Source: a bacterium (GTDB lineage Bacteria; Oederibacteriota; CAKKQC01). From it: a stretch of 64,000 nt of DNA. Both the position numbers and the translations under genes were made by a program. Positions 1 through 64,000 of this stretch are shown here, piece after piece. Positions within the stretch are counted from its first letter, which is position 1. Each line of letters opens with the position of its first letter. The DNA lies in assembly GCA_919901855.1 (NCBI GenBank), contig CAKKQC010000012.1:62001-126000 (forward strand), written 5' to 3'. A model generated the notes under the pieces. That model was not told the origin of the DNA and made no database searches. It saw only the letters and a program-made list of their open reading frames with translations.

Positions 1-1073
1 AGGTCGAGCTGGCCGAGCGCGCCGCCCATCGTCACCGCCAGGTCGTTGCCGATCACCTGCGCGCAGACCTGGATCATCATCTCCGGCATCACGGGGTTCA
101 CCTTGCCGGGCATGATCGACGAGCCGGGCTGGAGCGCGGGCAGGACGAGCTCGCCCAACCCGGCGCGCGGGCCGCAGGACAGCAGCCGCACGTCGCCCGC
201 GATCTTCATCAGCGAGACCGCCACGACCTTGAGGGCGGCGGAGGCCTCGACGAGGGCGTCGCGGGCCGCCATCGCCTCGAACGGGTTGGCGGGCGGCGAC
301 ACCGGGAAGCCGGTCCCGGCCCGGAGCTTCTCGCACACCCGCCGGCCGAACTCGGGGTGGGCGTTGAGCCCGGTTCCCAGCGCCGTGCCCCCGAGGGGGA
401 GCTCGACGAGCCGGACGCTGCCCGCGGCGATGCGCTGCATGCCGCGCGCGACCTGGGCGGCCCAGCCGGAAACCTCCTGGCCGAGCGTGATCGGGACCGC
501 GTCCTGGAGGTGCGTGCGGCCCGTCTTGACGACGTCCGAGAACTCGGCCGACCTGGCCCGCAGGGCGGCGGCGAGGCCGCTGAGGGCCGGGATGAGGTCC
601 CGGTCGAACGCGTCGAGCACGGCCAGGTGGATCGCGGCCGGGATAACGTCGTTCGACGACTGGCATTTGTTGACCTCGTCGTTCGGCCGCACGGGGGCGC
701 GGTCGCCCTTCTTCCCCCCGAGGAGCTCGTTTGCCCGGCTCGCGATGACCTCGTTCGCGTTCATGTTAGTCGAGGTGCCGGATCCGGTCTGGTAGATGTC
801 GACCGGGAACTCGTCGTCCCACCGGCCCTCCGCCACCTCGGCCGCGGCCTTCGCGATCGCGTCCGCCGTCTTCCCGTCCAGGAGCCCGAGGTCCCGGTTC
901 GTCTCGGCCGCCGCGAGCTTGACCAGCGCGAGCGAGCGGATGAACCGGGGCGGGAACCGGGTGCCGGACACGGGGAAGTTCTCGACGGCGCGCTGGGTCT
1001 GCGCGCCCCAGTGGCGGTTCGCGGGGACCCTGACCTCGCCCAGGCTGTCGGTTTCGGTGCGGAACTCGCTCAT
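1..1073 (-). CDS. fumC: Class II fumarate hydratase (fumarase C), 3' end outside window
   Basis: Interconverts fumarate and (S)-malate in the TCA cycle. The frame opens at the ATG complementary to 1071-1073 and stays open to the window edge. About 357 residues are visible of a family usually near 460, so the C-terminus is missing. Visible landmarks are GSGTSTNMNANEV, the active-site segment TGRTHLQDA and the lyase-superfamily signature SSIMPGKVNP. The usual HPND of the B-site reads RPND and SQSSND reads CQSSND, both uncommon. A TATCAT -10 on the minus strand (1087-1082) lies 8 nt before the ATG and overlaps the promoter of obg. Malate dehydrogenase lies 2.8 kb away on the other strand. The family call is firm; an aspartase role is less likely. 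Confidence 0.95.
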   Translation of the reverse strand, partial: MSEFRTETDSLGEVRVPANRHWGAQTQRAVENFPVSGTRFPPRFIRSLALVKLAAAETNRDLGLLDGKTADAIAKAAAEVAEGRWDDEFPVDIYQTGSGTSTNMNANEVIASRANELLGGKKGDRAPVRPNDEVNKCQSSNDVIPAAIHLAVLDAFDRDLIPALSGLAAALRARSAEFSDVVKTGRTHLQDAVPITLGQEVSGWAAQVARGMQRIAAGSVRLVELPLGGTALGTGLNAHPEFGRRVCEKLRAGTGFPVSPPANPFEAMAARDALVEASAALKVVAVSLMKIAGDVRLLSCGPRAGLGELVLPALQPGSSIMPGKVNPVMPEMMIQVCAQVIGNDLAVTMGGALGQLD

Positions 1074-1079
1074 GCGCGG

Positions 1080-1088
1080 TTATGATAA
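1080..1088. promoter_or_regulatory. Shared divergent -10 element between fumC and obg
   Basis: The sequence TTATGATAA reads as TATGAT on the plus strand (1081-1086) and as TATCAT on the minus strand (1087-1082). It lies 7 nt before the GTG of obg and 8 nt before the ATG of fumC, and only 20 nt separate the two start codons. No Shine-Dalgarno sequence can fit on either side, so both mRNAs would be leaderless or nearly so. Promoter activity is inferred from position and sequence. Confidence 0.55.
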
Positions 1089-1093
1089 CAGAC

Positions 1094-2377
1094 GTGTTCA
1101 TAGACCGGTCGACCATCCGGGTCAAGGCAGGCGACGGGGGACGCGGCTGTGTCGCGTTCCGCCGGGAGAAGGGCGTGCCGCACGGCGGGCCGTCGGGCGG
1201 CGACGGCGGGGCGGGGGGGTCGATCTGGCTGAAGGCGGACGCCCACCTGCGGACCCTGATCGACTTCCAGTTCCGGCCCGAATACAAGGCGCGGCGCGGC
1301 GAGCACGGCCTCGGGAGCCGGTGCTCGGGGCGCGACTCCGAGGACATGATCGTGCTCGTGCCGCCGGGCACGATCGTCCGGGACCTCGGGACCGGGCTCG
1401 TGATCGCGGACCTCGTGACGCACGGCCAGACGGCCCTCGTCGCCAAGGGGGGGCGCGGCGGCCGGGGCAACCAGCATTTCGCCACCTCGACCCGGCAGGC
1501 GCCGGACTGGGCGTACCCCGGCGTGCCGGGCGAGTCGAGGACCCTCGAGCTCGAGCTGCGCGTCATCGCCGACGTCGGGCTCCTGGGGCTCCCGAACGCG
1601 GGCAAGTCCCTGCTCCTCTCGAAGATCTCGGCCGCGCGTCCGAAGGTCGCGGCGTACCCGTTCACGACCAAGGAGCCCCAGCTCGGCGTCGTGAGCCTCG
1701 GGGCCGGCGAGAGCTTCGTCGTCGCGGACCTTCCGGGTCTGCTGGAGGGCGCGCACCGCGGTGTCGGGCTCGGCCACGAGTTCCTCCGGCACGTCTCGCG
1801 CACCCGGGTCCTCGTCCACGTCGTCGACGTCGGGACCGAGAAGCCGCTGGCGGAACTCAAGCGCGACCACGACGTGATCCTGGAGGAGCTGGCCCGGTAC
1901 GACCCGATCCTGGCCTCCCGTCCGCGCGTCCTGGCGGGCAACAAGATGGACATGCCCGGCGCCGAGGCCCGGTTCGCGTCGCTGGCGAAGCACGCGCTGA
2001 AGGCGGGGGCGGCCGAGGCGCTCCCGATGTCCGCGTTGACGGGCACCGGAGTGCCTCGAATCATGCGCGCGATGCAGAAGGCCCTCCAGGGGGCGCCGAT
2101 TCCCGTCCTCACCCAGCCCGAGGCACCGGCGGCCGTCCTGAGCCCCAAGGGGCGCGCGCGGGTCCGCGTGGTCCGCGACATCCGGAACCGGTTCGTCCTC
2201 CGCGGCCGCGAGATCGAGCGGGCCGTCGCGGGCGCCGACCTCGCGGACCGCAAGGGGCTCCGCCACCTCCAGGCCGAGCTGACGCGGCTGGGCGTGGACG
2301 ACGCGCTCCGGGTCGCGGGCGCGAAGGCGGGCGAGATCGTCCAGATCGGCGCCCTCGAATTCGAATACGAACCGTAG
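1094..2377 (+). CDS. obg: Obg/CgtA family ribosome-associated GTPase
   Basis: Essential GTPase of late 50S assembly and stress signalling; cytosolic and ribosome-bound. The N-terminal glycine-rich Obg fold is clear (KAGDGGRGCVAFRREK, GGPSGGDGGAGG), followed by the G domain (G1 GLPNAGKS, G3 DLPGLLEGA, G4 NKMD) and a short C-terminal OCT-like domain. I chose GTG 1094 because homologues begin M-F-x-D and this start reads V-F-I-D; ATG 1082 would add four residues and overlap the -10 box. From GTG 1094 the product is 427 aa, normal for the family. The inverted-repeat element starting 18 nt after the stop may also end transcription. Confidence 0.96.
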   Translation: MFIDRSTIRVKAGDGGRGCVAFRREKGVPHGGPSGGDGGAGGSIWLKADAHLRTLIDFQFRPEYKARRGEHGLGSRCSGRDSEDMIVLVPPGTIVRDLGTGLVIADLVTHGQTALVAKGGRGGRGNQHFATSTRQAPDWAYPGVPGESRTLELELRVIADVGLLGLPNAGKSLLLSKISAARPKVAAYPFTTKEPQLGVVSLGAGESFVVADLPGLLEGAHRGVGLGHEFLRHVSRTRVLVHVVDVGTEKPLAELKRDHDVILEELARYDPILASRPRVLAGNKMDMPGAEARFASLAKHALKAGAAEALPMSALTGTGVPRIMRAMQKALQGAPIPVLTQPEAPAAVLSPKGRARVRVVRDIRNRFVLRGREIERAVAGADLADRKGLRHLQAELTRLGVDDALRVAGAKAGEIVQIGALEFEYEP

Positions 2378-2394
2378 GCCCGGCCGTCCTGTTC

Positions 2395-2639
2395 GCCCCG
2401 GAGTGGATGGAGGTCTCTTGGGACCGCTCGGCGGTCTGGCCAAAGCTCGCCTCGCTGCCGTCGGCCTAGCGCTAGCGGCGCTTCCTCCATCGCTGGTGCG
2501 TCCCGAAGAGTGTCGCGTCCGGCCGCCGATGGGCAGTCCCTGCCTGCCAGTTGGCCCATGTCGGCCGTCCGCGACCGGTCCGCACCGCGATGTCGGATCG
2601 GCCTCCGAGCTCCCAAGAGACCTCCATCCACTCCGGGGC
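2395..2639. mobile_element. MITE-like element with 29-bp perfect terminal inverted repeats
   Basis: Positions 2395-2423 and 2611-2639 are exact reverse complements over 29 bp and enclose 187 bp without a convincing gene. The similarity continues weakly inwards (GCTCGGCGGTC against GCTCGGAGGCC). The interior also holds the short palindrome CTAGCGCTAG near 2465. The size, the TIRs and the position between obg and proB fit a non-autonomous miniature inverted-repeat transposable element. I see no obvious target-site duplication. The alternative is a large RNA hairpin acting as the obg terminator. Confidence 0.6.
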
Positions 2640-2648
2640 TACGTGAGC

Positions 2649-2654
2649 TATCCT
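2649..2654 (+). promoter_or_regulatory. Candidate -10 for proB (TATCCT)
   Basis: TATCCT lies 13 nt before the proB ATG and 10 nt outside the right arm of the MITE-like element. The downstream stretch GTGAGGGTGAGG gives a weak Shine-Dalgarno. No clear -35 is visible. Confidence 0.35.
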
Positions 2655-2667
2655 GTGAGGGTGAGGC

Positions 2668-3837
2668 ATGACGAACATGGATGACGCGGACGGAAGCGCG
2701 CTCCGGGCGCGCCTGCTCGGCGGCGCGCGGCGGCTGGTGGTCAAGCTCGGCTCCAGCCTCCTCGCGCCCGAGGGCCGGGGCGTGCGCACCGAGCGGCTGG
2801 CCTCGCTCGCGGCTCAGGTCGCCGAGCTGCACGCCCAGGACCGCGAGGTCGTCCTCGTGTCCTCGGGCGCCATCGCTTCCGGCATGCGCCTGCTCAAACT
2901 CGCGCGGCGGCCCGAGGCCGTCGAGGAGAAGCAGGCGCTCGCCGCCATCGGCCAGCCCGACCTCATGCGCGCGTACGCCGAGGCCTTCGCGCCCCACCGG
3001 CTGTTCACGGCCCAGGTGCTCCTCACCTCCGACGACCTGCTCGCGCGGAAGCGGTTCTTGAACGCGCGCAAGGGCCTCCTCGCCCTGCTCGCCCGCGGCG
3101 TCGTGCCCATCGTCAACGAGAACGACATGGTCGCCGTGGACGAGATCCGGCTCGGGGACAACGACCTCCTGTCGGCCCAGGTGGCCGTCCTCGTGCACGC
3201 CGACGTGCTCGTCCTGCTCACGGACGTCGACGGGCTTCACACGGGGCGCCCGGGCGCGGACGCGGGGGCGCGAAGGGTCGACACCGTCGTGGCCGTGACC
3301 GCCGAGATCCGGCGGATGGCGGGCCAGACGCCGGGGTCCGGCGTCGGCAGCGGCGGGATGCAGACGAAGGTGCGGGCCGCGGACCAGGTCACGCGCGCGG
3401 GCCACGCGGTCCTCATCGCGCGCGGCACCGACGACCGCCTGCTCCTGCGCGCGGTCGCGGGCGAGCCGGTCGGGACCCTCTTCCTGCCCGCGGGGACGAA
3501 GATGCCGTCGCGCAAGCGCTGGCTCGCCTTCGGCGTGAAGCCGCGCGGCGCGATCGTGGTCGATGCCGGCGCCCGAGTCGCCCTCGTGACCGGGGGCAAG
3601 AGCCTGCTGCCCAAGGGCATCCAGCGGGTCACGGGCGGGTTCGGCCGCGACGAGGCCGTCTCGCTCCAGGGGCCCGACGGCGCCGAGTTCGCGCGCGGCC
3701 TCTCGGCCTATGCGGCCGACGAGGTGGCGAGGATCAAGGGGCGGCCGGCCAGCGAGATCGCGAAGGTGCTGGGCGCGTCCCGGGGGGACGAGGTCGTCCA
3801 CCGGGACCGCCTGGTCCTCCTGCCGAAGGAGGAATGA
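2668..3837 (+). CDS. proB: Glutamate 5-kinase with PUA domain
   Basis: First step of proline synthesis: ATP-dependent phosphorylation of L-glutamate to glutamyl-5-phosphate. The 389-aa product has the amino-acid-kinase core (VVKLGSSLL near the N-terminus, VLVSSGAIASG, VPIVNENDMVA with the GDND motif, then GGMQTKVRAA) and a C-terminal PUA domain from about residue 285, as in E. coli ProB. The N-terminal extension (MTNMDDADGSALRARLLGGAR) is slightly long, and ATG 2677 is an alternative start. No proA is nearby. mdh follows after 24 nt with a good Shine-Dalgarno, so the two are probably cotranscribed. Confidence 0.96.
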   Translation: MTNMDDADGSALRARLLGGARRLVVKLGSSLLAPEGRGVRTERLASLAAQVAELHAQDREVVLVSSGAIASGMRLLKLARRPEAVEEKQALAAIGQPDLMRAYAEAFAPHRLFTAQVLLTSDDLLARKRFLNARKGLLALLARGVVPIVNENDMVAVDEIRLGDNDLLSAQVAVLVHADVLVLLTDVDGLHTGRPGADAGARRVDTVVAVTAEIRRMAGQTPGSGVGSGGMQTKVRAADQVTRAGHAVLIARGTDDRLLLRAVAGEPVGTLFLPAGTKMPSRKRWLAFGVKPRGAIVVDAGARVALVTGGKSLLPKGIQRVTGGFGRDEAVSLQGPDGAEFARGLSAYAADEVARIKGRPASEIAKVLGASRGDEVVHRDRLVLLPKEE

Positions 3838-3861
3838 TGTCATGACCAGGAGGGGCAATCG

Positions 3862-4803
<942 letters not shown>

Positions 4804-4903
4804 CCGCCAGGGATTGCTTGTTGCCAACGACGTTTGGTCGGATCTCATCGAGAGGTGAGTTCGGGCGCGCTCGGAGCGCGAACGCCAGCTATTCGCGGGG
4901 GAA

Positions 4904-4934
4904 TTGACAAGAGGGGGGGGGCAAGGTTTAGACT
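4904..4934 (+). promoter_or_regulatory. Sigma70-type promoter of the secreted-protein island
   Basis: A perfect TTGACA (4904-4909) precedes TAGACT (4929-4934) by 19 nt; the overlapping TTTAGA at 4927 would give 17 nt. This is the only consensus -35 I noticed in the window. The -10 ends 9 nt before the GTG at 4944, so the transcript would start at or just before the start codon. Confidence 0.6.
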
Positions 4935-4943
4935 TCTGGCATT

Positions 4944-5936
4944 GTGACCCGCGGGGTGGTTGGCCTTTCAGTTCTGACGGCCGTCTTCTTGGCCAGCTCT
5001 GTGTGGGCCGATCCCGCTCCCGGCACGCCCGGAAGCTCCGGCAATGCCAACCCGCACGGTTCCCCGCCCGGCCAGGGCGGCGCGGTTCCCGGCAACTCCG
5101 GTGGGAGCAATCCGCACGGCACGCCTCCCGGCCAGCGAATTCCGGGCGATGTTCCTGGGCAGGCTGCCCCGCCGGTTGGCGGCAACGGCCCGGAACCCGT
5201 CGCGAGCGGAGCGCGCGGGCGTGCGATCGACCCCTTCCTGGCAGCGGACCAGGCGTTCCTGCGCACGTATACCCGCGAACGCGACGCGTTCATCGCGGGA
5301 TTGAGCCGGCTTCGTGGCTGGGAGCCGGGATGGACCATGATGGCGGCGGGGTTGAGCCCGGTGCGCGTCGACGCGACGTTCCACCAGACGGCCGGCGACG
5401 GAGAGGTCTTCGAGCTCGAAACGGCATGGTGGAAGGACGGGGTCCGGGAACTGGGCCGGGCCGAGTATGTGGGCAATGGCCGCTCCGAGTGGCGGGTCGA
5501 CGCGAGCGGCTATTCCCAGCGCTGGGATCGCGGCCCGTGGAATCACGTGCGCACGGGGACGATCCGCGCGGGAAGCCCGCTTCCCCGCGGCTGGGATGTC
5601 CTGAACGCCTGGGAGGCGGAGCCCGGGACGACGCGCCGGGTCCCCGGAGGCCGGATGGTGTTCCGGATGCCGCTGCGGGATCACGGGGGAGCGATCGAGC
5701 TGGAGGCGCAGGAGGGGAGTTGGCTGGTGGAAACGCTGCGCGGGTTGGGGCCGGCAGGTCGGCTGGTGTGGCATGAGACGCGGCGGTATGAGCACGCGGG
5801 GGGACGCGCGTTGCTCGTCCTGCGGGAGCGGCGGGTATTGAGTCCGGTGGTCCTCGTGCAGGTGGAGCGGTGCCGGTGGCGGTTGGGCGCGTCGGCCGAC
5901 CCGGGTGCGGCGCTGGTGGCCCTGGAGGCACAGTGA
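4944..5936 (+). CDS. Secreted protein of unknown function with Gly/Pro linker
   Basis: I do not recognise the family. The 330-aa product has a Sec signal peptide (hydrophobic VVGLSVLTAVFLASSVWA, cleavage near residue 22). Next comes a low-complexity linker with two NPHGxPPGQ units (about residues 35-60) and then a roughly 240-residue domain rich in Trp, Arg and Glu from about residue 95. The first Cys appears close to the C-terminus. GTG 4944 is chosen because it alone gives the complete signal peptide and lies just after the promoter. The gene overlaps the next by four bases (GTGA), so the three island genes form an operon. Base composition is lower in GC than the housekeeping genes around it, suggesting transfer. 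Confidence 0.8.
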   Translation: MTRGVVGLSVLTAVFLASSVWADPAPGTPGSSGNANPHGSPPGQGGAVPGNSGGSNPHGTPPGQRIPGDVPGQAAPPVGGNGPEPVASGARGRAIDPFLAADQAFLRTYTRERDAFIAGLSRLRGWEPGWTMMAAGLSPVRVDATFHQTAGDGEVFELETAWWKDGVRELGRAEYVGNGRSEWRVDASGYSQRWDRGPWNHVRTGTIRAGSPLPRGWDVLNAWEAEPGTTRRVPGGRMVFRMPLRDHGGAIELEAQEGSWLVETLRGLGPAGRLVWHETRRYEHAGGRALLVLRERRVLSPVVLVQVERCRWRLGASADPGAALVALEAQ

Positions 5937-7798
5937 TCCGGCGCTGGTTTGCCGCGTTGCTGCTGGCGCTACTCGCCGGGCCTGCGGCGGCGGCCCCGGT
6001 CCCGGTCTCGTATACGATCCACACGAGCGGTTGGGGCCCCGGCCTCGAGTCTGTGACCGTGGTGCGACAAGCCCAAACCATCCCGGCGGGCTCCTGCTAC
6101 ACGTGCCCCGCCTCCTGCCAGACCGTGCCGACCGTGCCCACGGTGCTTCTTACCGGGGTGGCACAGGTTCCGGTGGGCGAGACGAACGTGAGCTTCCAGG
6201 TGACGGTCGGCGGGGGCGGGACGTACGTGCAGACCGGGGGCTGGGGATGGAGCACGTATGGCTCCTGCCACGGGGCGAACAGCGGACAAGGACCGGAGAG
6301 CGGAGGAGCGGTCCGGGTCCCGGCGAGTTGTTTCGAGTTCAGCGTGGGGGTGAAGACCCAGGTCGTGCCGGGATACTGCGCGTGCGTGAGGAATCCGAGC
6401 GGCGGGTGCGCGTACGGCTGCAACGAGGTGGGAGCGTCGGTGTGCGCGAACCAGGACTCGATCATCCTGGCTGTAACGTACAAGCGCCAATCGGCGACAG
6501 CCCCCAAGAGCTGCGATCAGACGGGGTCTTCGGTGATCGAGCCGGACGCGCAGTGGCATGTAGTGGGGAGCGCGACGTGCATGACGGGGCCGGACGTGCC
6601 GGAGTCCTGGACGGGAAACGCCTATCCAACGGAGCAGAGCGACGTCCGCGTGGAGTCTCGGATGGTCGCGGATGCGGGCGACCCGGAGGGGCCTTCGGGG
6701 CCGGTGTTGATCGCGCGGGCGGGGTGCCCGTCCGCGGGCAATCTGGAACCGGCTGAGGCACGGGTTATAGGCGGCCAGGTTGTGCAGTATGGAGGGAGCG
6801 GTCCGGTAGCGCCGATCCCGGGGGCGATCATCGACGTGGTCCGGGGATCCTACCGGACGACTGTGTCTGCCGACCCCGCGGGATGGTTCAGGATCACGGT
6901 TCCGGAGGCCGGAGCCTACTCCGTGACCGCCTCGGCTCCCGGGTTCCAGACCTACACCACGGGAGTCGACGTGTCCGGAAAGCCGGAATGCCCGCACCCC
7001 CGGAAGATCCCGCTGAAGGCGGGCTGCAGCGCTCCCGTTCCGAAGGGTATGGTGAGGATTATGGGGACGGTCACGAATGCGAACAACGGGGCACCGGTGA
7101 TTAGTGCTGACGTCGAGATCGCGGGGGGTGGCGGCGTGCTGCAGGCAAAGACGGACGGCAACGGGCGCTACTCCGTGATCGTGGCAAAGGGCAACACGTA
7201 TTCCGTTCAGGCTACGAAGGGTCTGCTGACCGCTGATCCGGTGTCGGTGAGTCCGGGCGGCGATGTCTGTGAGGCGACCGTGGATTTCGACCTGCACTGC
7301 AAGGGATGCGCACGCCCGGTTGTGGCGCAGAAGCAGTGTGACCCCGCGTGCGCCGATGAGCAACTGGACGGATCGGATGACCCGGGAGATACCGTAGGGA
7401 AGAAGGGATGCCTGGTGACGAGTGTGGCGATGATCGCCGGCACGGACCCGTGCACGGCGAACGTGGAGTTGACGCTCAATGGCTGGATAGGCACGGACGG
7501 AAAGTTTGTGTGGGAAGGGGCTTCTTTCTACGGGATGCAGAGCGAGGTCGTGGGCACCTCTGATGGTGAGCTGGCGGCGGCCCTGTGCGACACGGACACG
7601 GTCGGCGTGATCGCCAGGGTCTGCTCTTCCAACACCTCCAACGAGCATTTCGTAGTGGTGACCGGTTGCGTTTTCGATCCAACAAAGAACCGGTGTCGGT
7701 TTGCGGTCGCCGATCCAATGGCTGGTTGTTTGGGCAAATCGTATTCGTATCTGGACGACTTCGATTGTGTCCTCGAGGCAAGGAGGTTCTTCAAATGA
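5933..7798 (+). CDS. Secreted multidomain protein: carboxypeptidase-regulatory-like repeats and C39-like cysteine peptidase domain
   Basis: 621 aa from the GTG overlapping the previous stop. A signal peptide (WFAALLLALLAGPAAAA) is followed by a Cys-rich beta region with many paired cysteines (about residues 45-240). Two carboxypeptidase-regulatory-like Ig folds follow: GGQVVQYGGSG...GWFRITVPEAGAYSV (about 280-345) and MGTVTNANNGAPV...GNGRYSV (about 375-440). The C-terminal 130 residues look like a C39-type papain-like peptidase, with candidate catalytic Cys493 in GCLVTSVAM, His572 in EHFVVVTG and Asp594 in VADPMAG. I infer an exported protease or transglutaminase-like effector. The substrate is unknown and no dedicated secretion system is visible nearby. 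Codon use is less GC-biased than in the flanking genes. Confidence 0.75.
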   Translation: MIRRWFAALLLALLAGPAAAAPVPVSYTIHTSGWGPGLESVTVVRQAQTIPAGSCYTCPASCQTVPTVPTVLLTGVAQVPVGETNVSFQVTVGGGGTYVQTGGWGWSTYGSCHGANSGQGPESGGAVRVPASCFEFSVGVKTQVVPGYCACVRNPSGGCAYGCNEVGASVCANQDSIILAVTYKRQSATAPKSCDQTGSSVIEPDAQWHVVGSATCMTGPDVPESWTGNAYPTEQSDVRVESRMVADAGDPEGPSGPVLIARAGCPSAGNLEPAEARVIGGQVVQYGGSGPVAPIPGAIIDVVRGSYRTTVSADPAGWFRITVPEAGAYSVTASAPGFQTYTTGVDVSGKPECPHPRKIPLKAGCSAPVPKGMVRIMGTVTNANNGAPVISADVEIAGGGGVLQAKTDGNGRYSVIVAKGNTYSVQATKGLLTADPVSVSPGGDVCEATVDFDLHCKGCARPVVAQKQCDPACADEQLDGSDDPGDTVGKKGCLVTSVAMIAGTDPCTANVELTLNGWIGTDGKFVWEGASFYGMQSEVVGTSDGELAAALCDTDTVGVIARVCSSNTSNEHFVVVTGCVFDPTKNRCRFAVADPMAGCLGKSYSYLDDFDCVLEARRFFK

Positions 7799-8661
7799 GA
7801 ATCGGCTGTCTTGGATACCTGGCCCTGATCACGTACTTGGGTTCATCTCCGGCATACGGGGCGATCAAGGAACACGGTCTCATCATCGGAACGGGCGTTC
7901 CCCCTGCCACGATCCTGGTGATAGACGAGCAGGGAAGGCGGGCGGGAGTGGATCCGATGATAACCTTGGACGAAGTGGGCCGTCCTCCGGTGGAAGTTCT
8001 TCCAGGAGAACCTCCTCGCCATCGCAAACTTGGGGTTCTCATGGAGATCCCCAGGACCGATACGGACGTTCAGAACATCGGGTCTGACGAGCCGCCCTAC
8101 GAGCCGCAGCGCACTACCGGCTGGTACTCGACGATCAGTGATGGGGGCACCCAGACGTACACCGTGATCCTGAGAGGGCTGCAGGCGGGAGCAAGCAAGA
8201 TATATGTTAGGCCACTTCGTCGTGGTGGTCGCAGTGCAATGCTCCCCGTGACCTACGTCTCCGTGCTCGTGGATGCCGGGAAGACGCGGGAGTTGCGGGT
8301 GGCTTTCGATCCGCCCGGGAACTACGCGTTAACGATTGAGCGGGCGGTGTCGTCAACGGAGCTGGCGGAGGATGTGCAGATTGCGTGGCGTCTGGGGCAG
8401 ATCAGTCCGGAGGGAGTATGCCGGAGTCTCGAGGCGAAGGCGGACGCGGTGAGGGAAGCCCTGAAGCGCGGGCGTGGCACTTCGGCAAGAGCGGCCATCA
8501 AGGCGTTCCTCGAGGAACTCAAGGCCCAGGGCGGGAAGCACGTGCATGAACCCGCGCTCACGATTCTGCGCGAGGAGGCGGAGGCCCTGCTGAATCCTCC
8601 TCCGCCGATGCCGAAACCGAAGAAGCCCAAGTCGGGAGCGTCCGCGAAGCCGACGAAGTAA
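7795..8661 (+). CDS. Secreted protein with C-terminal FIMAH-like domain
   Basis: 288 aa. The ATG overlaps the previous stop (ATGA) and is preceded by AAGGAGG, the best Shine-Dalgarno in the region. The N-terminus MRIGCLGYLALITYLGSSPAYG is a signal peptide; cysteine 5 lies too early for a normal lipobox. The middle is a beta-rich region of unknown fold. Residues about 195-265 (GQISPEGVCRSLEAK, then helices ending ALTILREEAEALL) match the pattern I associate with FIMAH domains, small helical modules at the ends of exported proteins. The extreme C-terminus is a Pro/Lys-rich tail (PPPPMPKPKKPK). Last gene of the island operon; probable partner or anchor of the C39-like protein. Confidence 0.7.
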   Translation: MRIGCLGYLALITYLGSSPAYGAIKEHGLIIGTGVPPATILVIDEQGRRAGVDPMITLDEVGRPPVEVLPGEPPRHRKLGVLMEIPRTDTDVQNIGSDEPPYEPQRTTGWYSTISDGGTQTYTVILRGLQAGASKIYVRPLRRGGRSAMLPVTYVSVLVDAGKTRELRVAFDPPGNYALTIERAVSSTELAEDVQIAWRLGQISPEGVCRSLEAKADAVREALKRGRGTSARAAIKAFLEELKAQGGKHVHEPALTILREEAEALLNPPPPMPKPKKPKSGASAKPTK

Positions 8662-8759
8662 CCGACTGGAGCGAGGATGGGGGGAATCTGTTCCCTGACT
8701 CCGTTTGAGTGGCAGCGGTTGCCCCCGGCTTGTCGCCCGGGGGGAATCATTGCGAGACC

Positions 8760-8880
8760 CAATCCGCCGTGCACGCGCTGGAGCGGCAGACCAAGGTGAC
8801 GTCGCCGGGTGGGGAGAGATCGCCGAAAGCTACAACGCGGCGGGGAATCTGAGCGATCGGCGGTATCCCAACGGGACCGC
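8760..8880 (+). pseudogene. Fossil of a YD/RHS-repeat gene
   Basis: Two pieces of YD-repeat sequence remain in different frames. At 8772-8816 the translation is HALERQTKVTSPGGE, which resembles the usual Y-D-A-L-G-R-Q-T-K-V-T-S-P-x-G. At 8831-8875, in another frame, it is YNAAGNLSDRRYPNG, which resembles Y-D-x-x-G-N-L-x-x-R-x-Y-P-N-G. There is no start codon, and no intact repeat gene remains. Its position directly after the secreted-protein island suggests the island once belonged to a larger RHS-type locus. Confidence 0.6.
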
Positions 8881-8905
8881 CCAAGGCGCGGGGGTCCCAA
8901 GGTGC

Positions 8906-8911
8906 TACGAT
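8906..8911 (+). promoter_or_regulatory. Candidate -10 for the first cyclase gene (TACGAT)
   Basis: TACGAT overlaps the upstream ATG at 8910, so a transcript from it would begin near 8918. This favours ATG 8928 as the real start, 16 nt downstream. Confidence 0.35.
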
Positions 8912-8927
8912 GAAGGTCATACGCGTG

Positions 8928-10649
8928 ATGGCTGAACCAACGCAGACGCCCGCCTCCCCGCCCCCCGCCCCGCCGGCCCGAGGCGGGTTCCGCGTCGGCC
9001 TCCGGCTGCGGTTCACGGTCTACCTGGCCGGCTTCCTGCTCCTGATCATGAGCATAGCTTCGTACCTCGTGATCAAGCAGCAGCGGAGCGCCTTGGACAA
9101 GGAGATCCGCGAGCGCGGGCTCGCCCTCGCGCGCGCGCTGGCCGCCAACTCGGTCGAGCCGCTCTCGCTCGGCGGCGAGGCGCCGCTCCAGCTCATGCTG
9201 CTCGTCAAGACCGTCATCCAGATGTCGGACGAGAACGACGCGGCGGACATGCGGGGGCGGCTGACGGAGAGCCTGGGGGCGATGGTCTGGCACGAGCTGA
9301 TCGGGTTCGGGCGGGGCGCGGGGGGCGCGCGGGTGCGCAACGAAGGCGTACTGTTCGCCAAGATCGTGGACCCGGCGGGCAAGAAGATCGCGATGGCGGA
9401 CGCGCAGAAGCCGCCCGAGCAGTGGGTGGCGGAGATGGACCAGCCCTACCAGCCGCCGGCCAAGACGACGCTCCTGTCCCCGGGCGAGGACGAGCGGGTC
9501 TGGGAGAGCCCGGACGACGGCGGCATCTACGTCATCGCGGTGCCGATCCACCAGCGCACGGGGGCCACCGGGGCGGAGGCCCTGGAGGCGCCTTCCCCGG
9601 CCCCGGGGGCCGGCGGGCCCGCCTCGACCGGGGGCTCGGCCCTGCCGCCGGTATCCGCGGCCCCGGGCGGGTTCATGGGGTCCGTGTACCTCGGCATGAG
9701 CCAGTCGATCGTGCGGCGGGCGCTCGCGGTCGCGTTCGCGAAGCTCGTGTACGTGGCTGCCTCCGTCCTCGTCCTGGCCGTCATCCTCGCGCTGTTCATC
9801 TCGGGTACGCTCGTCGGGCCCATCCATCAGCTCCGCGATGGCGCCCTGGCGGTCGGCGCGGGCCAGCTCGACACCCACGTCGGCATCCGGCGGCGCGACG
9901 AGCTGGGCGAGCTGGCCTTCGCGTTCAATGGGATGACCAAGGGGCTGGCGGAGCGCGAGCTGATCCGGGGGGCCTTCGGGGCCTACGTCTCCTCCGACGT
10001 GCTCACGGACATTCTCGCGAACCCCGAGGCGATGAAGACCATCGGCGGGGTCAAGCGCACGGTCACGATGGTGTTCACGGACGTCCGCGGGTTCACGGCC
10101 ATGGCCGGCGTGCTCGAGGCCGAGCAGGTCGTCGCCGTCATCAACGACTACCTCGACCTCCAGGCGAAGCAGGTCCGCGTGCACAAGGGCCACGTCGACA
10201 AGTACATCGGGGACGCCGTGCGCGCGGTCTTCGGGATTCCGTCCGAGGCTCCCGACGACGTCGAGCGGGCGGTCCGGTGCGCGTGGGGGATCAAGCAGGA
10301 CGTCGCGAAGCTCGTAGCGGACCGGAAATCCCGGGGGGAGCCTCATCCGCTGATCGGGATCGGGGTCGACACGGGCGAGGTCGTCGCCGGCAACATCGGC
10401 GCCGCGAACGCCAAGCTCGAGTACACGGTCATCGGCGATCCCGTGGGGATGTCCGAGGCGTGCATGGACGCCGCGCGAGACCCGGACGCGTCCGGCGGCC
10501 AGGTGGTCCTGACGGAGAGCACGTACGGGAAGGTCCGGGACCTCGTCGAGGTCCGGGAGATGCCCCCGCTAAAGCTGCAGGGGCGCGACACGGAGACGAA
10601 GATATACGAGCTCGTGGGGCTCAAGACCCCCGCGAGCTCAGGGGGTTGA
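8928..10649 (+). CDS. Membrane class III nucleotide cyclase, C1-like half (metal aspartates kept)
   Basis: 573 aa. TM1 at about residues 20-42, an extracytoplasmic sensor region to about 270, TM2 at about 274-297, a HAMP domain (GPIHQLRDGA...DELGELAFAFNGM) and a class III cyclase catalytic domain from about residue 375. Both metal-binding aspartates are present: Asp385 in VFTDVRGFT and Asp429 in KYIGDAV. The transition-state Asn and Arg, normally in VNxAAR, are replaced by Gly507 and Ala511 (GDPVGMSEA). A homodimer therefore should not cyclise ATP by the normal mechanism. The next gene, one base further on, has the opposite defects, so the two are predicted to form an obligate heterodimer like mammalian C1/C2. 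ATG 8928 is preferred to 8910 because MAEP aligns with VADS of the neighbour. Confidence 0.9.
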   Translation: MAEPTQTPASPPPAPPARGGFRVGLRLRFTVYLAGFLLLIMSIASYLVIKQQRSALDKEIRERGLALARALAANSVEPLSLGGEAPLQLMLLVKTVIQMSDENDAADMRGRLTESLGAMVWHELIGFGRGAGGARVRNEGVLFAKIVDPAGKKIAMADAQKPPEQWVAEMDQPYQPPAKTTLLSPGEDERVWESPDDGGIYVIAVPIHQRTGATGAEALEAPSPAPGAGGPASTGGSALPPVSAAPGGFMGSVYLGMSQSIVRRALAVAFAKLVYVAASVLVLAVILALFISGTLVGPIHQLRDGALAVGAGQLDTHVGIRRRDELGELAFAFNGMTKGLAERELIRGAFGAYVSSDVLTDILANPEAMKTIGGVKRTVTMVFTDVRGFTAMAGVLEAEQVVAVINDYLDLQAKQVRVHKGHVDKYIGDAVRAVFGIPSEAPDDVERAVRCAWGIKQDVAKLVADRKSRGEPHPLIGIGVDTGEVVAGNIGAANAKLEYTVIGDPVGMSEACMDAARDPDASGGQVVLTESTYGKVRDLVEVREMPPLKLQGRDTETKIYELVGLKTPASSGG

Positions 10650-10651
10650 CG

Positions 10652-12346
10652 GTGGCGGACTCTTCCCCGCACGCGCCCGCGCCGGCGCCCGACAAGATCC
10701 GCGTCCGGTTCGGGCTGCGGTGGCGGTTCACGCTCTACATCACCGGCATCACGCTGCTGGTCATGGCGATCGTCGCGTTCATCGTCAGCCGCGAGATCCG
10801 GAGCACCCTCGACGCTCAGATCAAGGAGCGGGGGCTCGCGCTCGCGCGCAACCTCGCGGACTCCTGTGTCGAGCCGATGCAGCTCAAGGACGAGCGGACC
10901 CTCGCGCTCATGATGCTCGTGAAGGAATACGTCCAGAGCGGCGGCGGCGCCGTGGCCCGGGTCCAGCTGCTCGAGCGCCAGTCCCTGCCCTCGCGGGTCT
11001 GGGCCTACGTCGTGCGGCTGGGCCAGGAGCAGGTCCTCGAAGGCATCCGCAACGAGGGACTGGTGACGGCCATGGTCGTGGACCCCGAGGGGCGGACCCT
11101 CGCGTTCGCGGACGCCGTCGTGGAACAGCAGGACTGGCTATCGCGGCTCGACCAGCCGTACCAGCCCGATCCGGGGGCGGGCCTGCTCGGCCCCGGCGAG
11201 GAGTTCCACGTCTGGACCAGCCAGGCCCGGGGGTTGTACATCCTGGCCGCGCCCGTGATCGCGTCCGCGGGCACGGGCGCCGGGGCGGCCGGGTCCTCGT
11301 CGGCGTCTTCCGCCGCCCCGGCTGCGTCCGCGGCCCCGGCTGCGGACGCACCCGGGAGCGCCGCCCCCGCGTTCTACGGCGCGGTCTACCTCTCCGTCAG
11401 CCAGGGCCTCGTGGACCGCACGGTCGCGCGCGCCATCGCGGTCCTGATCCTGATGGCCGCCGGTCTCGTGGCCGTGGGCGCCATCGTCGCCGTCTTCTTC
11501 GCCGCGTTCCTGACGGCGCCGATCCGCCTTCTCACGCAGGGAGTGCAGGCCATCGCCGCGGGCGACTTCAACATGCGGATCCGCCTCCAGCGGTCGGACG
11601 AGCTCGGCGAGCTCACGGACGCGTTCAACCAGATGGCGAAGGGGCTCGCGGAGCGCGAGCTCATGCGCGGCGCGTTCTCCGCCTACGTGTCCAAGGACCT
11701 CCTGGCCGAGATCATCAAGAACCCGGACGCGATGAAGCTCGGCGGCTCCCGCAAGGAAGGCACGGTCATGTTCACCTTCTTCGGGAACCACCACGAGCTG
11801 CCCGCGCTGATGGCCAAACTCGATCCTGAAGCCTTCGTCCGGGTCATCAACGACTACCTCGAGCTCCAGTCCCGGATGGTGTTCGACCACCAGGGCCATC
11901 TCGACAAGTTCGTGGGTGAGGAGGTCATGGCCGTCTGGGGCGCGACGAGCCCGGTGCAAGGTCACGCGCTCTGGGCCGTCAAGTGCGCGCTCGCGATCGA
12001 GGACGCGGTGACCGAGCTCAACAAGCGCCGGGAGCGCCAGGGCGATATGACGACGAACATCTCGATCGGCATCAACTCGGGGTCGATGGTCGCGGGGAAC
12101 ATGGGGTCGCAGGACGGCAAGCGCGACTACACGGTCATCAGCGCGGACGTGAACTTCGCCGCCCGGCTCGCGGGCGCGGGGGCCATCGTGCACGGCGGCG
12201 AGATCTGGGTGGGGGAGAACACGTACGAGCTGGTCCGGGACGCCGTCGAGCTCCGCGAGAAGCGCGAGGTGACCTTCAAGGGCATCCCGGACCCGCAGCC
12301 CGTGTACATCATCACCGGGCTGAAGGCGGGCGCGCCCGCCGCCTGA
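10652..12346 (+). CDS. Membrane class III nucleotide cyclase, C2-like half (Asn/Arg kept, metal aspartates lost)
   Basis: 564 aa from GTG 10652, with AGGGGG a few bases upstream and only two bases after the preceding stop. The architecture is the same as its neighbour's: TM1 about 20-42, sensor region containing an Ala/Ser-rich linker (about 205-235), TM2 about 259-285, HAMP, cyclase domain from about 365. The first metal aspartate is Phe376 (MFTFFGNHH) and the second is Glu423 (KFVGEEV). The catalytic Asn501 and Arg505 (ADVNFAARL) and the purine-site Lys are intact. This is the pattern of mammalian C2 domains. The sensor regions share the E-R-G-L-A-L-A-R segment and a D-Q-P-Y-Q-P motif, so the pair arose by duplication and then specialised. 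Confidence 0.9.
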   Translation: MADSSPHAPAPAPDKIRVRFGLRWRFTLYITGITLLVMAIVAFIVSREIRSTLDAQIKERGLALARNLADSCVEPMQLKDERTLALMMLVKEYVQSGGGAVARVQLLERQSLPSRVWAYVVRLGQEQVLEGIRNEGLVTAMVVDPEGRTLAFADAVVEQQDWLSRLDQPYQPDPGAGLLGPGEEFHVWTSQARGLYILAAPVIASAGTGAGAAGSSSASSAAPAASAAPAADAPGSAAPAFYGAVYLSVSQGLVDRTVARAIAVLILMAAGLVAVGAIVAVFFAAFLTAPIRLLTQGVQAIAAGDFNMRIRLQRSDELGELTDAFNQMAKGLAERELMRGAFSAYVSKDLLAEIIKNPDAMKLGGSRKEGTVMFTFFGNHHELPALMAKLDPEAFVRVINDYLELQSRMVFDHQGHLDKFVGEEVMAVWGATSPVQGHALWAVKCALAIEDAVTELNKRRERQGDMTTNISIGINSGSMVAGNMGSQDGKRDYTVISADVNFAARLAGAGAIVHGGEIWVGENTYELVRDAVELREKREVTFKGIPDPQPVYIITGLKAGAPAA

Positions 12347-12437
12347 GCCTCTCCCCGCAAGAACCGGGAAGCCGCAGGCTTCTCGCGGCGGGTAGAGTCT
12401 CCGCACCGGGGGGGAACAGGCCCCCGGAACCGCTTGT

Positions 12438-12443
12438 TATAAT
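12438..12443 (+). promoter_or_regulatory. Extended -10 promoter of the nadA operon (TGTTATAAT)
   Basis: A consensus TATAAT with the extended TGn motif (12435-12443) lies 15 nt before the nadA ATG. The -35 region carries no match. The rest of the 112-bp gap holds only a 6-bp hairpin (GAAGCC/GGCTTC at 12368-12382) without a T-run. Confidence 0.55.
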
Positions 12444-12458
12444 CTTCGAAGGTCAACC

Positions 12459-16787
<4,329 letters not shown>

Positions 16788-16789
16788 AG

Positions 16790-18730
16790 ATGACCGCCCC
16801 GCAGTACATCGGCTGGGCCCTGCACGACCTGGTCGGGTACGGCAAGTTCCGCCCCCTCAAGACCGAGCTCCCCGACCTCTGGGGCCAGGCGCGCGTCTTC
16901 GACGCCGCGGTCGTGACGAACCGGGTGGGCCGGTTCTCCCTCGCCTCCCTCGCGGTCATCGCGCTCGTGGTCGGCATCGTGAACGCCCACCGGCTCTTTG
17001 GCCTCGAGGGCGGCGGGTACACGCTCGCGTTCCCGGTCACTGTCGCGCTGTTCCTGCTCACGACGATCGCGGGCTTCGCGCTCTTCTCGACGGCGGCGGT
17101 CGTCATCGTCTTCAAGGCCGCGGACGATCTCTCGTTCACCCAGCTCATGGGCGAGCTCGAGGCGCTCGAGCGTCTGATCCCGAGCCCGGGGTCCGTGGAC
17201 GCGTTCGAGTACTACGGCGGCCTCGTCCTCGTGTTCGAGAAGCCGGTTCCGTCGGCCAAGCGCGACCGGCTGATCGGCATGCGCCGGTCGTCGCCGCTCG
17301 GGCGGAAGGTCACGGACATCTACGTCGTCGAGCTCGACGCGGGCACCATGTACTCCGTCGACGTGCCCTGGAACATCAAGAAGTTCCTGCCGTTCCTCAA
17401 CGGCGCCTTCTCGCACAAGGGGGACGCGCCGGCCTGGGCCCCCCCGGAGCCGGGTGCCGGCCAGCGGACGTCGCGGACGGACGTGGCGATCGTCACTCTC
17501 GGCCTCATCGCGGTCATGACCGCGATCCACGCCGGGCTCTTCACCGAGTGCGCGGAGACCGAGAACATGCGGCTCTTCCGGGCGGGGGCCGCCCATTCCG
17601 AGATGCACGGGCAGTGGTGGCGGACGATCGCGCCCATGTACCTCCACGCGAACTGGTCGCACCTGATCGGGAACATGGTCGCCCTGCTCGAGTTCGGCCG
17701 CGGGGTGGAGGGGCTCTTCGGCGCGGGCTGGATGATGGCGCTCTTCGTCGCGACCGGCGTGTGCGGGGAATGGATGACCTGGTTCATGGAAGCCCACGGC
17801 ATCGGGATCGGCGCCTCGGGGGCGGTCTTCGGCATGGCGGGCGTGCTGGCCGCCGTCTACCTCTTTCGCCACCAGCGGCTCTCGATCCGGTACCGGAGCC
17901 ACGTCTTCGTCGGCGGCGCCTTCGCCGCCCTGCAGCTCCTCGAGGGCCTGAGCAACCCGGTCAGCGGCATCAACAACTGGGCCCACCTCGGGGGATTCGT
18001 CGGCGGGTTCGCGATCGGCGTCGTGCTCCCGTTCCGGCCGGAGGGCGGGCCTTCCCCCTGGCGGGGGGCGTGGTGGGGGACGGCGGCGCTCGCGCTCAGC
18101 GCCTGGTCGGCCGTCCTCGTGGGAATCAACTGGGACTGGACGCCGGCGGACTACGCGCCCCAGCGCAGCGAGGAGCTTAGAGTGGTCCTGGACCGCCCCG
18201 AGGGCTGGGCGGCGATGGAGGGCGGATCGCCCCGGCAGACGGTGGTGACGGACCTGTTCGGGGGCGCCGTGGCGGTCATGCGGGTGCCGCAGCGGATCGG
18301 CGGCATGTTCTCGATGCCCCTCGCGGAGCTCAAGCGCACGATCGAGGACGACATCGGGAAGGACCAGGAAGCGGAGGGTGGAGGGGTCGGCCGCTCGTGG
18401 CGGCATCCCTACGAGGGCAAGGTCAGGCTCCGGATGACGGACTTCGAGGTGGCCCAGATCCCGCTCGCGGGCGGGCGGGCCATCCAGGTCAAGTACGTGC
18501 TCCGGCTCGAGGGGAAGGTCCTCCATTACTTCCTCATCCCCGAGAGCATCCGCGAGGAGGTCCGTCGCGAGCAGATCTACCTCCCCCTCGAGGACGCGTT
18601 CCTCCTGGTCCAGATCGAGTACATGCCGCAGGACGCCGAGTACTACCGTCCGATCATCGCGCGGATCAAGAACGGGATGAAGTCGCTGGACAAGCCTTTC
18701 GACTGGATCGCGCCGCAGGGCGGGCACTGA
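16790..18730 (+). CDS. Rhomboid-family intramembrane serine protease with large flanking domains
   Basis: 646 aa, much longer than a minimal rhomboid. Residues 1-230 hold two TM helices (about 50-110) and a cytosolic alpha/beta region. The rhomboid core runs from about 235 to 420 with WWRTIAPMYLHANWSHLIGN, catalytic Ser343 in GIGASGAVFG and His399 in NNWAHLGGF. The last 200 residues (from about 440) form a separate soluble domain with a pattern of beta strands and no motif I know. The active-site dyad is complete, so it should be active. It starts two bases after folE and is followed by a coupled flippase, suggesting an envelope role. Confidence 0.88.
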   Translation: MTAPQYIGWALHDLVGYGKFRPLKTELPDLWGQARVFDAAVVTNRVGRFSLASLAVIALVVGIVNAHRLFGLEGGGYTLAFPVTVALFLLTTIAGFALFSTAAVVIVFKAADDLSFTQLMGELEALERLIPSPGSVDAFEYYGGLVLVFEKPVPSAKRDRLIGMRRSSPLGRKVTDIYVVELDAGTMYSVDVPWNIKKFLPFLNGAFSHKGDAPAWAPPEPGAGQRTSRTDVAIVTLGLIAVMTAIHAGLFTECAETENMRLFRAGAAHSEMHGQWWRTIAPMYLHANWSHLIGNMVALLEFGRGVEGLFGAGWMMALFVATGVCGEWMTWFMEAHGIGIGASGAVFGMAGVLAAVYLFRHQRLSIRYRSHVFVGGAFAALQLLEGLSNPVSGINNWAHLGGFVGGFAIGVVLPFRPEGGPSPWRGAWWGTAALALSAWSAVLVGINWDWTPADYAPQRSEELRVVLDRPEGWAAMEGGSPRQTVVTDLFGGAVAVMRVPQRIGGMFSMPLAELKRTIEDDIGKDQEAEGGGVGRSWRHPYEGKVRLRMTDFEVAQIPLAGGRAIQVKYVLRLEGKVLHYFLIPESIREEVRREQIYLPLEDAFLLVQIEYMPQDAEYYRPIIARIKNGMKSLDKPFDWIAPQGGH

Positions 18731-18731
18731 G

Positions 18732-19943
18732 GTGCTTCCCCTGACCGTTTGGCTCGCGGCTGCGAACCTCGTCCAGCTCGTCCTGGGCCTGACACAGTCC
18801 GTCGTGCTCGCCCGCTGGCTCGGGCCGGCGGGGTGGGGCGAGCTCGGCTGGATCCTGTCAGCGGTCATGGTCGCCGACGCCGTCGCGCAGGCGGGCCTGC
18901 CGAACCTGGTCGTGCGCGAGGTGGCGGCGCGCCCCCGCGAGGACGGGCGGATCGCGGGCACCGCCCTCGTCCTCCGCGGCGCCCTGGCCACGGCGTCCGC
19001 CCTCGTTCTCTGGCCCGTGGCCGGCCCGTGGGCCGGCCTCCTCCTCGTGGCTTACGTCGGCCAGCTCGGGGGACTCGTCCTCCGCGCCAAGCTCGCCCGC
19101 GGGCCCCAGATCGGAGCGAACCTCCTGCCGATCACGCTCTCGACGGCCGCGATCGTTGTGTGCGCCCGGACGGAGGCGCCGCAGGCGTCCCTCGCTCTCG
19201 CCGTGCTCGCGGTCGCGACGCTCGTCGCCGGGGTGGGCCAGCTCGGGCTCGCCCGCGCGCGGCTGGCGACGCCGCCCGCGTGGGAGTCCGGCCGGGCGCC
19301 CGGGCTTCTCCGGGAGGCGTGGCCGCTCTGGGCGGGCGCGATCCTCGTGGCGTGGATGTACCGGGTGGACGTCTTCCTGCTCAAGCACCTCCTGCCGCCC
19401 GGGGAGGGGGGGCTCGCGCTCGGCTATTACCAGACCGCGTACAAGCCGGTCGAGAGCGGGCACTTCCTGCTCGGGGCGCTGGTCATGACCGCGTTCCCCG
19501 CGTTCTCGGCCGGGATGCGGGGGCGGACGAAGGCGGGCGCCGGCCTGCGCAAGACGGTCCGGGAGGCACTCGGGCACGCGTGGCGGCTCGGGGGCGCGGC
19601 CGTCGTCCTCGCGCTTCTCCTCGGCCCCTGGGCGGTCCGGCTCCTGTTCGGCGAGGCGTACGCGCCGTCGGGTCCGGCGCTCCGGCTGCTCGCGCCCGCG
19701 CTCCTGCTCGTGCTCCTTAACGCCCTGCTCGCCTCGCTCCTGACCGCCGCGGGCCGCCAGCGCGAGCTGCTCTGGGTCACGGTCGCCCTGGTCGCGTTCA
19801 AGCTCGCGGGCAACTTCGCCGTGATTCCGGCCTGGTCGTACCGGGGCTCGGCGGCGATGACGACGCTGACCGAGGCGCTGGGGCTCGGCCTGCTCTGGTG
19901 GCGGGCCTCCGCCGCCGGCCTCTTGGGCGCCGCGGGCAGGTAA
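18732..19943 (+). CDS. Oligosaccharide flippase family protein (MOP superfamily)
   Basis: 403 aa, about 12 hydrophobic segments, starting at GTG 18732 one base after the rhomboid stop. The N-terminus (LAAANLVQLVLGLTQSVVLARWLGPAGWGELG) is typical of Wzx-like polysaccharide exporters, and RVDVFLLKHLLP in mid-protein matches the second-half repeat seen in this family. It likely moves a lipid-linked glycan across the inner membrane. No glycosyltransferase cluster adjoins it, so the substrate is unknown; the GT-C-like proteins elsewhere in the window are possible partners. Confidence 0.82.
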   Translation: MLPLTVWLAAANLVQLVLGLTQSVVLARWLGPAGWGELGWILSAVMVADAVAQAGLPNLVVREVAARPREDGRIAGTALVLRGALATASALVLWPVAGPWAGLLLVAYVGQLGGLVLRAKLARGPQIGANLLPITLSTAAIVVCARTEAPQASLALAVLAVATLVAGVGQLGLARARLATPPAWESGRAPGLLREAWPLWAGAILVAWMYRVDVFLLKHLLPPGEGGLALGYYQTAYKPVESGHFLLGALVMTAFPAFSAGMRGRTKAGAGLRKTVREALGHAWRLGGAAVVLALLLGPWAVRLLFGEAYAPSGPALRLLAPALLLVLLNALLASLLTAAGRQRELLWVTVALVAFKLAGNFAVIPAWSYRGSAAMTTLTEALGLGLLWWRASAAGLLGAAGR

Positions 19944-19946
19944 GAT
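19941..19946 (+). promoter_or_regulatory. Candidate -10 for miaB (TAAGAT)
   Basis: TAAGAT overlaps the flippase stop and lies 4 nt before ATG 19951 and 7 nt before ATG 19954. The second spacing fits the leaderless pattern seen elsewhere in the window. Confidence 0.4.
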
Positions 19947-19950
19947 CAGG

Positions 19951-21327
19951 ATGATGACGCCGCGGACGTTCCACCTCACCACGTTCGGATGCCAGATGAA
20001 CGTGCGCGACTCCGAGATCATGACGCGCCTCCTCGAGGGCGCGGGGATGCGGGCCGTCGCGGACGTGCGCGAGGCGGACGTCGCGGTCGTGAACACGTGC
20101 GCCGTCCGCGAGCACGCGGAGTCGCGGGCGCTCTCGTTCCTCGGCCGGCTGCGGCCGTGGCGGGAGGCCGCGCCGGACCGCGTGCTCGTACTCGCCGGGT
20201 GCGTGGCCGAGGCGCAGGGGCGCCGGCTGCTGGAGCGGTTCCCGCACCTCGACCTCGTGGTCGGGCCGGCCCGGCTGCTGGACTTGGCCCGGCTGATAGC
20301 CGCCGCCGGGGACGGCGACGCGCCCCGGGTGGTGACCGGCCCCGCCGAGGCCGCTACCGTACCCGAGTTGTCGGGCGAGCACCCGGCCTCGTTCCGGTCG
20401 TGGCTCAAGATCATGGAGGGCTGCGACCACGGGTGCACGTACTGCATCGTGCCCGAGGTGCGCGGCCGGGAGCGGAGCCGGCCGTTCGCCGAAATCGTGA
20501 CGGAAGCCGAGGGGCTGGCGGCGCAGGGCGTCGTCGAGCTCGGACTCCTTGGCCAGACCGTGAACGCGTACGGCAAGGGGCTGGGGCCGGACGGCGACTT
20601 CGCCGCGCTTCTGCGGCGGCTGGCCGCGATTACGGGCCTGCGGCGCATCCGGTTCACGTCGCCGCACCCCTCGTACCACCACGACCGGGTCCTCCAGGCG
20701 ATGGCCGACTGCCCGTCGATCGCGCCGCACCTGCACCTGCCGGTGCAGTCGGGGTCGGACGCGATCCTCAAGGCGATGCGGCGCGGGTACACGACCGCGC
20801 ACTACCTCGGCATCCTCGGGCGGGCGCGCGCGCTCGTCCCCGGGCTCGCGGTCACGACGGACCTCATCGTCGGGTTCCCGGGGGAGACCGGGGCCGACTT
20901 CGAGGCCACGCTCGCGCTCGTGCGGGCCGCCGATCTCGACGGGGCGTACACGTTCAAGTTTTCGCCGCGGCCGGGCACCGCGGCCGCCGGGCTGCCCGGC
21001 CAGGTTGCGGAGGCGGAGAAGGAGGCCCGGCTAGCGCGGGTCAACGCCTTCCTCGACGAGGGGAGCCGACGGCATCACGCCGCGCTCGTGGGGACCACGG
21101 TCGAGGCCCTGGTCGAGGGACCGCGGAAGGGAAGCCAGCTCTGGCAGGGGCGGCTGGCGTCCAACCGGCTCGTGTTCTTCGAGCCGGACGCGGGAACCGC
21201 CGTGGGCACGTTCCGCGCCGTCGAGATCACGGAGGCCGGGAGCTGGACGCTGACGGGAAGGCTGGTCGGCGCGAGGACGCGCCCCGGCGTTGCGTGCGCA
21301 ACGCCGCCGCCGGCGGTGGTGCCGTGA
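19951..21327 (+). CDS. miaB: tRNA-2-methylthio-N6-dimethylallyladenosine synthase
   Basis: Radical-SAM methylthiotransferase acting on i6A37 of tRNAs. About 457 aa. The N-terminal UPF0004 domain carries TFGCQMNVRDSE, VNTCAVREHAE and the third cluster cysteine in AGCVAEAQG. The radical SAM core has GCDHGCTYCIVP and LHLPVQSGSDAIL, and a TRAM domain closes the protein. The MiaB assignment, rather than RimO or MtaB, rests on the GCQMN and RGRERSRP motifs. Two adjacent ATGs (19951, 19954) exist. The last codons contain a perfect 9-bp palindrome. Confidence 0.95.
   Translation: MMTPRTFHLTTFGCQMNVRDSEIMTRLLEGAGMRAVADVREADVAVVNTCAVREHAESRALSFLGRLRPWREAAPDRVLVLAGCVAEAQGRRLLERFPHLDLVVGPARLLDLARLIAAAGDGDAPRVVTGPAEAATVPELSGEHPASFRSWLKIMEGCDHGCTYCIVPEVRGRERSRPFAEIVTEAEGLAAQGVVELGLLGQTVNAYGKGLGPDGDFAALLRRLAAITGLRRIRFTSPHPSYHHDRVLQAMADCPSIAPHLHLPVQSGSDAILKAMRRGYTTAHYLGILGRARALVPGLAVTTDLIVGFPGETGADFEATLALVRAADLDGAYTFKFSPRPGTAAAGLPGQVAEAEKEARLARVNAFLDEGSRRHHAALVGTTVEALVEGPRKGSQLWQGRLASNRLVFFEPDAGTAVGTFRAVEITEAGSWTLTGRLVGARTRPGVACATPPPAVVP
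21286..21305. repeat. Perfect 9-bp inverted repeat at the 3' end of miaB
   Basis: GGCGTTGCG (21286-21294) and CGCAACGCC (21297-21305) are exact complements with a two-base loop. The element sits inside the last codons of miaB. It is a separate family from the GTTTCGGCG palindromes, and no T-run follows. Confidence 0.55.
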
Positions 21328-22307
21328 TTGCCGTTCTGGTGGCGGCATCGGTGTGGCTCGGTTGCCCGGCGGGGGCGGCGGGTCCCGCTCCCGAGGACCT
21401 CTTCAGCGAGGCGACGGCCGCGTACCAGGCTGGGGATTTCGTGAAGGCGGCGGCGCGGCTCGAGCCCTTCCGGGGGAAGTACGCGGACCACCGGCTCGCC
21501 TGGCCCGCGAATCTGCTCTGGGCGCGGTGCACGACCGATCCCGCGGAGTCCGAGCGGCGGTTCCGGCTCCTGGCGAAGACCGCGCCGCCCGAGACCCGGA
21601 AGGAGTGCGACCTCGAGGTCGCGTCCCTGCTCCTGCTCCGCGAGCGGTGGAAGGACGCCGAGCGCGCGTACGCGGCCTACCTTGATGCGAACGCCGGTGA
21701 CGAGCGCGCGGAGGAGGCCGTGTACTGGCGGGCCGTGTGCCTGAGGTCGCTCGGCCGGGACGCGGAGGCGCTCGGGCTGGCCGAGGGCGAACGGCGCAAC
21801 GGGCGGCAGGACCGGTGGAAGGCGCTCGCGGGCCTCCTGGCCGGGACGATCCGGCTGGCGGCCAAGGACTTGCCCGGCGCGAACGCGATCTATGTCGATC
21901 TCGCGGGAGCGGCTTGGGGGCAGGACGTGAAGCCCCAGGCCCTGCTCGGGGCGGCCAAGTCGACGAAGAACGCCGCCGAGTGCAACCGGTATGCGCGCGC
22001 CGTGATCGACGGATGGCCGGATTCTCCCGAGGCGGCCGAGGCCCGGGGCCTCATCCACGAGAAGGCCCCGCCGGACCGCCCTTACGCGGTCCGCGTCGGC
22101 GCCTTTGCCCAGCCGGGCAACGCGGCGGCGGAGCGGAAGAAGTGGAAGCAACGGGGGAAGCAGGTCGTCGTGCTCAAGCGGCATCACGAGACCTTCGGGG
22201 AGCTGTTCTTCGTCTTCCTCGGGCCGTACCCGACGAAGGCCAAGGCCGAGCTCGTGGCGAAGGAACTCAAGGCCGATGGCGTCTCGTGCGGCGTGACTCC
22301 GTTTTGA
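21324..22307 (+). CDS. Exported TPR-like protein with C-terminal SPOR domain
   Basis: 327 aa from the GTG overlapping the miaB stop. A signal sequence (VIAVLVAASVWLGCPAGAAG) contains a cysteine at a position that could be a weak lipobox. Helical TPR-like repeats fill about residues 25-240 (ATAAYQAGDFVKAAARLEP and similar). Residues about 250-327 form a SPOR domain beginning YAVRVGAFAQPGNAA, which in other bacteria binds denuded septal peptidoglycan. It probably acts in the cell envelope at division sites. Its partner is unknown, and the next gene is translationally coupled. Confidence 0.8.
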   Translation: MIAVLVAASVWLGCPAGAAGPAPEDLFSEATAAYQAGDFVKAAARLEPFRGKYADHRLAWPANLLWARCTTDPAESERRFRLLAKTAPPETRKECDLEVASLLLLRERWKDAERAYAAYLDANAGDERAEEAVYWRAVCLRSLGRDAEALGLAEGERRNGRQDRWKALAGLLAGTIRLAAKDLPGANAIYVDLAGAAWGQDVKPQALLGAAKSTKNAAECNRYARAVIDGWPDSPEAAEARGLIHEKAPPDRPYAVRVGAFAQPGNAAAERKKWKQRGKQVVVLKRHHETFGELFFVFLGPYPTKAKAELVAKELKADGVSCGVTPF

Positions 22308-24040
22308 GTGCCGGGCTCGGGCTGGCCGGCCTGCTCGCGGGAGCGGCGGCGCTGGGCTGGGGCGTCGCGGGCGTGCTCGGCGCCCTCTCGCCCCTCTCCC
22401 CGGTCCCGGCCGCTCTTGCCGCCGCCGCGGCGGCGGCGGTCTGGGTCATGGCCGCTCGGCCCTTGCTCGGCGGGACGGCGGCGCTGTGGCCCTGGTGGCT
22501 CGGGCTGGCCGGGCTCGCCCTCCCCGTGCTGGCCGCCCGGCTGGGGCCGCGGCTGGCGGGGTTCTCCTTCGAGCGGGTCGGGTGGCTCTGGCTGCCGGGC
22601 GGCTGGGTGCGCGCCGATCCCGCGACCTACCTCGTCCTGCTCGTGGCCGGCGCCCTCATGGGGTTGGCCTGTTTCCTCGTCCTCTGGTCCGTGCGCCGCG
22701 ACGCGCGCGCGGTCTGGGCCGCGGGGCTGGCGACGCTGGCGCTCGCGGCCGTCTGGCGCACGGTCGTGCACCCGCTCTCCGGGGACGAACCCTCGCTCCT
22801 CTTCGCGGCGTGGCACTGGCAGTTCACGGGGTCGGCGGACCTCACGTGGGCCTGGGGCGGCGCGGCCGAGTGGCTCTCGCGCGCCGGGGATTTCCGGGAC
22901 AGCCTGATCCGCGACCATACCGTCGGCCCCTTGACGGGCCCCCGGTACACGTACCACGGCGTGATCCTCCCGCACCTCTACGGGCTGCTCCTCTGGCCCG
23001 CCGGCCGGTTCGGGCTCGCCCTCGCGCTCGTCGGGATCGCGGCCGGAACCGTCGCGCTGATGACGAAGACCGCCGAGGCGGTCCTGGGGAAGCCGGTCCC
23101 GGCGGGATGGCTCGCGGCCGTGCTCGTGGGCTCGCCGCTCGCCGTCTACACCGTCTTCATGGGGCCGGACCTCCCGGCGGCGGCCGTCTTCGCCGCGGGG
23201 GCGTTCGGGCTCGCGCGGCGCCGGCCGTTGGTGGTGGCGCTGGCCGCCGCGGCCCTGCCCTGGATCCACCAGAAGTGCCTGTTCCCGGCCGCCGGGCTCG
23301 CGCTCGCGGCGTGGTGGATTTCGCCGCGCGCGGGCCTCGGGGCCGGCGCCGCGCTGCTCGCGAGCTTCGTGCCCGAGGCGGTCTGGATCAGCGGCAAGAT
23401 CGGGCTCCCGATCTGGCCCCCGTCCGCGCTCTTCGAGCGCCACGCGACCTACGGGGCCGCGTACTCGCTCGCGTACTGGGGCCAGTCGGTCCCGGGCCTG
23501 CTCGTGGACCGGTACGCGGGGCTGATCTGGGCCCCGGCGTTCGTCCTCGGGCTCGCCGGCCTCGCGTGGTGGAGGACCCGCCGCTCGGCGGCGGTGTCCA
23601 TCCTCGCCGCCGCGGTGCCGTACCTGGTCCTGCTCCTCACCTTCAACATGTGGACGGGCGGCAACGGCGCCCCGAGCCGCCAGCTCGTCGTGATCCTGCC
23701 GGGCCTCGCGCTGGGCGTGCTCGCCGTGGACTTGCGGTTGCGGGCCGGGGCGTGGCGGCGCGTCTGGGACGCCGCCCTCTGGGCGGGCATTGCGCACGCG
23801 CACGTCCTCCTCTTCGTGCCGCCGGTCGCGTTCGAGTCGGCGAAGCTCAAGCTCGAGGCCGTCGCGATGAATCGCCTCGGCATCGACCCCCTGACCCTCC
23901 TGCCCGCGATCTCGAAGCTAGACTCCGGGGCGTGGCCGGGATGGCTCGCGGTGGCGTGGATGGCCGTGCTGGTCTTCTGCTGGGTGGCTTTGTTCCGGAG
24001 CCTGCGCGGGTTCCACCCGGGAGCGTCTGGTCGTGGCTGA
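22304..24040 (+). CDS. Polytopic membrane protein, GT-C glycosyltransferase-like
   Basis: 578 aa if translation begins at TTG 22304, which overlaps the preceding stop as TTGA. GTG 22284 is the alternative. About 12 hydrophobic segments are visible. After the third, a loop carries HPLSGDEPSLLF, an acidic motif in the place where GT-C enzymes such as ArnT and GT39 members bind the sugar donor, and a later loop carries TGPRYTYHGVILPHLYG. I infer a lipid-linked sugar transferase, but no diagnostic family signature is present. It is distinct from the four GT-C/TPR paralogues, since it lacks the D-A-x-x-Y-H-L motif and the TPR tail. Confidence 0.65.
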   Translation: MSAGLGLAGLLAGAAALGWGVAGVLGALSPLSPVPAALAAAAAAAVWVMAARPLLGGTAALWPWWLGLAGLALPVLAARLGPRLAGFSFERVGWLWLPGGWVRADPATYLVLLVAGALMGLACFLVLWSVRRDARAVWAAGLATLALAAVWRTVVHPLSGDEPSLLFAAWHWQFTGSADLTWAWGGAAEWLSRAGDFRDSLIRDHTVGPLTGPRYTYHGVILPHLYGLLLWPAGRFGLALALVGIAAGTVALMTKTAEAVLGKPVPAGWLAAVLVGSPLAVYTVFMGPDLPAAAVFAAGAFGLARRRPLVVALAAAALPWIHQKCLFPAAGLALAAWWISPRAGLGAGAALLASFVPEAVWISGKIGLPIWPPSALFERHATYGAAYSLAYWGQSVPGLLVDRYAGLIWAPAFVLGLAGLAWWRTRRSAAVSILAAAVPYLVLLLTFNMWTGGNGAPSRQLVVILPGLALGVLAVDLRLRAGAWRRVWDAALWAGIAHAHVLLFVPPVAFESAKLKLEAVAMNRLGIDPLTLLPAISKLDSGAWPGWLAVAWMAVLVFCWVALFRSLRGFHPGASGRG

Positions 24041-24821
24041 GACGACGATGGGCGGCCGGATCCGGTCCGCTCTCCGCGGCAAGGGGCTTGCCGGCACCCT
24101 CGGCGCGGGCGCGAAGATCCTCGCGGACTGGACCATGGCCAGGTGGTGGGCGTTCTGGTACGGCACGTTCCGGGTGCCGGGCTGGCGGAGCCGCCGGTTC
24201 ACATGCCTCGGCGCCGAGTACGCGTACTTCTACCATTCCTACAATTCCACGTACCGCAGCGAGCGGGCGGTCGAGCTCCCGGTGGCTCTGTCCGCCCGTC
24301 AATCCTTCCACGGCCGGCGGGTGCTCGAGGTCGGGAACGTCCTCTCGCACTACGCGCGATGCGACCACACCGTGCTCGACAAGTACGAGCGGCTGGACGG
24401 AATCGTGAACCGGCTCGAGCGGTACGACCCCGGTGCGATCACGCTCGTGAACGCGGACGTCGTCGACTGGACCCCGCCCGCGGCGTTCGACCTCATCGTC
24501 AGCGTGTCGACGCTCGAGCACGTGGGGTGGGACGAGACGCCCCGGGAGCCCGGCAAGCTCCTGGTCGCCGTGGACCGTCTGCGCGCTATGCTGGCGCCGG
24601 GGGGCACGCTCCTCGTCACGATGCCGCTCGGCCACAACGCCGAGCTGGACGCGGCGCTCGCCGACGGCCGGCTCCGGTTCGCCCGCCAGGCCTTCCTCAA
24701 ACGGGTGTCCCGGGACAACGTCTGGCGGGAGGTGCCCTGGGGCGAGGTCGCGGGGATCGGTTACAACCGGCCTTTTCCATCCGCCAATGCCGTCGTAATC
24801 GGTATGGATACGGGGGCCTGA
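24033..24821 (+). CDS. SAM-dependent methyltransferase (class I)
   Basis: 262 aa from GTG 24033, overlapping the previous gene by 8 nt. The Rossmann motif I is RRVLEVGNVLSHY, a variant with N in place of the second Gly. The acidic residue of motif II (VLDKYE), FDLIVSVSTLEHVGWDE (post-II) and APGGTLLVTMPLG (motif III) follow. The first 80 residues are outside the core and rich in aromatic residues (WWAFWYGTFRVPGW). Homologues of this general type often sit in polysaccharide or nucleotide-sugar gene sets, so a glycan or lipid substrate is plausible. The substrate cannot be read from the sequence. Confidence 0.75.
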   Translation: MAETTMGGRIRSALRGKGLAGTLGAGAKILADWTMARWWAFWYGTFRVPGWRSRRFTCLGAEYAYFYHSYNSTYRSERAVELPVALSARQSFHGRRVLEVGNVLSHYARCDHTVLDKYERLDGIVNRLERYDPGAITLVNADVVDWTPPAAFDLIVSVSTLEHVGWDETPREPGKLLVAVDRLRAMLAPGGTLLVTMPLGHNAELDAALADGRLRFARQAFLKRVSRDNVWREVPWGEVAGIGYNRPFPSANAVVIGMDTGA

Positions 24822-24864
24822 CCCGCGGGGATAGGCTGCGCTTGCCCCGACCGTCCCGGACGTC

Positions 24865-24870
24865 TATCAT
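24865..24870 (+). promoter_or_regulatory. Candidate -10 for tadB (TATCAT)
   Basis: TATCAT lies 8 nt before the tadB ATG in the 57-bp gap after the methyltransferase. No Shine-Dalgarno is present between them, so a leaderless mRNA is predicted. Confidence 0.5.
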
Positions 24871-24878
24871 GCGGACTC

Positions 24879-25607
24879 ATGGCCATCCTGCTGGCACTCC
24901 TCGCCGGGGGCGCCGCGACTGGCGCCGTGTTCGCGCTCGCCGGCCCGGTGACCTCGCGGCTCGCGCGCCTGCGCGGCACCGCGTCCCACCTGCCCGCCGT
25001 CCACGCCGCGTCTCGCGCGCGACTGCACGCGCCGGGCTGGCTGGACCGGCTCCTCGCCGCGCGGCGGCTCGAGCGCGTGCGCGCCCAGCTCCCCGAGGGG
25101 CTCACGGGACTCGCGACCTCGGTTCGCGCCGGGCTCTCGCTCCCGCAGGCGATCCAGGCGGCGGGGACCCAGATGGCCGATCCGCTCGGAGCCGAGTTCC
25201 GGACGATCGCGTCGGCCACGGCCCTCGGGGCCACGCTCGAGCAGGCGCTCGACGCGTTCGAGGCGAGGACCCCCCTGCCCGAGGTCAAGCTCCTCGTCGC
25301 GGGGCTCAAGCTGGCCCGGACGACCGGCGGGAGTCTCGCCCCCCTGCTCGACCGGCTGACCGCGACGGTCCGCGAGCGCGAAAAGCTCCGGGGGCAGGTG
25401 GCGGTGCTGACCGCCCAGGGGCGGCTCTCGGGCTGGGTGGTCGGGTCGATGCCCGTCGTCCTCCTCGGGGTGATGAGCCTCGTGGACCCGGCGTTCGTGC
25501 GGCCGCTCCTCGCGACGGCCGCGGGCTGGGCCATGCTGGCGGTCGCCGTCGTGCTCGAGGGCTTGGGGCTCTTCATGATCCGCGCCATCGTGCGGGTGGA
25601 GCCGTGA
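24879..25607 (+). CDS. tadB: TadB-like type II/IV secretion inner-membrane protein
   Basis: 242 aa with a T2SSF (GspF/TadB) domain. An N-terminal TM (AILLALLAGGAATGAVFALAG) is followed by the cytosolic helical domain (ARRLERVRAQLPEGLTGLATSVRAGLSLPQAI) and two C-terminal TMs. In Tad systems, TadB and TadC form the platform that couples the TadA ATPase to pilin extrusion. No tadA, tadZ, rcpA or pilin is within view, so this is a detached platform pair, or the remaining genes lie elsewhere. tadC follows after 13 nt. Confidence 0.85.
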   Translation: MAILLALLAGGAATGAVFALAGPVTSRLARLRGTASHLPAVHAASRARLHAPGWLDRLLAARRLERVRAQLPEGLTGLATSVRAGLSLPQAIQAAGTQMADPLGAEFRTIASATALGATLEQALDAFEARTPLPEVKLLVAGLKLARTTGGSLAPLLDRLTATVREREKLRGQVAVLTAQGRLSGWVVGSMPVVLLGVMSLVDPAFVRPLLATAAGWAMLAVAVVLEGLGLFMIRAIVRVEP

Positions 25608-25620
25608 GCATGGGGGAACA

Positions 25621-26529
25621 GTGAGCATCGCGGCGGGCGGATTCGCCCTGCTCGCCGGCGGAGCCGGAGCTGGGGCAGGCGCGGCCGCGGGACTCCTGTC
25701 CCGCGAGGTCGCGGTGCGTTCCTGGGTCGCCGACGCGGCCGGCCGGGTCCGCGGGGTCTCGCTCCGCGCGCTCGCACGGGAGGTCCTCGCGGCCGCCGGC
25801 CGGGCCCAGTGCGCGTGGTCGCCCGTCGCGCGGCTCGCAGAGGGCGGCCGGGCGCGGAGTGCGCGCTGGGCGGGGCCGGGAGTTTCGGCTCCCGCCGAAA
25901 CACCCGCGGCCTCCGGCGGTGGCGATGCGGGAGCCTGGTTGGCGGAGAAGGAGGCGCTCGCGCTGGGCGGCTTCGCGGCGGGGGCGTGGCTCGCCGGCGA
26001 CTGGACCGCCGGGGTCCTGCTGGGCGCGGCCGCGGCCGTGGTGCCCGACCTGCTCGCGCGCGACGCGTGGCGGCGGCGGCAGGAGCGGCTCCGGCGCGAG
26101 CTGCCCGACGCGCTCGACCTGCTCGGGCTCGCGCTCGAGGCGGGGCTGTCCGTGGACGCCGGGCTCGCGCAGGTGGCGGAGAAGCAGCGGGGCTCCCTGC
26201 TGGCCGACGCCATCGGCCGCATGCTGGGCGAGGTCCGGTTCGGCGCCCGGCGGCACACGGCGTGGCGCGACATGGCGGCGCGGCTTGCGAACCCGGAGAT
26301 CACGGAGGTCGTGGGCGCGCTCATCCAGGCGGACGCCATGGGAGTCGGGCTCGCGGCGTCCCTGAACGGGCTTGCGGAGCAGATGCGCGTGCGGCGCCGG
26401 GCGCAGGTGGAGGAGCTCGCGCACAAGGCTCCGGTCAAGATGCTGTTCCCCCTCGCGCTGTTCATCTTCCCCGCGCTGTTCATCGTCCTGCTCGGGCCCG
26501 TCTTCCTCCAGCTCGCGGCGGCGTTCTAG
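25621..26529 (+). CDS. tadC: TadC-like type II/IV secretion inner-membrane protein
   Basis: 302 aa, GTG start. The T2SSF domain occupies about residues 155-270 (RRELPDALDLLGLALEAGLSVDAGLAQVAE, the canonical TadC-type helix pair), with a strongly hydrophobic C-terminus (KMLFPLALFIFPALFIVLLGPVFL). The segment around residues 86-95 reads GVSAPAETP and is encoded by one of the dispersed palindromic repeats, located in a Gly/Ala-rich linker before the T2SSF domain. Probably cotranscribed with tadB and the following TPR gene. Confidence 0.85.
   Translation: MSIAAGGFALLAGGAGAGAGAAAGLLSREVAVRSWVADAAGRVRGVSLRALAREVLAAAGRAQCAWSPVARLAEGGRARSARWAGPGVSAPAETPAASGGGDAGAWLAEKEALALGGFAAGAWLAGDWTAGVLLGAAAAVVPDLLARDAWRRRQERLRRELPDALDLLGLALEAGLSVDAGLAQVAEKQRGSLLADAIGRMLGEVRFGARRHTAWRDMAARLANPEITEVVGALIQADAMGVGLAASLNGLAEQMRVRRRAQVEELAHKAPVKMLFPLALFIFPALFIVLLGPVFLQLAAAF
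25878..25905. repeat. Dispersed in-frame palindrome, copy 1 (in tadC)
   Basis: The arms 25878-25889 and 25894-25905 pair over 12 bp with one mismatch around a four-base loop. The element is read in tadC as GVSAPAETP. It shares the GTTTCGGC/GCCGAAAC core with the other copies. Confidence 0.7.
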
Positions 26530-27708
26530 ATGATCGCCTGGCGCCTGCTCGTTCTCGTCGCCTGCCTCGGATTCGCCGGGACCGCGGTGGCCACCGCGGA
26601 TTCGGAAGCCGTGCTCAAGCATTGGCGGCTCGCGCAGGCGTACCTCACGCAGGGGCTTAGGGCGCACGCGGTCGCCGAGGCCCGGGTCGTCCTCGCGCTG
26701 GACCCCGGCCACGCCGGGGCGAAGGCCCTGGTCGAGTCGAAAGGGCAGACGGCCGTGGCTTCAACGCCGAAGGCTGCATCCATCCCGAATACGATGACGG
26801 CATCAGGGGGAGGAGTCGCGGCGTCCTCTCGGGTCGAGGCGACCCGCGGGGTTTCGGCGGACGCCGAAACCCCGGCCGGCGTGGCGGCCCTGGTCGGTGA
26901 GGCGACTCGCGCATACCGGGAGAGCCGGGTCGAGGACGCCAAGCGGCTCGGCGACCAGGTCCTGGCCGAGGACCCGGGGAACGCGGCGGCGGCGCGCATC
27001 CGCCGGGACCTCGACGAGGAGGTCTACCAGCCCTCGCCGCTCGGGGTCAACGACGTCCTCAAGGAGCTCTTCGAGAAGGGGATCGCCCTGTACCGGGCCG
27101 GAGCCTGGGACGACGCCGCGGGCGTATTCCAGCAGGCGCTGGCGGCGTCGCCCTCGCACGACCAGAGCCGGATGTTTTTCGGGCGGTGCCGCACGCGGGC
27201 CGAGGACGCGAAGCTCGACCGGTCGCTCGCCGCGGCGAAGGACGCGCTTGCGGCGGGCCGCGCCGAGGAAGCCAAGGCCGCGCTCCGGAACGTCCTCGCC
27301 ATCCGCCCGGACCACGCCGAGGCGAAGGGCCTGCTCGAATCGATCGGGGCGGGGCCGCAGGCCGAGGAGCGCAAGCGCCAGGCCCGGGACCATTTCAACC
27401 GGGGCGTCGAGGCCTACGGGCAGGGGCGGTGGGCTGACGCGATCCGCGAATGGGACCTCGTGACGACGCTCGACCCCGGGGACGAGGAGGCGAAGAAGCT
27501 CCTCCGCAAGGCGAGGGCCAAGGAGACGGCGGCCCGGAAGTCGGCGCGGGCCAAGATTCCGGGGATGCACGAGGACGCGATGCGGCTCTACCAGCAGGGC
27601 AAGCTCGAGGACGCGCGCAAACTGTACCGCCAGATCCTGGACCTCGATCCAACGGACGAGAAGGCCAAGCGGAGCCTCGAGCTCATCGACGGAAAGGCGA
27701 CGCCGTGA
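26530..27708 (+). CDS. Exported TPR-repeat protein
   Basis: 392 aa, ATG directly after the tadC stop. A signal peptide (WRLLVLVACLGFAGTAVA) precedes a TPR unit, then a low-complexity linker (about residues 75-115) that contains GVSADAETP from a palindromic repeat, then at least four further TPR units (KGIALYRAGAWDDAAGVFQQAL, HFNRGVEAYGQGRWADAIREW, AMRLYQQGKLEDARKLYRQIL). It most resembles the TadD-like or general envelope TPR scaffolds that accompany secretion platforms. Coupled on both sides with tadC and a sensor-like gene. Confidence 0.8.
   Translation: MIAWRLLVLVACLGFAGTAVATADSEAVLKHWRLAQAYLTQGLRAHAVAEARVVLALDPGHAGAKALVESKGQTAVASTPKAASIPNTMTASGGGVAASSRVEATRGVSADAETPAGVAALVGEATRAYRESRVEDAKRLGDQVLAEDPGNAAAARIRRDLDEEVYQPSPLGVNDVLKELFEKGIALYRAGAWDDAAGVFQQALAASPSHDQSRMFFGRCRTRAEDAKLDRSLAAAKDALAAGRAEEAKAALRNVLAIRPDHAEAKGLLESIGAGPQAEERKRQARDHFNRGVEAYGQGRWADAIREWDLVTTLDPGDEEAKKLLRKARAKETAARKSARAKIPGMHEDAMRLYQQGKLEDARKLYRQILDLDPTDEKAKRSLELIDGKATP
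26847..26874. repeat. Dispersed in-frame palindrome, copy 2 (in TPR gene)
   Basis: Perfect 13-bp arms (26847-26859 and 26862-26874) surround the two-base loop GA. This is the best-preserved copy. It is translated as GVSADAETP within the linker between TPR units. Confidence 0.8.
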
Positions 27709-28247
27709 TCCGGTCCAAGTCCATGGCCGCGACCGTTTCGGTCGCCGTGATCGCCTCGATCGCCGTGTTGGCGTGCGCGTGGCAGGCCGACGTGGCCGCG
27801 CGCGCGGCCTGGCGCGCGGGATTCGTCCGGCAGGCCGAAGAGCTCGGCGGCTTCGTCACCCGCGCGCTCGCGAGCCGGAGCGACCTCCTCGTCGTCGAGC
27901 GGTTCGGCGAGCTCGTGCGGCACGACGACGTGACGTACGTGCTCGTCCTGGACCCCGCCGGCCGGGCGCGGTTCCACGGGGACGCGGTCGAGGTCGGCAA
28001 GACGTTCGACTCGCCGTTCGCGAAGGCCGCCCTCGCGGCGACGGCGACCCTCGTCCAGGACATCCCGGCGGCGGGCGTCGTCGAGGTGGACGTTCCCGTC
28101 GGCGGCGGGGCCGTGCTCCGGCTCGGCGGCGCGCCGCGTCCGCTGGCCGCCTCGCTGCGGTGGCTCTGGACTTCCGCCGCCGTCGCCGCGATCGCGTTGG
28201 GCGCCCTGGCGATCATGGCGTCGCTCGCCGCGCGCCCGCCGGGCTGA
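27705..28247 (+). CDS. Small two-TM sensor-like membrane protein
   Basis: 180 aa from the GTG overlapping the TPR stop. One N-terminal TM (about 8-27), an extracytoplasmic domain of about 115 residues containing VTYVLVLDPAGRARFHGD, a strand pattern like the membrane-distal part of dCache/sensor domains, and a C-terminal TM (about 150-175). No HAMP, kinase or other output domain follows, so it would have to act through a partner. Its extracytoplasmic segment loosely resembles those of the two cyclases (V-D-P-x-G-R). Function unknown. Confidence 0.6.
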   Translation: MIRSKSMAATVSVAVIASIAVLACAWQADVAARAAWRAGFVRQAEELGGFVTRALASRSDLLVVERFGELVRHDDVTYVLVLDPAGRARFHGDAVEVGKTFDSPFAKAALAATATLVQDIPAAGVVEVDVPVGGGAVLRLGGAPRPLAASLRWLWTSAAVAAIALGALAIMASLAARPPG

Positions 28248-28298
28248 CGGGGACGGCGAAGGCTTACGTCCGGGTTGTCGTGGCGCCTCGGGCGCTGA

Positions 28299-28304
28299 TA
28301 CACT
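28299..28304 (+). promoter_or_regulatory. Extended -10 of ftsH (TGATACACT)
   Basis: TACACT with the TGA extension (28296-28304) lies 28 nt before the ftsH ATG. AGGAGA (28315-28320) is followed by a three-codon mini-frame ATG AGC TAA (28322-28330) that ends 2 nt before the ftsH start. Confidence 0.5.
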
Positions 28305-28332
28305 AGACCTTCGCAGGAGAAATGAGCTAACG

Positions 28333-30261
28333 ATGCCTGGCCGGCGACCCCCCTTCCGACGTGCGTGGCGCGGCGATCTCGTGGGATTCACGCTGATCGC
28401 CCTCGTCCTCATGACCGTCTACTCGTTCTACGCCCGCACGCAGCGCGCGGGTACCCGGGAGATCAAGTACAGCGAGTTGCTGGCGGCGGTCTCGGCGGGC
28501 CGCGTCCGCGAGGTCTCGGTCGTCCAGAAGGAGCTCACCACCGTCCGGGAGGTGCAGGGCAAGTACAAGGACGGCACGCCCTTCTTCGCCTACGCCCCCG
28601 AGGACCCCCGCCTCTTCGAGCTCCTTTCGAAGGGCGGCGTCGAGGTGACGACGAAGCCGGCGGAGCAGTCCTTCTGGTCCGTGCTCGGGTCCGTGGGCTA
28701 CATCGTCGTGCCCATCATCCTGATCATTTACTTCTTCACCGTGATGCGGCAGATGCAGGGCGCGGGGTCCGGGGCGATGGCCTTCGGCAAGAGCCGGGCC
28801 AAGCTGTTTGGGACGAACGCGCCGAAGGTGACCTTCGCCGACGTCGCCGGGGTGGACGAGGCCAAAGAGGAGCTCCGGGAGATCATCGACTTCCTCAAGG
28901 ACCCGATGAAATTCCAGAGGCTCGGCGGGCGCATCCCCAAGGGCGTCCTCCTGCTGGGGCCCCCGGGCACGGGCAAGACCCTGCTCGCGCGCGCCGTGGC
29001 CGGCGAGGCGGGCGTGCCCTTCTTCTCGATCTCGGGATCCGATTTCGTCGAGATGTTCGTCGGCGTGGGCGCCGCCCGCGTCCGCGACCTCTTCGAGCAG
29101 GGGAAGAAGAACGCGCCGTGCATCATCTTCGTGGACGAGATCGACGCCGTGGGCCGGCACCGCGGCGCGGGGCTCGGCGGCGGGCACGACGAGCGCGAGC
29201 AGACGCTCAACGCGCTCCTCGTCGAGATGGACGGGTTCGACGCGAACCGGGGCGTGATCATCATGGCGGCGACCAACCGTCCCGACGTCCTCGACCCCGC
29301 GCTCCTGCGGCCGGGCCGGTTCGACCGGCACGTGATCGTCGACAACCCCGACATCGTGGGGCGCGAGGGTATCCTCAAGGTGCACACGCGCACGATCCCG
29401 ATGGGGGCGGACGTCGACCTCAAGAAGCTCGCGCGCGGGACGCCGGGCTTCTCGGGCGCCGACCTCGCCAACCTCGTGAACGAGGCCGCCCTGCTCGCGG
29501 CCCGGCGCAACAAGAAGTTCGTCGAGATGACCGACCTCGACGAGGCCAAGGACCGGGTCATGATGGGACCCGCGCGCACGAGCCGGGTCATCAGCGAGCG
29601 CGAGAAGAAGGTCACGGCGTACCACGAGGGCGGTCACGCGCTGGTGTCGTGGCTCCTCCCGGGTTCCGACCCGATCCACAAGGTCACGATCATCCCGCGG
29701 GGCCACTCGCTCGGGCTGACCGCGTCCCTGCCGACGGAGGACCGCTACAACCGGAGCCAGAAGGAGTTCATGAACGACATCGCCATGCTCCTGGGCGGCC
29801 GGGCGGCGGAGGAGCTCATGCTCAAGGACTTCACGACGGGGGCCGCGAGCGACCTCGAGCGGGCGACGACGCTCGCGCACCGCATGGTCTGCGAGTTCGG
29901 CATGAGCCGGTCCCTCGGGCCGCGCACGTTCGGCCGCAAGGACCGGGAGATTTTCCTGGGGCGGGACTTCATGCGCGAGCGGAACTACAGCGAGGAGACG
30001 GCGGAGCGGATCGACCAGGAGATCCAGTCGATCATCCGCCTGAGCTACGCGCGCGCGCTCGGCCTCCTGCGCAAGAACCGGGACCGGCTGGTCCGGCTCG
30101 CCGAGAAACTCCTCGAGAAGGAGGTCCTCGACGGCGAAGAGGTGACCGTCCTGCTCAAGGGCGTGGCGACCGGCGGGAGCGCGGTGCCCGCCGCGGCCCG
30201 AACGGCTGGGAGCCGTTCGGGCACCGGAGCCGCGGCGCGCTCCTCGTCCAAGCCCGCCTGA
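28333..30261 (+). CDS. ftsH: ATP-dependent zinc metalloprotease FtsH
   Basis: Membrane-anchored AAA+ protease that removes misfolded and regulatory membrane proteins. 642 aa. Two TM helices (about 17-35 and 115-135) flank the periplasmic domain. The AAA module has Walker A GPPGTGKT (about 209-216), Walker [12 protein letters not shown] and [21 protein letters not shown]. The peptidase has HEGGH at 431-435. The C-terminal 30 residues are Ala/Ser/Arg-rich and contain an 11-bp palindrome. In related clusters folP follows ftsH directly; here a toxin-antitoxin pair separates them. Confidence 0.97.
30197..30221. repeat. Perfect 11-bp inverted repeat in the ftsH 3' end
   Basis: CCCGAACGGCT (30197-30207) and AGCCGTTCGGG (30211-30221) pair perfectly around GGG. 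It lies inside the coding region, 40 bp before the stop, in the variable tail of FtsH. It could fold in the mRNA but lacks a U-run. Confidence 0.6.
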
Positions 30262-30306
30262 GGAGTGAAGCTCAGCGGGCCCAAGCCCACGGCTTACTGG
30301 CACGGT

Positions 30307-30327
30307 TGTGATATCATGGATATCACA
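30307..30327. promoter_or_regulatory. Palindromic operator of the FitAB-like toxin-antitoxin pair
   Basis: TGTGATATC (30307-30315) and GATATCACA (30319-30327) are perfect 9-bp arms with an ATG spacer. A TATCAT -10 with TGA extension (30309-30317) is embedded in the left half, so a bound antitoxin would cover the promoter. The location, about 45 bp before the RHH antitoxin gene, is what autoregulated fit/vap operons show. Confidence 0.65.
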
Positions 30328-30371
30328 TGATGCGCGCCTGAATGTCGGGTTCGGATGGAAGGGGGGATCGG

Positions 30372-30623
30372 GTGGCTCAATTGCTGGTTCGCAAGCTTGA
30401 CGAGGGCCTGAAGGCGAAGCTGAGGCGGCGCGCGGCGCGGCACGGGCACAGCACCGAGGAGGAAGTCCGCCAGATCCTGAGCACGGCCGTGCGGAAGGGC
30501 GAGCCGGTCAGGAGCCGGCCCCTCGGGACGAGGTTCGCGGCCCGGTTTTCCGGGATCGGCCTCACCCGGCCGATCGGGGCCTTGCGGGGACAGGACGCCA
30601 GGCCCGCCGGGTTCTTCGGGTGA
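30372..30623 (+). CDS. FitA/VapB-type antitoxin (ribbon-helix-helix)
   Basis: 83 aa from GTG 30372, preceded by GGAAGGGGGG. An upstream ATG at 30342 would add ten residues, but homologues begin near A-Q-L-L-V-R-K-L. Residues 1-40 form the Arc-like RHH fold (VAQLLVRKLDEGLKAKLRRR...STEEEVRQIL), which dimerises and binds the operator. The remaining 40 residues should wrap the toxin. The stop overlaps the toxin start (GTGA), the usual TA coupling. Confidence 0.88.
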   Translation: MAQLLVRKLDEGLKAKLRRRAARHGHSTEEEVRQILSTAVRKGEPVRSRPLGTRFAARFSGIGLTRPIGALRGQDARPAGFFG

Positions 30624-31048
30624 TCCTGCTCGATACCGACGTCCTGTCGGCGCTGATGCTCCGCGATCCTGAACCGGTGGTGGTGGCCTGGGTCGACCGG
30701 CAGCCGCCGGATTCGGTGGGGATCACCGCCGTCACGGCATTCGAGATCCAGTACGGCATCGAGCTCCTGTCGGCGGGGCGCCAGCGACAGCGGTTGGAGG
30801 CGGCCTTTGCGACGGCGTTGAAGGAGGACTTCCCGGATCGTATCCTGCCGTTCGACGAGGTGGCGGCGCGGCACGCCGCCCTCCTGGCGGCCCGGCAACG
30901 GCGGGCGGGCCGACCGGTGGAAATCCGGGACATCCAGATTGCGGGGATCGCCGCGGTACAGAACGCGACGCTGGCGACGCGCAATACCCGCCATTTCCAG
31001 GACTTCGGGATCAGGCTCGTGAACCCGTCAGCTCCGGCAAGGAAGTAG
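30620..31048 (+). CDS. FitB/VapC-type PIN-domain ribonuclease toxin
   Basis: 142 aa, GTG start. PIN-domain acidic residues are in place: Asp5 in LLDTDVLS, Glu in TAFEIQYGIELL, Asp in EIRDIQIAGIA, and the C-terminal ATRNTRHFQDFGI motif that is typical of the FitB/VapC branch. It is predicted to cut tRNA or other structured RNA when released from its antitoxin. The pair is inserted between ftsH and folP. Confidence 0.9.
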   Translation: MILLDTDVLSALMLRDPEPVVVAWVDRQPPDSVGITAVTAFEIQYGIELLSAGRQRQRLEAAFATALKEDFPDRILPFDEVAARHAALLAARQRRAGRPVEIRDIQIAGIAAVQNATLATRNTRHFQDFGIRLVNPSAPARK

Positions 31049-31058
31049 GTCCACGACC

Positions 31059-31910
31059 ATGATCTGGAAGGCGAGGCACCGGGAGATCGAGGCCGGGCGG
31101 CGCACGCTCGTGATGGGGATCGTGAACGTGACCCCGGACTCATTCTCCGACGGCGGAGCGTTTCTGGGCGCCGACGCGGCCGTCGCCCACGGGACCGCCC
31201 TGCTCGCCGCGGGCGCGGACCTCCTTGATATCGGAGGCGAGTCAAGCCGGCCGGGCTCGGACCCGGTGCCCGTGGAAGAGGAGCTGCGCCGCGTCGTGCC
31301 CGTGATCGACCGGCTCGTGAAGGCCACGGGCGCGGTCGTTTCCGTGGACACGACGAAGGCCCGGGTCGCGGCGGAGGCGATAGCGGCCGGCGCGGTCATC
31401 GTGAACGACATCTCGGCCCTGCGCGGCGACCCGCGGATGGCCGACGTCGTGGCGCACACGAAGGCGGGGATCGTGCTCATGCACATGCAGGGGGAGCCGA
31501 AGACGATGCAGGCTGCCCCTAAGTACGGGGATGTCGTCGCCGAGATCGCGGCGTTCCTGCGCGAACGGGGGGAGGCGGCCGTGGCGGCCGGGATCAGCAT
31601 GGAGGCCGTCGTATACGATCCCGGCATCGGGTTCGGCAAGACCGTGGACCACAACCTCGAGATCCTCCGCCGCCTCTCCGAGTTCGCCGCGCTGGGACGC
31701 CCGCTCCTCGTCGGCCCGTCGCGCAAGGCGTTCATCGGCAAGGTACTTGGGGATCTGCCCGCGGCCGAGCGGCTGGAGGGGACGGCGGCCGCGGTCGCGC
31801 TGGCGGTCGCGGGCGGGGCCGCCATCGTCCGCGTACACGACGTGGCGGTGATGGCGCGCGTCGTCCTCGTGGCGGAAGCGATTTCGAAGGGCCGGCGTGC
31901 CGGCGGCTGA
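31059..31910 (+). CDS. folP: Dihydropteroate synthase
   Basis: Condenses p-aminobenzoate with dihydropterin pyrophosphate in folate synthesis; the sulfonamide target. 283 aa. Signature MGIVNVTPDSFSDGG, then LDIGGESSRPG, VSVDTTKARVA, VNDISAL, YDPGIGFGKT, and LLVGPSRKAFIG near the C-terminus. All substrate loops look normal. The ATG follows the toxin stop by 10 nt, so part of its transcription may come from the TA promoter. Confidence 0.96.
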   Translation: MIWKARHREIEAGRRTLVMGIVNVTPDSFSDGGAFLGADAAVAHGTALLAAGADLLDIGGESSRPGSDPVPVEEELRRVVPVIDRLVKATGAVVSVDTTKARVAAEAIAAGAVIVNDISALRGDPRMADVVAHTKAGIVLMHMQGEPKTMQAAPKYGDVVAEIAAFLRERGEAAVAAGISMEAVVYDPGIGFGKTVDHNLEILRRLSEFAALGRPLLVGPSRKAFIGKVLGDLPAAERLEGTAAAVALAVAGGAAIVRVHDVAVMARVVLVAEAISKGRRAGG

Positions 31911-31947
31911 GCCCCCGTCACCGCGAGCGGAGGCCCGCGGTGACGCC

Positions 31948-34569
31948 ATGTCTGCGGCCTCCTCCGTCGCCCTGCCCCTGCTCTGGTTCGCGCTCGCCTT
32001 CCCCTTCCTGTTCAAGGCCGTCCCCCAGTGGCGGGAGGCGCTCGGGCTCTTCGTGACGTCGCTCGGGGAGGCGGATCCCTGGAACTGGCCCGCGTTCGGC
32101 CGCGCCGCGGCCGGGCATCTAGCCGCGGCGGCTGGACTGGCCGCGATCGTGGCCGCGGCGTTCTGGGCGGGTGGCCCGTTGCCGGGCTGGCTCGCACTGC
32201 CTGCGGCGGCGGCCCGGCGGCGGGCGTTCCGCCTCGTTTCGGGGTTCGGCGTCGTCGCGCTCGTCCAGCAGGGCCTCGGGCTCGCGGGGCTGTGGACGCC
32301 CCCCCTGCTCCGGGTCCTGATCGGGGTTCTCGTCGCCGGGGGCGCCGTCGCCGCGCTTCGCCACCGGCCCTGGAGCGGCTGGCACGTTCCCGCGGCGGAT
32401 GCCCGGGCCCCCCTGGCCGCCGCCGCCCTGCTTGCGGTCGCCGCCTTTGCCCTCGCGCGGCTGCCGGACACGCACGACGATCCGCGGACGTACCACTTCG
32501 CCGCCCCGGAAGCGTACCTCCAGGTGCACAAGATCCACGCGGAGCCGCTCAACGTGAACTGGCACATGCCGTTCGCCGCCGAGATGAACTTCGCGCTCGG
32601 GTGGGTGGCGGGCGACATCGAGGGGGCGAAGCTCCTGAACGTCGGGTTCCTCGTCGCGCTCGTGCTCGTGACCCTCCTCCTCGCGGGCCGGCTGGCCCCG
32701 GGTGGATCGGCCCCGGCGTGGAGTGCGGGATGGCTCCTGACGGCCGGCCTCGTCTCGGAGGAGTGCTGGCAGGGGAAGGACGACCTCCTGCTGACGCTCA
32801 ACGTCGCGGCCGCGGCCTGGTGCGCGGCGGAAGCGGTCGCGGGGCGGGGCCGGCGCTGGTGGCTCGGGGCGGCGTGGTGCCTGGGGCTCGCCGCAGGCGT
32901 CAAGTTCACGGCGGGGTTCTTCGTCGCCGCGCTCGCGGTCGCGGCCGTCATGTCCGCGCGCCGGCCCCGGTTCCGGACCTGGCCGCTCCTCGTCGCGCTG
33001 GCCGTCCTGCCGGTCGCCGGCTGGCTGCTGATGAGCTGGCTGTTCCTGGGGGACCCCGTCCATCCGTTCCTCTCCGGGATCTTCCCGGACCTGGGCTGGG
33101 GGCCCCGGTACCGGAAGGCTCTCTCGGACGTCATGCTCGCGATGTCGCCGGCCGAGGCGCGCCGGTGGTCGGATCTCGTATTCGCTCCGTGGCGCTCCTG
33201 GGGCGATCCGCGTCTCGGCAGTATCGCGCTCATGACGCTCGCCCCCTTGGGGCTGCTCCTGGTCCGGGGTCCCGCCGCGGGCCTCCTCCGTTGGACCGTC
33301 CTCGGGGCCTACGTGCTGTGGTTGCCGACCGAGCGTAACGCCCGGTACCTCTTCCCGGCCGTGCCCCTTCTCGCCGCCTTCGCCGCGGCCGCGGCCGCTC
33401 CGGCCGCGCGCGGAAACCGGGCGGCGCGATGGGGGATCCACGCCCTGCTCGCGGCGTCCGTCGCGACCGCGCTCCTCACGGCCGGGCTGCATCTAGTCCC
33501 GGCGGGCTGGCAGCGCGTTACGGGCCTGATGGGCCGCCCGGCGTTCCTCGACCGGCAGTTCACGACGTGGGACCGGGTCAGGCGCCGGATCAACGCGGAC
33601 CTGCCGGCCGGGAGCCGGATCCTGTTCACCGGCGAGGAGCGGCGGCTCTGGTTCCGGCCCCGCGTCCGCAGCTACTTCACCGTGCACGAGCCCGTGTTCT
33701 GGGCGATGACGCGCGACTCGTTCAACCCCCCGGAGATGCGCAAGCGCGTCCGGCAGATGGGGCTCACGCACCAGCTCCACAACTTCGTCAGCGGCGAATA
33801 CCGGGCGCTCACGCGGCACCCGGGGCCGCCGTGGAGCGACCGCCAGATCGCGCTCTACCGGGAGTTCACGCGCCGGTACTCAAGGCCCGTGATGGCGCCC
33901 GACCGGATCGACTACGCGAACGGGGGCTTCTGGGTCTTCGCGTTCGACCGAGCGCCCGCTCCCCGCCCGTGGCCGGTGCATTTCCTCCCGCTCACCGAGG
34001 GCGCGTTTTACCCGGCCTACCGCCTGCACAGCGCGCACCGGGATCAGGAGGCCCTGCGCGAGGCGCAGCTCCAGGCGGCCCGGCTCGCCGGCGTCGGGGA
34101 GGCTCAGCTTATCCTCGGCAAGATCCACGCGTCGCTCGGCGACAACGCGGAGCTGTACCGGATCCTGCACCGGGTGATCCCGACCGGGTTCATCGGGGAC
34201 GCGAGCTTCAAGCACCTGGGCGGGGCCGCGCTGAACGAGGGCCACCTCGCGGAGGGCCTCGCCGCGTACCTGGCGGAGTGGCGGGAAACGCGCAACCCCG
34301 ACCTCAAGGTCGGGATCGCCTACGCGTTCTACCGGATGGCCCGGGAGAAGCGGGGGCGGGAGGCCTACGCGAGCGCCCTGCGGGACCTCGACGTCGCGGT
34401 CCGGCTCGTGCCCGACCAGCCGGCGGTGCTCTTCGAGTACGCGCAGGCGCTCGAGCGCGCCGGCCGCCGGAGCGAGGCGGCCGCCCCCGCGCTCCGGGCC
34501 ATGCGGCTGGCGCCCGAGGATACGGCCATCCGGGACTTCGTGGCCGGGCTCGGGGTGGCGCCGTTCTGA
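31948..34569 (+). CDS. GT-C-like polytopic membrane protein with TPR-like tail, paralogue 1
   Basis: 873 aa from ATG 31948; GTG 31897 inside folP would be longer. About 11-12 TM segments up to residue 530, then a soluble part. The loop near residue 175 has DTHDDPRTYHFAAPEAYL, corresponding to D-A-x-x-Y-H-L-x-x-P in the three paralogues at 48-55 kb. A second conserved block is PFAAEMNFALGW, and LGDPVHPFLSG matches L-x-x-N-P-V-Y-P-F. The C-terminal 250 residues contain helical TPR-like repeats. The topology and acidic loop motif suggest a lipid-linked sugar transferase acting on exported substrates, but the enzymatic role is inferred. Confidence 0.7.
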   Translation: MSAASSVALPLLWFALAFPFLFKAVPQWREALGLFVTSLGEADPWNWPAFGRAAAGHLAAAAGLAAIVAAAFWAGGPLPGWLALPAAAARRRAFRLVSGFGVVALVQQGLGLAGLWTPPLLRVLIGVLVAGGAVAALRHRPWSGWHVPAADARAPLAAAALLAVAAFALARLPDTHDDPRTYHFAAPEAYLQVHKIHAEPLNVNWHMPFAAEMNFALGWVAGDIEGAKLLNVGFLVALVLVTLLLAGRLAPGGSAPAWSAGWLLTAGLVSEECWQGKDDLLLTLNVAAAAWCAAEAVAGRGRRWWLGAAWCLGLAAGVKFTAGFFVAALAVAAVMSARRPRFRTWPLLVALAVLPVAGWLLMSWLFLGDPVHPFLSGIFPDLGWGPRYRKALSDVMLAMSPAEARRWSDLVFAPWRSWGDPRLGSIALMTLAPLGLLLVRGPAAGLLRWTVLGAYVLWLPTERNARYLFPAVPLLAAFAAAAAAPAARGNRAARWGIHALLAASVATALLTAGLHLVPAGWQRVTGLMGRPAFLDRQFTTWDRVRRRINADLPAGSRILFTGEERRLWFRPRVRSYFTVHEPVFWAMTRDSFNPPEMRKRVRQMGLTHQLHNFVSGEYRALTRHPGPPWSDRQIALYREFTRRYSRPVMAPDRIDYANGGFWVFAFDRAPAPRPWPVHFLPLTEGAFYPAYRLHSAHRDQEALREAQLQAARLAGVGEAQLILGKIHASLGDNAELYRILHRVIPTGFIGDASFKHLGGAALNEGHLAEGLAAYLAEWRETRNPDLKVGIAYAFYRMAREKRGREAYASALRDLDVAVRLVPDQPAVLFEYAQALERAGRRSEAAAPALRAMRLAPEDTAIRDFVAGLGVAPF

Positions 34570-34571
34570 GG

Positions 34572-34577
34572 TAGGAT
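34572..34577 (+). promoter_or_regulatory. Candidate -10 for the aldo/keto reductase gene (TAGGAT)
   Basis: TAGGAT lies directly after the preceding stop and 59 nt before ATG 34637. That ATG has a good GAGGGGG ribosome-binding site, so this transcript would carry a normal leader. Confidence 0.35.
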
Positions 34578-34636
34578 GGGAACCGTCTTCACGGCCAGGG
34601 AGTTGGTTTCGTAATGCCTGACGAGGGGGTTTGACG

Positions 34637-35737
34637 ATGCAATACCGCACACTGGGACGGACCGGGTACAAGGTTTCACAGCTCGGATTCGGCGCCATGC
34701 GCCTGCCGATGAAGGGCGAGCTCGTCGACCGCGACCTCGCTATCCCCATGATCCACCGCGCCTTCGAGGCCGGGGTGAACTACATCGACTCGGCCGTCGG
34801 CTACCTGAATGGCGACAGCCAGGTCGCGGTCGGCGAGGCGCTCAAGGGCTGGCGCGAGAAGATCGTGGTCTCGACCAAGAACCACTGCTACGACAACGAC
34901 GAGAAGGCGTGGTGGACGAACCTCGAGAACAGCCTGAAGCGGCTCCAGGTCGAGTACATCGACATCTACAACACCCACGGCGTGAACTGGAAATCGTACA
35001 CGGACTGCGTCGAGCCCCACATCTCGAAGTTCCTGAAGAAGGCCAAGGACCAGAAGCTCATCCGGCACATCTGCACCTCGTTCCACGACTCCAACGACGC
35101 CCTGCGCAAGATCGTGGACACCGGCTTCTACGAGTCCGTCACCCTCCAGTACAACCTGCTCGACCGCCAGCTCGAGGACGCGATCCAGTACGCGCACGAG
35201 AAGGGGATGGGGGTCACGGTCATGGGCCCCGTCGCCGGCGGCCGGCTCGGCGTGGACTCGAAGGAGCTGCAGTCGATCCTGCCCAAGGGCGTGGGCCGGG
35301 TGCCCGAGCTGGCGCTCAAGTTCGTGCTCGCGAACCCGAACATCACGATCGCGCTATCGGGCATGAGCACGATGACCCAGGTCGAGGAGAACCTCGCGAC
35401 CGCCTCCGAGGCCGGCACGCTCACGGCGGCCGAGATCGCGGCGATCGCCGAGCACCTGGAACGGCTCCAGAAGGCGTCCGATCTCTACTGCTCCGGCTGC
35501 GGCTACTGCAAGCCGTGCCCGAACGGCGTGGACATCCCGCTCGTGTTCCGCCTCTACAACGAGGCGCGCGTGTACGGGATGTGGGACAACGCCAAGGGCG
35601 GCTACTCCTGGCACCAGACGGAAAAGAAGACGGCCGAGTTCTGCGAGGCGTGCAACACCTGCATCGACAAGTGCCCGCAGAAGATCGAGATTCCCAAGCG
35701 GCTCCAGGAGGCCCATAAAGCTCTTACCGCGAAGTAA
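34637..35737 (+). CDS. Aldo/keto reductase with two C-terminal [4Fe-4S] motifs
   Basis: 366 aa. GAGGGGG lies 7 nt before ATG 34637. The (beta/alpha)8 reductase part shows LGFGAMRLP, the catalytic Asp and Tyr in NYIDSAVGY, Lys in VVSTKNHC and His in IYNTHGVNW. The last 90 residues are a ferredoxin-like module with CSGCGYCKPCP and CEACNTCIDKCP, each a CxxCxxCxxxCP cluster site. This architecture marks the predicted oxidoreductases of the COG1453 type, probably linked to electron transfer rather than sugar reduction. A clear terminator follows. Confidence 0.9.
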   Translation: MQYRTLGRTGYKVSQLGFGAMRLPMKGELVDRDLAIPMIHRAFEAGVNYIDSAVGYLNGDSQVAVGEALKGWREKIVVSTKNHCYDNDEKAWWTNLENSLKRLQVEYIDIYNTHGVNWKSYTDCVEPHISKFLKKAKDQKLIRHICTSFHDSNDALRKIVDTGFYESVTLQYNLLDRQLEDAIQYAHEKGMGVTVMGPVAGGRLGVDSKELQSILPKGVGRVPELALKFVLANPNITIALSGMSTMTQVEENLATASEAGTLTAAEIAAIAEHLERLQKASDLYCSGCGYCKPCPNGVDIPLVFRLYNEARVYGMWDNAKGGYSWHQTEKKTAEFCEACNTCIDKCPQKIEIPKRLQEAHKALTAK

Positions 35738-35760
35738 CACGGGAAGGAGCCACCGGGCTG

Positions 35761-35798
35761 GAGGCCGTCGCGCCGGGAGGAGACGGCCTCTATTTCTT
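35761..35798. terminator. Convergent rho-independent terminator
   Basis: GAGGCCGTC (35761-35769) pairs perfectly with GACGGCCTC (35782-35790), followed by TATTTCTTTC. The stem ends on the stop codon of the converging methyltransferase gene, so the same hairpin can serve both strands, although only the plus strand has the T-rich tail. Confidence 0.75.
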
Positions 35799-36539
35799 TC
35801 TGGCTAGACAGCAGAGGGAGAGGCCGACGGGGAGGGGCATGAACTTCAGGATCGGCCACTCCGAGACGAAGATCGCGAGGAAGACGGCGTTGAGCCAGCG
35901 CGGGAGCTTGAGGTGGAAGTCGGACGTCACCTCCTTCGGCCGCACGATCCGGTCCCGCAGCCACCGGACCGGCACGATCAGGGGCAGGAGGAACATGTCG
36001 AAGTAGGTCACGTGCCGGGGCTCGAACCCGGCTGCCGCGAGTCTTGCCAGCAGTTCCTTCCGGCGGTACCGGCGCTTGTGGTGCGCGCTCTCGTCGTGGA
36101 CGCTCCAGAGCGCAGGGAACGAAGGCACGGTCAGGAAGACCGTGCCCCCGGGCTTGAGCACCCGGGCCATCTCCTTCAGCATGGCGACGTCGTCGTCCAC
36201 GTGCTCGATCATGTCGAACGCGGTCACGACATCGAACCGCCCGTCCGCGAACGGGAGCCGCGCCGGATCGGGCTGGTGGACGACGTCCGCGAGTCCGCGC
36301 TCCCGCGAGTACTGGACGGCCTCGGGGGCGACGTCGCATCCTGCCGCGGGCCCGAATTGGCGGAGGGCGAGCAGGGTCGCGCCGGTGCCGCACCCGACGT
36401 CCAGGATCTCGACCGGACCATTCGGGGCCAGCCACCGGCGGAGGAGCCGGGTCACGAGCGCACGCTTGCCGACGTGCCACCAGTACGTCTGCTCGATCGC
36501 GTACATGAGGTCGTACTCCTGCGACTCCATCCCGTCCAT
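35790..36539 (-). CDS. SAM-dependent methyltransferase (class I), minus strand
   Basis: 249 aa from the ATG at 36539; ATG 36530 is possible. Motif I VEILDVGCGTGATLL, acidic GCDVAPEAV, ARLPFADGRFDVVTAFDMIEHVDDD and LKPGGTVFLTVP are all canonical. The N-terminus (YDLMYAIEQTYWWHVGKR) is the W-W-H-x-x-R block common in methyltransferases of cell-surface glycan loci. The C-terminus has two hydrophobic segments (FDMFLLPLIVP and ILKFMPLPVGLSLCC), suggesting membrane contact. It diverges from another methyltransferase 60 bp away. Confidence 0.85.
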   Translation of the reverse strand: MDGMESQEYDLMYAIEQTYWWHVGKRALVTRLLRRWLAPNGPVEILDVGCGTGATLLALRQFGPAAGCDVAPEAVQYSRERGLADVVHQPDPARLPFADGRFDVVTAFDMIEHVDDDVAMLKEMARVLKPGGTVFLTVPSFPALWSVHDESAHHKRRYRRKELLARLAAAGFEPRHVTYFDMFLLPLIVPVRWLRDRIVRPKEVTSDFHLKLPRWLNAVFLAIFVSEWPILKFMPLPVGLSLCCLARKK

Positions 36540-36599
36540 TGTGGCACGGGCGCCCGGTGGCTGGACAGCCGGCCGGACCCGGCGGGACAATGAGTCGCG

Positions 36600-37412
36600 A
36601 TGGAGACCAGGGGTCGCGGACCGGGCGGAACGGCGACCCGATGGCTGGCGGCGGTGCTCGCGCGGCCGGAGGCCCGCGGGCTCGCCGAGGACTCGCCCCC
36701 GGCGGTCGCGGTCCACGTGCGGATACTCCGGACCAGCCCGTTCCTGCGGCGCCTGTACCTCGCGCACTACCGCCGGTTCGCCCGGGAGTTCCGGGGCGCG
36801 CCGCCGGGACCCGTGCTCGAGCTCGGGAGCGGAGCCGGGTTCCTCCGCGAGGTCATGCCGGACGTGGTCACGACCGACGTGGTGGCCGCGCCGGGGGTAG
36901 CCCGGGTCATGGCGGCCGAGCGGCTCGAGGTCGCGGACGGCTCGCTCGCCGGGATCCTGATGCTCAACGTCTTCCACCACCTGCCCGATCCCGCGGCATT
37001 TCTCCGTGAAGCCGATCGGGCACTCATGCCCGGCGGCCGGCTGGTCATGATCGAGCCCGCGCACACGCCGCTGGGGTTCGTGCTCTACCGCGCGTTCTCG
37101 CCCGAACCGTACGACCCGCGCGCGGACTGGGGATTTCCCGCCGGCGGGCGGCTGACGAGCGCCAACGTGCCCCAGGCGTGGATCGTCTTCGTCCGGGACC
37201 GCGATCGCTTCGAGCGGGAGTTCCCCGGCTGGCGGGTCCGCTCGCTGCGCCGTCACACGGCGTTCCTCTTCGTCCTCGCTGGGGGATTCCGGTACTGCGG
37301 GGTCGCGCCGGGGTGGAGCTTCGGGCTCTTCGCGGGACTCGAGTGGCTGCTCGCCCCCGCGATGCCGCTGCTCGCGGGACAGATGACGGTAACGCTTGAG
37401 AAGGCGTTATGA
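36600..37412 (+). CDS. SAM-dependent methyltransferase (class I)
   Basis: 270 aa. Motif I PVLELGSGAGFLREV, then TTDVVAAPGV, ILMLNVFHHLPDP and MPGGRLVMIEPAHTPLG. The LNVFHHLPD block resembles many small-molecule or lipid methyltransferases. A GACAAT hexamer 8 nt before the ATG may be its -10. The gene ends 10 nt before cdaA, within whose promoter its last codons lie. Substrate unknown. Confidence 0.8.
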   Translation: METRGRGPGGTATRWLAAVLARPEARGLAEDSPPAVAVHVRILRTSPFLRRLYLAHYRRFAREFRGAPPGPVLELGSGAGFLREVMPDVVTTDVVAAPGVARVMAAERLEVADGSLAGILMLNVFHHLPDPAAFLREADRALMPGGRLVMIEPAHTPLGFVLYRAFSPEPYDPRADWGFPAGGRLTSANVPQAWIVFVRDRDRFEREFPGWRVRSLRRHTAFLFVLAGGFRYCGVAPGWSFGLFAGLEWLLAPAMPLLAGQMTVTLEKAL

Positions 37413-37413
37413 T
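37408..37413 (+). promoter_or_regulatory. Candidate -10 for cdaA (TATGAT)
   Basis: TATGAT overlaps the end of the methyltransferase gene and lies 9 nt before the cdaA ATG with no intervening Shine-Dalgarno. Confidence 0.5.
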
Positions 37414-37422
37414 GGACGCACG

Positions 37423-38256
37423 ATGCCACTGACGGGAACGATTCCGGCCGCCGAGACCACCGGGTTGTGGGACCGCCTCGTCGGGCTCGTCGCGAACTTC
37501 GGGTGGCGCGACACCGTCGACATCGCGGTCGTGGCCATCGCCGTGACCTACCTCCTGCGCGCGATCCGGGACACGCGCGCGTTCCAGATGATTCGCGGGC
37601 TCGTGATCCTGTTCGCGGCCGCCGCCGTGTGCAAGTATTTCGCCCTCGCGACGACGGTCTGGCTCATCAGCGCGCTTGCCATCCTGTGGGCCATCGCGCT
37701 CATCGTCGTCCTCCAGCCCGAGCTCCGGCGGCTCATCTCCTCGCTGGGGGAACAGAAGATCCTGAAGTCGTTCTTCCCCACGGCGTCCGCGGCCGTCTAC
37801 CACGAGATCGCGGAAGCCTCGGAGATGATGGGCCGGCAGGGCTGGGGCGGGCTGATCGTGGTCGAGCGCGAGACGAGCCTCGCCGGGTTCGCGGAGTCGG
37901 GGACGAAGATCGACGCGGACGCGAAGGCGGAACTCCTGGCCGCGATCTTCACCCCGGGCTCGCCCCTGCACGACGGGGCCGTGATCATCCGGGACGGCCG
38001 AATCTACGCCGCCGCCTGCATGCTCCCGCTCTCGGAGTCGCGGACGAAGGCCCAGTCGCTCGGGATGCGGCACCGGGCGGCGCTCGGGATCACGGAGGAG
38101 ACCGACGCGCTGGCCGTCATCGTGTCGGAGGAACAGCGGCGGACCTCGCTGGCCATGGACGGCCAGCTCACGCCGCCGCTCGAGCAGGAGACGCTCGAGG
38201 AACTCCTGACCCTGCACGGACAGGGCGCCGCGGCGGAGCCGAAGGCGCCGTCGTGA
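37423..38256 (+). CDS. cdaA: Membrane diadenylate cyclase CdaA
   Basis: Makes cyclic di-AMP from two ATP. 277 aa with three N-terminal TM helices (about 30-100) and a DAC/DisA_N domain. The catalytic DGA motif is in SPLHDGAVII, and RHR is in LGMRHRAALG. This is the usual single-copy CdaA arrangement. ybbR, its membrane regulator (CdaR), is translationally coupled downstream by GTGA. glmM, often third in this operon, is absent here; pdxJ takes its place. The second messenger would act in potassium, osmolyte and cell-wall control. Confidence 0.95.
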   Translation: MPLTGTIPAAETTGLWDRLVGLVANFGWRDTVDIAVVAIAVTYLLRAIRDTRAFQMIRGLVILFAAAAVCKYFALATTVWLISALAILWAIALIVVLQPELRRLISSLGEQKILKSFFPTASAAVYHEIAEASEMMGRQGWGGLIVVERETSLAGFAESGTKIDADAKAELLAAIFTPGSPLHDGAVIIRDGRIYAAACMLPLSESRTKAQSLGMRHRAALGITEETDALAVIVSEEQRRTSLAMDGQLTPPLEQETLEELLTLHGQGAAAEPKAPS

Positions 38257-38660
38257 ACCGCTGGACGCGCGGCCTCCTGGCGGACTGGCAGCTCAAGCTG
38301 CTGGGTGTCGCGATCGCGGTCGCCCTCTGGGCCTACGTCCACAGCCTCCAGTCGCTGGAGCTCACGTTGAGCGTGCCGCTCGAGCTCCGGAACATGCCGC
38401 GCGCCACGCGGCTCGCGCGTCGCCCGCCCGCCACCGTCGAGGTGCGGCTGGAGGCGCGCTGGGACGTGATTCCGCGGCTCGCGCCCCGGTCCATCCGGGC
38501 GGTCGTGGACCTGACGAACCGGGTGACCGGGCGGTACGTGACGATCCCGCTCACCTCCGACCACATCACGCGGCCCGCGGGGGTGGAGGTCCTGAGCATC
38601 AACCCCAGCCAGCTCAACCTCGAGTTCGAGTCCGCGGGTCGCCGCGAGGAGAACCGATGA
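38253..38660 (+). CDS. YbbR-domain protein (CdaR-like, single domain)
   Basis: 135 aa from the GTG overlapping the cdaA stop. One N-terminal TM (WQLKLLGVAIAVALWAYVHS) and a single YbbR repeat (about 38-125). Firmicute CdaR proteins carry four repeats, so this is a minimal version. It is expected to bind and tune CdaA at the membrane. Its stop overlaps the ATG of pdxJ. Confidence 0.85.
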   Translation: MNRWTRGLLADWQLKLLGVAIAVALWAYVHSLQSLELTLSVPLELRNMPRATRLARRPPATVEVRLEARWDVIPRLAPRSIRAVVDLTNRVTGRYVTIPLTSDHITRPAGVEVLSINPSQLNLEFESAGRREENR

Positions 38661-39367
38661 AGCTGTCCGTCAACATCGATCACATCGCCACCCTGCGCCA
38701 GGCCCGGCACGGGCGCGACCCCGACCCCGTCGCGGCGGCCATCCTGGCCGAGCTCGCCGGTGCCCACGGCATCACCGTGCACCTGCGCGGCGACCGCCGG
38801 CACATCCAGGAGCGCGACCTCTACCTCCTGCGCGAGACCGTGCGGGGCCGGCTCAACGTCGAGGCGGCGATGACCCCCGACGCGCTCAAGGTGCTCCGGG
38901 AGGTCAAGCCGGACCAGGTCACGCTAGTGCCCGAGCGCGACGACGAGGTGACGACCGAGGGCGGGCTCGACCTCGTGGCGCGCCGCGCGGAGGCGGCCGA
39001 GTACCTGGCCCTGTATCGCGAGGCGGGGATATCGGTCTCGCTCTTCATCAACCCGGACCCGGCCACGCTCAAGGTCGCGGCGAAGCTCAAGCCCGACGTC
39101 GTCGAGCTGAACACGCTCGAATTCGGGAAGGTTACGGGCCATCCGGAGAGATCGCCCGAGTTGACGCGAGTGGGGGAGGCGGCCCGGATTGCGGGGAAGG
39201 CCGGGATTGACGTGCACGCCGGCCACGACATCAACTACCGCAACGCCGCCGCGCTGAAGGCTTGCCCCCTGGTCGTCGAGGCGTCGATCGGGCACGCGAT
39301 CGTGGCGCGCGCGGCGCTCGTGGGGCTGGAGCGCGCCGTCCGCGAGATGCTGGAGCTGATCCGGTGA
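38657..39367 (+). CDS. pdxJ: Pyridoxine 5'-phosphate synthase
   Basis: Last step of the DXP-dependent vitamin B6 pathway, condensing 1-deoxyxylulose-5-phosphate with aminoacetone phosphate. 236 aa TIM barrel. Conserved blocks: LSVNIDHIATLRQAR, ITVHLRGDRRHIQ, NVEAAMT, VTLVPERDDEVTTEGGLD, VHAGHDINYRN and EASIGHAIVARA. Normal length. The cdaA-ybbR-pdxJ order matches the arrangement found in several deltaproteobacterial genomes. Confidence 0.96.
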   Translation: MKLSVNIDHIATLRQARHGRDPDPVAAAILAELAGAHGITVHLRGDRRHIQERDLYLLRETVRGRLNVEAAMTPDALKVLREVKPDQVTLVPERDDEVTTEGGLDLVARRAEAAEYLALYREAGISVSLFINPDPATLKVAAKLKPDVVELNTLEFGKVTGHPERSPELTRVGEAARIAGKAGIDVHAGHDINYRNAAALKACPLVVEASIGHAIVARAALVGLERAVREMLELIR

Positions 39368-39684
39368 AGACCCTCGTCTATCTCGCGATCCTGGGCGCCC
39401 TCGCGTACGGCACGTTTGCGATGATGGTCTCCTTTTCCGGGGGCGCGAAGGGGCCGATGAACCCCGCCACTCAGCTCGCGAAGGGCCGGACCGCGGTCGA
39501 CGCCGCCAAGCGCGTGACGAGCAGGGAAGTCGTGGACTCCGTGCAACGCGCGGTCAACGGCTTCCGCGACGCCGAGGGGCGGTTCCCATCCAGCCTCCAG
39601 GAGCTCGTGGAGAAGAAGTACATCGAGGCGGTCCCGGGCGGCGTCACGTACGATCCGGCCACGGGGACGGTGTCCGCGGGGTGA
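39364..39684 (+). CDS. Small pseudopilin-like protein
   Basis: 106 aa from the GTG overlapping the pdxJ stop. An N-terminal hydrophobic helix (LVYLAILGALAYGTFAMMVSF) is followed by a helix (VVDSVQRAVNGFRDAEGRFPSSLQELVEKKY) and a short tail (VPGGVTYDPATGTVSAG). The G-R-F-P-x-S-L-x-E-L and V-x-Y-D-x-x-T-G patterns match the soluble part of type II secretion pseudopilins (GspG). The prepilin-peptidase G-F-x-x-x-E site is not evident. It may be a membrane-tethered relative rather than a processed pilin. Confidence 0.6.
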   Translation: MKTLVYLAILGALAYGTFAMMVSFSGGAKGPMNPATQLAKGRTAVDAAKRVTSREVVDSVQRAVNGFRDAEGRFPSSLQELVEKKYIEAVPGGVTYDPATGTVSAG

Positions 39685-40196
39685 AGCCCCGGCAGGCGCG
39701 GCATCCGGAAAGCGAGGTCGCCGCGCGCTGGTCCGCGATGCGCATGATCGAGCGCCGGCCGCACGCCGTGCGCGAGGTCGTGACCAAGCTCACGCGCAAG
39801 GGCTACGAACCCCCGGCCATCGAAGCCGCGGTGGAGCGGCTCAAGGAGCAGGGCCTCCTGGACGACGAGAAGTTCGCGGCCGCGTTCGTGCGCTCCCGGA
39901 TCGCGCGCAAGCCGACCGGCCGCCGGCTGATCTCGATGCAGTTGACGGCGCACGGCGTGGACCGGGCGGTCGCCGCGGCCGCCACCGCGGGGGCGGCGAC
40001 GGGGGAGGCCGAACGGGCCGTGGATGCGGCCCGCCGGTACCTGCGCCGGAAGCCGTTCAAGTACGCGGGTCAGCGTAACCTCGATGCGGCCAAGGAGCGC
40101 TCCCGGCTCATCGGCTGGCTCCTCCGCCAGGGCTTCGACTCCGACGCCGCCCGCAAGGCCCTCGCCATCGCGGGCGTGCCGGAGGAGGAGGATTGA
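39681..40196 (+). CDS. recX: RecX family regulatory protein
   Basis: 171 aa, GTG start overlapping the previous stop. Three-helix repeats typical of RecX: RMIERRPHAVREVVTKLTRKGY, IEAAVERLKEQGLLDDEKFAAAFVRSRI and GRRLISMQLTAHGVDRAV, then a C-terminal repeat ending GFDSDAARKAL. RecX caps and inhibits RecA filaments. recA is not in the window. The second repeat includes the D-D-E-K-F-A block that is diagnostic. Confidence 0.88.
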   Translation: MKPRQARHPESEVAARWSAMRMIERRPHAVREVVTKLTRKGYEPPAIEAAVERLKEQGLLDDEKFAAAFVRSRIARKPTGRRLISMQLTAHGVDRAVAAAATAGAATGEAERAVDAARRYLRRKPFKYAGQRNLDAAKERSRLIGWLLRQGFDSDAARKALAIAGVPEEED

Positions 40197-40205
40197 AGCC
40201 CGGAC

Positions 40206-40568
40206 TCAGAAAAGGTTGAAGGGAGCGGGGATGAGGGTACGGTTGACCGGGTCGACGGCGAGTCCGGTTTCCTCGAGCACGGTCAACCCGAGCAGAACCA
40301 TGTCACCAGCCTCGCCGAACATTACTGTCGCGGGCCTCGACCGTCCCTCGACCGTCACCCACGCGAATCCGATGGGCCGGTCCGTCGTCCGGCCGTCCGC
40401 CATCCGGACTTGGACGCTTCCCTCTGGTTTGACCCCGGCGCGCTTCAGCACGTCACCGGGGATCATGGTGAGCGTCGCGCCGGTGTCCGCGAGGGCTTCC
40501 ACCCGCTGCGGCACGGCTCCGTTCGACCCAAGAGCCTTAATCTCGATACTGACTCGCACCTCACCCAT
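40206..40568 (-). CDS. Retropepsin-like aspartic protease domain protein
   Basis: 120 aa, a single clan AA domain. The catalytic motif is ALADTGATLTMIP, followed by a flap-like region (VRMADGRTTDRPIG) and the second hydrophobic psi-loop (VLLGLTVLEETGLAVDP). Such stand-alone proteins would work as homodimers; their substrates are unknown. The reverse-strand TAGACT (40580-40575) lies 6 nt before the ATG, again leaderless. It diverges from alaS across a 69-bp gap. Confidence 0.8.
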   Translation of the reverse strand: MGEVRVSIEIKALGSNGAVPQRVEALADTGATLTMIPGDVLKRAGVKPEGSVQVRMADGRTTDRPIGFAWVTVEGRSRPATVMFGEAGDMVLLGLTVLEETGLAVDPVNRTLIPAPFNLF

Positions 40569-40574
40569 GAGTTG

Positions 40575-40580
40575 AGTCTA
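40575..40580 (-). promoter_or_regulatory. -10 of the retropepsin-like gene (TAGACT)
   Basis: On the minus strand TAGACT ends 6 nt before the start codon at 40568. No ribosome-binding site fits between them. Confidence 0.45.
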
Positions 40581-40619
40581 CCACCGCCCCGGCCCTTCGT
40601 GAGATCGCCTGCGTTCCGC

Positions 40620-40625
40620 TATGAT
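40620..40625 (+). promoter_or_regulatory. -10 of alaS (TATGAT)
   Basis: TATGAT lies 12 nt before the alaS ATG, in the divergent gap shared with the retropepsin-like gene. No T-box or other leader could fit. Confidence 0.45.
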
Positions 40626-40637
40626 GGATTCACTCCC

Positions 40638-43319
40638 ATGACCAGCACGGAACTGCGGGAAACGTATCTCAAGTTCTTCGAGGGCCGGGGGCACCGCCGG
40701 GTGCCCTCGGACTCGTTCATCCCCTCGAACGATCCCACGCTCCTGTTCACGAGCGCGGGGATGGTTCAGTTCAAGCCCTACTACGTCGCGAAGGAGAAGC
40801 CGTTCTCGACCGCGACTTCGGCCCAGCGGTGCCTGCGGACGAACGACATCGACCAGGTTGGGACCACGAACCGGCACCTGACGTTCTTCGAGATGCTCGG
40901 GAACTTCTCCTTCGGGGACTATTTCAAGGAAGGGGCGATCGAGTTCTCCTGGGAGTTCCTGACGAAGGTGCTCAAGCTCGATCCGAAACTCCTCTATATG
41001 AGCGTCTACGAGAAGGACGACGAGGCGGAGGCCATCTGGCGGAAACTCGTGCCCGATGTGCGGATCGTCCGGTTCGGGAACGAGGACAACTACTGGCCGG
41101 CGGGGTCCGTGCTCGACACATGGGCGGGGCCCAACGGCCCGTGCTCCGAGATCTACTACGACTTCGGGGCGCGGCACTGCGCCACCCCGGCCAGCCCGTG
41201 CGACCGTCCCGGGGCCCACGAGTGCGACCGGTGGATCGAGATCTGGAACCTCGTCTTCCCGCAGTTCATGCGCTCGACGGCGACCGGCGAGAACCCGCCG
41301 ATGGCCAAGCCCGGGATCGACACGGGGATGGGGCTGGAGCGGATCCTGACCGCCGTGCAGGGGAAGGACAGCCTCTTCGAGACCGACCTCTTCGAACCGT
41401 TGGTAGCCGCGTCCCGGGCCTCGATGAAATCGAGGACCGGCGAGGAGGCGAAAGAGGTCGTGCGCGCGCGCCGGATCGTGGCCGACCACGTCCGCGCCTC
41501 GACCTTCCTCGTTTCCGACGGCGTCATCCCGAGCAACGAGGGCCGCGGGTACATCCTGCGGCGGCTGATCCGGCGCGCCGTGCGCCAGACCGCCCTCTTC
41601 GGCGAGGCGTTCCCGGTCGTCTCCTCGCTCGTGCCCGTCGTCGTGAAGGTCATGGGGCCTGCGTACCCCGAGATCGCGGAACGGGAACGGGCCATCGCGG
41701 ACACGATCCTGATCGAGGAGAAGCGGTTCATCGAGACCCTGCATCACGGCCTCGGCGAGCTCGAGAAGGAGCGCTCTGCCGCGGGGGGGAAGCCGCTCTC
41801 GGGTCTGCGCGCCTTCCGCCTCTACGACACCTTCGGGTTCCCCAAGGAGCTGACCGAGGACATCTGGGTGCGCGAGATGAAGCTTGCGCTGGCCCCCAAG
41901 TTCGCGGCCGAGTACCAGGAGGCGATGCAGGAACAACAGGAGCGGGCCCGGGCGGCGTGGAAGGGGTCGGGCGCGCGTGCGCTCGGCGACCTCTACCACG
42001 CGCTTTCGCAGGAACTCCCCCCGACCGTGTTCACCGGGTATGAAGAGCTGGCCGGGCCGGCCCTCGTTCTCGCGATCGTCCAGCTCGGCGGCGAGGGCGG
42101 CCGCGAGGGAGTCCGGGCGAAGACGGCCGAGACGGGCGAGACCGTGGACGTCGTGCTGAACACGACCCCCCTCTACGCCGAATCCGGCGGCCAGGTCGCG
42201 GACCGCGGGCGGCTCGTCTGGGATGGCGGCGAGGGCGAGGTCGTCGACGTCCAGAAGCCGCTCGGCAGCGTCGTCGTGCACACCGTGTACGTCGCGAAGG
42301 GCCGGCTCGCCGAGGGCGCGACCGTCGAGGCGCAGGTGGATCAGGCGCGGCGGCTCGCGACCGCGCGGCACCACACCGCCACGCACCTCCTCCATGCGGC
42401 GCTGCGCGCGCACGTGGGGAAGGGCGCCACGCAGGCGGGGTCGCTGGTCGCCCCCGACCGGTTCCGGTTCGATTTCATGAGCCAGAAGGCGGTCGAGGCG
42501 GGGGTGTTGCGGGCCATCGAGGACGAGGTGAACGCGCGCGTGCTCGAGAGCCGGGCGGTCGTGACCACGGTCCTCAGCCTCAAGGAGGCCAAGGAGCGCG
42601 GGGCCATGATGCTCTTCGGCGAGAAGTACGGTGACAAAGTACGGCTGGTCGAGATACCGGAGGTGTCCCGCGAGCTCTGCGGCGGCACCCACGTGGCTTC
42701 GACCTCCGTGATCGGCCCGTTCGTGATCACGGACGAGTCGTCGGTCGCCTCCGGGGTGCGGCGCATCGAGGGGCTCGCCGGGGGCCCCGCGATCGCGGCC
42801 CTGCGGGAGCGGCGCGACGCGGTCGAGCGGGCGGCGGCGCTGCTGCGGTGCGCGCCCCGTGACCTCGAGGTTCGGCTGGGGAAGCTCCTCGAGGAGCGCC
42901 GCGAGCTCGAGCAGGCCCTCCAGAATGCGCGCCGGGAGAAGGCGGCGAAGGGTCTCACCGCCCAGATGTCCACGGTCGCCGAGATCGGCGGGGTCAAGGT
43001 CCTGATGACCGAAGCCGAGGTCGAGCAGCCGGCGGCGCTCCGCGAGCTCGCGGACCGGGCGCTCGACGGCCTCAAGGAGGGCGTCGTGCTCCTGGGCGCC
43101 CGCGGCGAGGGCAAGTGCCACCTCCTCGTCCGCGTCAGCGGCGAGCTGTCGAAGCGCGTGCCGGCGTCCGAGATCGTGAAGGCCGCCGCGGCCGCCGTGG
43201 GCGGCTCCGGTGGCGGCAAGGCCGAAATGGCGCAGGCGGGCGGCAAGGAGCCCGAGAAACTTCCGGAGGCGTTCGCGCGTGCCAGGGAATTCCTCGAAAG
43301 CAGGCTCGGCCGTTCCTGA
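40638..43319 (+). CDS. alaS: Alanyl-tRNA synthetase
   Basis: 893 aa, full length. The class II core begins LRETYLKFFEGRGHRRVPSD with motif blocks LLFTSAGMVQFK and GMGLERIL. The editing domain has the zinc ligands in HHTATHLLHAAL and CGGTHV, and a C-Ala/DHHA1-like domain with GGGKAEMAQAGG ends the protein. A CxxH-type segment ARHCATPASPCDRPGAHECDR, a small Cys/His loop in the catalytic domain, is present as in many bacterial AlaRS. The start follows a TATGAT promoter. xerD begins inside its 3' end. Confidence 0.97.
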   Translation: MTSTELRETYLKFFEGRGHRRVPSDSFIPSNDPTLLFTSAGMVQFKPYYVAKEKPFSTATSAQRCLRTNDIDQVGTTNRHLTFFEMLGNFSFGDYFKEGAIEFSWEFLTKVLKLDPKLLYMSVYEKDDEAEAIWRKLVPDVRIVRFGNEDNYWPAGSVLDTWAGPNGPCSEIYYDFGARHCATPASPCDRPGAHECDRWIEIWNLVFPQFMRSTATGENPPMAKPGIDTGMGLERILTAVQGKDSLFETDLFEPLVAASRASMKSRTGEEAKEVVRARRIVADHVRASTFLVSDGVIPSNEGRGYILRRLIRRAVRQTALFGEAFPVVSSLVPVVVKVMGPAYPEIAERERAIADTILIEEKRFIETLHHGLGELEKERSAAGGKPLSGLRAFRLYDTFGFPKELTEDIWVREMKLALAPKFAAEYQEAMQEQQERARAAWKGSGARALGDLYHALSQELPPTVFTGYEELAGPALVLAIVQLGGEGGREGVRAKTAETGETVDVVLNTTPLYAESGGQVADRGRLVWDGGEGEVVDVQKPLGSVVVHTVYVAKGRLAEGATVEAQVDQARRLATARHHTATHLLHAALRAHVGKGATQAGSLVAPDRFRFDFMSQKAVEAGVLRAIEDEVNARVLESRAVVTTVLSLKEAKERGAMMLFGEKYGDKVRLVEIPEVSRELCGGTHVASTSVIGPFVITDESSVASGVRRIEGLAGGPAIAALRERRDAVERAAALLRCAPRDLEVRLGKLLEERRELEQALQNARREKAAKGLTAQMSTVAEIGGVKVLMTEAEVEQPAALRELADRALDGLKEGVVLLGARGEGKCHLLVRVSGELSKRVPASEIVKAAAAAVGGSGGGKAEMAQAGGKEPEKLPEAFARAREFLESRLGRS

Positions 43320-44241
43320 CGGCCGCGCGGCTGTCCCCGAAACGCGTCCTCGCGTCCAGGATCTGCTCGACCGGTACACACTCTTCCTCGCCACCGAACG
43401 CGGCGCCGCGCTCAACACCCGGCTCGCGTACCTGCGCGATCTCCGCACCTATCTGGCGCGGCTCGACGAGTGGAAGGTCGCGCCCCGGGACGCGACCCCC
43501 GACACGGTCCAGAGCTACCTCGGCTGGATGCAGACCGAGCGGTACCGCCGGTCGAGCATCATGCGCGCGGTCGCGTCCGTCCGGTCCTTCCACCGGTTCC
43601 TTCTTCAAGAAAAGGCTGCGGACCGGGACCCCACCGCGCTCCTGACCTTCCCCAAGCCCGGTCGCCAGCTCCCGAACGTACTCACCCGCACCGAGGTCGC
43701 GCGCCTCCTGGAGCAGCCCAAGACGGAATCCCTGCTGGGGCTGCGCGACCGCGCGATGGTCGAGCTCCTGTACGCCAGCGGCCTCCGTGTTTCCGAACTC
43801 GTGGGGCTGAAGCGGGCGGACGTGAACCGCACCGAGGGCTGGGTCCGCGTGATCGGCAAGGGGTCGAAGGAGCGGCTCGTCCCCGTGGGAAAGGAGGCAC
43901 TGACCTGGCTCGAGCGCTACCTCGAGCGCGCGCGGCCCGCCTTCGCGGCCAAGCGCCCCGACCGCGAGGAGGTCTTCCTCAACCGGCGTGGCGGCCGGCT
44001 CACGCGCGTGCGGGTTTGGATGATCATCCGCGACTGCGCGCTGTCCGCGGGGCTGGCCAAGCGGCTCTACCCCCACGTCCTGCGCCACAGCTTCGCCACG
44101 CACCTGCTCGAGGGCGGGGCGTCGCTCCGCGACGTGCAGGAGATGCTCGGCCACGCGTCGCTCGCGACGACCCAGGTCTACACGCACGTGGACCGTCGCC
44201 GCCTCGCCCAGGTCTACCGCCAGTACCACCCCCGGGCGTGA
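43279..44241 (+). CDS. xerD: Tyrosine recombinase XerC/XerD
   Basis: 320 aa from GTG 43279, which overlaps alaS by 41 nt and has GGAGG (43265-43269) at good spacing. The SAM-like N-terminal domain (LNTRLAYLRDLRTYLARL) precedes the catalytic domain with Arg in ASGLRVSELVGL, Lys in GKGSKERLVPVG, HxxR in HVLRHSFATHLLEGG, His in LGHASLATTQVYTH and the tyrosine just after. It resolves chromosome dimers at dif; no dif-like site is evident in the window. The name XerD rather than XerC is a guess. The length favours a housekeeping Xer, not a phage integrase. Confidence 0.92.
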   Translation: MPGNSSKAGSAVPDGRAAVPETRPRVQDLLDRYTLFLATERGAALNTRLAYLRDLRTYLARLDEWKVAPRDATPDTVQSYLGWMQTERYRRSSIMRAVASVRSFHRFLLQEKAADRDPTALLTFPKPGRQLPNVLTRTEVARLLEQPKTESLLGLRDRAMVELLYASGLRVSELVGLKRADVNRTEGWVRVIGKGSKERLVPVGKEALTWLERYLERARPAFAAKRPDREEVFLNRRGGRLTRVRVWMIIRDCALSAGLAKRLYPHVLRHSFATHLLEGGASLRDVQEMLGHASLATTQVYTHVDRRRLAQVYRQYHPRA

Positions 44242-44257
44242 TGAGGTTGGATAGCGG

Positions 44258-44263
44258 TATATT
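44258..44263 (+). promoter_or_regulatory. -10 of the DUF433/DUF5615 pair (TATATT)
   Basis: TATATT ends 6 nt before ATG 44270. A GTG at 44264 directly follows the hexamer, which makes it an unlikely start codon. Confidence 0.5.
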
Positions 44264-44269
44264 GTGACC

Positions 44270-44509
44270 ATGAAGACGCGATTGCTCGGTCGCATCAAGG
44301 TGGACCCGTCCGTGTGTCACGGGACGGCCTGCATCAGTGGCACGCGGATTCCCGTGTCGGTTGTTCTGGACTGCATGGCGGAGGGGATGACGGAAGACGA
44401 GATCATCGACGAGTATCCGAGCCTCCGGCCGGACGACCTCAAGGCCGCCATCGAGTACGGAGCCCAGCTGGCACGGGAAGAGATCAGGCCTCTCGTCAAG
44501 CAGAGGTAG
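44270..44509 (+). CDS. DUF433 family antitoxin-like protein
   Basis: 79 aa. The family pattern is evident: RIKVDPSVCHGTACISGTRIPVSVVLDCMAEGMTEDEIIDEYPSL, with a winged-helix-like C-terminal half. DUF433 proteins are commonly paired with DUF5615 PIN-like toxins as VapBC-type modules. ATG 44270 fits a leaderless start better than GTG 44264. The toxin starts 6 nt after the stop. Confidence 0.88.
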   Translation: MKTRLLGRIKVDPSVCHGTACISGTRIPVSVVLDCMAEGMTEDEIIDEYPSLRPDDLKAAIEYGAQLAREEIRPLVKQR

Positions 44510-44515
44510 GGCGCA

Positions 44516-44893
44516 GTGCGGTTCAAGCTCGACGAGCATATCCCCCGCAGGACGATTGCCCTCCTGCACTCGCATGGGCACTCGGGCCGAACGGTGATCG
44601 ACCAGAACCTGAGGGGGGCGAGCGATGACCGGCTCCTGGATGTCTGCCGGAAGACCGGGGAGCTCATGATCACGGCCGATCTGGATTTCGCCAACATCCG
44701 GCAATACCCTCCGGGGTCCTATCCCGGGATCGTGACGCTTCGGCTGAGACGCAACGGCGCGAAGAGCGTGCTGGCTGCGCTGGAGCGGTTGTTCTCCGCG
44801 ATCCCGGCCAGGGATTTCTCGGGACGGCTCCTGATCGTGACCGAGACGGCCGTCCGAATCCGGTCCGCGAGCGGTGGGCGCCGCGCAGGTTGA
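44516..44893 (+). CDS. DUF5615 PIN-like toxin
   Basis: 125 aa, GTG start. The N-terminal KLDEHIPRRTIALLHSHGHSG, the D-x-x-L block (GASDDRLLDVCRKTGELMITADLDFANI) and GIVTLRLRRN are the standard marks of this PIN-like (Mut7-C/VapC45-like) family. Candidate catalytic acids are Asp6, the DD pair and the D-x-D of TADLDF. Partner of the DUF433 antitoxin upstream, this is the second TA module in the window. Confidence 0.88.
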   Translation: MRFKLDEHIPRRTIALLHSHGHSGRTVIDQNLRGASDDRLLDVCRKTGELMITADLDFANIRQYPPGSYPGIVTLRLRRNGAKSVLAALERLFSAIPARDFSGRLLIVTETAVRIRSASGGRRAG

Positions 44894-45005
44894 GTATGGG
44901 GCTTCCCATCCGAAGCCAAGCCCTGCGAGTGTCTGCGCCTCAGGACCGCTCCCGGTAGAATAGCCGCAGGCGTGGGGCGGTCGGCCCGCGCCAAGGGAGG
45001 GCACG

Positions 45006-45470
45006 ATGGGAAAGATTTCCGGATGGCGCGTCCTGCTCGGGGGGGTGTTCGCGGGGGCGATCCTGTTCCTGGGCGACGGGTTCCTGCACATGAAGCTCCT
45101 GGCGTCCATTGCCGACGGGCTCATCAAGGACGGGCTCCTGATCCCGCGGGACCAGTGGGGAGCGGGGGTCGCGGCGACCGCGGCCGCCGACGTGGCGACG
45201 GGGCTGCTCCTCGCCTGGCTCTACGCCGCGGTCCGGCCCCGGCTCGGACGGGGGCTCATGACTGCGATAATCGCCGGGCTCGCGGTGTGGATGCTCCTGT
45301 TCCTCCAGAACTGGCTGCCCCAGTTCGTCTGGTCGCCCCGCGCGCGCGTGTCGGCCCCGCTCGACGCCGTCGTGAACCTCGTGGTCTACCTCGTCGCGGC
45401 CTCGGCCGCGGCGTGGCTCTACAGCGAGGCCGATGAAGGCTCCGGCACCGTTCGTCGCCGCGGCCGATAG
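45006..45470 (+). CDS. Small integral membrane protein, four TM segments
   Basis: 154 aa. GGGAGGG lies a few bases before the ATG, and TAGAAT (44955-44960) is a likely -10, so this gene has a leader. TM segments at about 8-27, 55-75, 82-102 and 118-137. The first helix ends in LGDGFLHMKLLA, a D-x-x-x-H pattern seen in some small membrane proteins of unknown function. No family assigned. The M23 peptidase gene starts 38 nt inside its end. Confidence 0.7.
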   Translation: MGKISGWRVLLGGVFAGAILFLGDGFLHMKLLASIADGLIKDGLLIPRDQWGAGVAATAAADVATGLLLAWLYAAVRPRLGRGLMTAIIAGLAVWMLLFLQNWLPQFVWSPRARVSAPLDAVVNLVVYLVAASAAAWLYSEADEGSGTVRRRGR

Positions 45471-46299
45471 CTCCCGGACGATCCTCGCGGCCGCGGCCCT
45501 GGCCGCGGCCGTGGCATCCTCCGCGATCGCGGCGGAGCCGTCCGTCACCGTCGACCCGGCCGAGGTCCGGCCCGGGAGCTGGACCATCGTTCGTGTGACG
45601 GGGGCCAAAGGCCCCGGCGTCGTCCGCGCGCTCGGCCGCGAGATCCCGCTGTTCGCCGCCGAGGGCGGCCTGCGGGCCCTCGTACCGGTACCTCTTGGTA
45701 CCGGCGCGGGCCGCAAGCCGTGCCAGGCCGTCCTGCGCGGCGGCACGCTGTCCTTCGCCGTCCGCGTCGTGGCCCGCGTCGAGCCGCCGCGGCAGTCCCT
45801 GCCCACGCTCGAGGTGACGGACAAGACCGCGAACGCCCTCAAGTCGGGGAACGTGATCCTGGGCCGCGCCTTCCGGCAGACCGGGCCGGACGCCCTCTGG
45901 TCGTCCCCCTTGAGGTTTCCCCTCCAGGGCCGGCTGACCTCGGGCTACGGCATCACGCGGTCGTACGCCGGGACCGCCCAGTGGCCGCACCGCGGAATCG
46001 ACATCGCGGCGCCCGACGGCTGGCCCGTCGTCGCCGCCGCCGCCGGCCGCGTCCTGGTTTCGCGCCGGATCGACGCCTACGGGAACGCGGTCGTCCTCGA
46101 CCACGGCCAGACCGTGCACACGATCTACTTCCACATGAGCGCGCGCCAGGTCGTCGAGGGCCAGCGCGTCGAGGCAGGCCAGGTCATCGGGATGGTGGGG
46201 GCTACCGGGATCGCGACCGGGCCGCACCTGCATTTCGGGACCTATCTGGGGGCCGTGGCGGTCGATCCCGAGGAGATGATGAGCCGCGGGCTGCCCTGA
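45433..46299 (+). CDS. M23-family metallopeptidase (LytM-like)
   Basis: 288 aa. A signal peptide near residues 15-35 (ILAAAALAAAVASSAIAA) leads into a beta domain (about 40-120) and the LytM peptidase at about 165-285. The zinc and catalytic residues are present: H-R-G-x-D in PHRGIDIAAP and H-L-H in GPHLHFGTY, with the intervening YFHMSARQVVEGQRV strand. It should cleave peptidoglycan cross-links or activate amidases. The coding sequence contains a perfect 8-bp palindrome at 45685. Confidence 0.88.
   Translation: MKAPAPFVAAADSSRTILAAAALAAAVASSAIAAEPSVTVDPAEVRPGSWTIVRVTGAKGPGVVRALGREIPLFAAEGGLRALVPVPLGTGAGRKPCQAVLRGGTLSFAVRVVARVEPPRQSLPTLEVTDKTANALKSGNVILGRAFRQTGPDALWSSPLRFPLQGRLTSGYGITRSYAGTAQWPHRGIDIAAPDGWPVVAAAAGRVLVSRRIDAYGNAVVLDHGQTVHTIYFHMSARQVVEGQRVEAGQVIGMVGATGIATGPHLHFGTYLGAVAVDPEEMMSRGLP
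45685..45704. repeat. Perfect 8-bp inverted repeat in the M23 gene
   Basis: CCGGTACC (45685-45692) and GGTACCGG (45697-45704) flank TCTT. It falls between the beta domain strands, in the codons of VPVPLGTGAG. It is not the GTTTCGGCG family. Confidence 0.5.
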
Positions 46300-46320
46300 C
46301 CGGCGGCCCCAAGCGGCCGT

Positions 46321-46348
46321 CGGAGTTTCTGCGGACGCCGAAACTCCG
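46321..46348. repeat. Dispersed palindrome, copy 3 (intergenic before htpX)
   Basis: The arms 46321-46333 and 46336-46348 pair over 13 bp with one mismatch around GA. This is the only copy found outside a gene, between the M23 stop and the htpX promoter, where it could also act as a terminator stem. Confidence 0.7.
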
Positions 46349-46355
46349 CTGAACG

Positions 46356-46361
46356 TATAAT
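46356..46361 (+). promoter_or_regulatory. -10 of htpX (TATAAT)
   Basis: A consensus TATAAT lies 23 nt before the ATG, with GGAGG at 46368-46372. This gene therefore has a short leader and a Shine-Dalgarno, unlike many neighbours. Confidence 0.55.
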
Positions 46362-46384
46362 GGTATCGGAGGTAACGAATTCCC

Positions 46385-47257
46385 ATGAACTACTTCAAAA
46401 CGTTCCTGCTCATGCTCGCCATGATCGCGCTGTGCATGTTCGTCGGCGAACTCGTCGGCGGCCTGCGCGGGGCGGCGTTCGCCTTCATCATCGCCGCGGT
46501 CATGAACTTCGCCATGTACTGGGTCTCGGACAAGATCGTGATCTCCATGCACGGGGCCGTCGAGGTCGGGGCCAAGGAGGCTCCCGGGCTCTACCGCGCG
46601 GTCCAGCGGCTCTCGCAGGCGGGCAACCTGCCGATGCCGAAGATCTACGTCTTCGACTCCGACCAGCCCAACGCGTTCGCGACCGGACGCAACGTGAACC
46701 ACGCGGCCGTGGCCGCGTCGCGCGGGCTCCTCGAGATGATGCCCCAGAACGAGCTCGAGGCCGTGATCGCGCACGAGCTGTCGCACATCAAGCACCGGGA
46801 CATGCTGATCTCGACGATGGCGGCCGTCATGGCGGGCGCGATCATGATGCTCGGCCGGATGGCCATGTACGCCCAGATCTTCGGGGGCGGGCGGCGGAGT
46901 GACGACGACCGCGAGGGCGGCGGGATCGCGGCCCTGGCCCTGATCATCCTCGCGCCCTTCGCGGCATTCCTGATCCAGATGGCGATCTCGCGGTCGCGCG
47001 AGTACGCGGCGGACGAGGGGTCGGCGGCGCTCACGGGCGACCCGGCGGCGCTCAAGAAGGCGCTGGCGCGGATCCACCGAACGGTGGAGGAGGTCCCCAT
47101 GGACCAGGCCGCGCCCGCGACCGCGCACCTGTACATCATGAACCCGTTTGCCGGCGGAGGGTTCGTCTCGAACCTGTTCAGCACGCATCCGTCGCTGGAC
47201 CGCCGGATCGCCCGTCTCGAGGAGATCTCGGACGGGAAGATAATCCCCGTCTTCTGA
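46385..47257 (+). CDS. htpX: Membrane zinc protease HtpX
   Basis: 290 aa, M48 family. Two N-terminal TMs (about 6-25 and 30-50), HELSH with the third ligand E in SREYAADEG, and further TMs around 155-200. Typical HtpX blocks are PKIYVFDSDQPNAFATGRN and FSTHPSLDRRIARL. It degrades misfolded membrane proteins together with FtsH, also encoded in this window. The start is firm because of the Shine-Dalgarno and the conserved M-x-x-F-K-T. Confidence 0.96.
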   Translation: MNYFKTFLLMLAMIALCMFVGELVGGLRGAAFAFIIAAVMNFAMYWVSDKIVISMHGAVEVGAKEAPGLYRAVQRLSQAGNLPMPKIYVFDSDQPNAFATGRNVNHAAVAASRGLLEMMPQNELEAVIAHELSHIKHRDMLISTMAAVMAGAIMMLGRMAMYAQIFGGGRRSDDDREGGGIAALALIILAPFAAFLIQMAISRSREYAADEGSAALTGDPAALKKALARIHRTVEEVPMDQAAPATAHLYIMNPFAGGGFVSNLFSTHPSLDRRIARLEEISDGKIIPVF

Positions 47258-47266
47258 TATGGCCGG

Positions 47267-47284
47267 GGGGGCCGGCCGTGGCCC
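47267..47284 (+). terminator. Possible GC hairpin between htpX and tilS
   Basis: GGGGCC (47267-47272) pairs with GGCCCC (47279-47284). It is followed by TCTATACT, which contains the tilS -10. The T-run is too short for certainty. Confidence 0.3.
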
Positions 47285-47287
47285 CTC

Positions 47288-47293
47288 TATACT
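47288..47293 (+). promoter_or_regulatory. -10 of tilS (TATACT)
   Basis: TATACT ends exactly 6 nt before the ATG at 47300, so the first transcribed base should be at or next to the A of the start codon. Confidence 0.55.
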
Positions 47294-47299
47294 GAAGGA

Positions 47300-48361
47300 A
47301 TGGCTTCACTGCCGCCGAGGGAGTTCACGGGCGCCGTGCGCGACTGGTGCGCGGCCCACGGCCTGATCCCGCGGGACGCAGCTCCGGGTGCGGCGGGGCG
47401 CCGCACCCGCATCGTTGTGGGGGTCTCGGGCGGCCCCGACTCGCTCGCCCTCCTCCAGGCGCTGCACGAGCTTTCCGGACCCCTGGGCCTCTCCCTCCAC
47501 GTCGCGCACCTCGATCACGGGCTGCGGCGGGGGTCGGCCGCCGACGCCGCGTTCACTGCCGCCCGGGCGCGGGCGCTGGGCTGGCCCTGCACTACCGGCC
47601 GGACGGCCGTGGCCGCGCTCGCGCGCCGCCGCCGGATCTCGCTAGAGGAAGCGGGTCGGCTCGCCCGGTACTCGTTCTTCCACCGGGTCGCGACCCGCGG
47701 CGGGTATCGCCTCGTGGCCGTCGGCCACACCCGGGACGACCAGGCCGAGACGGTGCTCATGCGTCTGATGCGCGGGGCGTCGATGAGCGGGCTGGCCGGG
47801 ATCGCGCCGCGCCGGGGGTTGATTGATCCGCTGGCCCGCGCGGCGACGCGGGGCTCCGCGGTTGAGGTAATCCGCCCCCTTCTGGCGCGCTCGCGCGGCG
47901 AAGTGGAGGCCTTTCTGCGGCTACGCAGACTGACTCCGAGGCGGGACCCGTCGAACACTTGTCCCGACTTCCTGCGCAACCGGATCCGGCGCGAGCTCAT
48001 TCCATATCTGGAGCGCCGGTACAACCCCGCGGTTCGCGCGGCGCTGGCCCGGGCCGGCGAGGTGCTGGCGGAGGAGGACGGGCTCCTCGAGGCCGGGGCC
48101 CTGGCAGCTCTGAAGCGGGTGACGCGCGGGCGCGGCGTCCCGGGGCTGGACCTGCGGGGCCTGGCCCGGCTCCCGGTCGCGACCCGGCGGCGGGTCCTGC
48201 GGCTCGCGGCGGTCGGCGCGGGGACGGATCTCAACCGGCTGACGCAGCCGCACCTGGACGCGCTCGTGCGGCTCACCGGCGCGGGCGCGGGGGAGACCCA
48301 CCTGCCGGGCCTCCGCGCGACGGCGGGAGGCCGCGTTCTGCGTCTCCGGCGCGTACACTAG
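47300..48361 (+). CDS. tilS: tRNA(Ile)-lysidine synthetase
   Basis: Converts C34 of the CAU-anticodon tRNA(Ile) to lysidine. 353 aa. The N-type PP-loop is VVGVSGGPDSLALLQAL, followed by HVAHLDHGLRR, GHTRDDQAETVLMRLMRG, and the PLL block (IRPLLARSRGEVEAFL) with DPSNTCPDFLRNRIRRELIPYLE. The C-terminal substrate-binding domain is short, as in many non-enterobacterial TilS. In related clusters tilS precedes ftsH; here it is 19 kb downstream. Confidence 0.95.
   Translation: MASLPPREFTGAVRDWCAAHGLIPRDAAPGAAGRRTRIVVGVSGGPDSLALLQALHELSGPLGLSLHVAHLDHGLRRGSAADAAFTAARARALGWPCTTGRTAVAALARRRRISLEEAGRLARYSFFHRVATRGGYRLVAVGHTRDDQAETVLMRLMRGASMSGLAGIAPRRGLIDPLARAATRGSAVEVIRPLLARSRGEVEAFLRLRRLTPRRDPSNTCPDFLRNRIRRELIPYLERRYNPAVRAALARAGEVLAEEDGLLEAGALAALKRVTRGRGVPGLDLRGLARLPVATRRRVLRLAAVGAGTDLNRLTQPHLDALVRLTGAGAGETHLPGLRATAGGRVLRLRRVH
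48354..48359 (+). promoter_or_regulatory. -10 before the GT-C/TPR gene cluster (TACACT)
   Basis: TACACT at the 3' end of tilS ends 6 nt before ATG 48366. It may be the promoter for the three overlapping membrane-protein genes. Confidence 0.5.
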
Positions 48362-48365
48362 CCGC

Positions 48366-50861
48366 ATGCGCCGCCGGCTGCCCCGCGTCCTGGCCCTGTC
48401 CCTGCTCGGCGGCTGGGCGCTCCTCCTCCTGGTCCGCGCGGCGCCGGGCTACCTGCCCGACCTCGGGTTCATCAAGGCCCTCATCGACCGGTTCATCAAG
48501 GAGCACACGGACGACGCCGGCGTCGTCTACGCCCTCCACTATCACGGCGAGATGCTGCTCAAGACCGGCCTCCTGCACGCCGTGCTCGCCGGGTGCGGGG
48601 CGGCGGCGGCGCGCGTCCTCGTGCCCGGCGGGGCGGCGGGGCTCCTGGTGCCCTGGGGCGTCGGGTTCGGGGTCGCCGGGCTGCTCACGCTCGGGTGGGG
48701 GCTGACGGGTCTCATGTTCGCGGGCCCCGTGGTCGGGCTCTCGCTCGTGCTCGCCGCCGCCGTGTGGACCACGCGGTCCGGCGCCGGGCTCCGCCGCGCC
48801 GTCGGGGGCCTCCCGGCGGTCGCGGTGAGGTCCCTCGCGGGGGTGCCCTGGTGGACACCCGTGACGGCCGGGCTGGCGCTCGTCTTCCTCGTCGCGCTCG
48901 CCCTGCCGCCCGACACCTCGTGGGACGCCGTCGTCTACCATCTGCGAGTGCCCTCGTTCTTCGTGGCGGAGCACCGGATCTTCCATATGCCCACGCACCA
49001 CTTCACCGCGTTTCCCCTGGTCACCGAGATGCACTACGCGTGGCTCATGCTCCTGGGCGGGCTCGAGCGGATGGGGCTGGGCACGGCGCCGCGGCTCTTC
49101 CATGTGGGTTGCGCGGTCGCGGGCGCCGCGGCCGCGGGCCGGCTCGCGGGCCGGCTGGCCGGAGCCTATGCGGGCTGGCTCGCGGGCGCCCTCGTCCTGC
49201 TCTGCCCCGTGACGGGCGCGATCGCGGTTCGCGCGTACAACGACTACTCGCAGACGGCGCTGACCGGGATCGCGCTGATCCTCATGTTCGAGCGGCCGCG
49301 CGGAGCGGCGCGGCTCGCGGGCGCCGTGCTCGGCAGCGCCCTCGCGGCGAAGTACACGGCCGTCCTGCCCTTCGGCGTGCTCGCCATGCTCTGGTTCCGG
49401 CTGTCCCGGATGCCGTACGCCGTGGCGGCCGTCCTCGTCGCGCCCTGGAGCCTCAAGAACCTCCTCCTCACCGGGAACCCCGCCGCCCCCCTCCTGGGGG
49501 GATTGTTCCCGTCCGCCGGGCCCGAGACCGCGTTCCAGTTCTCGGCCTACTCGTCCCACGTCGGCGGCATGAGCTTCTCGCCCGAGGCGGCGGGGAACGC
49601 CGTCGGCGCCCTGCTCGTCCCGGGGCCCGGCGAGGCGCTCTCGGAGGTCCTGTGGATGCTCGCGCCCGCGGCCTGGCTCCTGCCCGGCCTCCCGCCGGCC
49701 GGACGCCGGCTCGGGCTGATCACCGCCGGGCTCACGGCGGGCTGGATGATGCTCACGCCCCAGCTCCGGTTCTATATGGGAGTCCTTCCGGCGCTCGCGG
49801 CTCTTGCCGCCGTGGGCTGGTCCCGGATCGAGGCCGCAGCCCCCCGCCGGGCGGTCGCCGTGCTCGGCCCCGTCCTCGGGGTCGTGCTCGGGCTGAACCT
49901 CATCCGGATGCCGATCGACCACATCCGGCTCTTCGACCCGCTCCCGTTCGTGTTCGGCCGCGAGACCGCGTGGGACAACGCCGCGCGCGCCCTGTACCCC
50001 GCGCCCTTCTACGGCCGCATCGCGGACTGGGCGAACGGCTCGCTGCCGCGGAACGCGCGGCTGCTGGTCATGGTGGACATCAAGGCGCACGACATCTGGC
50101 GGCGCACCTACCACGACTTCCAGTACGCGAAGCCGGGCGTGTTCCTGCGATGGCTGCGCGAGGGCGGCTCGGTCGCGGGGCTCCTCCGCAAGCTCCGGGA
50201 GGAGGGGGTCACGCACATCCTGGTCGTGCGCCAGCGGACGCGCGACGTCGGGAACCACTACTCGTGGGAGGGGCCGGAACTGGCGGAGGCGGCCGAGTTC
50301 CTGGCGGCGCACACGGTCGCGCTGGCCCAGACGCAGATGGTCGAGGTCCTGCGGGTGGACGCGCGGCCGCATCCGCGCCGCTCCCTGGACGGCTACGGCT
50401 GGATGCTCTTCACGCATCCCGAGAACCTGCTCATCTGGGGGCGCGACGCCGAGGCGGCCCGGCTCCTCGAGACCACCGCACGGCTGGCCCCGTGGCTGAA
50501 GGGCCTCAATACGTTCCTCGGGATGTCGCTCGCCCGCGGCCGGCGGTTCGGCGAGGCGGAGCGCGTGCTCGCGGCGGCCGTGCGTGAGGGGGGCGGGGAG
50601 GCCGCGACGGCCGCGTTCCTGCTCGGCCAGGTGCGGCAGTTCCGCGGGGACCGGGCCGGGGCGGCGGCCGCCTGGCGCGAGTGCCTGCGGCTGGACCCCC
50701 GGCGGGCGGACGCGCACCACGGGCTGGCGCTCGTGCTGTTCGACCTCGGGGCCGAGACCGACGCCCTGCGCGAGGCGGAGGAGGCGTGCCGGCTCGACCC
50801 GGCAAACGCCGAGTACGCGCAGGTGCGGGCCGGGATCGCCTCCGCGCTGGGGAAGCCATGA
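48366..50861 (+). CDS. GT-C-like polytopic membrane protein with TPR tail, paralogue 2
   Basis: 831 aa. About 12 TM segments to residue 530, then a soluble domain and a C-terminal tail with about three TPR units (LRLDPRRADAHHGLALVLFDLGAETDAL). The loop around residue 180 reads DTSWDAVVYHLRVPSFF, followed by HHFTAFPLVTEMHYAWLMLLGG and LLLTGNPAAPLLGG. The D-A-x-x-Y-H-L ... P-x-x-T-E-M pair is characteristic of a widespread family of uncharacterised GT39-like membrane proteins. Probably transfers a sugar from a polyprenyl carrier to an exported acceptor, with the TPR tail recruiting partners. Confidence 0.75.
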   Translation: MRRRLPRVLALSLLGGWALLLLVRAAPGYLPDLGFIKALIDRFIKEHTDDAGVVYALHYHGEMLLKTGLLHAVLAGCGAAAARVLVPGGAAGLLVPWGVGFGVAGLLTLGWGLTGLMFAGPVVGLSLVLAAAVWTTRSGAGLRRAVGGLPAVAVRSLAGVPWWTPVTAGLALVFLVALALPPDTSWDAVVYHLRVPSFFVAEHRIFHMPTHHFTAFPLVTEMHYAWLMLLGGLERMGLGTAPRLFHVGCAVAGAAAAGRLAGRLAGAYAGWLAGALVLLCPVTGAIAVRAYNDYSQTALTGIALILMFERPRGAARLAGAVLGSALAAKYTAVLPFGVLAMLWFRLSRMPYAVAAVLVAPWSLKNLLLTGNPAAPLLGGLFPSAGPETAFQFSAYSSHVGGMSFSPEAAGNAVGALLVPGPGEALSEVLWMLAPAAWLLPGLPPAGRRLGLITAGLTAGWMMLTPQLRFYMGVLPALAALAAVGWSRIEAAAPRRAVAVLGPVLGVVLGLNLIRMPIDHIRLFDPLPFVFGRETAWDNAARALYPAPFYGRIADWANGSLPRNARLLVMVDIKAHDIWRRTYHDFQYAKPGVFLRWLREGGSVAGLLRKLREEGVTHILVVRQRTRDVGNHYSWEGPELAEAAEFLAAHTVALAQTQMVEVLRVDARPHPRRSLDGYGWMLFTHPENLLIWGRDAEAARLLETTARLAPWLKGLNTFLGMSLARGRRFGEAERVLAAAVREGGGEAATAAFLLGQVRQFRGDRAGAAAAWRECLRLDPRRADAHHGLALVLFDLGAETDALREAEEACRLDPANAEYAQVRAGIASALGKP

Positions 50862-53329
50862 GCCCGTTCCTCTCCGCCGCGGCGGCGGTCGCGTGGAGCG
50901 TCGCGCTGGTCGTCGGCTACGTCCGGGCCCGGCCGCCGGGCGCCCTCGCGCTCTTCCCGCAGGGCACGGATCCGTGGCGGCTGGACGTCTTCGCGCCCGC
51001 CGCCGGCGGCCACCTGCTCGCGATCGCGGCGGCCCTGCTCTGGGTCCTGGCCCTCGCGGCGTGGGGGGCCCCAGTGCTCGCGTGGCTCTCCCCGGGGGCG
51101 CCGACCAGCACCCGACCGCTGCGGCGCCACTTCGCCCTCGGGGCCGGGTTCGGCCTCCTCGGGCTCGCGGTCCTCGCGGCGGGCTGGACGGGGCTGATGG
51201 CGCCGGCGTCCCTGGGGCTGATCGTGCTCGTCCCCGCGATCTGCGGGGGCTGGCGCGCGAGCCGCGACCTCGCGCGGGACTCCGCGGACCTCCTGGCGTC
51301 CTGGCGGACGACGCCCGAAGGGTGGGCGCTCCGGGCCGCGGTAGCGCTCCCGATCCTGGCCGCCCTGCCGTCGATGCTCAGCCCCGAGGTGAGCTGGGAC
51401 GCCATGGTCTACCACCTCCGCCTCCCGACCTTCTGGCTCATGGAGCACCGGCACTTCGCCCAGCCGGACACGCCGTTCACGGGCTACCCGTGCCTGACCG
51501 AGATCCACTACGCGCTCGTCATGGCCTTCGCCCGCAGCGACCGGCCGGCGAAGCTCATGCACGCCGCGTGCTGGCTCCTCGCCGCCCGCGCTCTCTTCCT
51601 CGCCGTGCGTCCCCATGGCCGCCTTCCCGCGTTCGGGGCGGCCCTGCTCTGGCTCGGCGCCCCCCTCGGGATCCTGCTCGCGGGAGCGGCCTATGTCGAC
51701 CTCGCGACCGCGTGGCTCGTGACCCTGGCGGCGATCGCGGCGCTCGGGGCGCCGTTCCTGGCCGGCGTCTTCTGCGGCGTCGCGTTCCTGACCAAGTTCA
51801 CGGGCGGGTTCGCGTTCGTGGGGTTGCTGGCCTGCGTCGCATCCCGCGAGCCGAGGGGGCTCGTCCGCGCGATCGCCGGATTCTCGGTCCCCGCGGCCGC
51901 GTGGCTCGCGCGCGACTGGCTCGCGCTCGGGAACCCCGTCTACCCGTTCGCCACGGGCCTCCTCGGCGGCGTCTCGTCGGCCACCGTCGACTACTGGCGG
52001 GCGCATCCGCCCGCGCCGGGGTCCGGGGAGATGCCCGGACCGCTGGCCCGGCTATGGCTCGCGCTCACGACCGAAGACGCGGGCGTCGGCGCGCCGCCGG
52101 GCTCGCTGTGGCTCGCCGCGCTCGGTCCCGCCGCGCTGGCCGGCCTTGCCGACCGCCGGTGGCGGTTCATCGCGGCCGCTGGCGCCCTGTGGCTCGCCCT
52201 CCCGCTCGACGGCCGGTTCCTCTTCCCGCTGCTCCCGGCGGCGATTCTCGCCGCGTCCCCGGCGTGGCGCTTACCGTGGTTCCGCTGGACGACCGGAGTC
52301 ACGGTCGCCGTTCTGGTCCCGCTCGGGGCGTGGGACGCGCTCCGGACCGCGACCGCCCAGTTCGACCCGCTGCCGCCCGCGCTGGGCCTCCGGGGCTTCG
52401 ACCGGCACATGCGGTCCGGCCTGCCGCCCCAGCCCGAGTACTGGGAAGGGGCGATGATGGTCAACGCGCGGCTGTCGAAGCGCGCCCGCCTCCTGTTCGT
52501 TTCGGGCATCAAGAGCTACCGGTTCGACCGCCGGTGCACGGTTCCGCACCAGCATCTCGACCCGTGCCCGCTCCTGCGCGAGTGGACGCTCGCGCGGGAG
52601 CCCCGCCGGCTCGCGATCCGGCTCCGGGAGGCGGGATTCTCGCACGTGATCTACTTCCCGCGCGTGGCCGGGGTCCTGGCCGACCTCCCGTACGTGACCT
52701 TCGCGGCGTCCGACGCGGCGGGGATCGTGGCGTGGCTCCGGGGGTACACGACGTTCGATTTCCGGTGGGGCGAGATGCTCGCCTACGCCCTGACGCGCAA
52801 CGTGCGTCCGCGCGCGCTCGGCCGGGTGCCTATCGTGGAGGAGTACGTGATGAAAGAGGCGACCAACTCCGCCGGCGCGCCAGGAGTTCCGGCGTCCGCC
52901 GGAACTCCAAGGGCCGCTCCTGCGGCCCCGTGGGCGATCTCCGCGCTCGAGAAGCTCGCGCCCGAATCTTCGACGCTGGGCCAGGCGCACGGGATCCGGA
53001 CCCTCATGGGTCCGCCGCCCCGGCCGGCGGCGGCGTTGATTCCGCTGGGGGAGGCGACCAGGAGTCCCGAGGCGTCGCCCGCGACCTGGCGCGCCTACGC
53101 GTTCGCGCTGGGGGAGACCGGCGACGGGATGCGGGCGCTGGCCGGCTACCGGCAGGCGCTCGAGCTGCTGCCGACCGACGGCCAGGCCCACTTCGGGGCC
53201 GGCATCATACTCGCGCGCGGGGGCCGGCTCCGGGAGGCGGTCGAGGAGTTCGAGGCCGCGATCCGGATCGAGCCGGGCCGGGCCGAGTTCCGGCAGGCGC
53301 TCGCGCAGGTGTCCGCCGCGATCCGATGA
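50858..53329 (+). CDS. GT-C-like polytopic membrane protein with TPR tail, paralogue 3
   Basis: 823 aa, ATG overlapping the previous stop (ATGA). Same plan as its neighbours: EVSWDAMVYHLRLPTFWLMEH near residue 178, then GYPCLTEIHYALVMAF and LALGNPVYPFATG. After the TM region, a soluble segment holds an in-frame palindromic repeat (GVPASAGTP, about residue 676) in an Ala/Pro-rich linker, followed by two TPR units (AGYRQALELLPTDGQAHFGAG). The repeat sits exactly at the boundary between the soluble segment and the TPR tail. Coupled to paralogue 4. Confidence 0.75.
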   Translation: MSPFLSAAAAVAWSVALVVGYVRARPPGALALFPQGTDPWRLDVFAPAAGGHLLAIAAALLWVLALAAWGAPVLAWLSPGAPTSTRPLRRHFALGAGFGLLGLAVLAAGWTGLMAPASLGLIVLVPAICGGWRASRDLARDSADLLASWRTTPEGWALRAAVALPILAALPSMLSPEVSWDAMVYHLRLPTFWLMEHRHFAQPDTPFTGYPCLTEIHYALVMAFARSDRPAKLMHAACWLLAARALFLAVRPHGRLPAFGAALLWLGAPLGILLAGAAYVDLATAWLVTLAAIAALGAPFLAGVFCGVAFLTKFTGGFAFVGLLACVASREPRGLVRAIAGFSVPAAAWLARDWLALGNPVYPFATGLLGGVSSATVDYWRAHPPAPGSGEMPGPLARLWLALTTEDAGVGAPPGSLWLAALGPAALAGLADRRWRFIAAAGALWLALPLDGRFLFPLLPAAILAASPAWRLPWFRWTTGVTVAVLVPLGAWDALRTATAQFDPLPPALGLRGFDRHMRSGLPPQPEYWEGAMMVNARLSKRARLLFVSGIKSYRFDRRCTVPHQHLDPCPLLREWTLAREPRRLAIRLREAGFSHVIYFPRVAGVLADLPYVTFAASDAAGIVAWLRGYTTFDFRWGEMLAYALTRNVRPRALGRVPIVEEYVMKEATNSAGAPGVPASAGTPRAAPAAPWAISALEKLAPESSTLGQAHGIRTLMGPPPRPAAALIPLGEATRSPEASPATWRAYAFALGETGDGMRALAGYRQALELLPTDGQAHFGAGIILARGGRLREAVEEFEAAIRIEPGRAEFRQALAQVSAAIR
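52883..52908. repeat. Dispersed in-frame palindrome, copy 4 (in paralogue 3)
   Basis: Perfect 12-bp arms (52883-52894 and 52897-52908) around TC. The variant GTTCCGGCG core is read as GVPASAGTP, in the same phase as the other genic copies. Confidence 0.75.
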
Positions 53330-55629
53330 AGGCGGTTCTGGCGGTGGCTTGGGCGGTCGTAATCCTGATCCTGGCCGAGGCCACGGCCCCGATCCCGTGC
53401 GGGCCGGCGTGGGAAAGCATGCGGGCCATGGCCGCCGTCTGCGGCGCGCCGTCCTCGGCGGCCGTGGCCGGCGTGGTCTGGGCGGTGGCGGTCTGGGCCG
53501 CGCTACAGGCCGCCTGTTTCGGCGCCGGGGCCGCGGCGATTGGGTGGACCGGCCGGCGGCGGCGGCGCCGCTCCGGGCCGCCCGCGCCCGCGACCGCGCT
53601 CCTGCTCGGCTGGCTCGCGGCGGGACTCGCGCTCCTCGGGCTGGCCGTGCTCGGGCTATTCCGTCCCGCCGTCCTCGGCCCGGTCGCGCTCCTCGCCCTC
53701 GCGGGCGCCGGTTCCGCGCGCGCCGTCGCGGTGGAGGCGTGGCGGGCCTGGACCGTGCCGGCGGCCCCCGCCGTTCGCGCGGTCCGCTGGATCACGGGCG
53801 CCGTGCTGGCCGCCGTGGCGGCCACTTTGCTGGCCCCCGAGACCCACATCGACGCGCTGATCTACCATCTCGGGATCGCGGGCCGGGCGGTGGCCACGGG
53901 CCGGCTCACGGCGCCGTCCGGCAACTTCCTCCACCACTTCCCGCTCCTGACCGAACTGCTGCGCGGGTGGGGGCTCGCGCTCGGCGGGGAGCCCGCGGCC
54001 CGGCTCTGGACGCTCGGGGGCCTGGTGGCGGGCGCCGCCGCGGTGCGCGCCGCGCTCGCCCCGCTGTCCGGGCCGGCCTGGGGCTGGGCGGGGTTCGGGC
54101 TCTGGGCGACGTCGCCGCTCGCGGAAGGGATGGCGATGGGGGGCAAGCCCGACGTCTTCACTGCGGCCTTCGGCGTCGCGGCGCTCAGTGCTCTCGCGCG
54201 AGGCGGGCGCCGCGGGGCCCTCGTCGCCGGTCTGCTGGCCGGCGCCGCGTCAGGGAGCAAATTACAGGGCTTCGTCGTCGTCCCGATCCTGGCCGTGCTC
54301 GCGCTCCGGCGGCCGCGCGGACGCCGCGCCGTGGCGGTGGCGCTCGTCCTCGCGGGGGCGGCCGCCGCCGCCGGCCCGTGGCTGGCGAAGTCCGCGTTGC
54401 TGACCGGGGACCCCGTGTATCCGTTCGGGAAACGGGGATGGGGGATGACGGCGGCGGCCGTGGACCAGCTCGCCGAGGTCTCGGGCACGATGGCCCTCCG
54501 CGGCCGGTATGACGGGTTCCTGCGCCGTCTCGCGGCCCCGTGGACGGCGACAATGACCGACGGGCTCCCGGCGCTGTGGCTCGCGCTCGTACCGCTGGCG
54601 CTTCTCGGGGCCGGCAGGGCGGCGCGGCCGTGGTGGATCGCGGGGGCGCTCGGCTGGATCGCGTGGAGCCTGGGTCCGCCGCAGCCGCGGTACGCGATCG
54701 TGCCGCTCGCGTGGATGGCGGTGGCGCTCGTCGCAGGGCTGGCGGCATGGCGGGCGCGCCGCGCCGCCGCCATGGCGGCCGCGTTCCTGGTCTTCCAGGC
54801 CGCCCATTCCGTCACCGCATGCGCCGTCGAGGGATCGTGGGGGGCCGGACTGGGGCTGGAGGCCCGCGACGCCTTCCGGCGCCGGACGCTCTCGACCTTC
54901 GCCGAGACCGTGGAGGGGCTCGCGGCCCTGCCCGCCGGGGCCAGGGTCATGTACGCGGGCGAGTGGCGGGCGTGGCCCGCGCCGCGGCTCCCCGTGATCC
55001 CGTCGCTCCACGAGCCCCTCCCCGCATGGCCGCTCGTCCGGGCGTCCGCGTCCCCCGAAGCGCTCGCCCGCCGGTGGCGCCAGCTCGGCGTCACGCACGT
55101 CGTGCAGAACTACGCCGCCGCCCTCTACAACCGCGGGTCGCAAACGATCTACCCGTGGACCCCGCGGGACCTCGCGGTCTGGGCCGGCTTCTGGCGGACC
55201 CACGCGAGGCTCCTCCGGGCGCCGAAGCGCATCGACCGGAAGGCGGGAGGCTACTACCTCTACGAGCTAGGGGTGGGGGAGGGGCCGGCGCGCGCGACGC
55301 CGACGCTCCCCGGAATCGAGGGGCTCTACGCCGTCGTGGAGGGCTTCGTCCGCCGGGGGGACACCGGCCTCGCGGCCGCCGGGGTCCGCACGCTGGACCG
55401 GATCGCCGGAGACTTCGCGCAGGTCGCGTTCTTCGTCGGGTTCGTCGGGCACGGCGGTGACCCGGCGGCGGAGGCGCCGTACGTCGAGCGGGCCGCCGCC
55501 GGCGGGTACCGCGACCTCCTGCTCTGGCAGGAGCTGGCGCGGCTGGCGGAGGCCAAGGGGCGGCCGGCCGAGGCGGCCGCCTGGAGACGGCGCGCGGCGG
55601 ACGCGGAACGGCCGGCGCCGCGGCGTTAG
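53326..55629 (+). CDS. GT-C-like polytopic membrane protein, paralogue 4
   Basis: 767 aa, ATG overlapping the previous stop. ETHIDALIYHLGIAGRAV near residue 170, then HFPLLTELLRGWGLALGG and LLTGDPVYPFGKRG. The soluble part contains GVTHVVQNYAAALYNRGSQ, a segment similar to VTHILVVRQ in paralogue 2 and MGLTHQLHNF in paralogue 1, so all four share a domain after the TM region. The TPR-like tail is shorter. The three tandem copies form one coupled operon; paralogue 1 lies 14 kb upstream next to folP. Confidence 0.75.
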   Translation: MKAVLAVAWAVVILILAEATAPIPCGPAWESMRAMAAVCGAPSSAAVAGVVWAVAVWAALQAACFGAGAAAIGWTGRRRRRRSGPPAPATALLLGWLAAGLALLGLAVLGLFRPAVLGPVALLALAGAGSARAVAVEAWRAWTVPAAPAVRAVRWITGAVLAAVAATLLAPETHIDALIYHLGIAGRAVATGRLTAPSGNFLHHFPLLTELLRGWGLALGGEPAARLWTLGGLVAGAAAVRAALAPLSGPAWGWAGFGLWATSPLAEGMAMGGKPDVFTAAFGVAALSALARGGRRGALVAGLLAGAASGSKLQGFVVVPILAVLALRRPRGRRAVAVALVLAGAAAAAGPWLAKSALLTGDPVYPFGKRGWGMTAAAVDQLAEVSGTMALRGRYDGFLRRLAAPWTATMTDGLPALWLALVPLALLGAGRAARPWWIAGALGWIAWSLGPPQPRYAIVPLAWMAVALVAGLAAWRARRAAAMAAAFLVFQAAHSVTACAVEGSWGAGLGLEARDAFRRRTLSTFAETVEGLAALPAGARVMYAGEWRAWPAPRLPVIPSLHEPLPAWPLVRASASPEALARRWRQLGVTHVVQNYAAALYNRGSQTIYPWTPRDLAVWAGFWRTHARLLRAPKRIDRKAGGYYLYELGVGEGPARATPTLPGIEGLYAVVEGFVRRGDTGLAAAGVRTLDRIAGDFAQVAFFVGFVGHGGDPAAEAPYVERAAAGGYRDLLLWQELARLAEAKGRPAEAAAWRRRAADAERPAPRR

Positions 55630-55632
55630 TAT
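55627..55632 (+). promoter_or_regulatory. Candidate -10 for the DUF799 lipoprotein gene (TAGTAT)
   Basis: TAGTAT overlaps the stop of paralogue 4 and lies 11 nt before GTG 55644. AGGAGGG in between can serve as ribosome-binding site. Confidence 0.35.
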
Positions 55633-55643
55633 AGGAGGGCGCC

Positions 55644-57077
55644 GTGAAGATCCTCCGCTGGCTCCCCGTTCTGCTGCTGGCCGCCTGCACGCCCGGCGTC
55701 CAGGTGCGGCATCCCGTGGCGCCGCTGCGGCTCGACCCCGCCGACCTGCCCCGGATCGGGCGGCTCGCGGTCATTCTCCGGGTCTCCTCGGCGAGCGCGG
55801 CGCGGGCGTCGGCCGGGGTCGGCCAGGCGGCGGTGGGCCAGTTCCTGAACGCGCTCACGGAGTCGAGGGACCCCAACCGGAAGACGATCCAGCTTTCGCC
55901 CGCGTCGGCCAACGACGCGCTCCGGCTGTCCGCGGCCCGGCTGGCCTCGCCGTGGACGCGCGTCGTCTGCTACGCCGTGCAGGGGCCGTCGACGACCGAG
56001 TTCCTGGTCGCGGCCGCCCCCGGCGCCGTGCTCTGGGTCGACGCCGGCGACGTCGAGGCGGCGCAGGCCGAGCGCGTCGTGGAGAGCAAGAACCGGAAGG
56101 GCGAGGTCACCCGCACGACGGTCTGGGACGCCGGGGCGACCTGGCGGGTGGGCTGGCAGCTCGGCCGCTGGCCCGAGGGCGGCACGATGGCCTCGGGCGT
56201 GGAGACGAGTTCGTCGGGGGATTCGTACCGGAGCCCCGTCGACCTCGACGAGTGGACGGCGCAGGCGGCTGGCTGGCGGGCGGCGTGGGCCGACGCGGTC
56301 AAGGCCCAGCTCCTGCCCAGGGCGACGTGGCGCTGGCGGCGCACGTGGAAGGACAAGGACGTGCGCGCGGATTCGGCCGGCTGCTACGCGGCGTGGAACG
56401 AGGGCGTGCGGGCCGAGCAGGCGGGGAACTGGCCGGCGGCACAGGGCGCGTACCGGCGCGCGCTGGCGGCGGCGCGCACCGACAAGGACCGCGGGGCGCT
56501 CAACGGCTACCTCTCCGAGCTTTCGCTCGTCTTCGGCGGCGGCCCCGGCGCCGGGTCGGCGGCGGATGCGTGGTTCGACGAGCCCGTGGCGGTCGTCCCG
56601 TTCGCGAACGACACGAACAACGTGGGCGCCCCCGACGTCGCGCGGGCGATGGTGCAGAAGGAACTCCTGGCTCGCGGTTACCGGGTGCTGTCCATCGCGG
56701 ACGTCGACGGGCGCCTCCACGGGATCGGGATCTCGCAGGGCGAGCATCTCCGGGCGTTCTCCGCGGACAAGATCGCCGCCGCGCTCGGGACGCGCCGCTG
56801 GATCACGGGCCGCGTGGACGAGTTCAAGGTCATCAACGTCGGCGTCTACTACCGGCGCCAGGCGCGGGTCACGCTCGGGCTCGGCGACGCCGGGGGCCGG
56901 ACCGTGTGGGAGGCGGCGGGGGTCTCGGTGCGGCAGTCCGCGGGGACGAAGGACATCGGGGCCCGCCTCCTCGGCGGGCTGGCCGGGAGCCTGATCGAGA
57001 AGGCCACGAAGACCTACCTCAAGGAAGACACCGAAGCCGCCGTGGCCGAGGCGATGGCCTATCTGCCGTCGCGCTGA
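55644..57077 (+). CDS. Lipoprotein with C-terminal DUF799 (GNA1162-like) domain
   Basis: 477 aa, GTG start with AGGAGGG upstream. The lipobox LLLAAC gives Cys15 as the lipidated residue. Residues 30-290 form an extra domain with a beta-rich part and one TPR-like hairpin (AWNEGVRAEQAGNWPAAQGAYRRAL). The last 180 residues match DUF799: VAVVPFANDTNNVGAPDVARAMVQKELLARGY, VDGRLHGIGISQGEHL and ALGTRRWITGRVDEF. That domain is usually a stand-alone lipoprotein of about 220 aa, so this is a larger fusion. Likely an outer-membrane-linked assembly factor. Confidence 0.78.
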   Translation: MKILRWLPVLLLAACTPGVQVRHPVAPLRLDPADLPRIGRLAVILRVSSASAARASAGVGQAAVGQFLNALTESRDPNRKTIQLSPASANDALRLSAARLASPWTRVVCYAVQGPSTTEFLVAAAPGAVLWVDAGDVEAAQAERVVESKNRKGEVTRTTVWDAGATWRVGWQLGRWPEGGTMASGVETSSSGDSYRSPVDLDEWTAQAAGWRAAWADAVKAQLLPRATWRWRRTWKDKDVRADSAGCYAAWNEGVRAEQAGNWPAAQGAYRRALAAARTDKDRGALNGYLSELSLVFGGGPGAGSAADAWFDEPVAVVPFANDTNNVGAPDVARAMVQKELLARGYRVLSIADVDGRLHGIGISQGEHLRAFSADKIAAALGTRRWITGRVDEFKVINVGVYYRRQARVTLGLGDAGGRTVWEAAGVSVRQSAGTKDIGARLLGGLAGSLIEKATKTYLKEDTEAAVAEAMAYLPSR

Positions 57078-57081
57078 TTCC

Positions 57082-58935
57082 CTGATCGCGGCCGCCCTCC
57101 TGCTGGCCGCGTGCGGCACCCCGGCCGTGGAGCGCGGCGTTTCCGCGGCTCCGGCCCCGGCCGGGCCGTCGCACGGTGTTTCGCCGTCCGGCGAAACTCC
57201 TCGGGTCGCGTCCGCGACCCGATACTTCCGCGTGGTCGAGGCGGGGGGCAAGCTCTGGTTCGCCGCGCCCCCGGACGGCCGGCGGTTCTTCTCGATGGGG
57301 ATCGACTGCGTCCTGCCCGGCGACTGGAGCCCCGACCCCAAGTCCCCGAAGTACCACGGGGCCGACGTCCGGGGCGGGGAGCCCGCGTGGGCGGACTTCA
57401 CGGCGAAGCGGATGACGGAATGGGGGTTCAACACCGTCGGCGCCTGGAGCGCGCGGTCCATGGAGCAGCGCGGCATGCCGTACTGCGCGTATCTCTGGCT
57501 GGGGGTGGGGGCCACGCACCGGCTCGTGGACGTCTGGGACCCGTGGTACGAGCGGCGGGTCGACGAGGAGGCGGCCAAGCAGATGGCTTCCCGCTCGGCG
57601 GAAGATCCGGCCCTGATCGGCTGGTTCATCGACAACGAGCTGCCCTGGTACGGCGCGGCCGGCTGGCGGACCGACGATCCCCGGACCCTCCTGGACCTCT
57701 ACCTCGCGCTCTCGCGGACCGCGCCGGGCCGGATCAGGGCGGAGGCCTTGAAGGCGGGGGGCGCGGACGAGTTCGCGGGCGAGGTGGCGCGGCGGTTCCT
57801 GGCCGTGACCGCGGAGGCGATCCGCAAGCGCGACCCGAACCACCTCCTGCTGGGGGTCAGGTTCGCGAACGGCGCCCCGGCGCCCGTCGTGCGGGCGGTC
57901 GGGGAGGCGTGCGACGTCGTCTCCCTGAACTGGTACGTCAAGGACGGGCGGCCCGACCCCGGGTTCCTGGACCGGTTCTGGCTCGAGGGGCGGAAGCCCG
58001 TGCTCATCACCGAGTACTCGTACCGCGCGACCGAGAACCGGTCGGGGCTCGGGAACTCGCGCGGTGCCGACGTGACCGTGCCCACGCAGGCGGAGCGGGC
58101 GCGCCGCTACACCCGGTACGTCGAAACGCTGGCCGCCCTGCCCCAGACGATCGGGTTCCACTGGTTCCAGTACGCGGACCAGCCGACGCGCGGACGGTTC
58201 GACGGCGAGGACTGCAACTACGGGCTCGTGGACCAGGAGGACGAGCCGTACGAGCCCCTGCGCTCGGCCATGGCGGCCATGAACGCCCGCGTGGCGGACC
58301 TGCACGCGAAGAGCCCGCTCGGGTTCCCGGCGGCGTCCGGCGAGCCGCGGCCGCGGCCGCCCCTGCCCGTGGCGGGGCTGGACGTCCTGCCCGAACTGGG
58401 GAAGCGGCCGTTCCCGGTGGCGGTCTGGGTGGACTACTCCCGCGATGCCGCGGCCGGCCCGACGTGGGGGGACGAAGCGAGCCGGTGCGGGTGCGCGTTC
58501 GTGAAGCGCGGGGATGCGGCCGTCTTCTCGTTCCACGCGGGACCGGGCTGGGGCTGCGGAGTCACGCTCGTACGACCGGTCTCCGGACCGGCCGATGTCG
58601 CCGGCGCGACCCGGCTCGTCGTCGAGGCCGAGGCGCCGGCGGGGTTCCGGTTCGGCGCGCTCCTGAGCGAGGACGGGGTGGGCCCGCGGGAGGCGACCTC
58701 GTTCACCGGGTCGGGGGGCGCCGACGGGGAGCAGTACGCGAGCCCCGACCTCGCGGGCACCGGGGCCCGCGAGCGGTACGTCGTGGAACTGGCCCGCCTC
58801 GAGCTCTCCGGCGGGTTCGGCAATCCCTCGGGCAACGGCCGGCTGGACGCGCAGGCGCTGGCCCGTGTGGAGATTCGCGTGGGGGGCGGCCGGGGGGCGG
58901 CCGAGATCCGGCTGTTCCGGGTCAGGTTCGAGTAG
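57082..58935 (+). CDS. Lipoprotein, clan GH-A-like glycoside hydrolase
   Basis: 617 aa if translation starts at CTG 57082, 5 nt after the preceding stop. This start gives a complete lipoprotein signal (LIAAALLLAAC, Cys11); the first conventional start, GTG 57127, would lose it. After a linker carrying GVSPSGETP from a palindromic repeat, a TIM-barrel domain runs from about residue 55 to 400. The likely acid/base is Glu186 in GWFIDNELPW and the nucleophile Glu311 in VLITEYSYRA. The aromatic cleft residues (SLNWYVK, GFHWFQYAD) fit agarase-like or related GH families. A beta-sandwich follows (about 430-617). Expected to act outside the inner membrane on a polysaccharide. Confidence 0.8.
   Translation: MIAAALLLAACGTPAVERGVSAAPAPAGPSHGVSPSGETPRVASATRYFRVVEAGGKLWFAAPPDGRRFFSMGIDCVLPGDWSPDPKSPKYHGADVRGGEPAWADFTAKRMTEWGFNTVGAWSARSMEQRGMPYCAYLWLGVGATHRLVDVWDPWYERRVDEEAAKQMASRSAEDPALIGWFIDNELPWYGAAGWRTDDPRTLLDLYLALSRTAPGRIRAEALKAGGADEFAGEVARRFLAVTAEAIRKRDPNHLLLGVRFANGAPAPVVRAVGEACDVVSLNWYVKDGRPDPGFLDRFWLEGRKPVLITEYSYRATENRSGLGNSRGADVTVPTQAERARRYTRYVETLAALPQTIGFHWFQYADQPTRGRFDGEDCNYGLVDQEDEPYEPLRSAMAAMNARVADLHAKSPLGFPAASGEPRPRPPLPVAGLDVLPELGKRPFPVAVWVDYSRDAAAGPTWGDEASRCGCAFVKRGDAAVFSFHAGPGWGCGVTLVRPVSGPADVAGATRLVVEAEAPAGFRFGALLSEDGVGPREATSFTGSGGADGEQYASPDLAGTGARERYVVELARLELSGGFGNPSGNGRLDAQALARVEIRVGGGRGAAEIRLFRVRFE
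57175..57200. repeat. Dispersed in-frame palindrome, copy 5 (in GH lipoprotein)
   Basis: The arms 57175-57186 and 57189-57200 pair over 12 bp with one mismatch around TC. It is read as GVSPSGETP just after the signal peptide. About 40 bp upstream, GCGTTTCCGCGGCTCCGG (read GVSAAPAPAG) may be a decayed second copy. Confidence 0.7.
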
Positions 58936-58949
58936 GGGGGCAGTCGCCG

Positions 58950-58955
58950 TATAAT
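58950..58955 (+). promoter_or_regulatory. -10 of the DUF6785-like gene (TATAAT)
   Basis: A consensus TATAAT ends 8 nt before ATG 58964 in a 28-bp gap, with no Shine-Dalgarno. Confidence 0.55.
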
Positions 58956-58963
58956 GGCCGTTC

Positions 58964-60949
58964 ATGGCTAGCCGTCCGGCGCCTCTGTCTCCGGTCACCG
59001 CGCGAGCGGTCACGATCGGCTTCCTTGCGAGCCTCGCCGTCTGCCTCGTGATGGCCTACAACGACTACTACCTCCAGAACACGCTCCTGATCGGCAACCA
59101 CTTCCCCGTCATCTCCATCATCCTGGTCATGGGGCTGGTGCTGACCGTGAACGTCGCGGCGCGCCGGTGGGGGGGCACCGGGCTCGCGGTGGGGGAGCTC
59201 CTCCTGATCTGGGGTATGGTCGGGGTCGCGGGCGGCATCTGCTCCGCCGGGATCATGCGCTACTTCCCGTCGTGGATGGTGAGTCCCGCCTACTACGCGA
59301 GTTCCGGGAACGACTACCAGAGCTTCATCCTCCGGCACCTGCCGGACTGGATGGTCGTGAGCCGGGACCCGGACGCGCCGGCGGTCAAGTGGTTCATGGA
59401 GGGGCTGCCGCGGGGGGCCTCGATCCCCTGGAAGGTGTGGGTCATGCCGATGCTCGCCTGGTTCGGGTTCGCGCTCCTGGTCTTCGCGTCGAACCTGGCG
59501 CTGGTCTCGCTCTTCTACCAGCAGTGGTCCGACCGCGAGCGCCTGATCTTCCCGCTCGTCCAGGTGCCCTTCGAGGTCTCGCGGGACCCCGAGCCGGGCC
59601 GCCTCGTGAACGAGTTCCTCCGGAACCGGTTCACGTGGATCGGGGTCCTCGTCCCCGTCGTCATCCTCGGCTACAACGGCCTCCGGACGTACATGCCCGG
59701 GATGCCCGCGTTCCCGCTGAGCTGGTACGTCTGGGGGGTCTTTCCGGACCGTCCCTGGAGCGAGTTCCACCTCAACGACGTGAACATCTATTTCACCGTC
59801 ATCGGGCTCACGTTCATGCTCACGACCGAGATCGCGTTCTCGATGTGGGCGTTCGTCCTGCTCTACAAGTGCGTGCCCGTTTACGTGGCCTGGCTGGGCG
59901 TCGCCGGCGGCTTCTGGGCGAACCCCGCGTCGTCGATCACGGTCTTCGAGGCCTCGGGGGCCATCCTCGCGATCGCCGGGTTCCTGTTCTGGATCGCGCG
60001 CCGGTCGCTCGCGGCGTGGTGGAACCGCGCGGTCGCGGGCCGGTCCGACGCCGTGCTCGATCCCTGGTCCCCGCGGCTCGCGCTGGCCCTGATCGCGGCC
60101 GGCCTGCTCGGCCAGGTGCTCTGGTTCCTGCTGGCCGGGGCCCAGTGGTGGGTCGCGGTCCTGAGCGTCGTGCTCTTCCTCGCGATCCTGCTCGTGCTGA
60201 CCCGGATCATCGCCGAGGCCGGGATCATGTTCGTCCAGAGCAACGTCATCGCCTACGACTGGGTGACGGGGTTGTTCCCCCCGGCCTGGATCACGGGGCG
60301 GACCCTGGGGACGCTCATGATGCAGAAGGCCGTCATCATGCTCGACCTGCGCGAGATCTTCATGCCGTACGTCATGAACGGGCTCCGGGCCTGCGGGCAG
60401 GCGAGGATGAAGCTGGGTCCCGTGCTGTGGGTGTTCGCGGCGACGGCCGTCGTCGGGCTCGGGATCTCGGGGTACGGGCGGATCGTGACGAGCCACAAGT
60501 ACGGCGGCGTGAACATGGACCAGTACGCGAACGTCGGCCAGCCGATGGGGATGCTGGACCAGGTGGCCTCGTTCCAGAAGAACCCGCCCACGTACGAGTA
60601 CGTGCGATGGGGGGAGCGGCGGGTGTTCCCGGTCAACGCCCTGCACTTCGTGATCGGGGGCGTGTTCGCGGCCGCGCTCCTGTGGCTGCGGGCGATGTTC
60701 CTGTGGTGGCCGCTCCACCCGTTCGGGTTCGTCCTGTGCGGGAGCTGGGCGATGACCGTCTTCTGGTTCTCCGTGTTCCTGGGCTGGGCGTTCAAGGCCG
60801 TGATCATGACCTTCGGCGGCGCCCAGGCGTACCGCCGGGCCCTGCCGCTCTTCCTCGGGCTCGCGCTGGGCGAGTCGGTCATGGCCGGGTTCTGGATGCT
60901 GGTTTCGCTCGTGACGGGGCAGCCCGGGATCGCGATCCTGCCGCACTGA
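58964..60949 (+). CDS. DUF6785/DUF6784-like polytopic membrane protein
   Basis: 661 aa with about 14 hydrophobic segments. Characteristic blocks of this family, as I know it from Planctomycetota and Armatimonadota, are visible: an N-terminal helix with NDYYLQNTLLIGNHFP, GVAGGICSAGIMRYFPSW, LIFPLVQVPFEV and IIAEAGIMFVQSNV. The plan resembles oligopeptide-transporter-like or carrier proteins, but no function is established. It is flanked by a secreted glycoside-hydrolase-like lipoprotein and a membrane-anchored M28-like protein, so a role in uptake or handling of extracellular carbohydrate or peptide is possible. Confidence 0.78.
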   Translation: MASRPAPLSPVTARAVTIGFLASLAVCLVMAYNDYYLQNTLLIGNHFPVISIILVMGLVLTVNVAARRWGGTGLAVGELLLIWGMVGVAGGICSAGIMRYFPSWMVSPAYYASSGNDYQSFILRHLPDWMVVSRDPDAPAVKWFMEGLPRGASIPWKVWVMPMLAWFGFALLVFASNLALVSLFYQQWSDRERLIFPLVQVPFEVSRDPEPGRLVNEFLRNRFTWIGVLVPVVILGYNGLRTYMPGMPAFPLSWYVWGVFPDRPWSEFHLNDVNIYFTVIGLTFMLTTEIAFSMWAFVLLYKCVPVYVAWLGVAGGFWANPASSITVFEASGAILAIAGFLFWIARRSLAAWWNRAVAGRSDAVLDPWSPRLALALIAAGLLGQVLWFLLAGAQWWVAVLSVVLFLAILLVLTRIIAEAGIMFVQSNVIAYDWVTGLFPPAWITGRTLGTLMMQKAVIMLDLREIFMPYVMNGLRACGQARMKLGPVLWVFAATAVVGLGISGYGRIVTSHKYGGVNMDQYANVGQPMGMLDQVASFQKNPPTYEYVRWGERRVFPVNALHFVIGGVFAAALLWLRAMFLWWPLHPFGFVLCGSWAMTVFWFSVFLGWAFKAVIMTFGGAQAYRRALPLFLGLALGESVMAGFWMLVSLVTGQPGIAILPH

Positions 60950-61064
60950 TGGGCATTTCCGGAGCGTTCATCCCGGGTCGCGGCGGATTTGGTCCTGACG
61001 TCGGGCCATCGTACCCTATTGGGGTGACTCGACTGGCCAAACACGGGCCGTGCGGGAGGATCGC

Positions 61065-64000
61065 GTGACGCTGGCGCGCGCTAGGGCGGGCGCCCGGGTT
61101 TCGCCGGACGGCGAACCCCGGCATCCCGCCGGTGAAGGCGGCGGTGGACACGCGCTCTGGTGGTGGATCGGCACCCTCCTCGTCACGGCCGTCACGCTCG
61201 TCTACTTCCAGCGGTGGGGCCGGCCCTACCTCAACGTCGAGAACGAGGGCGAGATTCAGATAAGCCCCGCCGACTACGCGCGCGTCGCCGCCGAGGTGTC
61301 GCCGGCGCGGCTCGAGGCCACCGTCAAGACGCTCGCCGGATTCGGGTCGCGCCTCTCGGGCTCCGCGGGCGCGGACGCGGCCGCCGCGTACCTCAGGGAG
61401 GAGATGGTCTCGCTCCTGGGGAAGTCCAACGTCCGCGAAGAGGACTTCGACATCGACAACCCGTTCGACCTCGGCTGCGAGATGGAGGCGGGGGGGGAGA
61501 CGTTCCGCGCGCACCCGATGTGGGCACCCCACCTGCGCACGTACCGGCTCCCGTCCGGCGGCCGCGACCTCGGCTCCGTCGTGCGGCTGAAGCTCTCCGA
61601 GGTCCTGCGCGGCGACGGGCGGATGGACGGGGCCGCGGTGGCCCTGCCGTGGATCGTGGACGCGGATCTGCGCTTGATCGTCCTCGCCGCGTGGCGCGGC
61701 GCCAAGTTCGACCGCAAGCTCCGCGACCCGCTGACGAAGAGCGAGCTCGCGCTCCTGAAGCGTCTGGCCCCCGGGACCGCCAGAGTCGCCGAGGACGACC
61801 GGATGCTCGACATCCTCGCCGAAAAGCACCAGGCGATCCTGGGGGAGCTCCTGTTCGACCGGCTCGCGGCGGGCGGCGCCCGGAGCCTGCTCGTCCTCGA
61901 GCCCGCCGGTACAACAATGCGTGTTGTACCTCACAGCTTCGCGGACCGGATCCTCAAGTACCCCTCCAGCCTCCCGCGGTACCTGGTCGGGTCGCGCCAC
62001 ACGGACGCGATCCGGAACGGCGCGGCGGTCCGGGTGCGCCAGGCCCGCAGCGCGCTCACTCTGGCCTCCGGCGAGGCCCTGCGCGTCTACCCCGTGTGGC
62101 CGAACCTCGTGCGGACGGCCTCGACGCCCCGGAGCGGCATCGAGGGCCGGCTCGTGTGGGCGGGCCGGGCGTCGCTGCCCGAGGTGGCGGGCAAGTCGCT
62201 CCAGGGCGCGATCGTGATGGTGGACTTCAACTGCGGGTTCCAGTGGGTCGGGCTGGTGGACCTGGGTGCGGCCGCCGTGCTCTTCCTCGAGCCGCCCGAG
62301 ATCATGCGGGGCGAGTCGGAGAACAAGTACCTGTCCCTGCCCGCGAACATCCCCCGGTTCTGGGTGCCGAGGGCCGACGCCGAGCGCCTGCGCGGGCTCG
62401 AGGGGACGACGGCGCGGCTGGACGCCCAGGTCGTGTGGGAGCGGCGGGTCGGGCGCAACATCGTCGGGGTCTTGAGGGGCACGGGGAAGGCCACGGACTC
62501 CGACCCGGTGGTGATCACCGCCCAGTACGACTCGGTCTCCGTGGTGCCGGATCTGGCGCCCGGCGGGGACCAGGCCTGCGGCGCGGCCGCCGCGCTCGAG
62601 CTGATCCGGGTCCTCAAGCGCCACCCCCTCAAGAAGGACACGCTCTTCGTCCTGACGTCCGCCCACTGCCAGAACCTCAAGGGCTGGGGCGAGTTCCTCG
62701 ACCGGCACTGGATCCGGCTCGAGAAGAAGAAGAAGGACCCCGACCGGATCAAGCCGGCGTTCGCCGTCGACCTCGACCTCACGACGCGGACCCGCCGCCT
62801 GGCCGTATTCTTCAAGGGGCACCGGCTGGACCAGAACGAGGGGCCCACCCGGCGCGTCTACTCCACGTTCGGCCGCAACCACGCGCAGGCCGGCGCGGCC
62901 GTGGCGGAGGCGCTCGGCTACGGCAAGACCTTCATGGCGGACGCCGTGAACGCGGTCTCCGGGCGCACGTGGGACTCGTACATCCCGGGCCCGTTCGCGC
63001 TGGCGCAGGAGCTCACGATGAACGCGGGGCTCTACGGCATCGCGTATGCGACGCCCGACGACGAGCGGGTCTGGGTCGACACGCCGCACGACAGCCCCGT
63101 GCGCATGGACTTCGAGTCGCTGACCCGCCAGGTCCGCGTCCTCGCGTGCGTCCTCCCGAACCAGCTCAACGTCGGCGCCGCGTTCTCGTCCAGCAACGTC
63201 GTGAACTACTGGACGACCCTCAAGGGCCGCGTCGTCGAGTGGGTCCACCGGGAGTCGTTCCTGCCGGACAAGAGCCTCAACGGCGCGATCGTGTGGAGCC
63301 ACCACTGGTGGCCGGTCCGGAGCCTCAAGGGCGTGCGCGGGCACATGTTCACGATGGCGCTCGGGCCCGACCAGGGCGGGGCCAACTTCGAGCTCCGGGG
63401 CCTGGGGCATTCGAGCTGGCTGGCGACGCAGTGGAAGGCGCACACGATCTGCGATCCCTACGAGCTCGACCCCATGGACGGCGCGGTCCGGTACGCGCCG
63501 GACCGCGGCCCCGAGGGCTCCCAGCAGTACGTCGCCGAGACGGACATGGACGAGAAGGTCAAGAACCTGATGCTGGTCGCCTTCCCGTGCCGCTCGCTGC
63601 TCATGTTCGACCTCGTGGACCCCCTGCGCTACACGGCCCTCCAGCGGATGCAGGTGTACGACGCCCGGACCGATTCCGAGCCGTCGCTCTTCGGGGCCGC
63701 CCAGCCGGAGCAGAACTACCTCGTGACCTACGTCGAGCCGCTGGCCACGGCCTTCGCCCCCGAGGGCACGTCGCTCAAGTTCACATTCTGGGCGGGCGGG
63801 TTCCTGGGCAAGCGGTGCGCGCTCGTGAACTCGTCCGAGAAGCTCCCCGAGGGGGCCGGGTTCGACCTCGAGCGCGTCGACCGCGTGAACTTCACGGCCC
63901 GCCAGGTCGCGATCGACATGTGGAGGCTGAACGACCACCGGCTGGCGAATCTCCGGACCTACGGCATCGTGAACCACTTCCTCGAGGACTTGCACCGCCA
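61065..64000 (+). CDS. Membrane-anchored M28-peptidase-like protein, catalytic residues lost; 3' end outside window
   Basis: 978 residues visible from GTG 61065, which is preceded by GGGAGGA; the frame is open at the window end. A linker with VSPDGEP from a palindromic repeat precedes one TM (WWWIGTLLVTAVTLVYF, about 27-43). A region with a PA-like domain follows (about 345-440), then an M28-type fold at about 465-680. In M28 enzymes the motif H-x-D-S is followed by a G-x-D-D-N loop and a catalytic Glu-Glu pair. Here they read AQYDS, GGDQACG and SAHCQ, so the first His ligand and both Glu are gone; the last His (DTPHDSP) remains. It is probably a binding protein. The C-terminal beta domain is unidentified. 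Confidence 0.72.
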   Translation, partial: MTLARARAGARVSPDGEPRHPAGEGGGGHALWWWIGTLLVTAVTLVYFQRWGRPYLNVENEGEIQISPADYARVAAEVSPARLEATVKTLAGFGSRLSGSAGADAAAAYLREEMVSLLGKSNVREEDFDIDNPFDLGCEMEAGGETFRAHPMWAPHLRTYRLPSGGRDLGSVVRLKLSEVLRGDGRMDGAAVALPWIVDADLRLIVLAAWRGAKFDRKLRDPLTKSELALLKRLAPGTARVAEDDRMLDILAEKHQAILGELLFDRLAAGGARSLLVLEPAGTTMRVVPHSFADRILKYPSSLPRYLVGSRHTDAIRNGAAVRVRQARSALTLASGEALRVYPVWPNLVRTASTPRSGIEGRLVWAGRASLPEVAGKSLQGAIVMVDFNCGFQWVGLVDLGAAAVLFLEPPEIMRGESENKYLSLPANIPRFWVPRADAERLRGLEGTTARLDAQVVWERRVGRNIVGVLRGTGKATDSDPVVITAQYDSVSVVPDLAPGGDQACGAAAALELIRVLKRHPLKKDTLFVLTSAHCQNLKGWGEFLDRHWIRLEKKKKDPDRIKPAFAVDLDLTTRTRRLAVFFKGHRLDQNEGPTRRVYSTFGRNHAQAGAAVAEALGYGKTFMADAVNAVSGRTWDSYIPGPFALAQELTMNAGLYGIAYATPDDERVWVDTPHDSPVRMDFESLTRQVRVLACVLPNQLNVGAAFSSSNVVNYWTTLKGRVVEWVHRESFLPDKSLNGAIVWSHHWWPVRSLKGVRGHMFTMALGPDQGGANFELRGLGHSSWLATQWKAHTICDPYELDPMDGAVRYAPDRGPEGSQQYVAETDMDEKVKNLMLVAFPCRSLLMFDLVDPLRYTALQRMQVYDARTDSEPSLFGAAQPEQNYLVTYVEPLATAFAPEGTSLKFTFWAGGFLGKRCALVNSSEKLPEGAGFDLERVDRVNFTARQVAIDMWRLNDHRLANLRTYGIVNHFLEDLHR
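61095..61120. repeat. Dispersed in-frame palindrome, copy 6 (in M28-like gene)
   Basis: The arms 61095-61106 and 61109-61120 pair over 12 bp with one mismatch around GA. It is read as RVSPDGEPR in the N-terminal linker, the same phase as the other copies. Confidence 0.65.
61908..61930. repeat. Perfect 9-bp AT-richer inverted repeat in the M28-like gene
   Basis: GGTACAACA (61908-61916) and TGTTGTACC (61922-61930) are exact complements around ATGCG. The segment is clearly AT-richer than its surroundings and encodes AGTTMRVVP. It looks like a small insertion or a protein-binding site. Confidence 0.55.

Follow-up and report, generated by a model that had tools for sequence, protein, structure and literature searches.

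Prokaryotic class III cyclases are described as typically homodimers, and the animal pseudoheterodimer is traced to a duplication with fusion that probably took place in an early eukaryote (PMC4886424, PMC4821796, PMC9552081). The class IIIb enzymes CyaB, CyaC and Cya2 are homodimers with two identical complete sites, and Rv1625c of class IIIa is likewise a homodimer, for which complementing heterodimers have been made solely from engineered mutants (PMC4821796). In mammalian AC1-9, on the contrary, the C1 half keeps the metal aspartates while the C2 half keeps the base-specifying residues, the Asn/Arg couple and the Lys, giving one productive and one degenerate site. The literature searched, which covered few subscription journals, held no report of a natural bacterial complementary cyclase pair or fused pair. 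Here we describe two adjacent bacterial genes, P1 and P2, that divide the catalytic residues in this C1/C2 manner and whose products very probably function solely as partners.

The window, a stretch of 64,000 nucleotides of an Oederibacteriota contig, carries both genes on its forward strand (Table 1). The P1 frame runs from an ATG at 8928 to a stop ending at 10649 (translated 8928-10646), and P2 starts with a GTG at 10652 (translated 10652-12343), a TTG at 10646 being a possible alternative, with a 4-nt overlap (TTGA) at the P1 stop; with either start the two genes are tightly coupled. Both proteins, which are 42% identical, have the same order of parts: TM1, an extracytoplasmic Cache-like sensor, TM2, a HAMP domain and a class III cyclase domain. 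Both belong to PF00211 (56.8 bits for P1 and 56.4 for P2 against a curated cut-off of 21.9; E 3.8e-15 for the P2 domain). The P1 sensor gave a weak Pfam match to sCache_3_2 under its cut-off, and all NCBIfam matches to P1 and P2 fell far under cut-off, mainly across the HAMP region. AlphaFold models of the single chains (mean pLDDT 82) predict for both a long N-terminal helix containing TM1, then an alpha/beta sensor, a TM2 helix that continues into the HAMP domain, and the cyclase domain. The nearest structures to both cyclase domains are CyaB, CyaC and Cya2 (Z about 25-26; P2 against CyaB 3r5g, 26.5), and neither the Foldseek nor the VIA rankings tell C1-like from C2-like domains. Downstream of the pair lies nadA; directly upstream, at 7651-8658, is a gene whose product carries a FIMAH domain at its C terminus, itself preceded by one for a CarboxypepD_reg-like protein.

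Table 1. Features of the P1/P2 locus, in positions of the window
Feature	Position	Strand	Basis
P1, 573 aa, C1-like half (metal Asp kept)	8928..10649	+	translation, Pfam, AlphaFold model
P1 HAMP domain, residues 290-340	9795..9947	+	PF00672 E 1.2e-13
P1 cyclase domain, residues 377-556	10056..10595	+	PF00211 E 2.8e-15; CyaB 3r5g Z 26.4
P1 Asp385, metal ligand 1, kept	10080..10082	+	translation and alignment
P1 Asp429, metal ligand 2, kept	10212..10214	+	translation and alignment
P1 Gly507, transition-state Asn position, lost	10446..10448	+	translation and alignment
P1 Ala511, transition-state Arg position, lost	10458..10460	+	translation and alignment
P1 Gln551, triphosphate Lys position, lost	10578..10580	+	alignment
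P2, 564 aa, C2-like half (base, transition-state and phosphate residues kept)	10652..12346	+	translation, Pfam, model
P2 HAMP domain, residues 282-332	11495..11647	+	PF00672 E 9.9e-15
P2 F376-F377-G378-N379, 3-residue insertion replacing metal Asp 1	11777..11788	+	alignment
P2 Lys419, adenine-specifying, kept	11906..11908	+	alignment
P2 Glu423, metal Asp 2 position	11918..11920	+	translation and alignment
P2 Thr494, class IIIb base-specifying, kept	12131..12133	+	alignment
P2 Asn501, transition-state, kept	12152..12154	+	translation and alignment
P2 Arg505, transition-state, kept	12164..12166	+	translation and alignment
P2 Lys543, triphosphate Lys, kept	12278..12280	+	alignment

Catalytic positions were set by HMMER alignment to Cya2 (2w01), CyaB (3r5g) and CyaC (1wc0), and the columns D385, D429, N507, R511 and K551 are nearly invariant in a 40-sequence alignment. 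The initial annotation had read P1 as keeping both metal aspartates with Gly507 and Ala511 in place of the transition-state Asn and Arg, and P2 as carrying Phe376 and Glu423 at the metal positions while keeping Asn501 and Arg505. Every one of these residues is exact in the translations, and the solved cyclases place them at the same positions; metal position 1 of P2 may be either F376 or N379, depending on how the gap is placed around the FFG insertion, and neither is Asp. That reading had missed a third complementary loss, at the triphosphate Lys, where P1 has Q551 (His in the sister genus) and P2 keeps K543. It had also missed that the base-specifying Lys and Thr are kept in both proteins (K425/T500 in P1, K419/T494 in P2), so that each carries the Lys plus Thr/Ser signature of a class IIIb adenylyl cyclase. 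Neither chain holds the D, D, N, R and K set of a homodimeric enzyme, which the two hold jointly, and the catalytic residues are thus split complementarily between two partners, as in C1/C2-type cyclases. In place of the metal-Asp loop P2 has FFGNHHELP (11777-11803), identical in the sister genus, which might form a novel site for a metal or a ligand. Five residues past its lost Arg, P1 has Arg516, which is conserved in that genus.

We consider it highly likely that P1 and P2 derive from a duplicated homodimeric cyclase and that each has specialised as one half of a single heterodimer. The ancestor would have been a homodimeric membrane adenylyl cyclase with the transmembrane, Cache-like, HAMP and class IIIb parts still seen in both proteins. 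In the complete interface site P1 would supply both metal aspartates, and P2 would supply Lys419 and Thr494 to specify adenine, the transition-state residues Asn501 and Arg505, and the triphosphate lysine Lys543. The second site of the P1:P2 dimer, with neither metal ligands nor transition-state residues, would be catalytically dead, as would P1:P1 and P2:P2, each lacking a complete site. The sensors would set the active geometry through the HAMP domains and linker helices, and the product would be cAMP, destined for cNMP-binding receptors encoded in the genome. Such signalling is plausible, since the genome has 13 cNMP-binding domain matches and, besides P1 and P2, one complete class IIIb cyclase.

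Precedents exist for this behaviour. The point mutants D300A and R376A of Rv1625c are inactive singly and active together (PMC4821796), and homodimers of soluble guanylate cyclase alpha or beta are inactive because the residues are split between the subunits (PMC3591389); by analogy, P1:P2 would be expected to be active and the homodimers dead. Complementary residues are no proof that homodimers are absent, since the guanylate cyclase catalytic domains alone do form homodimers, inactive ones. Of the obligate heterodimer with one productive site that the initial annotation proposed, the heterodimer and its single site are strongly supported by the complementary losses, their recurrence and the completeness of unpaired homologues, while we infer from the sequences that the partnership is obligate. 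We likewise infer dimer formation, catalysis, ATP as the substrate and regulation by both sensors. The suggestion that the degenerate site binds a regulator draws an analogy with forskolin and with a proposal made for soluble guanylate cyclase, and goes beyond the evidence; so does an output that would need two different signals, or two sensors meeting, which is speculation. P1 and P2 may in fact sense the same ligand, because their sensor regions are 44% identical.

The initial annotation had called for a search of other genomes for the same adjacent pair with co-loss of these residues, and such pairs were found. In another genus of the same family (G001) the same pair with the same losses stands upstream of nadA, as in the window, and spans two contigs whose overlap, 185 bp at 98.9%, falls within the P1 gene. 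Between the two genera, conservation of the catalytic domain is 78% for P1 and 70% for P2, and dN/dS values of 0.33 and 0.38, which are rough given the GC-rich composition, indicate purifying selection on both genes. Another family of the phylum (G010) has a tandem pair that is again complementary and reversed in gene order relative to the window: its first gene, with LVHG and VREE, has L and E replacing the two aspartates and keeps N and R, and its second keeps both aspartates and has T and N replacing N and R. No single homologue read within the phylum's clade lacks any of the catalytic residues. The C2-like members of the window and G010 pairs share EEVMAVWG and GINSG, which suggests that the pairs may have a single origin with their genes reordered; the tree does not show this, being undecided between one shared duplication and the alternatives (AU p 0.42, 0.42, 0.35, 0.22).

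Further pairs were found in the unrelated Riflebacteria, on whose cyclases the literature searched held no report. Two loci there are arrays of large-sensor cyclases in which metal-lost types alternate with Asn/Arg-lost types, and 20 further regions yielded both tandem pairs and fused ORFs; the latter are about 2,000-2,400 aa long, and their C1-like domain lies in mid-protein and their C2-like domain at the end. Eleven single ORFs of this length and order (L137-L144 and L216, in G060, G059 and G202, which are Riflebacteria and a similar genome) are, as read from their residues, bacterial fused pseudoheterodimers. The tandem arrays L156 and L215 alternate C1-like and C2-like genes, up to six in number, and related matches number 38 in G059 and 53 in G060. 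Nine C2-like domains spanning both lineages show no variation at Lys, Thr, Asn, Arg and Lys, and in the tree the Riflebacteria sequences form their own clade apart from the window's group. The Riflebacteria regions were first picked for having two matches, and 20 seemingly unpaired ones were then taken as a check; the cyclases of the latter are mostly complete, and the half-site ones lie mostly at contig ends. Of 40 genomes of the Riflebacteria phylum, 15 have related C2-type domains (E < 1e-25), many of these domains in ORFs of more than 1,900 aa. When 384 genomes were surveyed, one more genome, G202, proved to have an array, of the form C1-C2-C1-C2-C1-C2; the remaining top matches outside the known pairs were complete. 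One Riflebacteria cyclase domain (L172:4418-4933) has neither metal nor transition-state residues (GKETRH) and no cyclase partner nearby.

Taken over all loci, 220 distinct catalytic domains comprise 150 complete, 33 C1-like and 31 C2-like domains, one without both sets of residues and five partial ones; the sample is non-random and the domains are not independent, so we give counts and no p-value. Complete domains almost always stand apart, 148 of the 150 having no same-strand cyclase neighbour within 4.5 kb. Among the 64 half-site domains, 27 of one kind and 27 of the other lie in complementary pairs, and those outside pairs are mostly copies from the window or G001 cut by locus or contig ends, others at contig ends, or domains whose partner was partly read; at L168 the sole neighbour of a C1-like domain is a complete cyclase. 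Since the pattern recurs in G001, G010 and the Riflebacteria, the complementary losses go beyond chance, and the split-site design appears to have evolved independently in bacteria at least twice.

Other readings of the pair must be weighed against this pattern. P2 alone might be an active, non-canonical homodimer in which E423 and the N/H/H/E of residues 379-382 bind the metals and K419, T494, N501, R505 and K543 do the rest, P1 being a regulatory pseudo-enzyme. All non-metal residues are indeed kept in P2, Glu is a conservative replacement for Asp at metal 2, and FFGNHHELP is identical in two genera, so that this conserved polar segment, together with the Glu, might still bind metal. We nevertheless judge the reading improbable, since it leaves unexplained why P1 has kept its metal aspartates and lost N, R and K alone, and the C2-like domains of G010 and the Riflebacteria share no new ligand at metal 1, where they have L, G, S, H, A, T, E or Q. 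The NHHE segment and E423 of P2, and Arg516 of P1, remain caveats to the inactivity of single chains. Degenerate class III domains are known, and as essential residues are missing from each protein, both could be without catalytic activity and act instead as receptors for a ligand or nucleotide; but random decay would yield neither complementary halves in repeated pairs nor the retention of D, D in C1-like and of K, T, N, R, K in C2-like members, which makes this very unlikely.

It is harder still to credit a transient duplication in which P1 or P2 is decaying as a pseudogene. A single duplication would suffice for a tandem pair of proteins as similar as these, but the frames are open in two genera and their catalytic domains well conserved; on this conservation and the dN/dS values we reject it. 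The heterodimer might also have a product other than cAMP, such as cGMP or, like the cyclases of Pycsar defence, a cyclic pyrimidine nucleotide. Models of the Pycsar cyclase PycC match the cyclase domains of both proteins at low E-values, as could be expected of class III domains generally, but P2, which would contribute the base side of the complete site, carries the class IIIb Lys and Thr where the guanylyl cyclase Cya2 has Glu, and among the neighbouring genes with an annotation (nadA and the gene of the FIMAH-domain protein) no Pycsar-type effector was identified; we think such a product unlikely.

It is entirely possible, though we would stop short of calling it probable, that obligate C1/C2 cyclases have evolved repeatedly in bacteria by independent events, as tandem and as fused forms in at least two lineages, each a two-sensor coincidence detector with a degenerate site for allosteric control. 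That would run counter to the homodimeric picture of bacterial class III enzymes. If so, the natural pairs and the Riflebacteria fusions would mean that bacteria took the animal route of duplication and fusion independently. The pairs would be simple systems for studying the origin of heterodimeric cyclases, and could show whether a dead site acquires a regulatory role and how a single output serves two sensors. Annotation pipelines, moreover, would need to read half-site cyclase genes as a pair.

Overall, the P1/P2 arrangement is not a new kind of enzyme. The likeness to mammalian C1/C2 halves drawn in the initial annotation holds for the partitioning of residues and not for kinship, as the two-TM, HAMP-linked class IIIb proteins are not particular relatives of the 12-TM class IIIa enzymes, and the resemblance is convergent rather than ancestral. 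AC1-9 carry both halves, with two six-helix membrane domains, in one polypeptide, whereas P1 and P2 are separate genes whose products each have two predicted long TM helices and their own sensor and HAMP domain. Soluble guanylate cyclase alpha/beta is, like P1/P2, encoded by two genes, with one complete site and inactive homodimers, but it is an animal enzyme with a haem-NO sensor and makes cGMP (PMC3591389). The NeoR/RGC rhodopsin-cyclases of chytrid fungi likewise join two membrane sensor chains in an obligate heterodimer; in RGC1 and RGC2, unlike in P1 and P2, no known catalytic residue is missing, and the system senses light and makes cGMP (PMC8815786).
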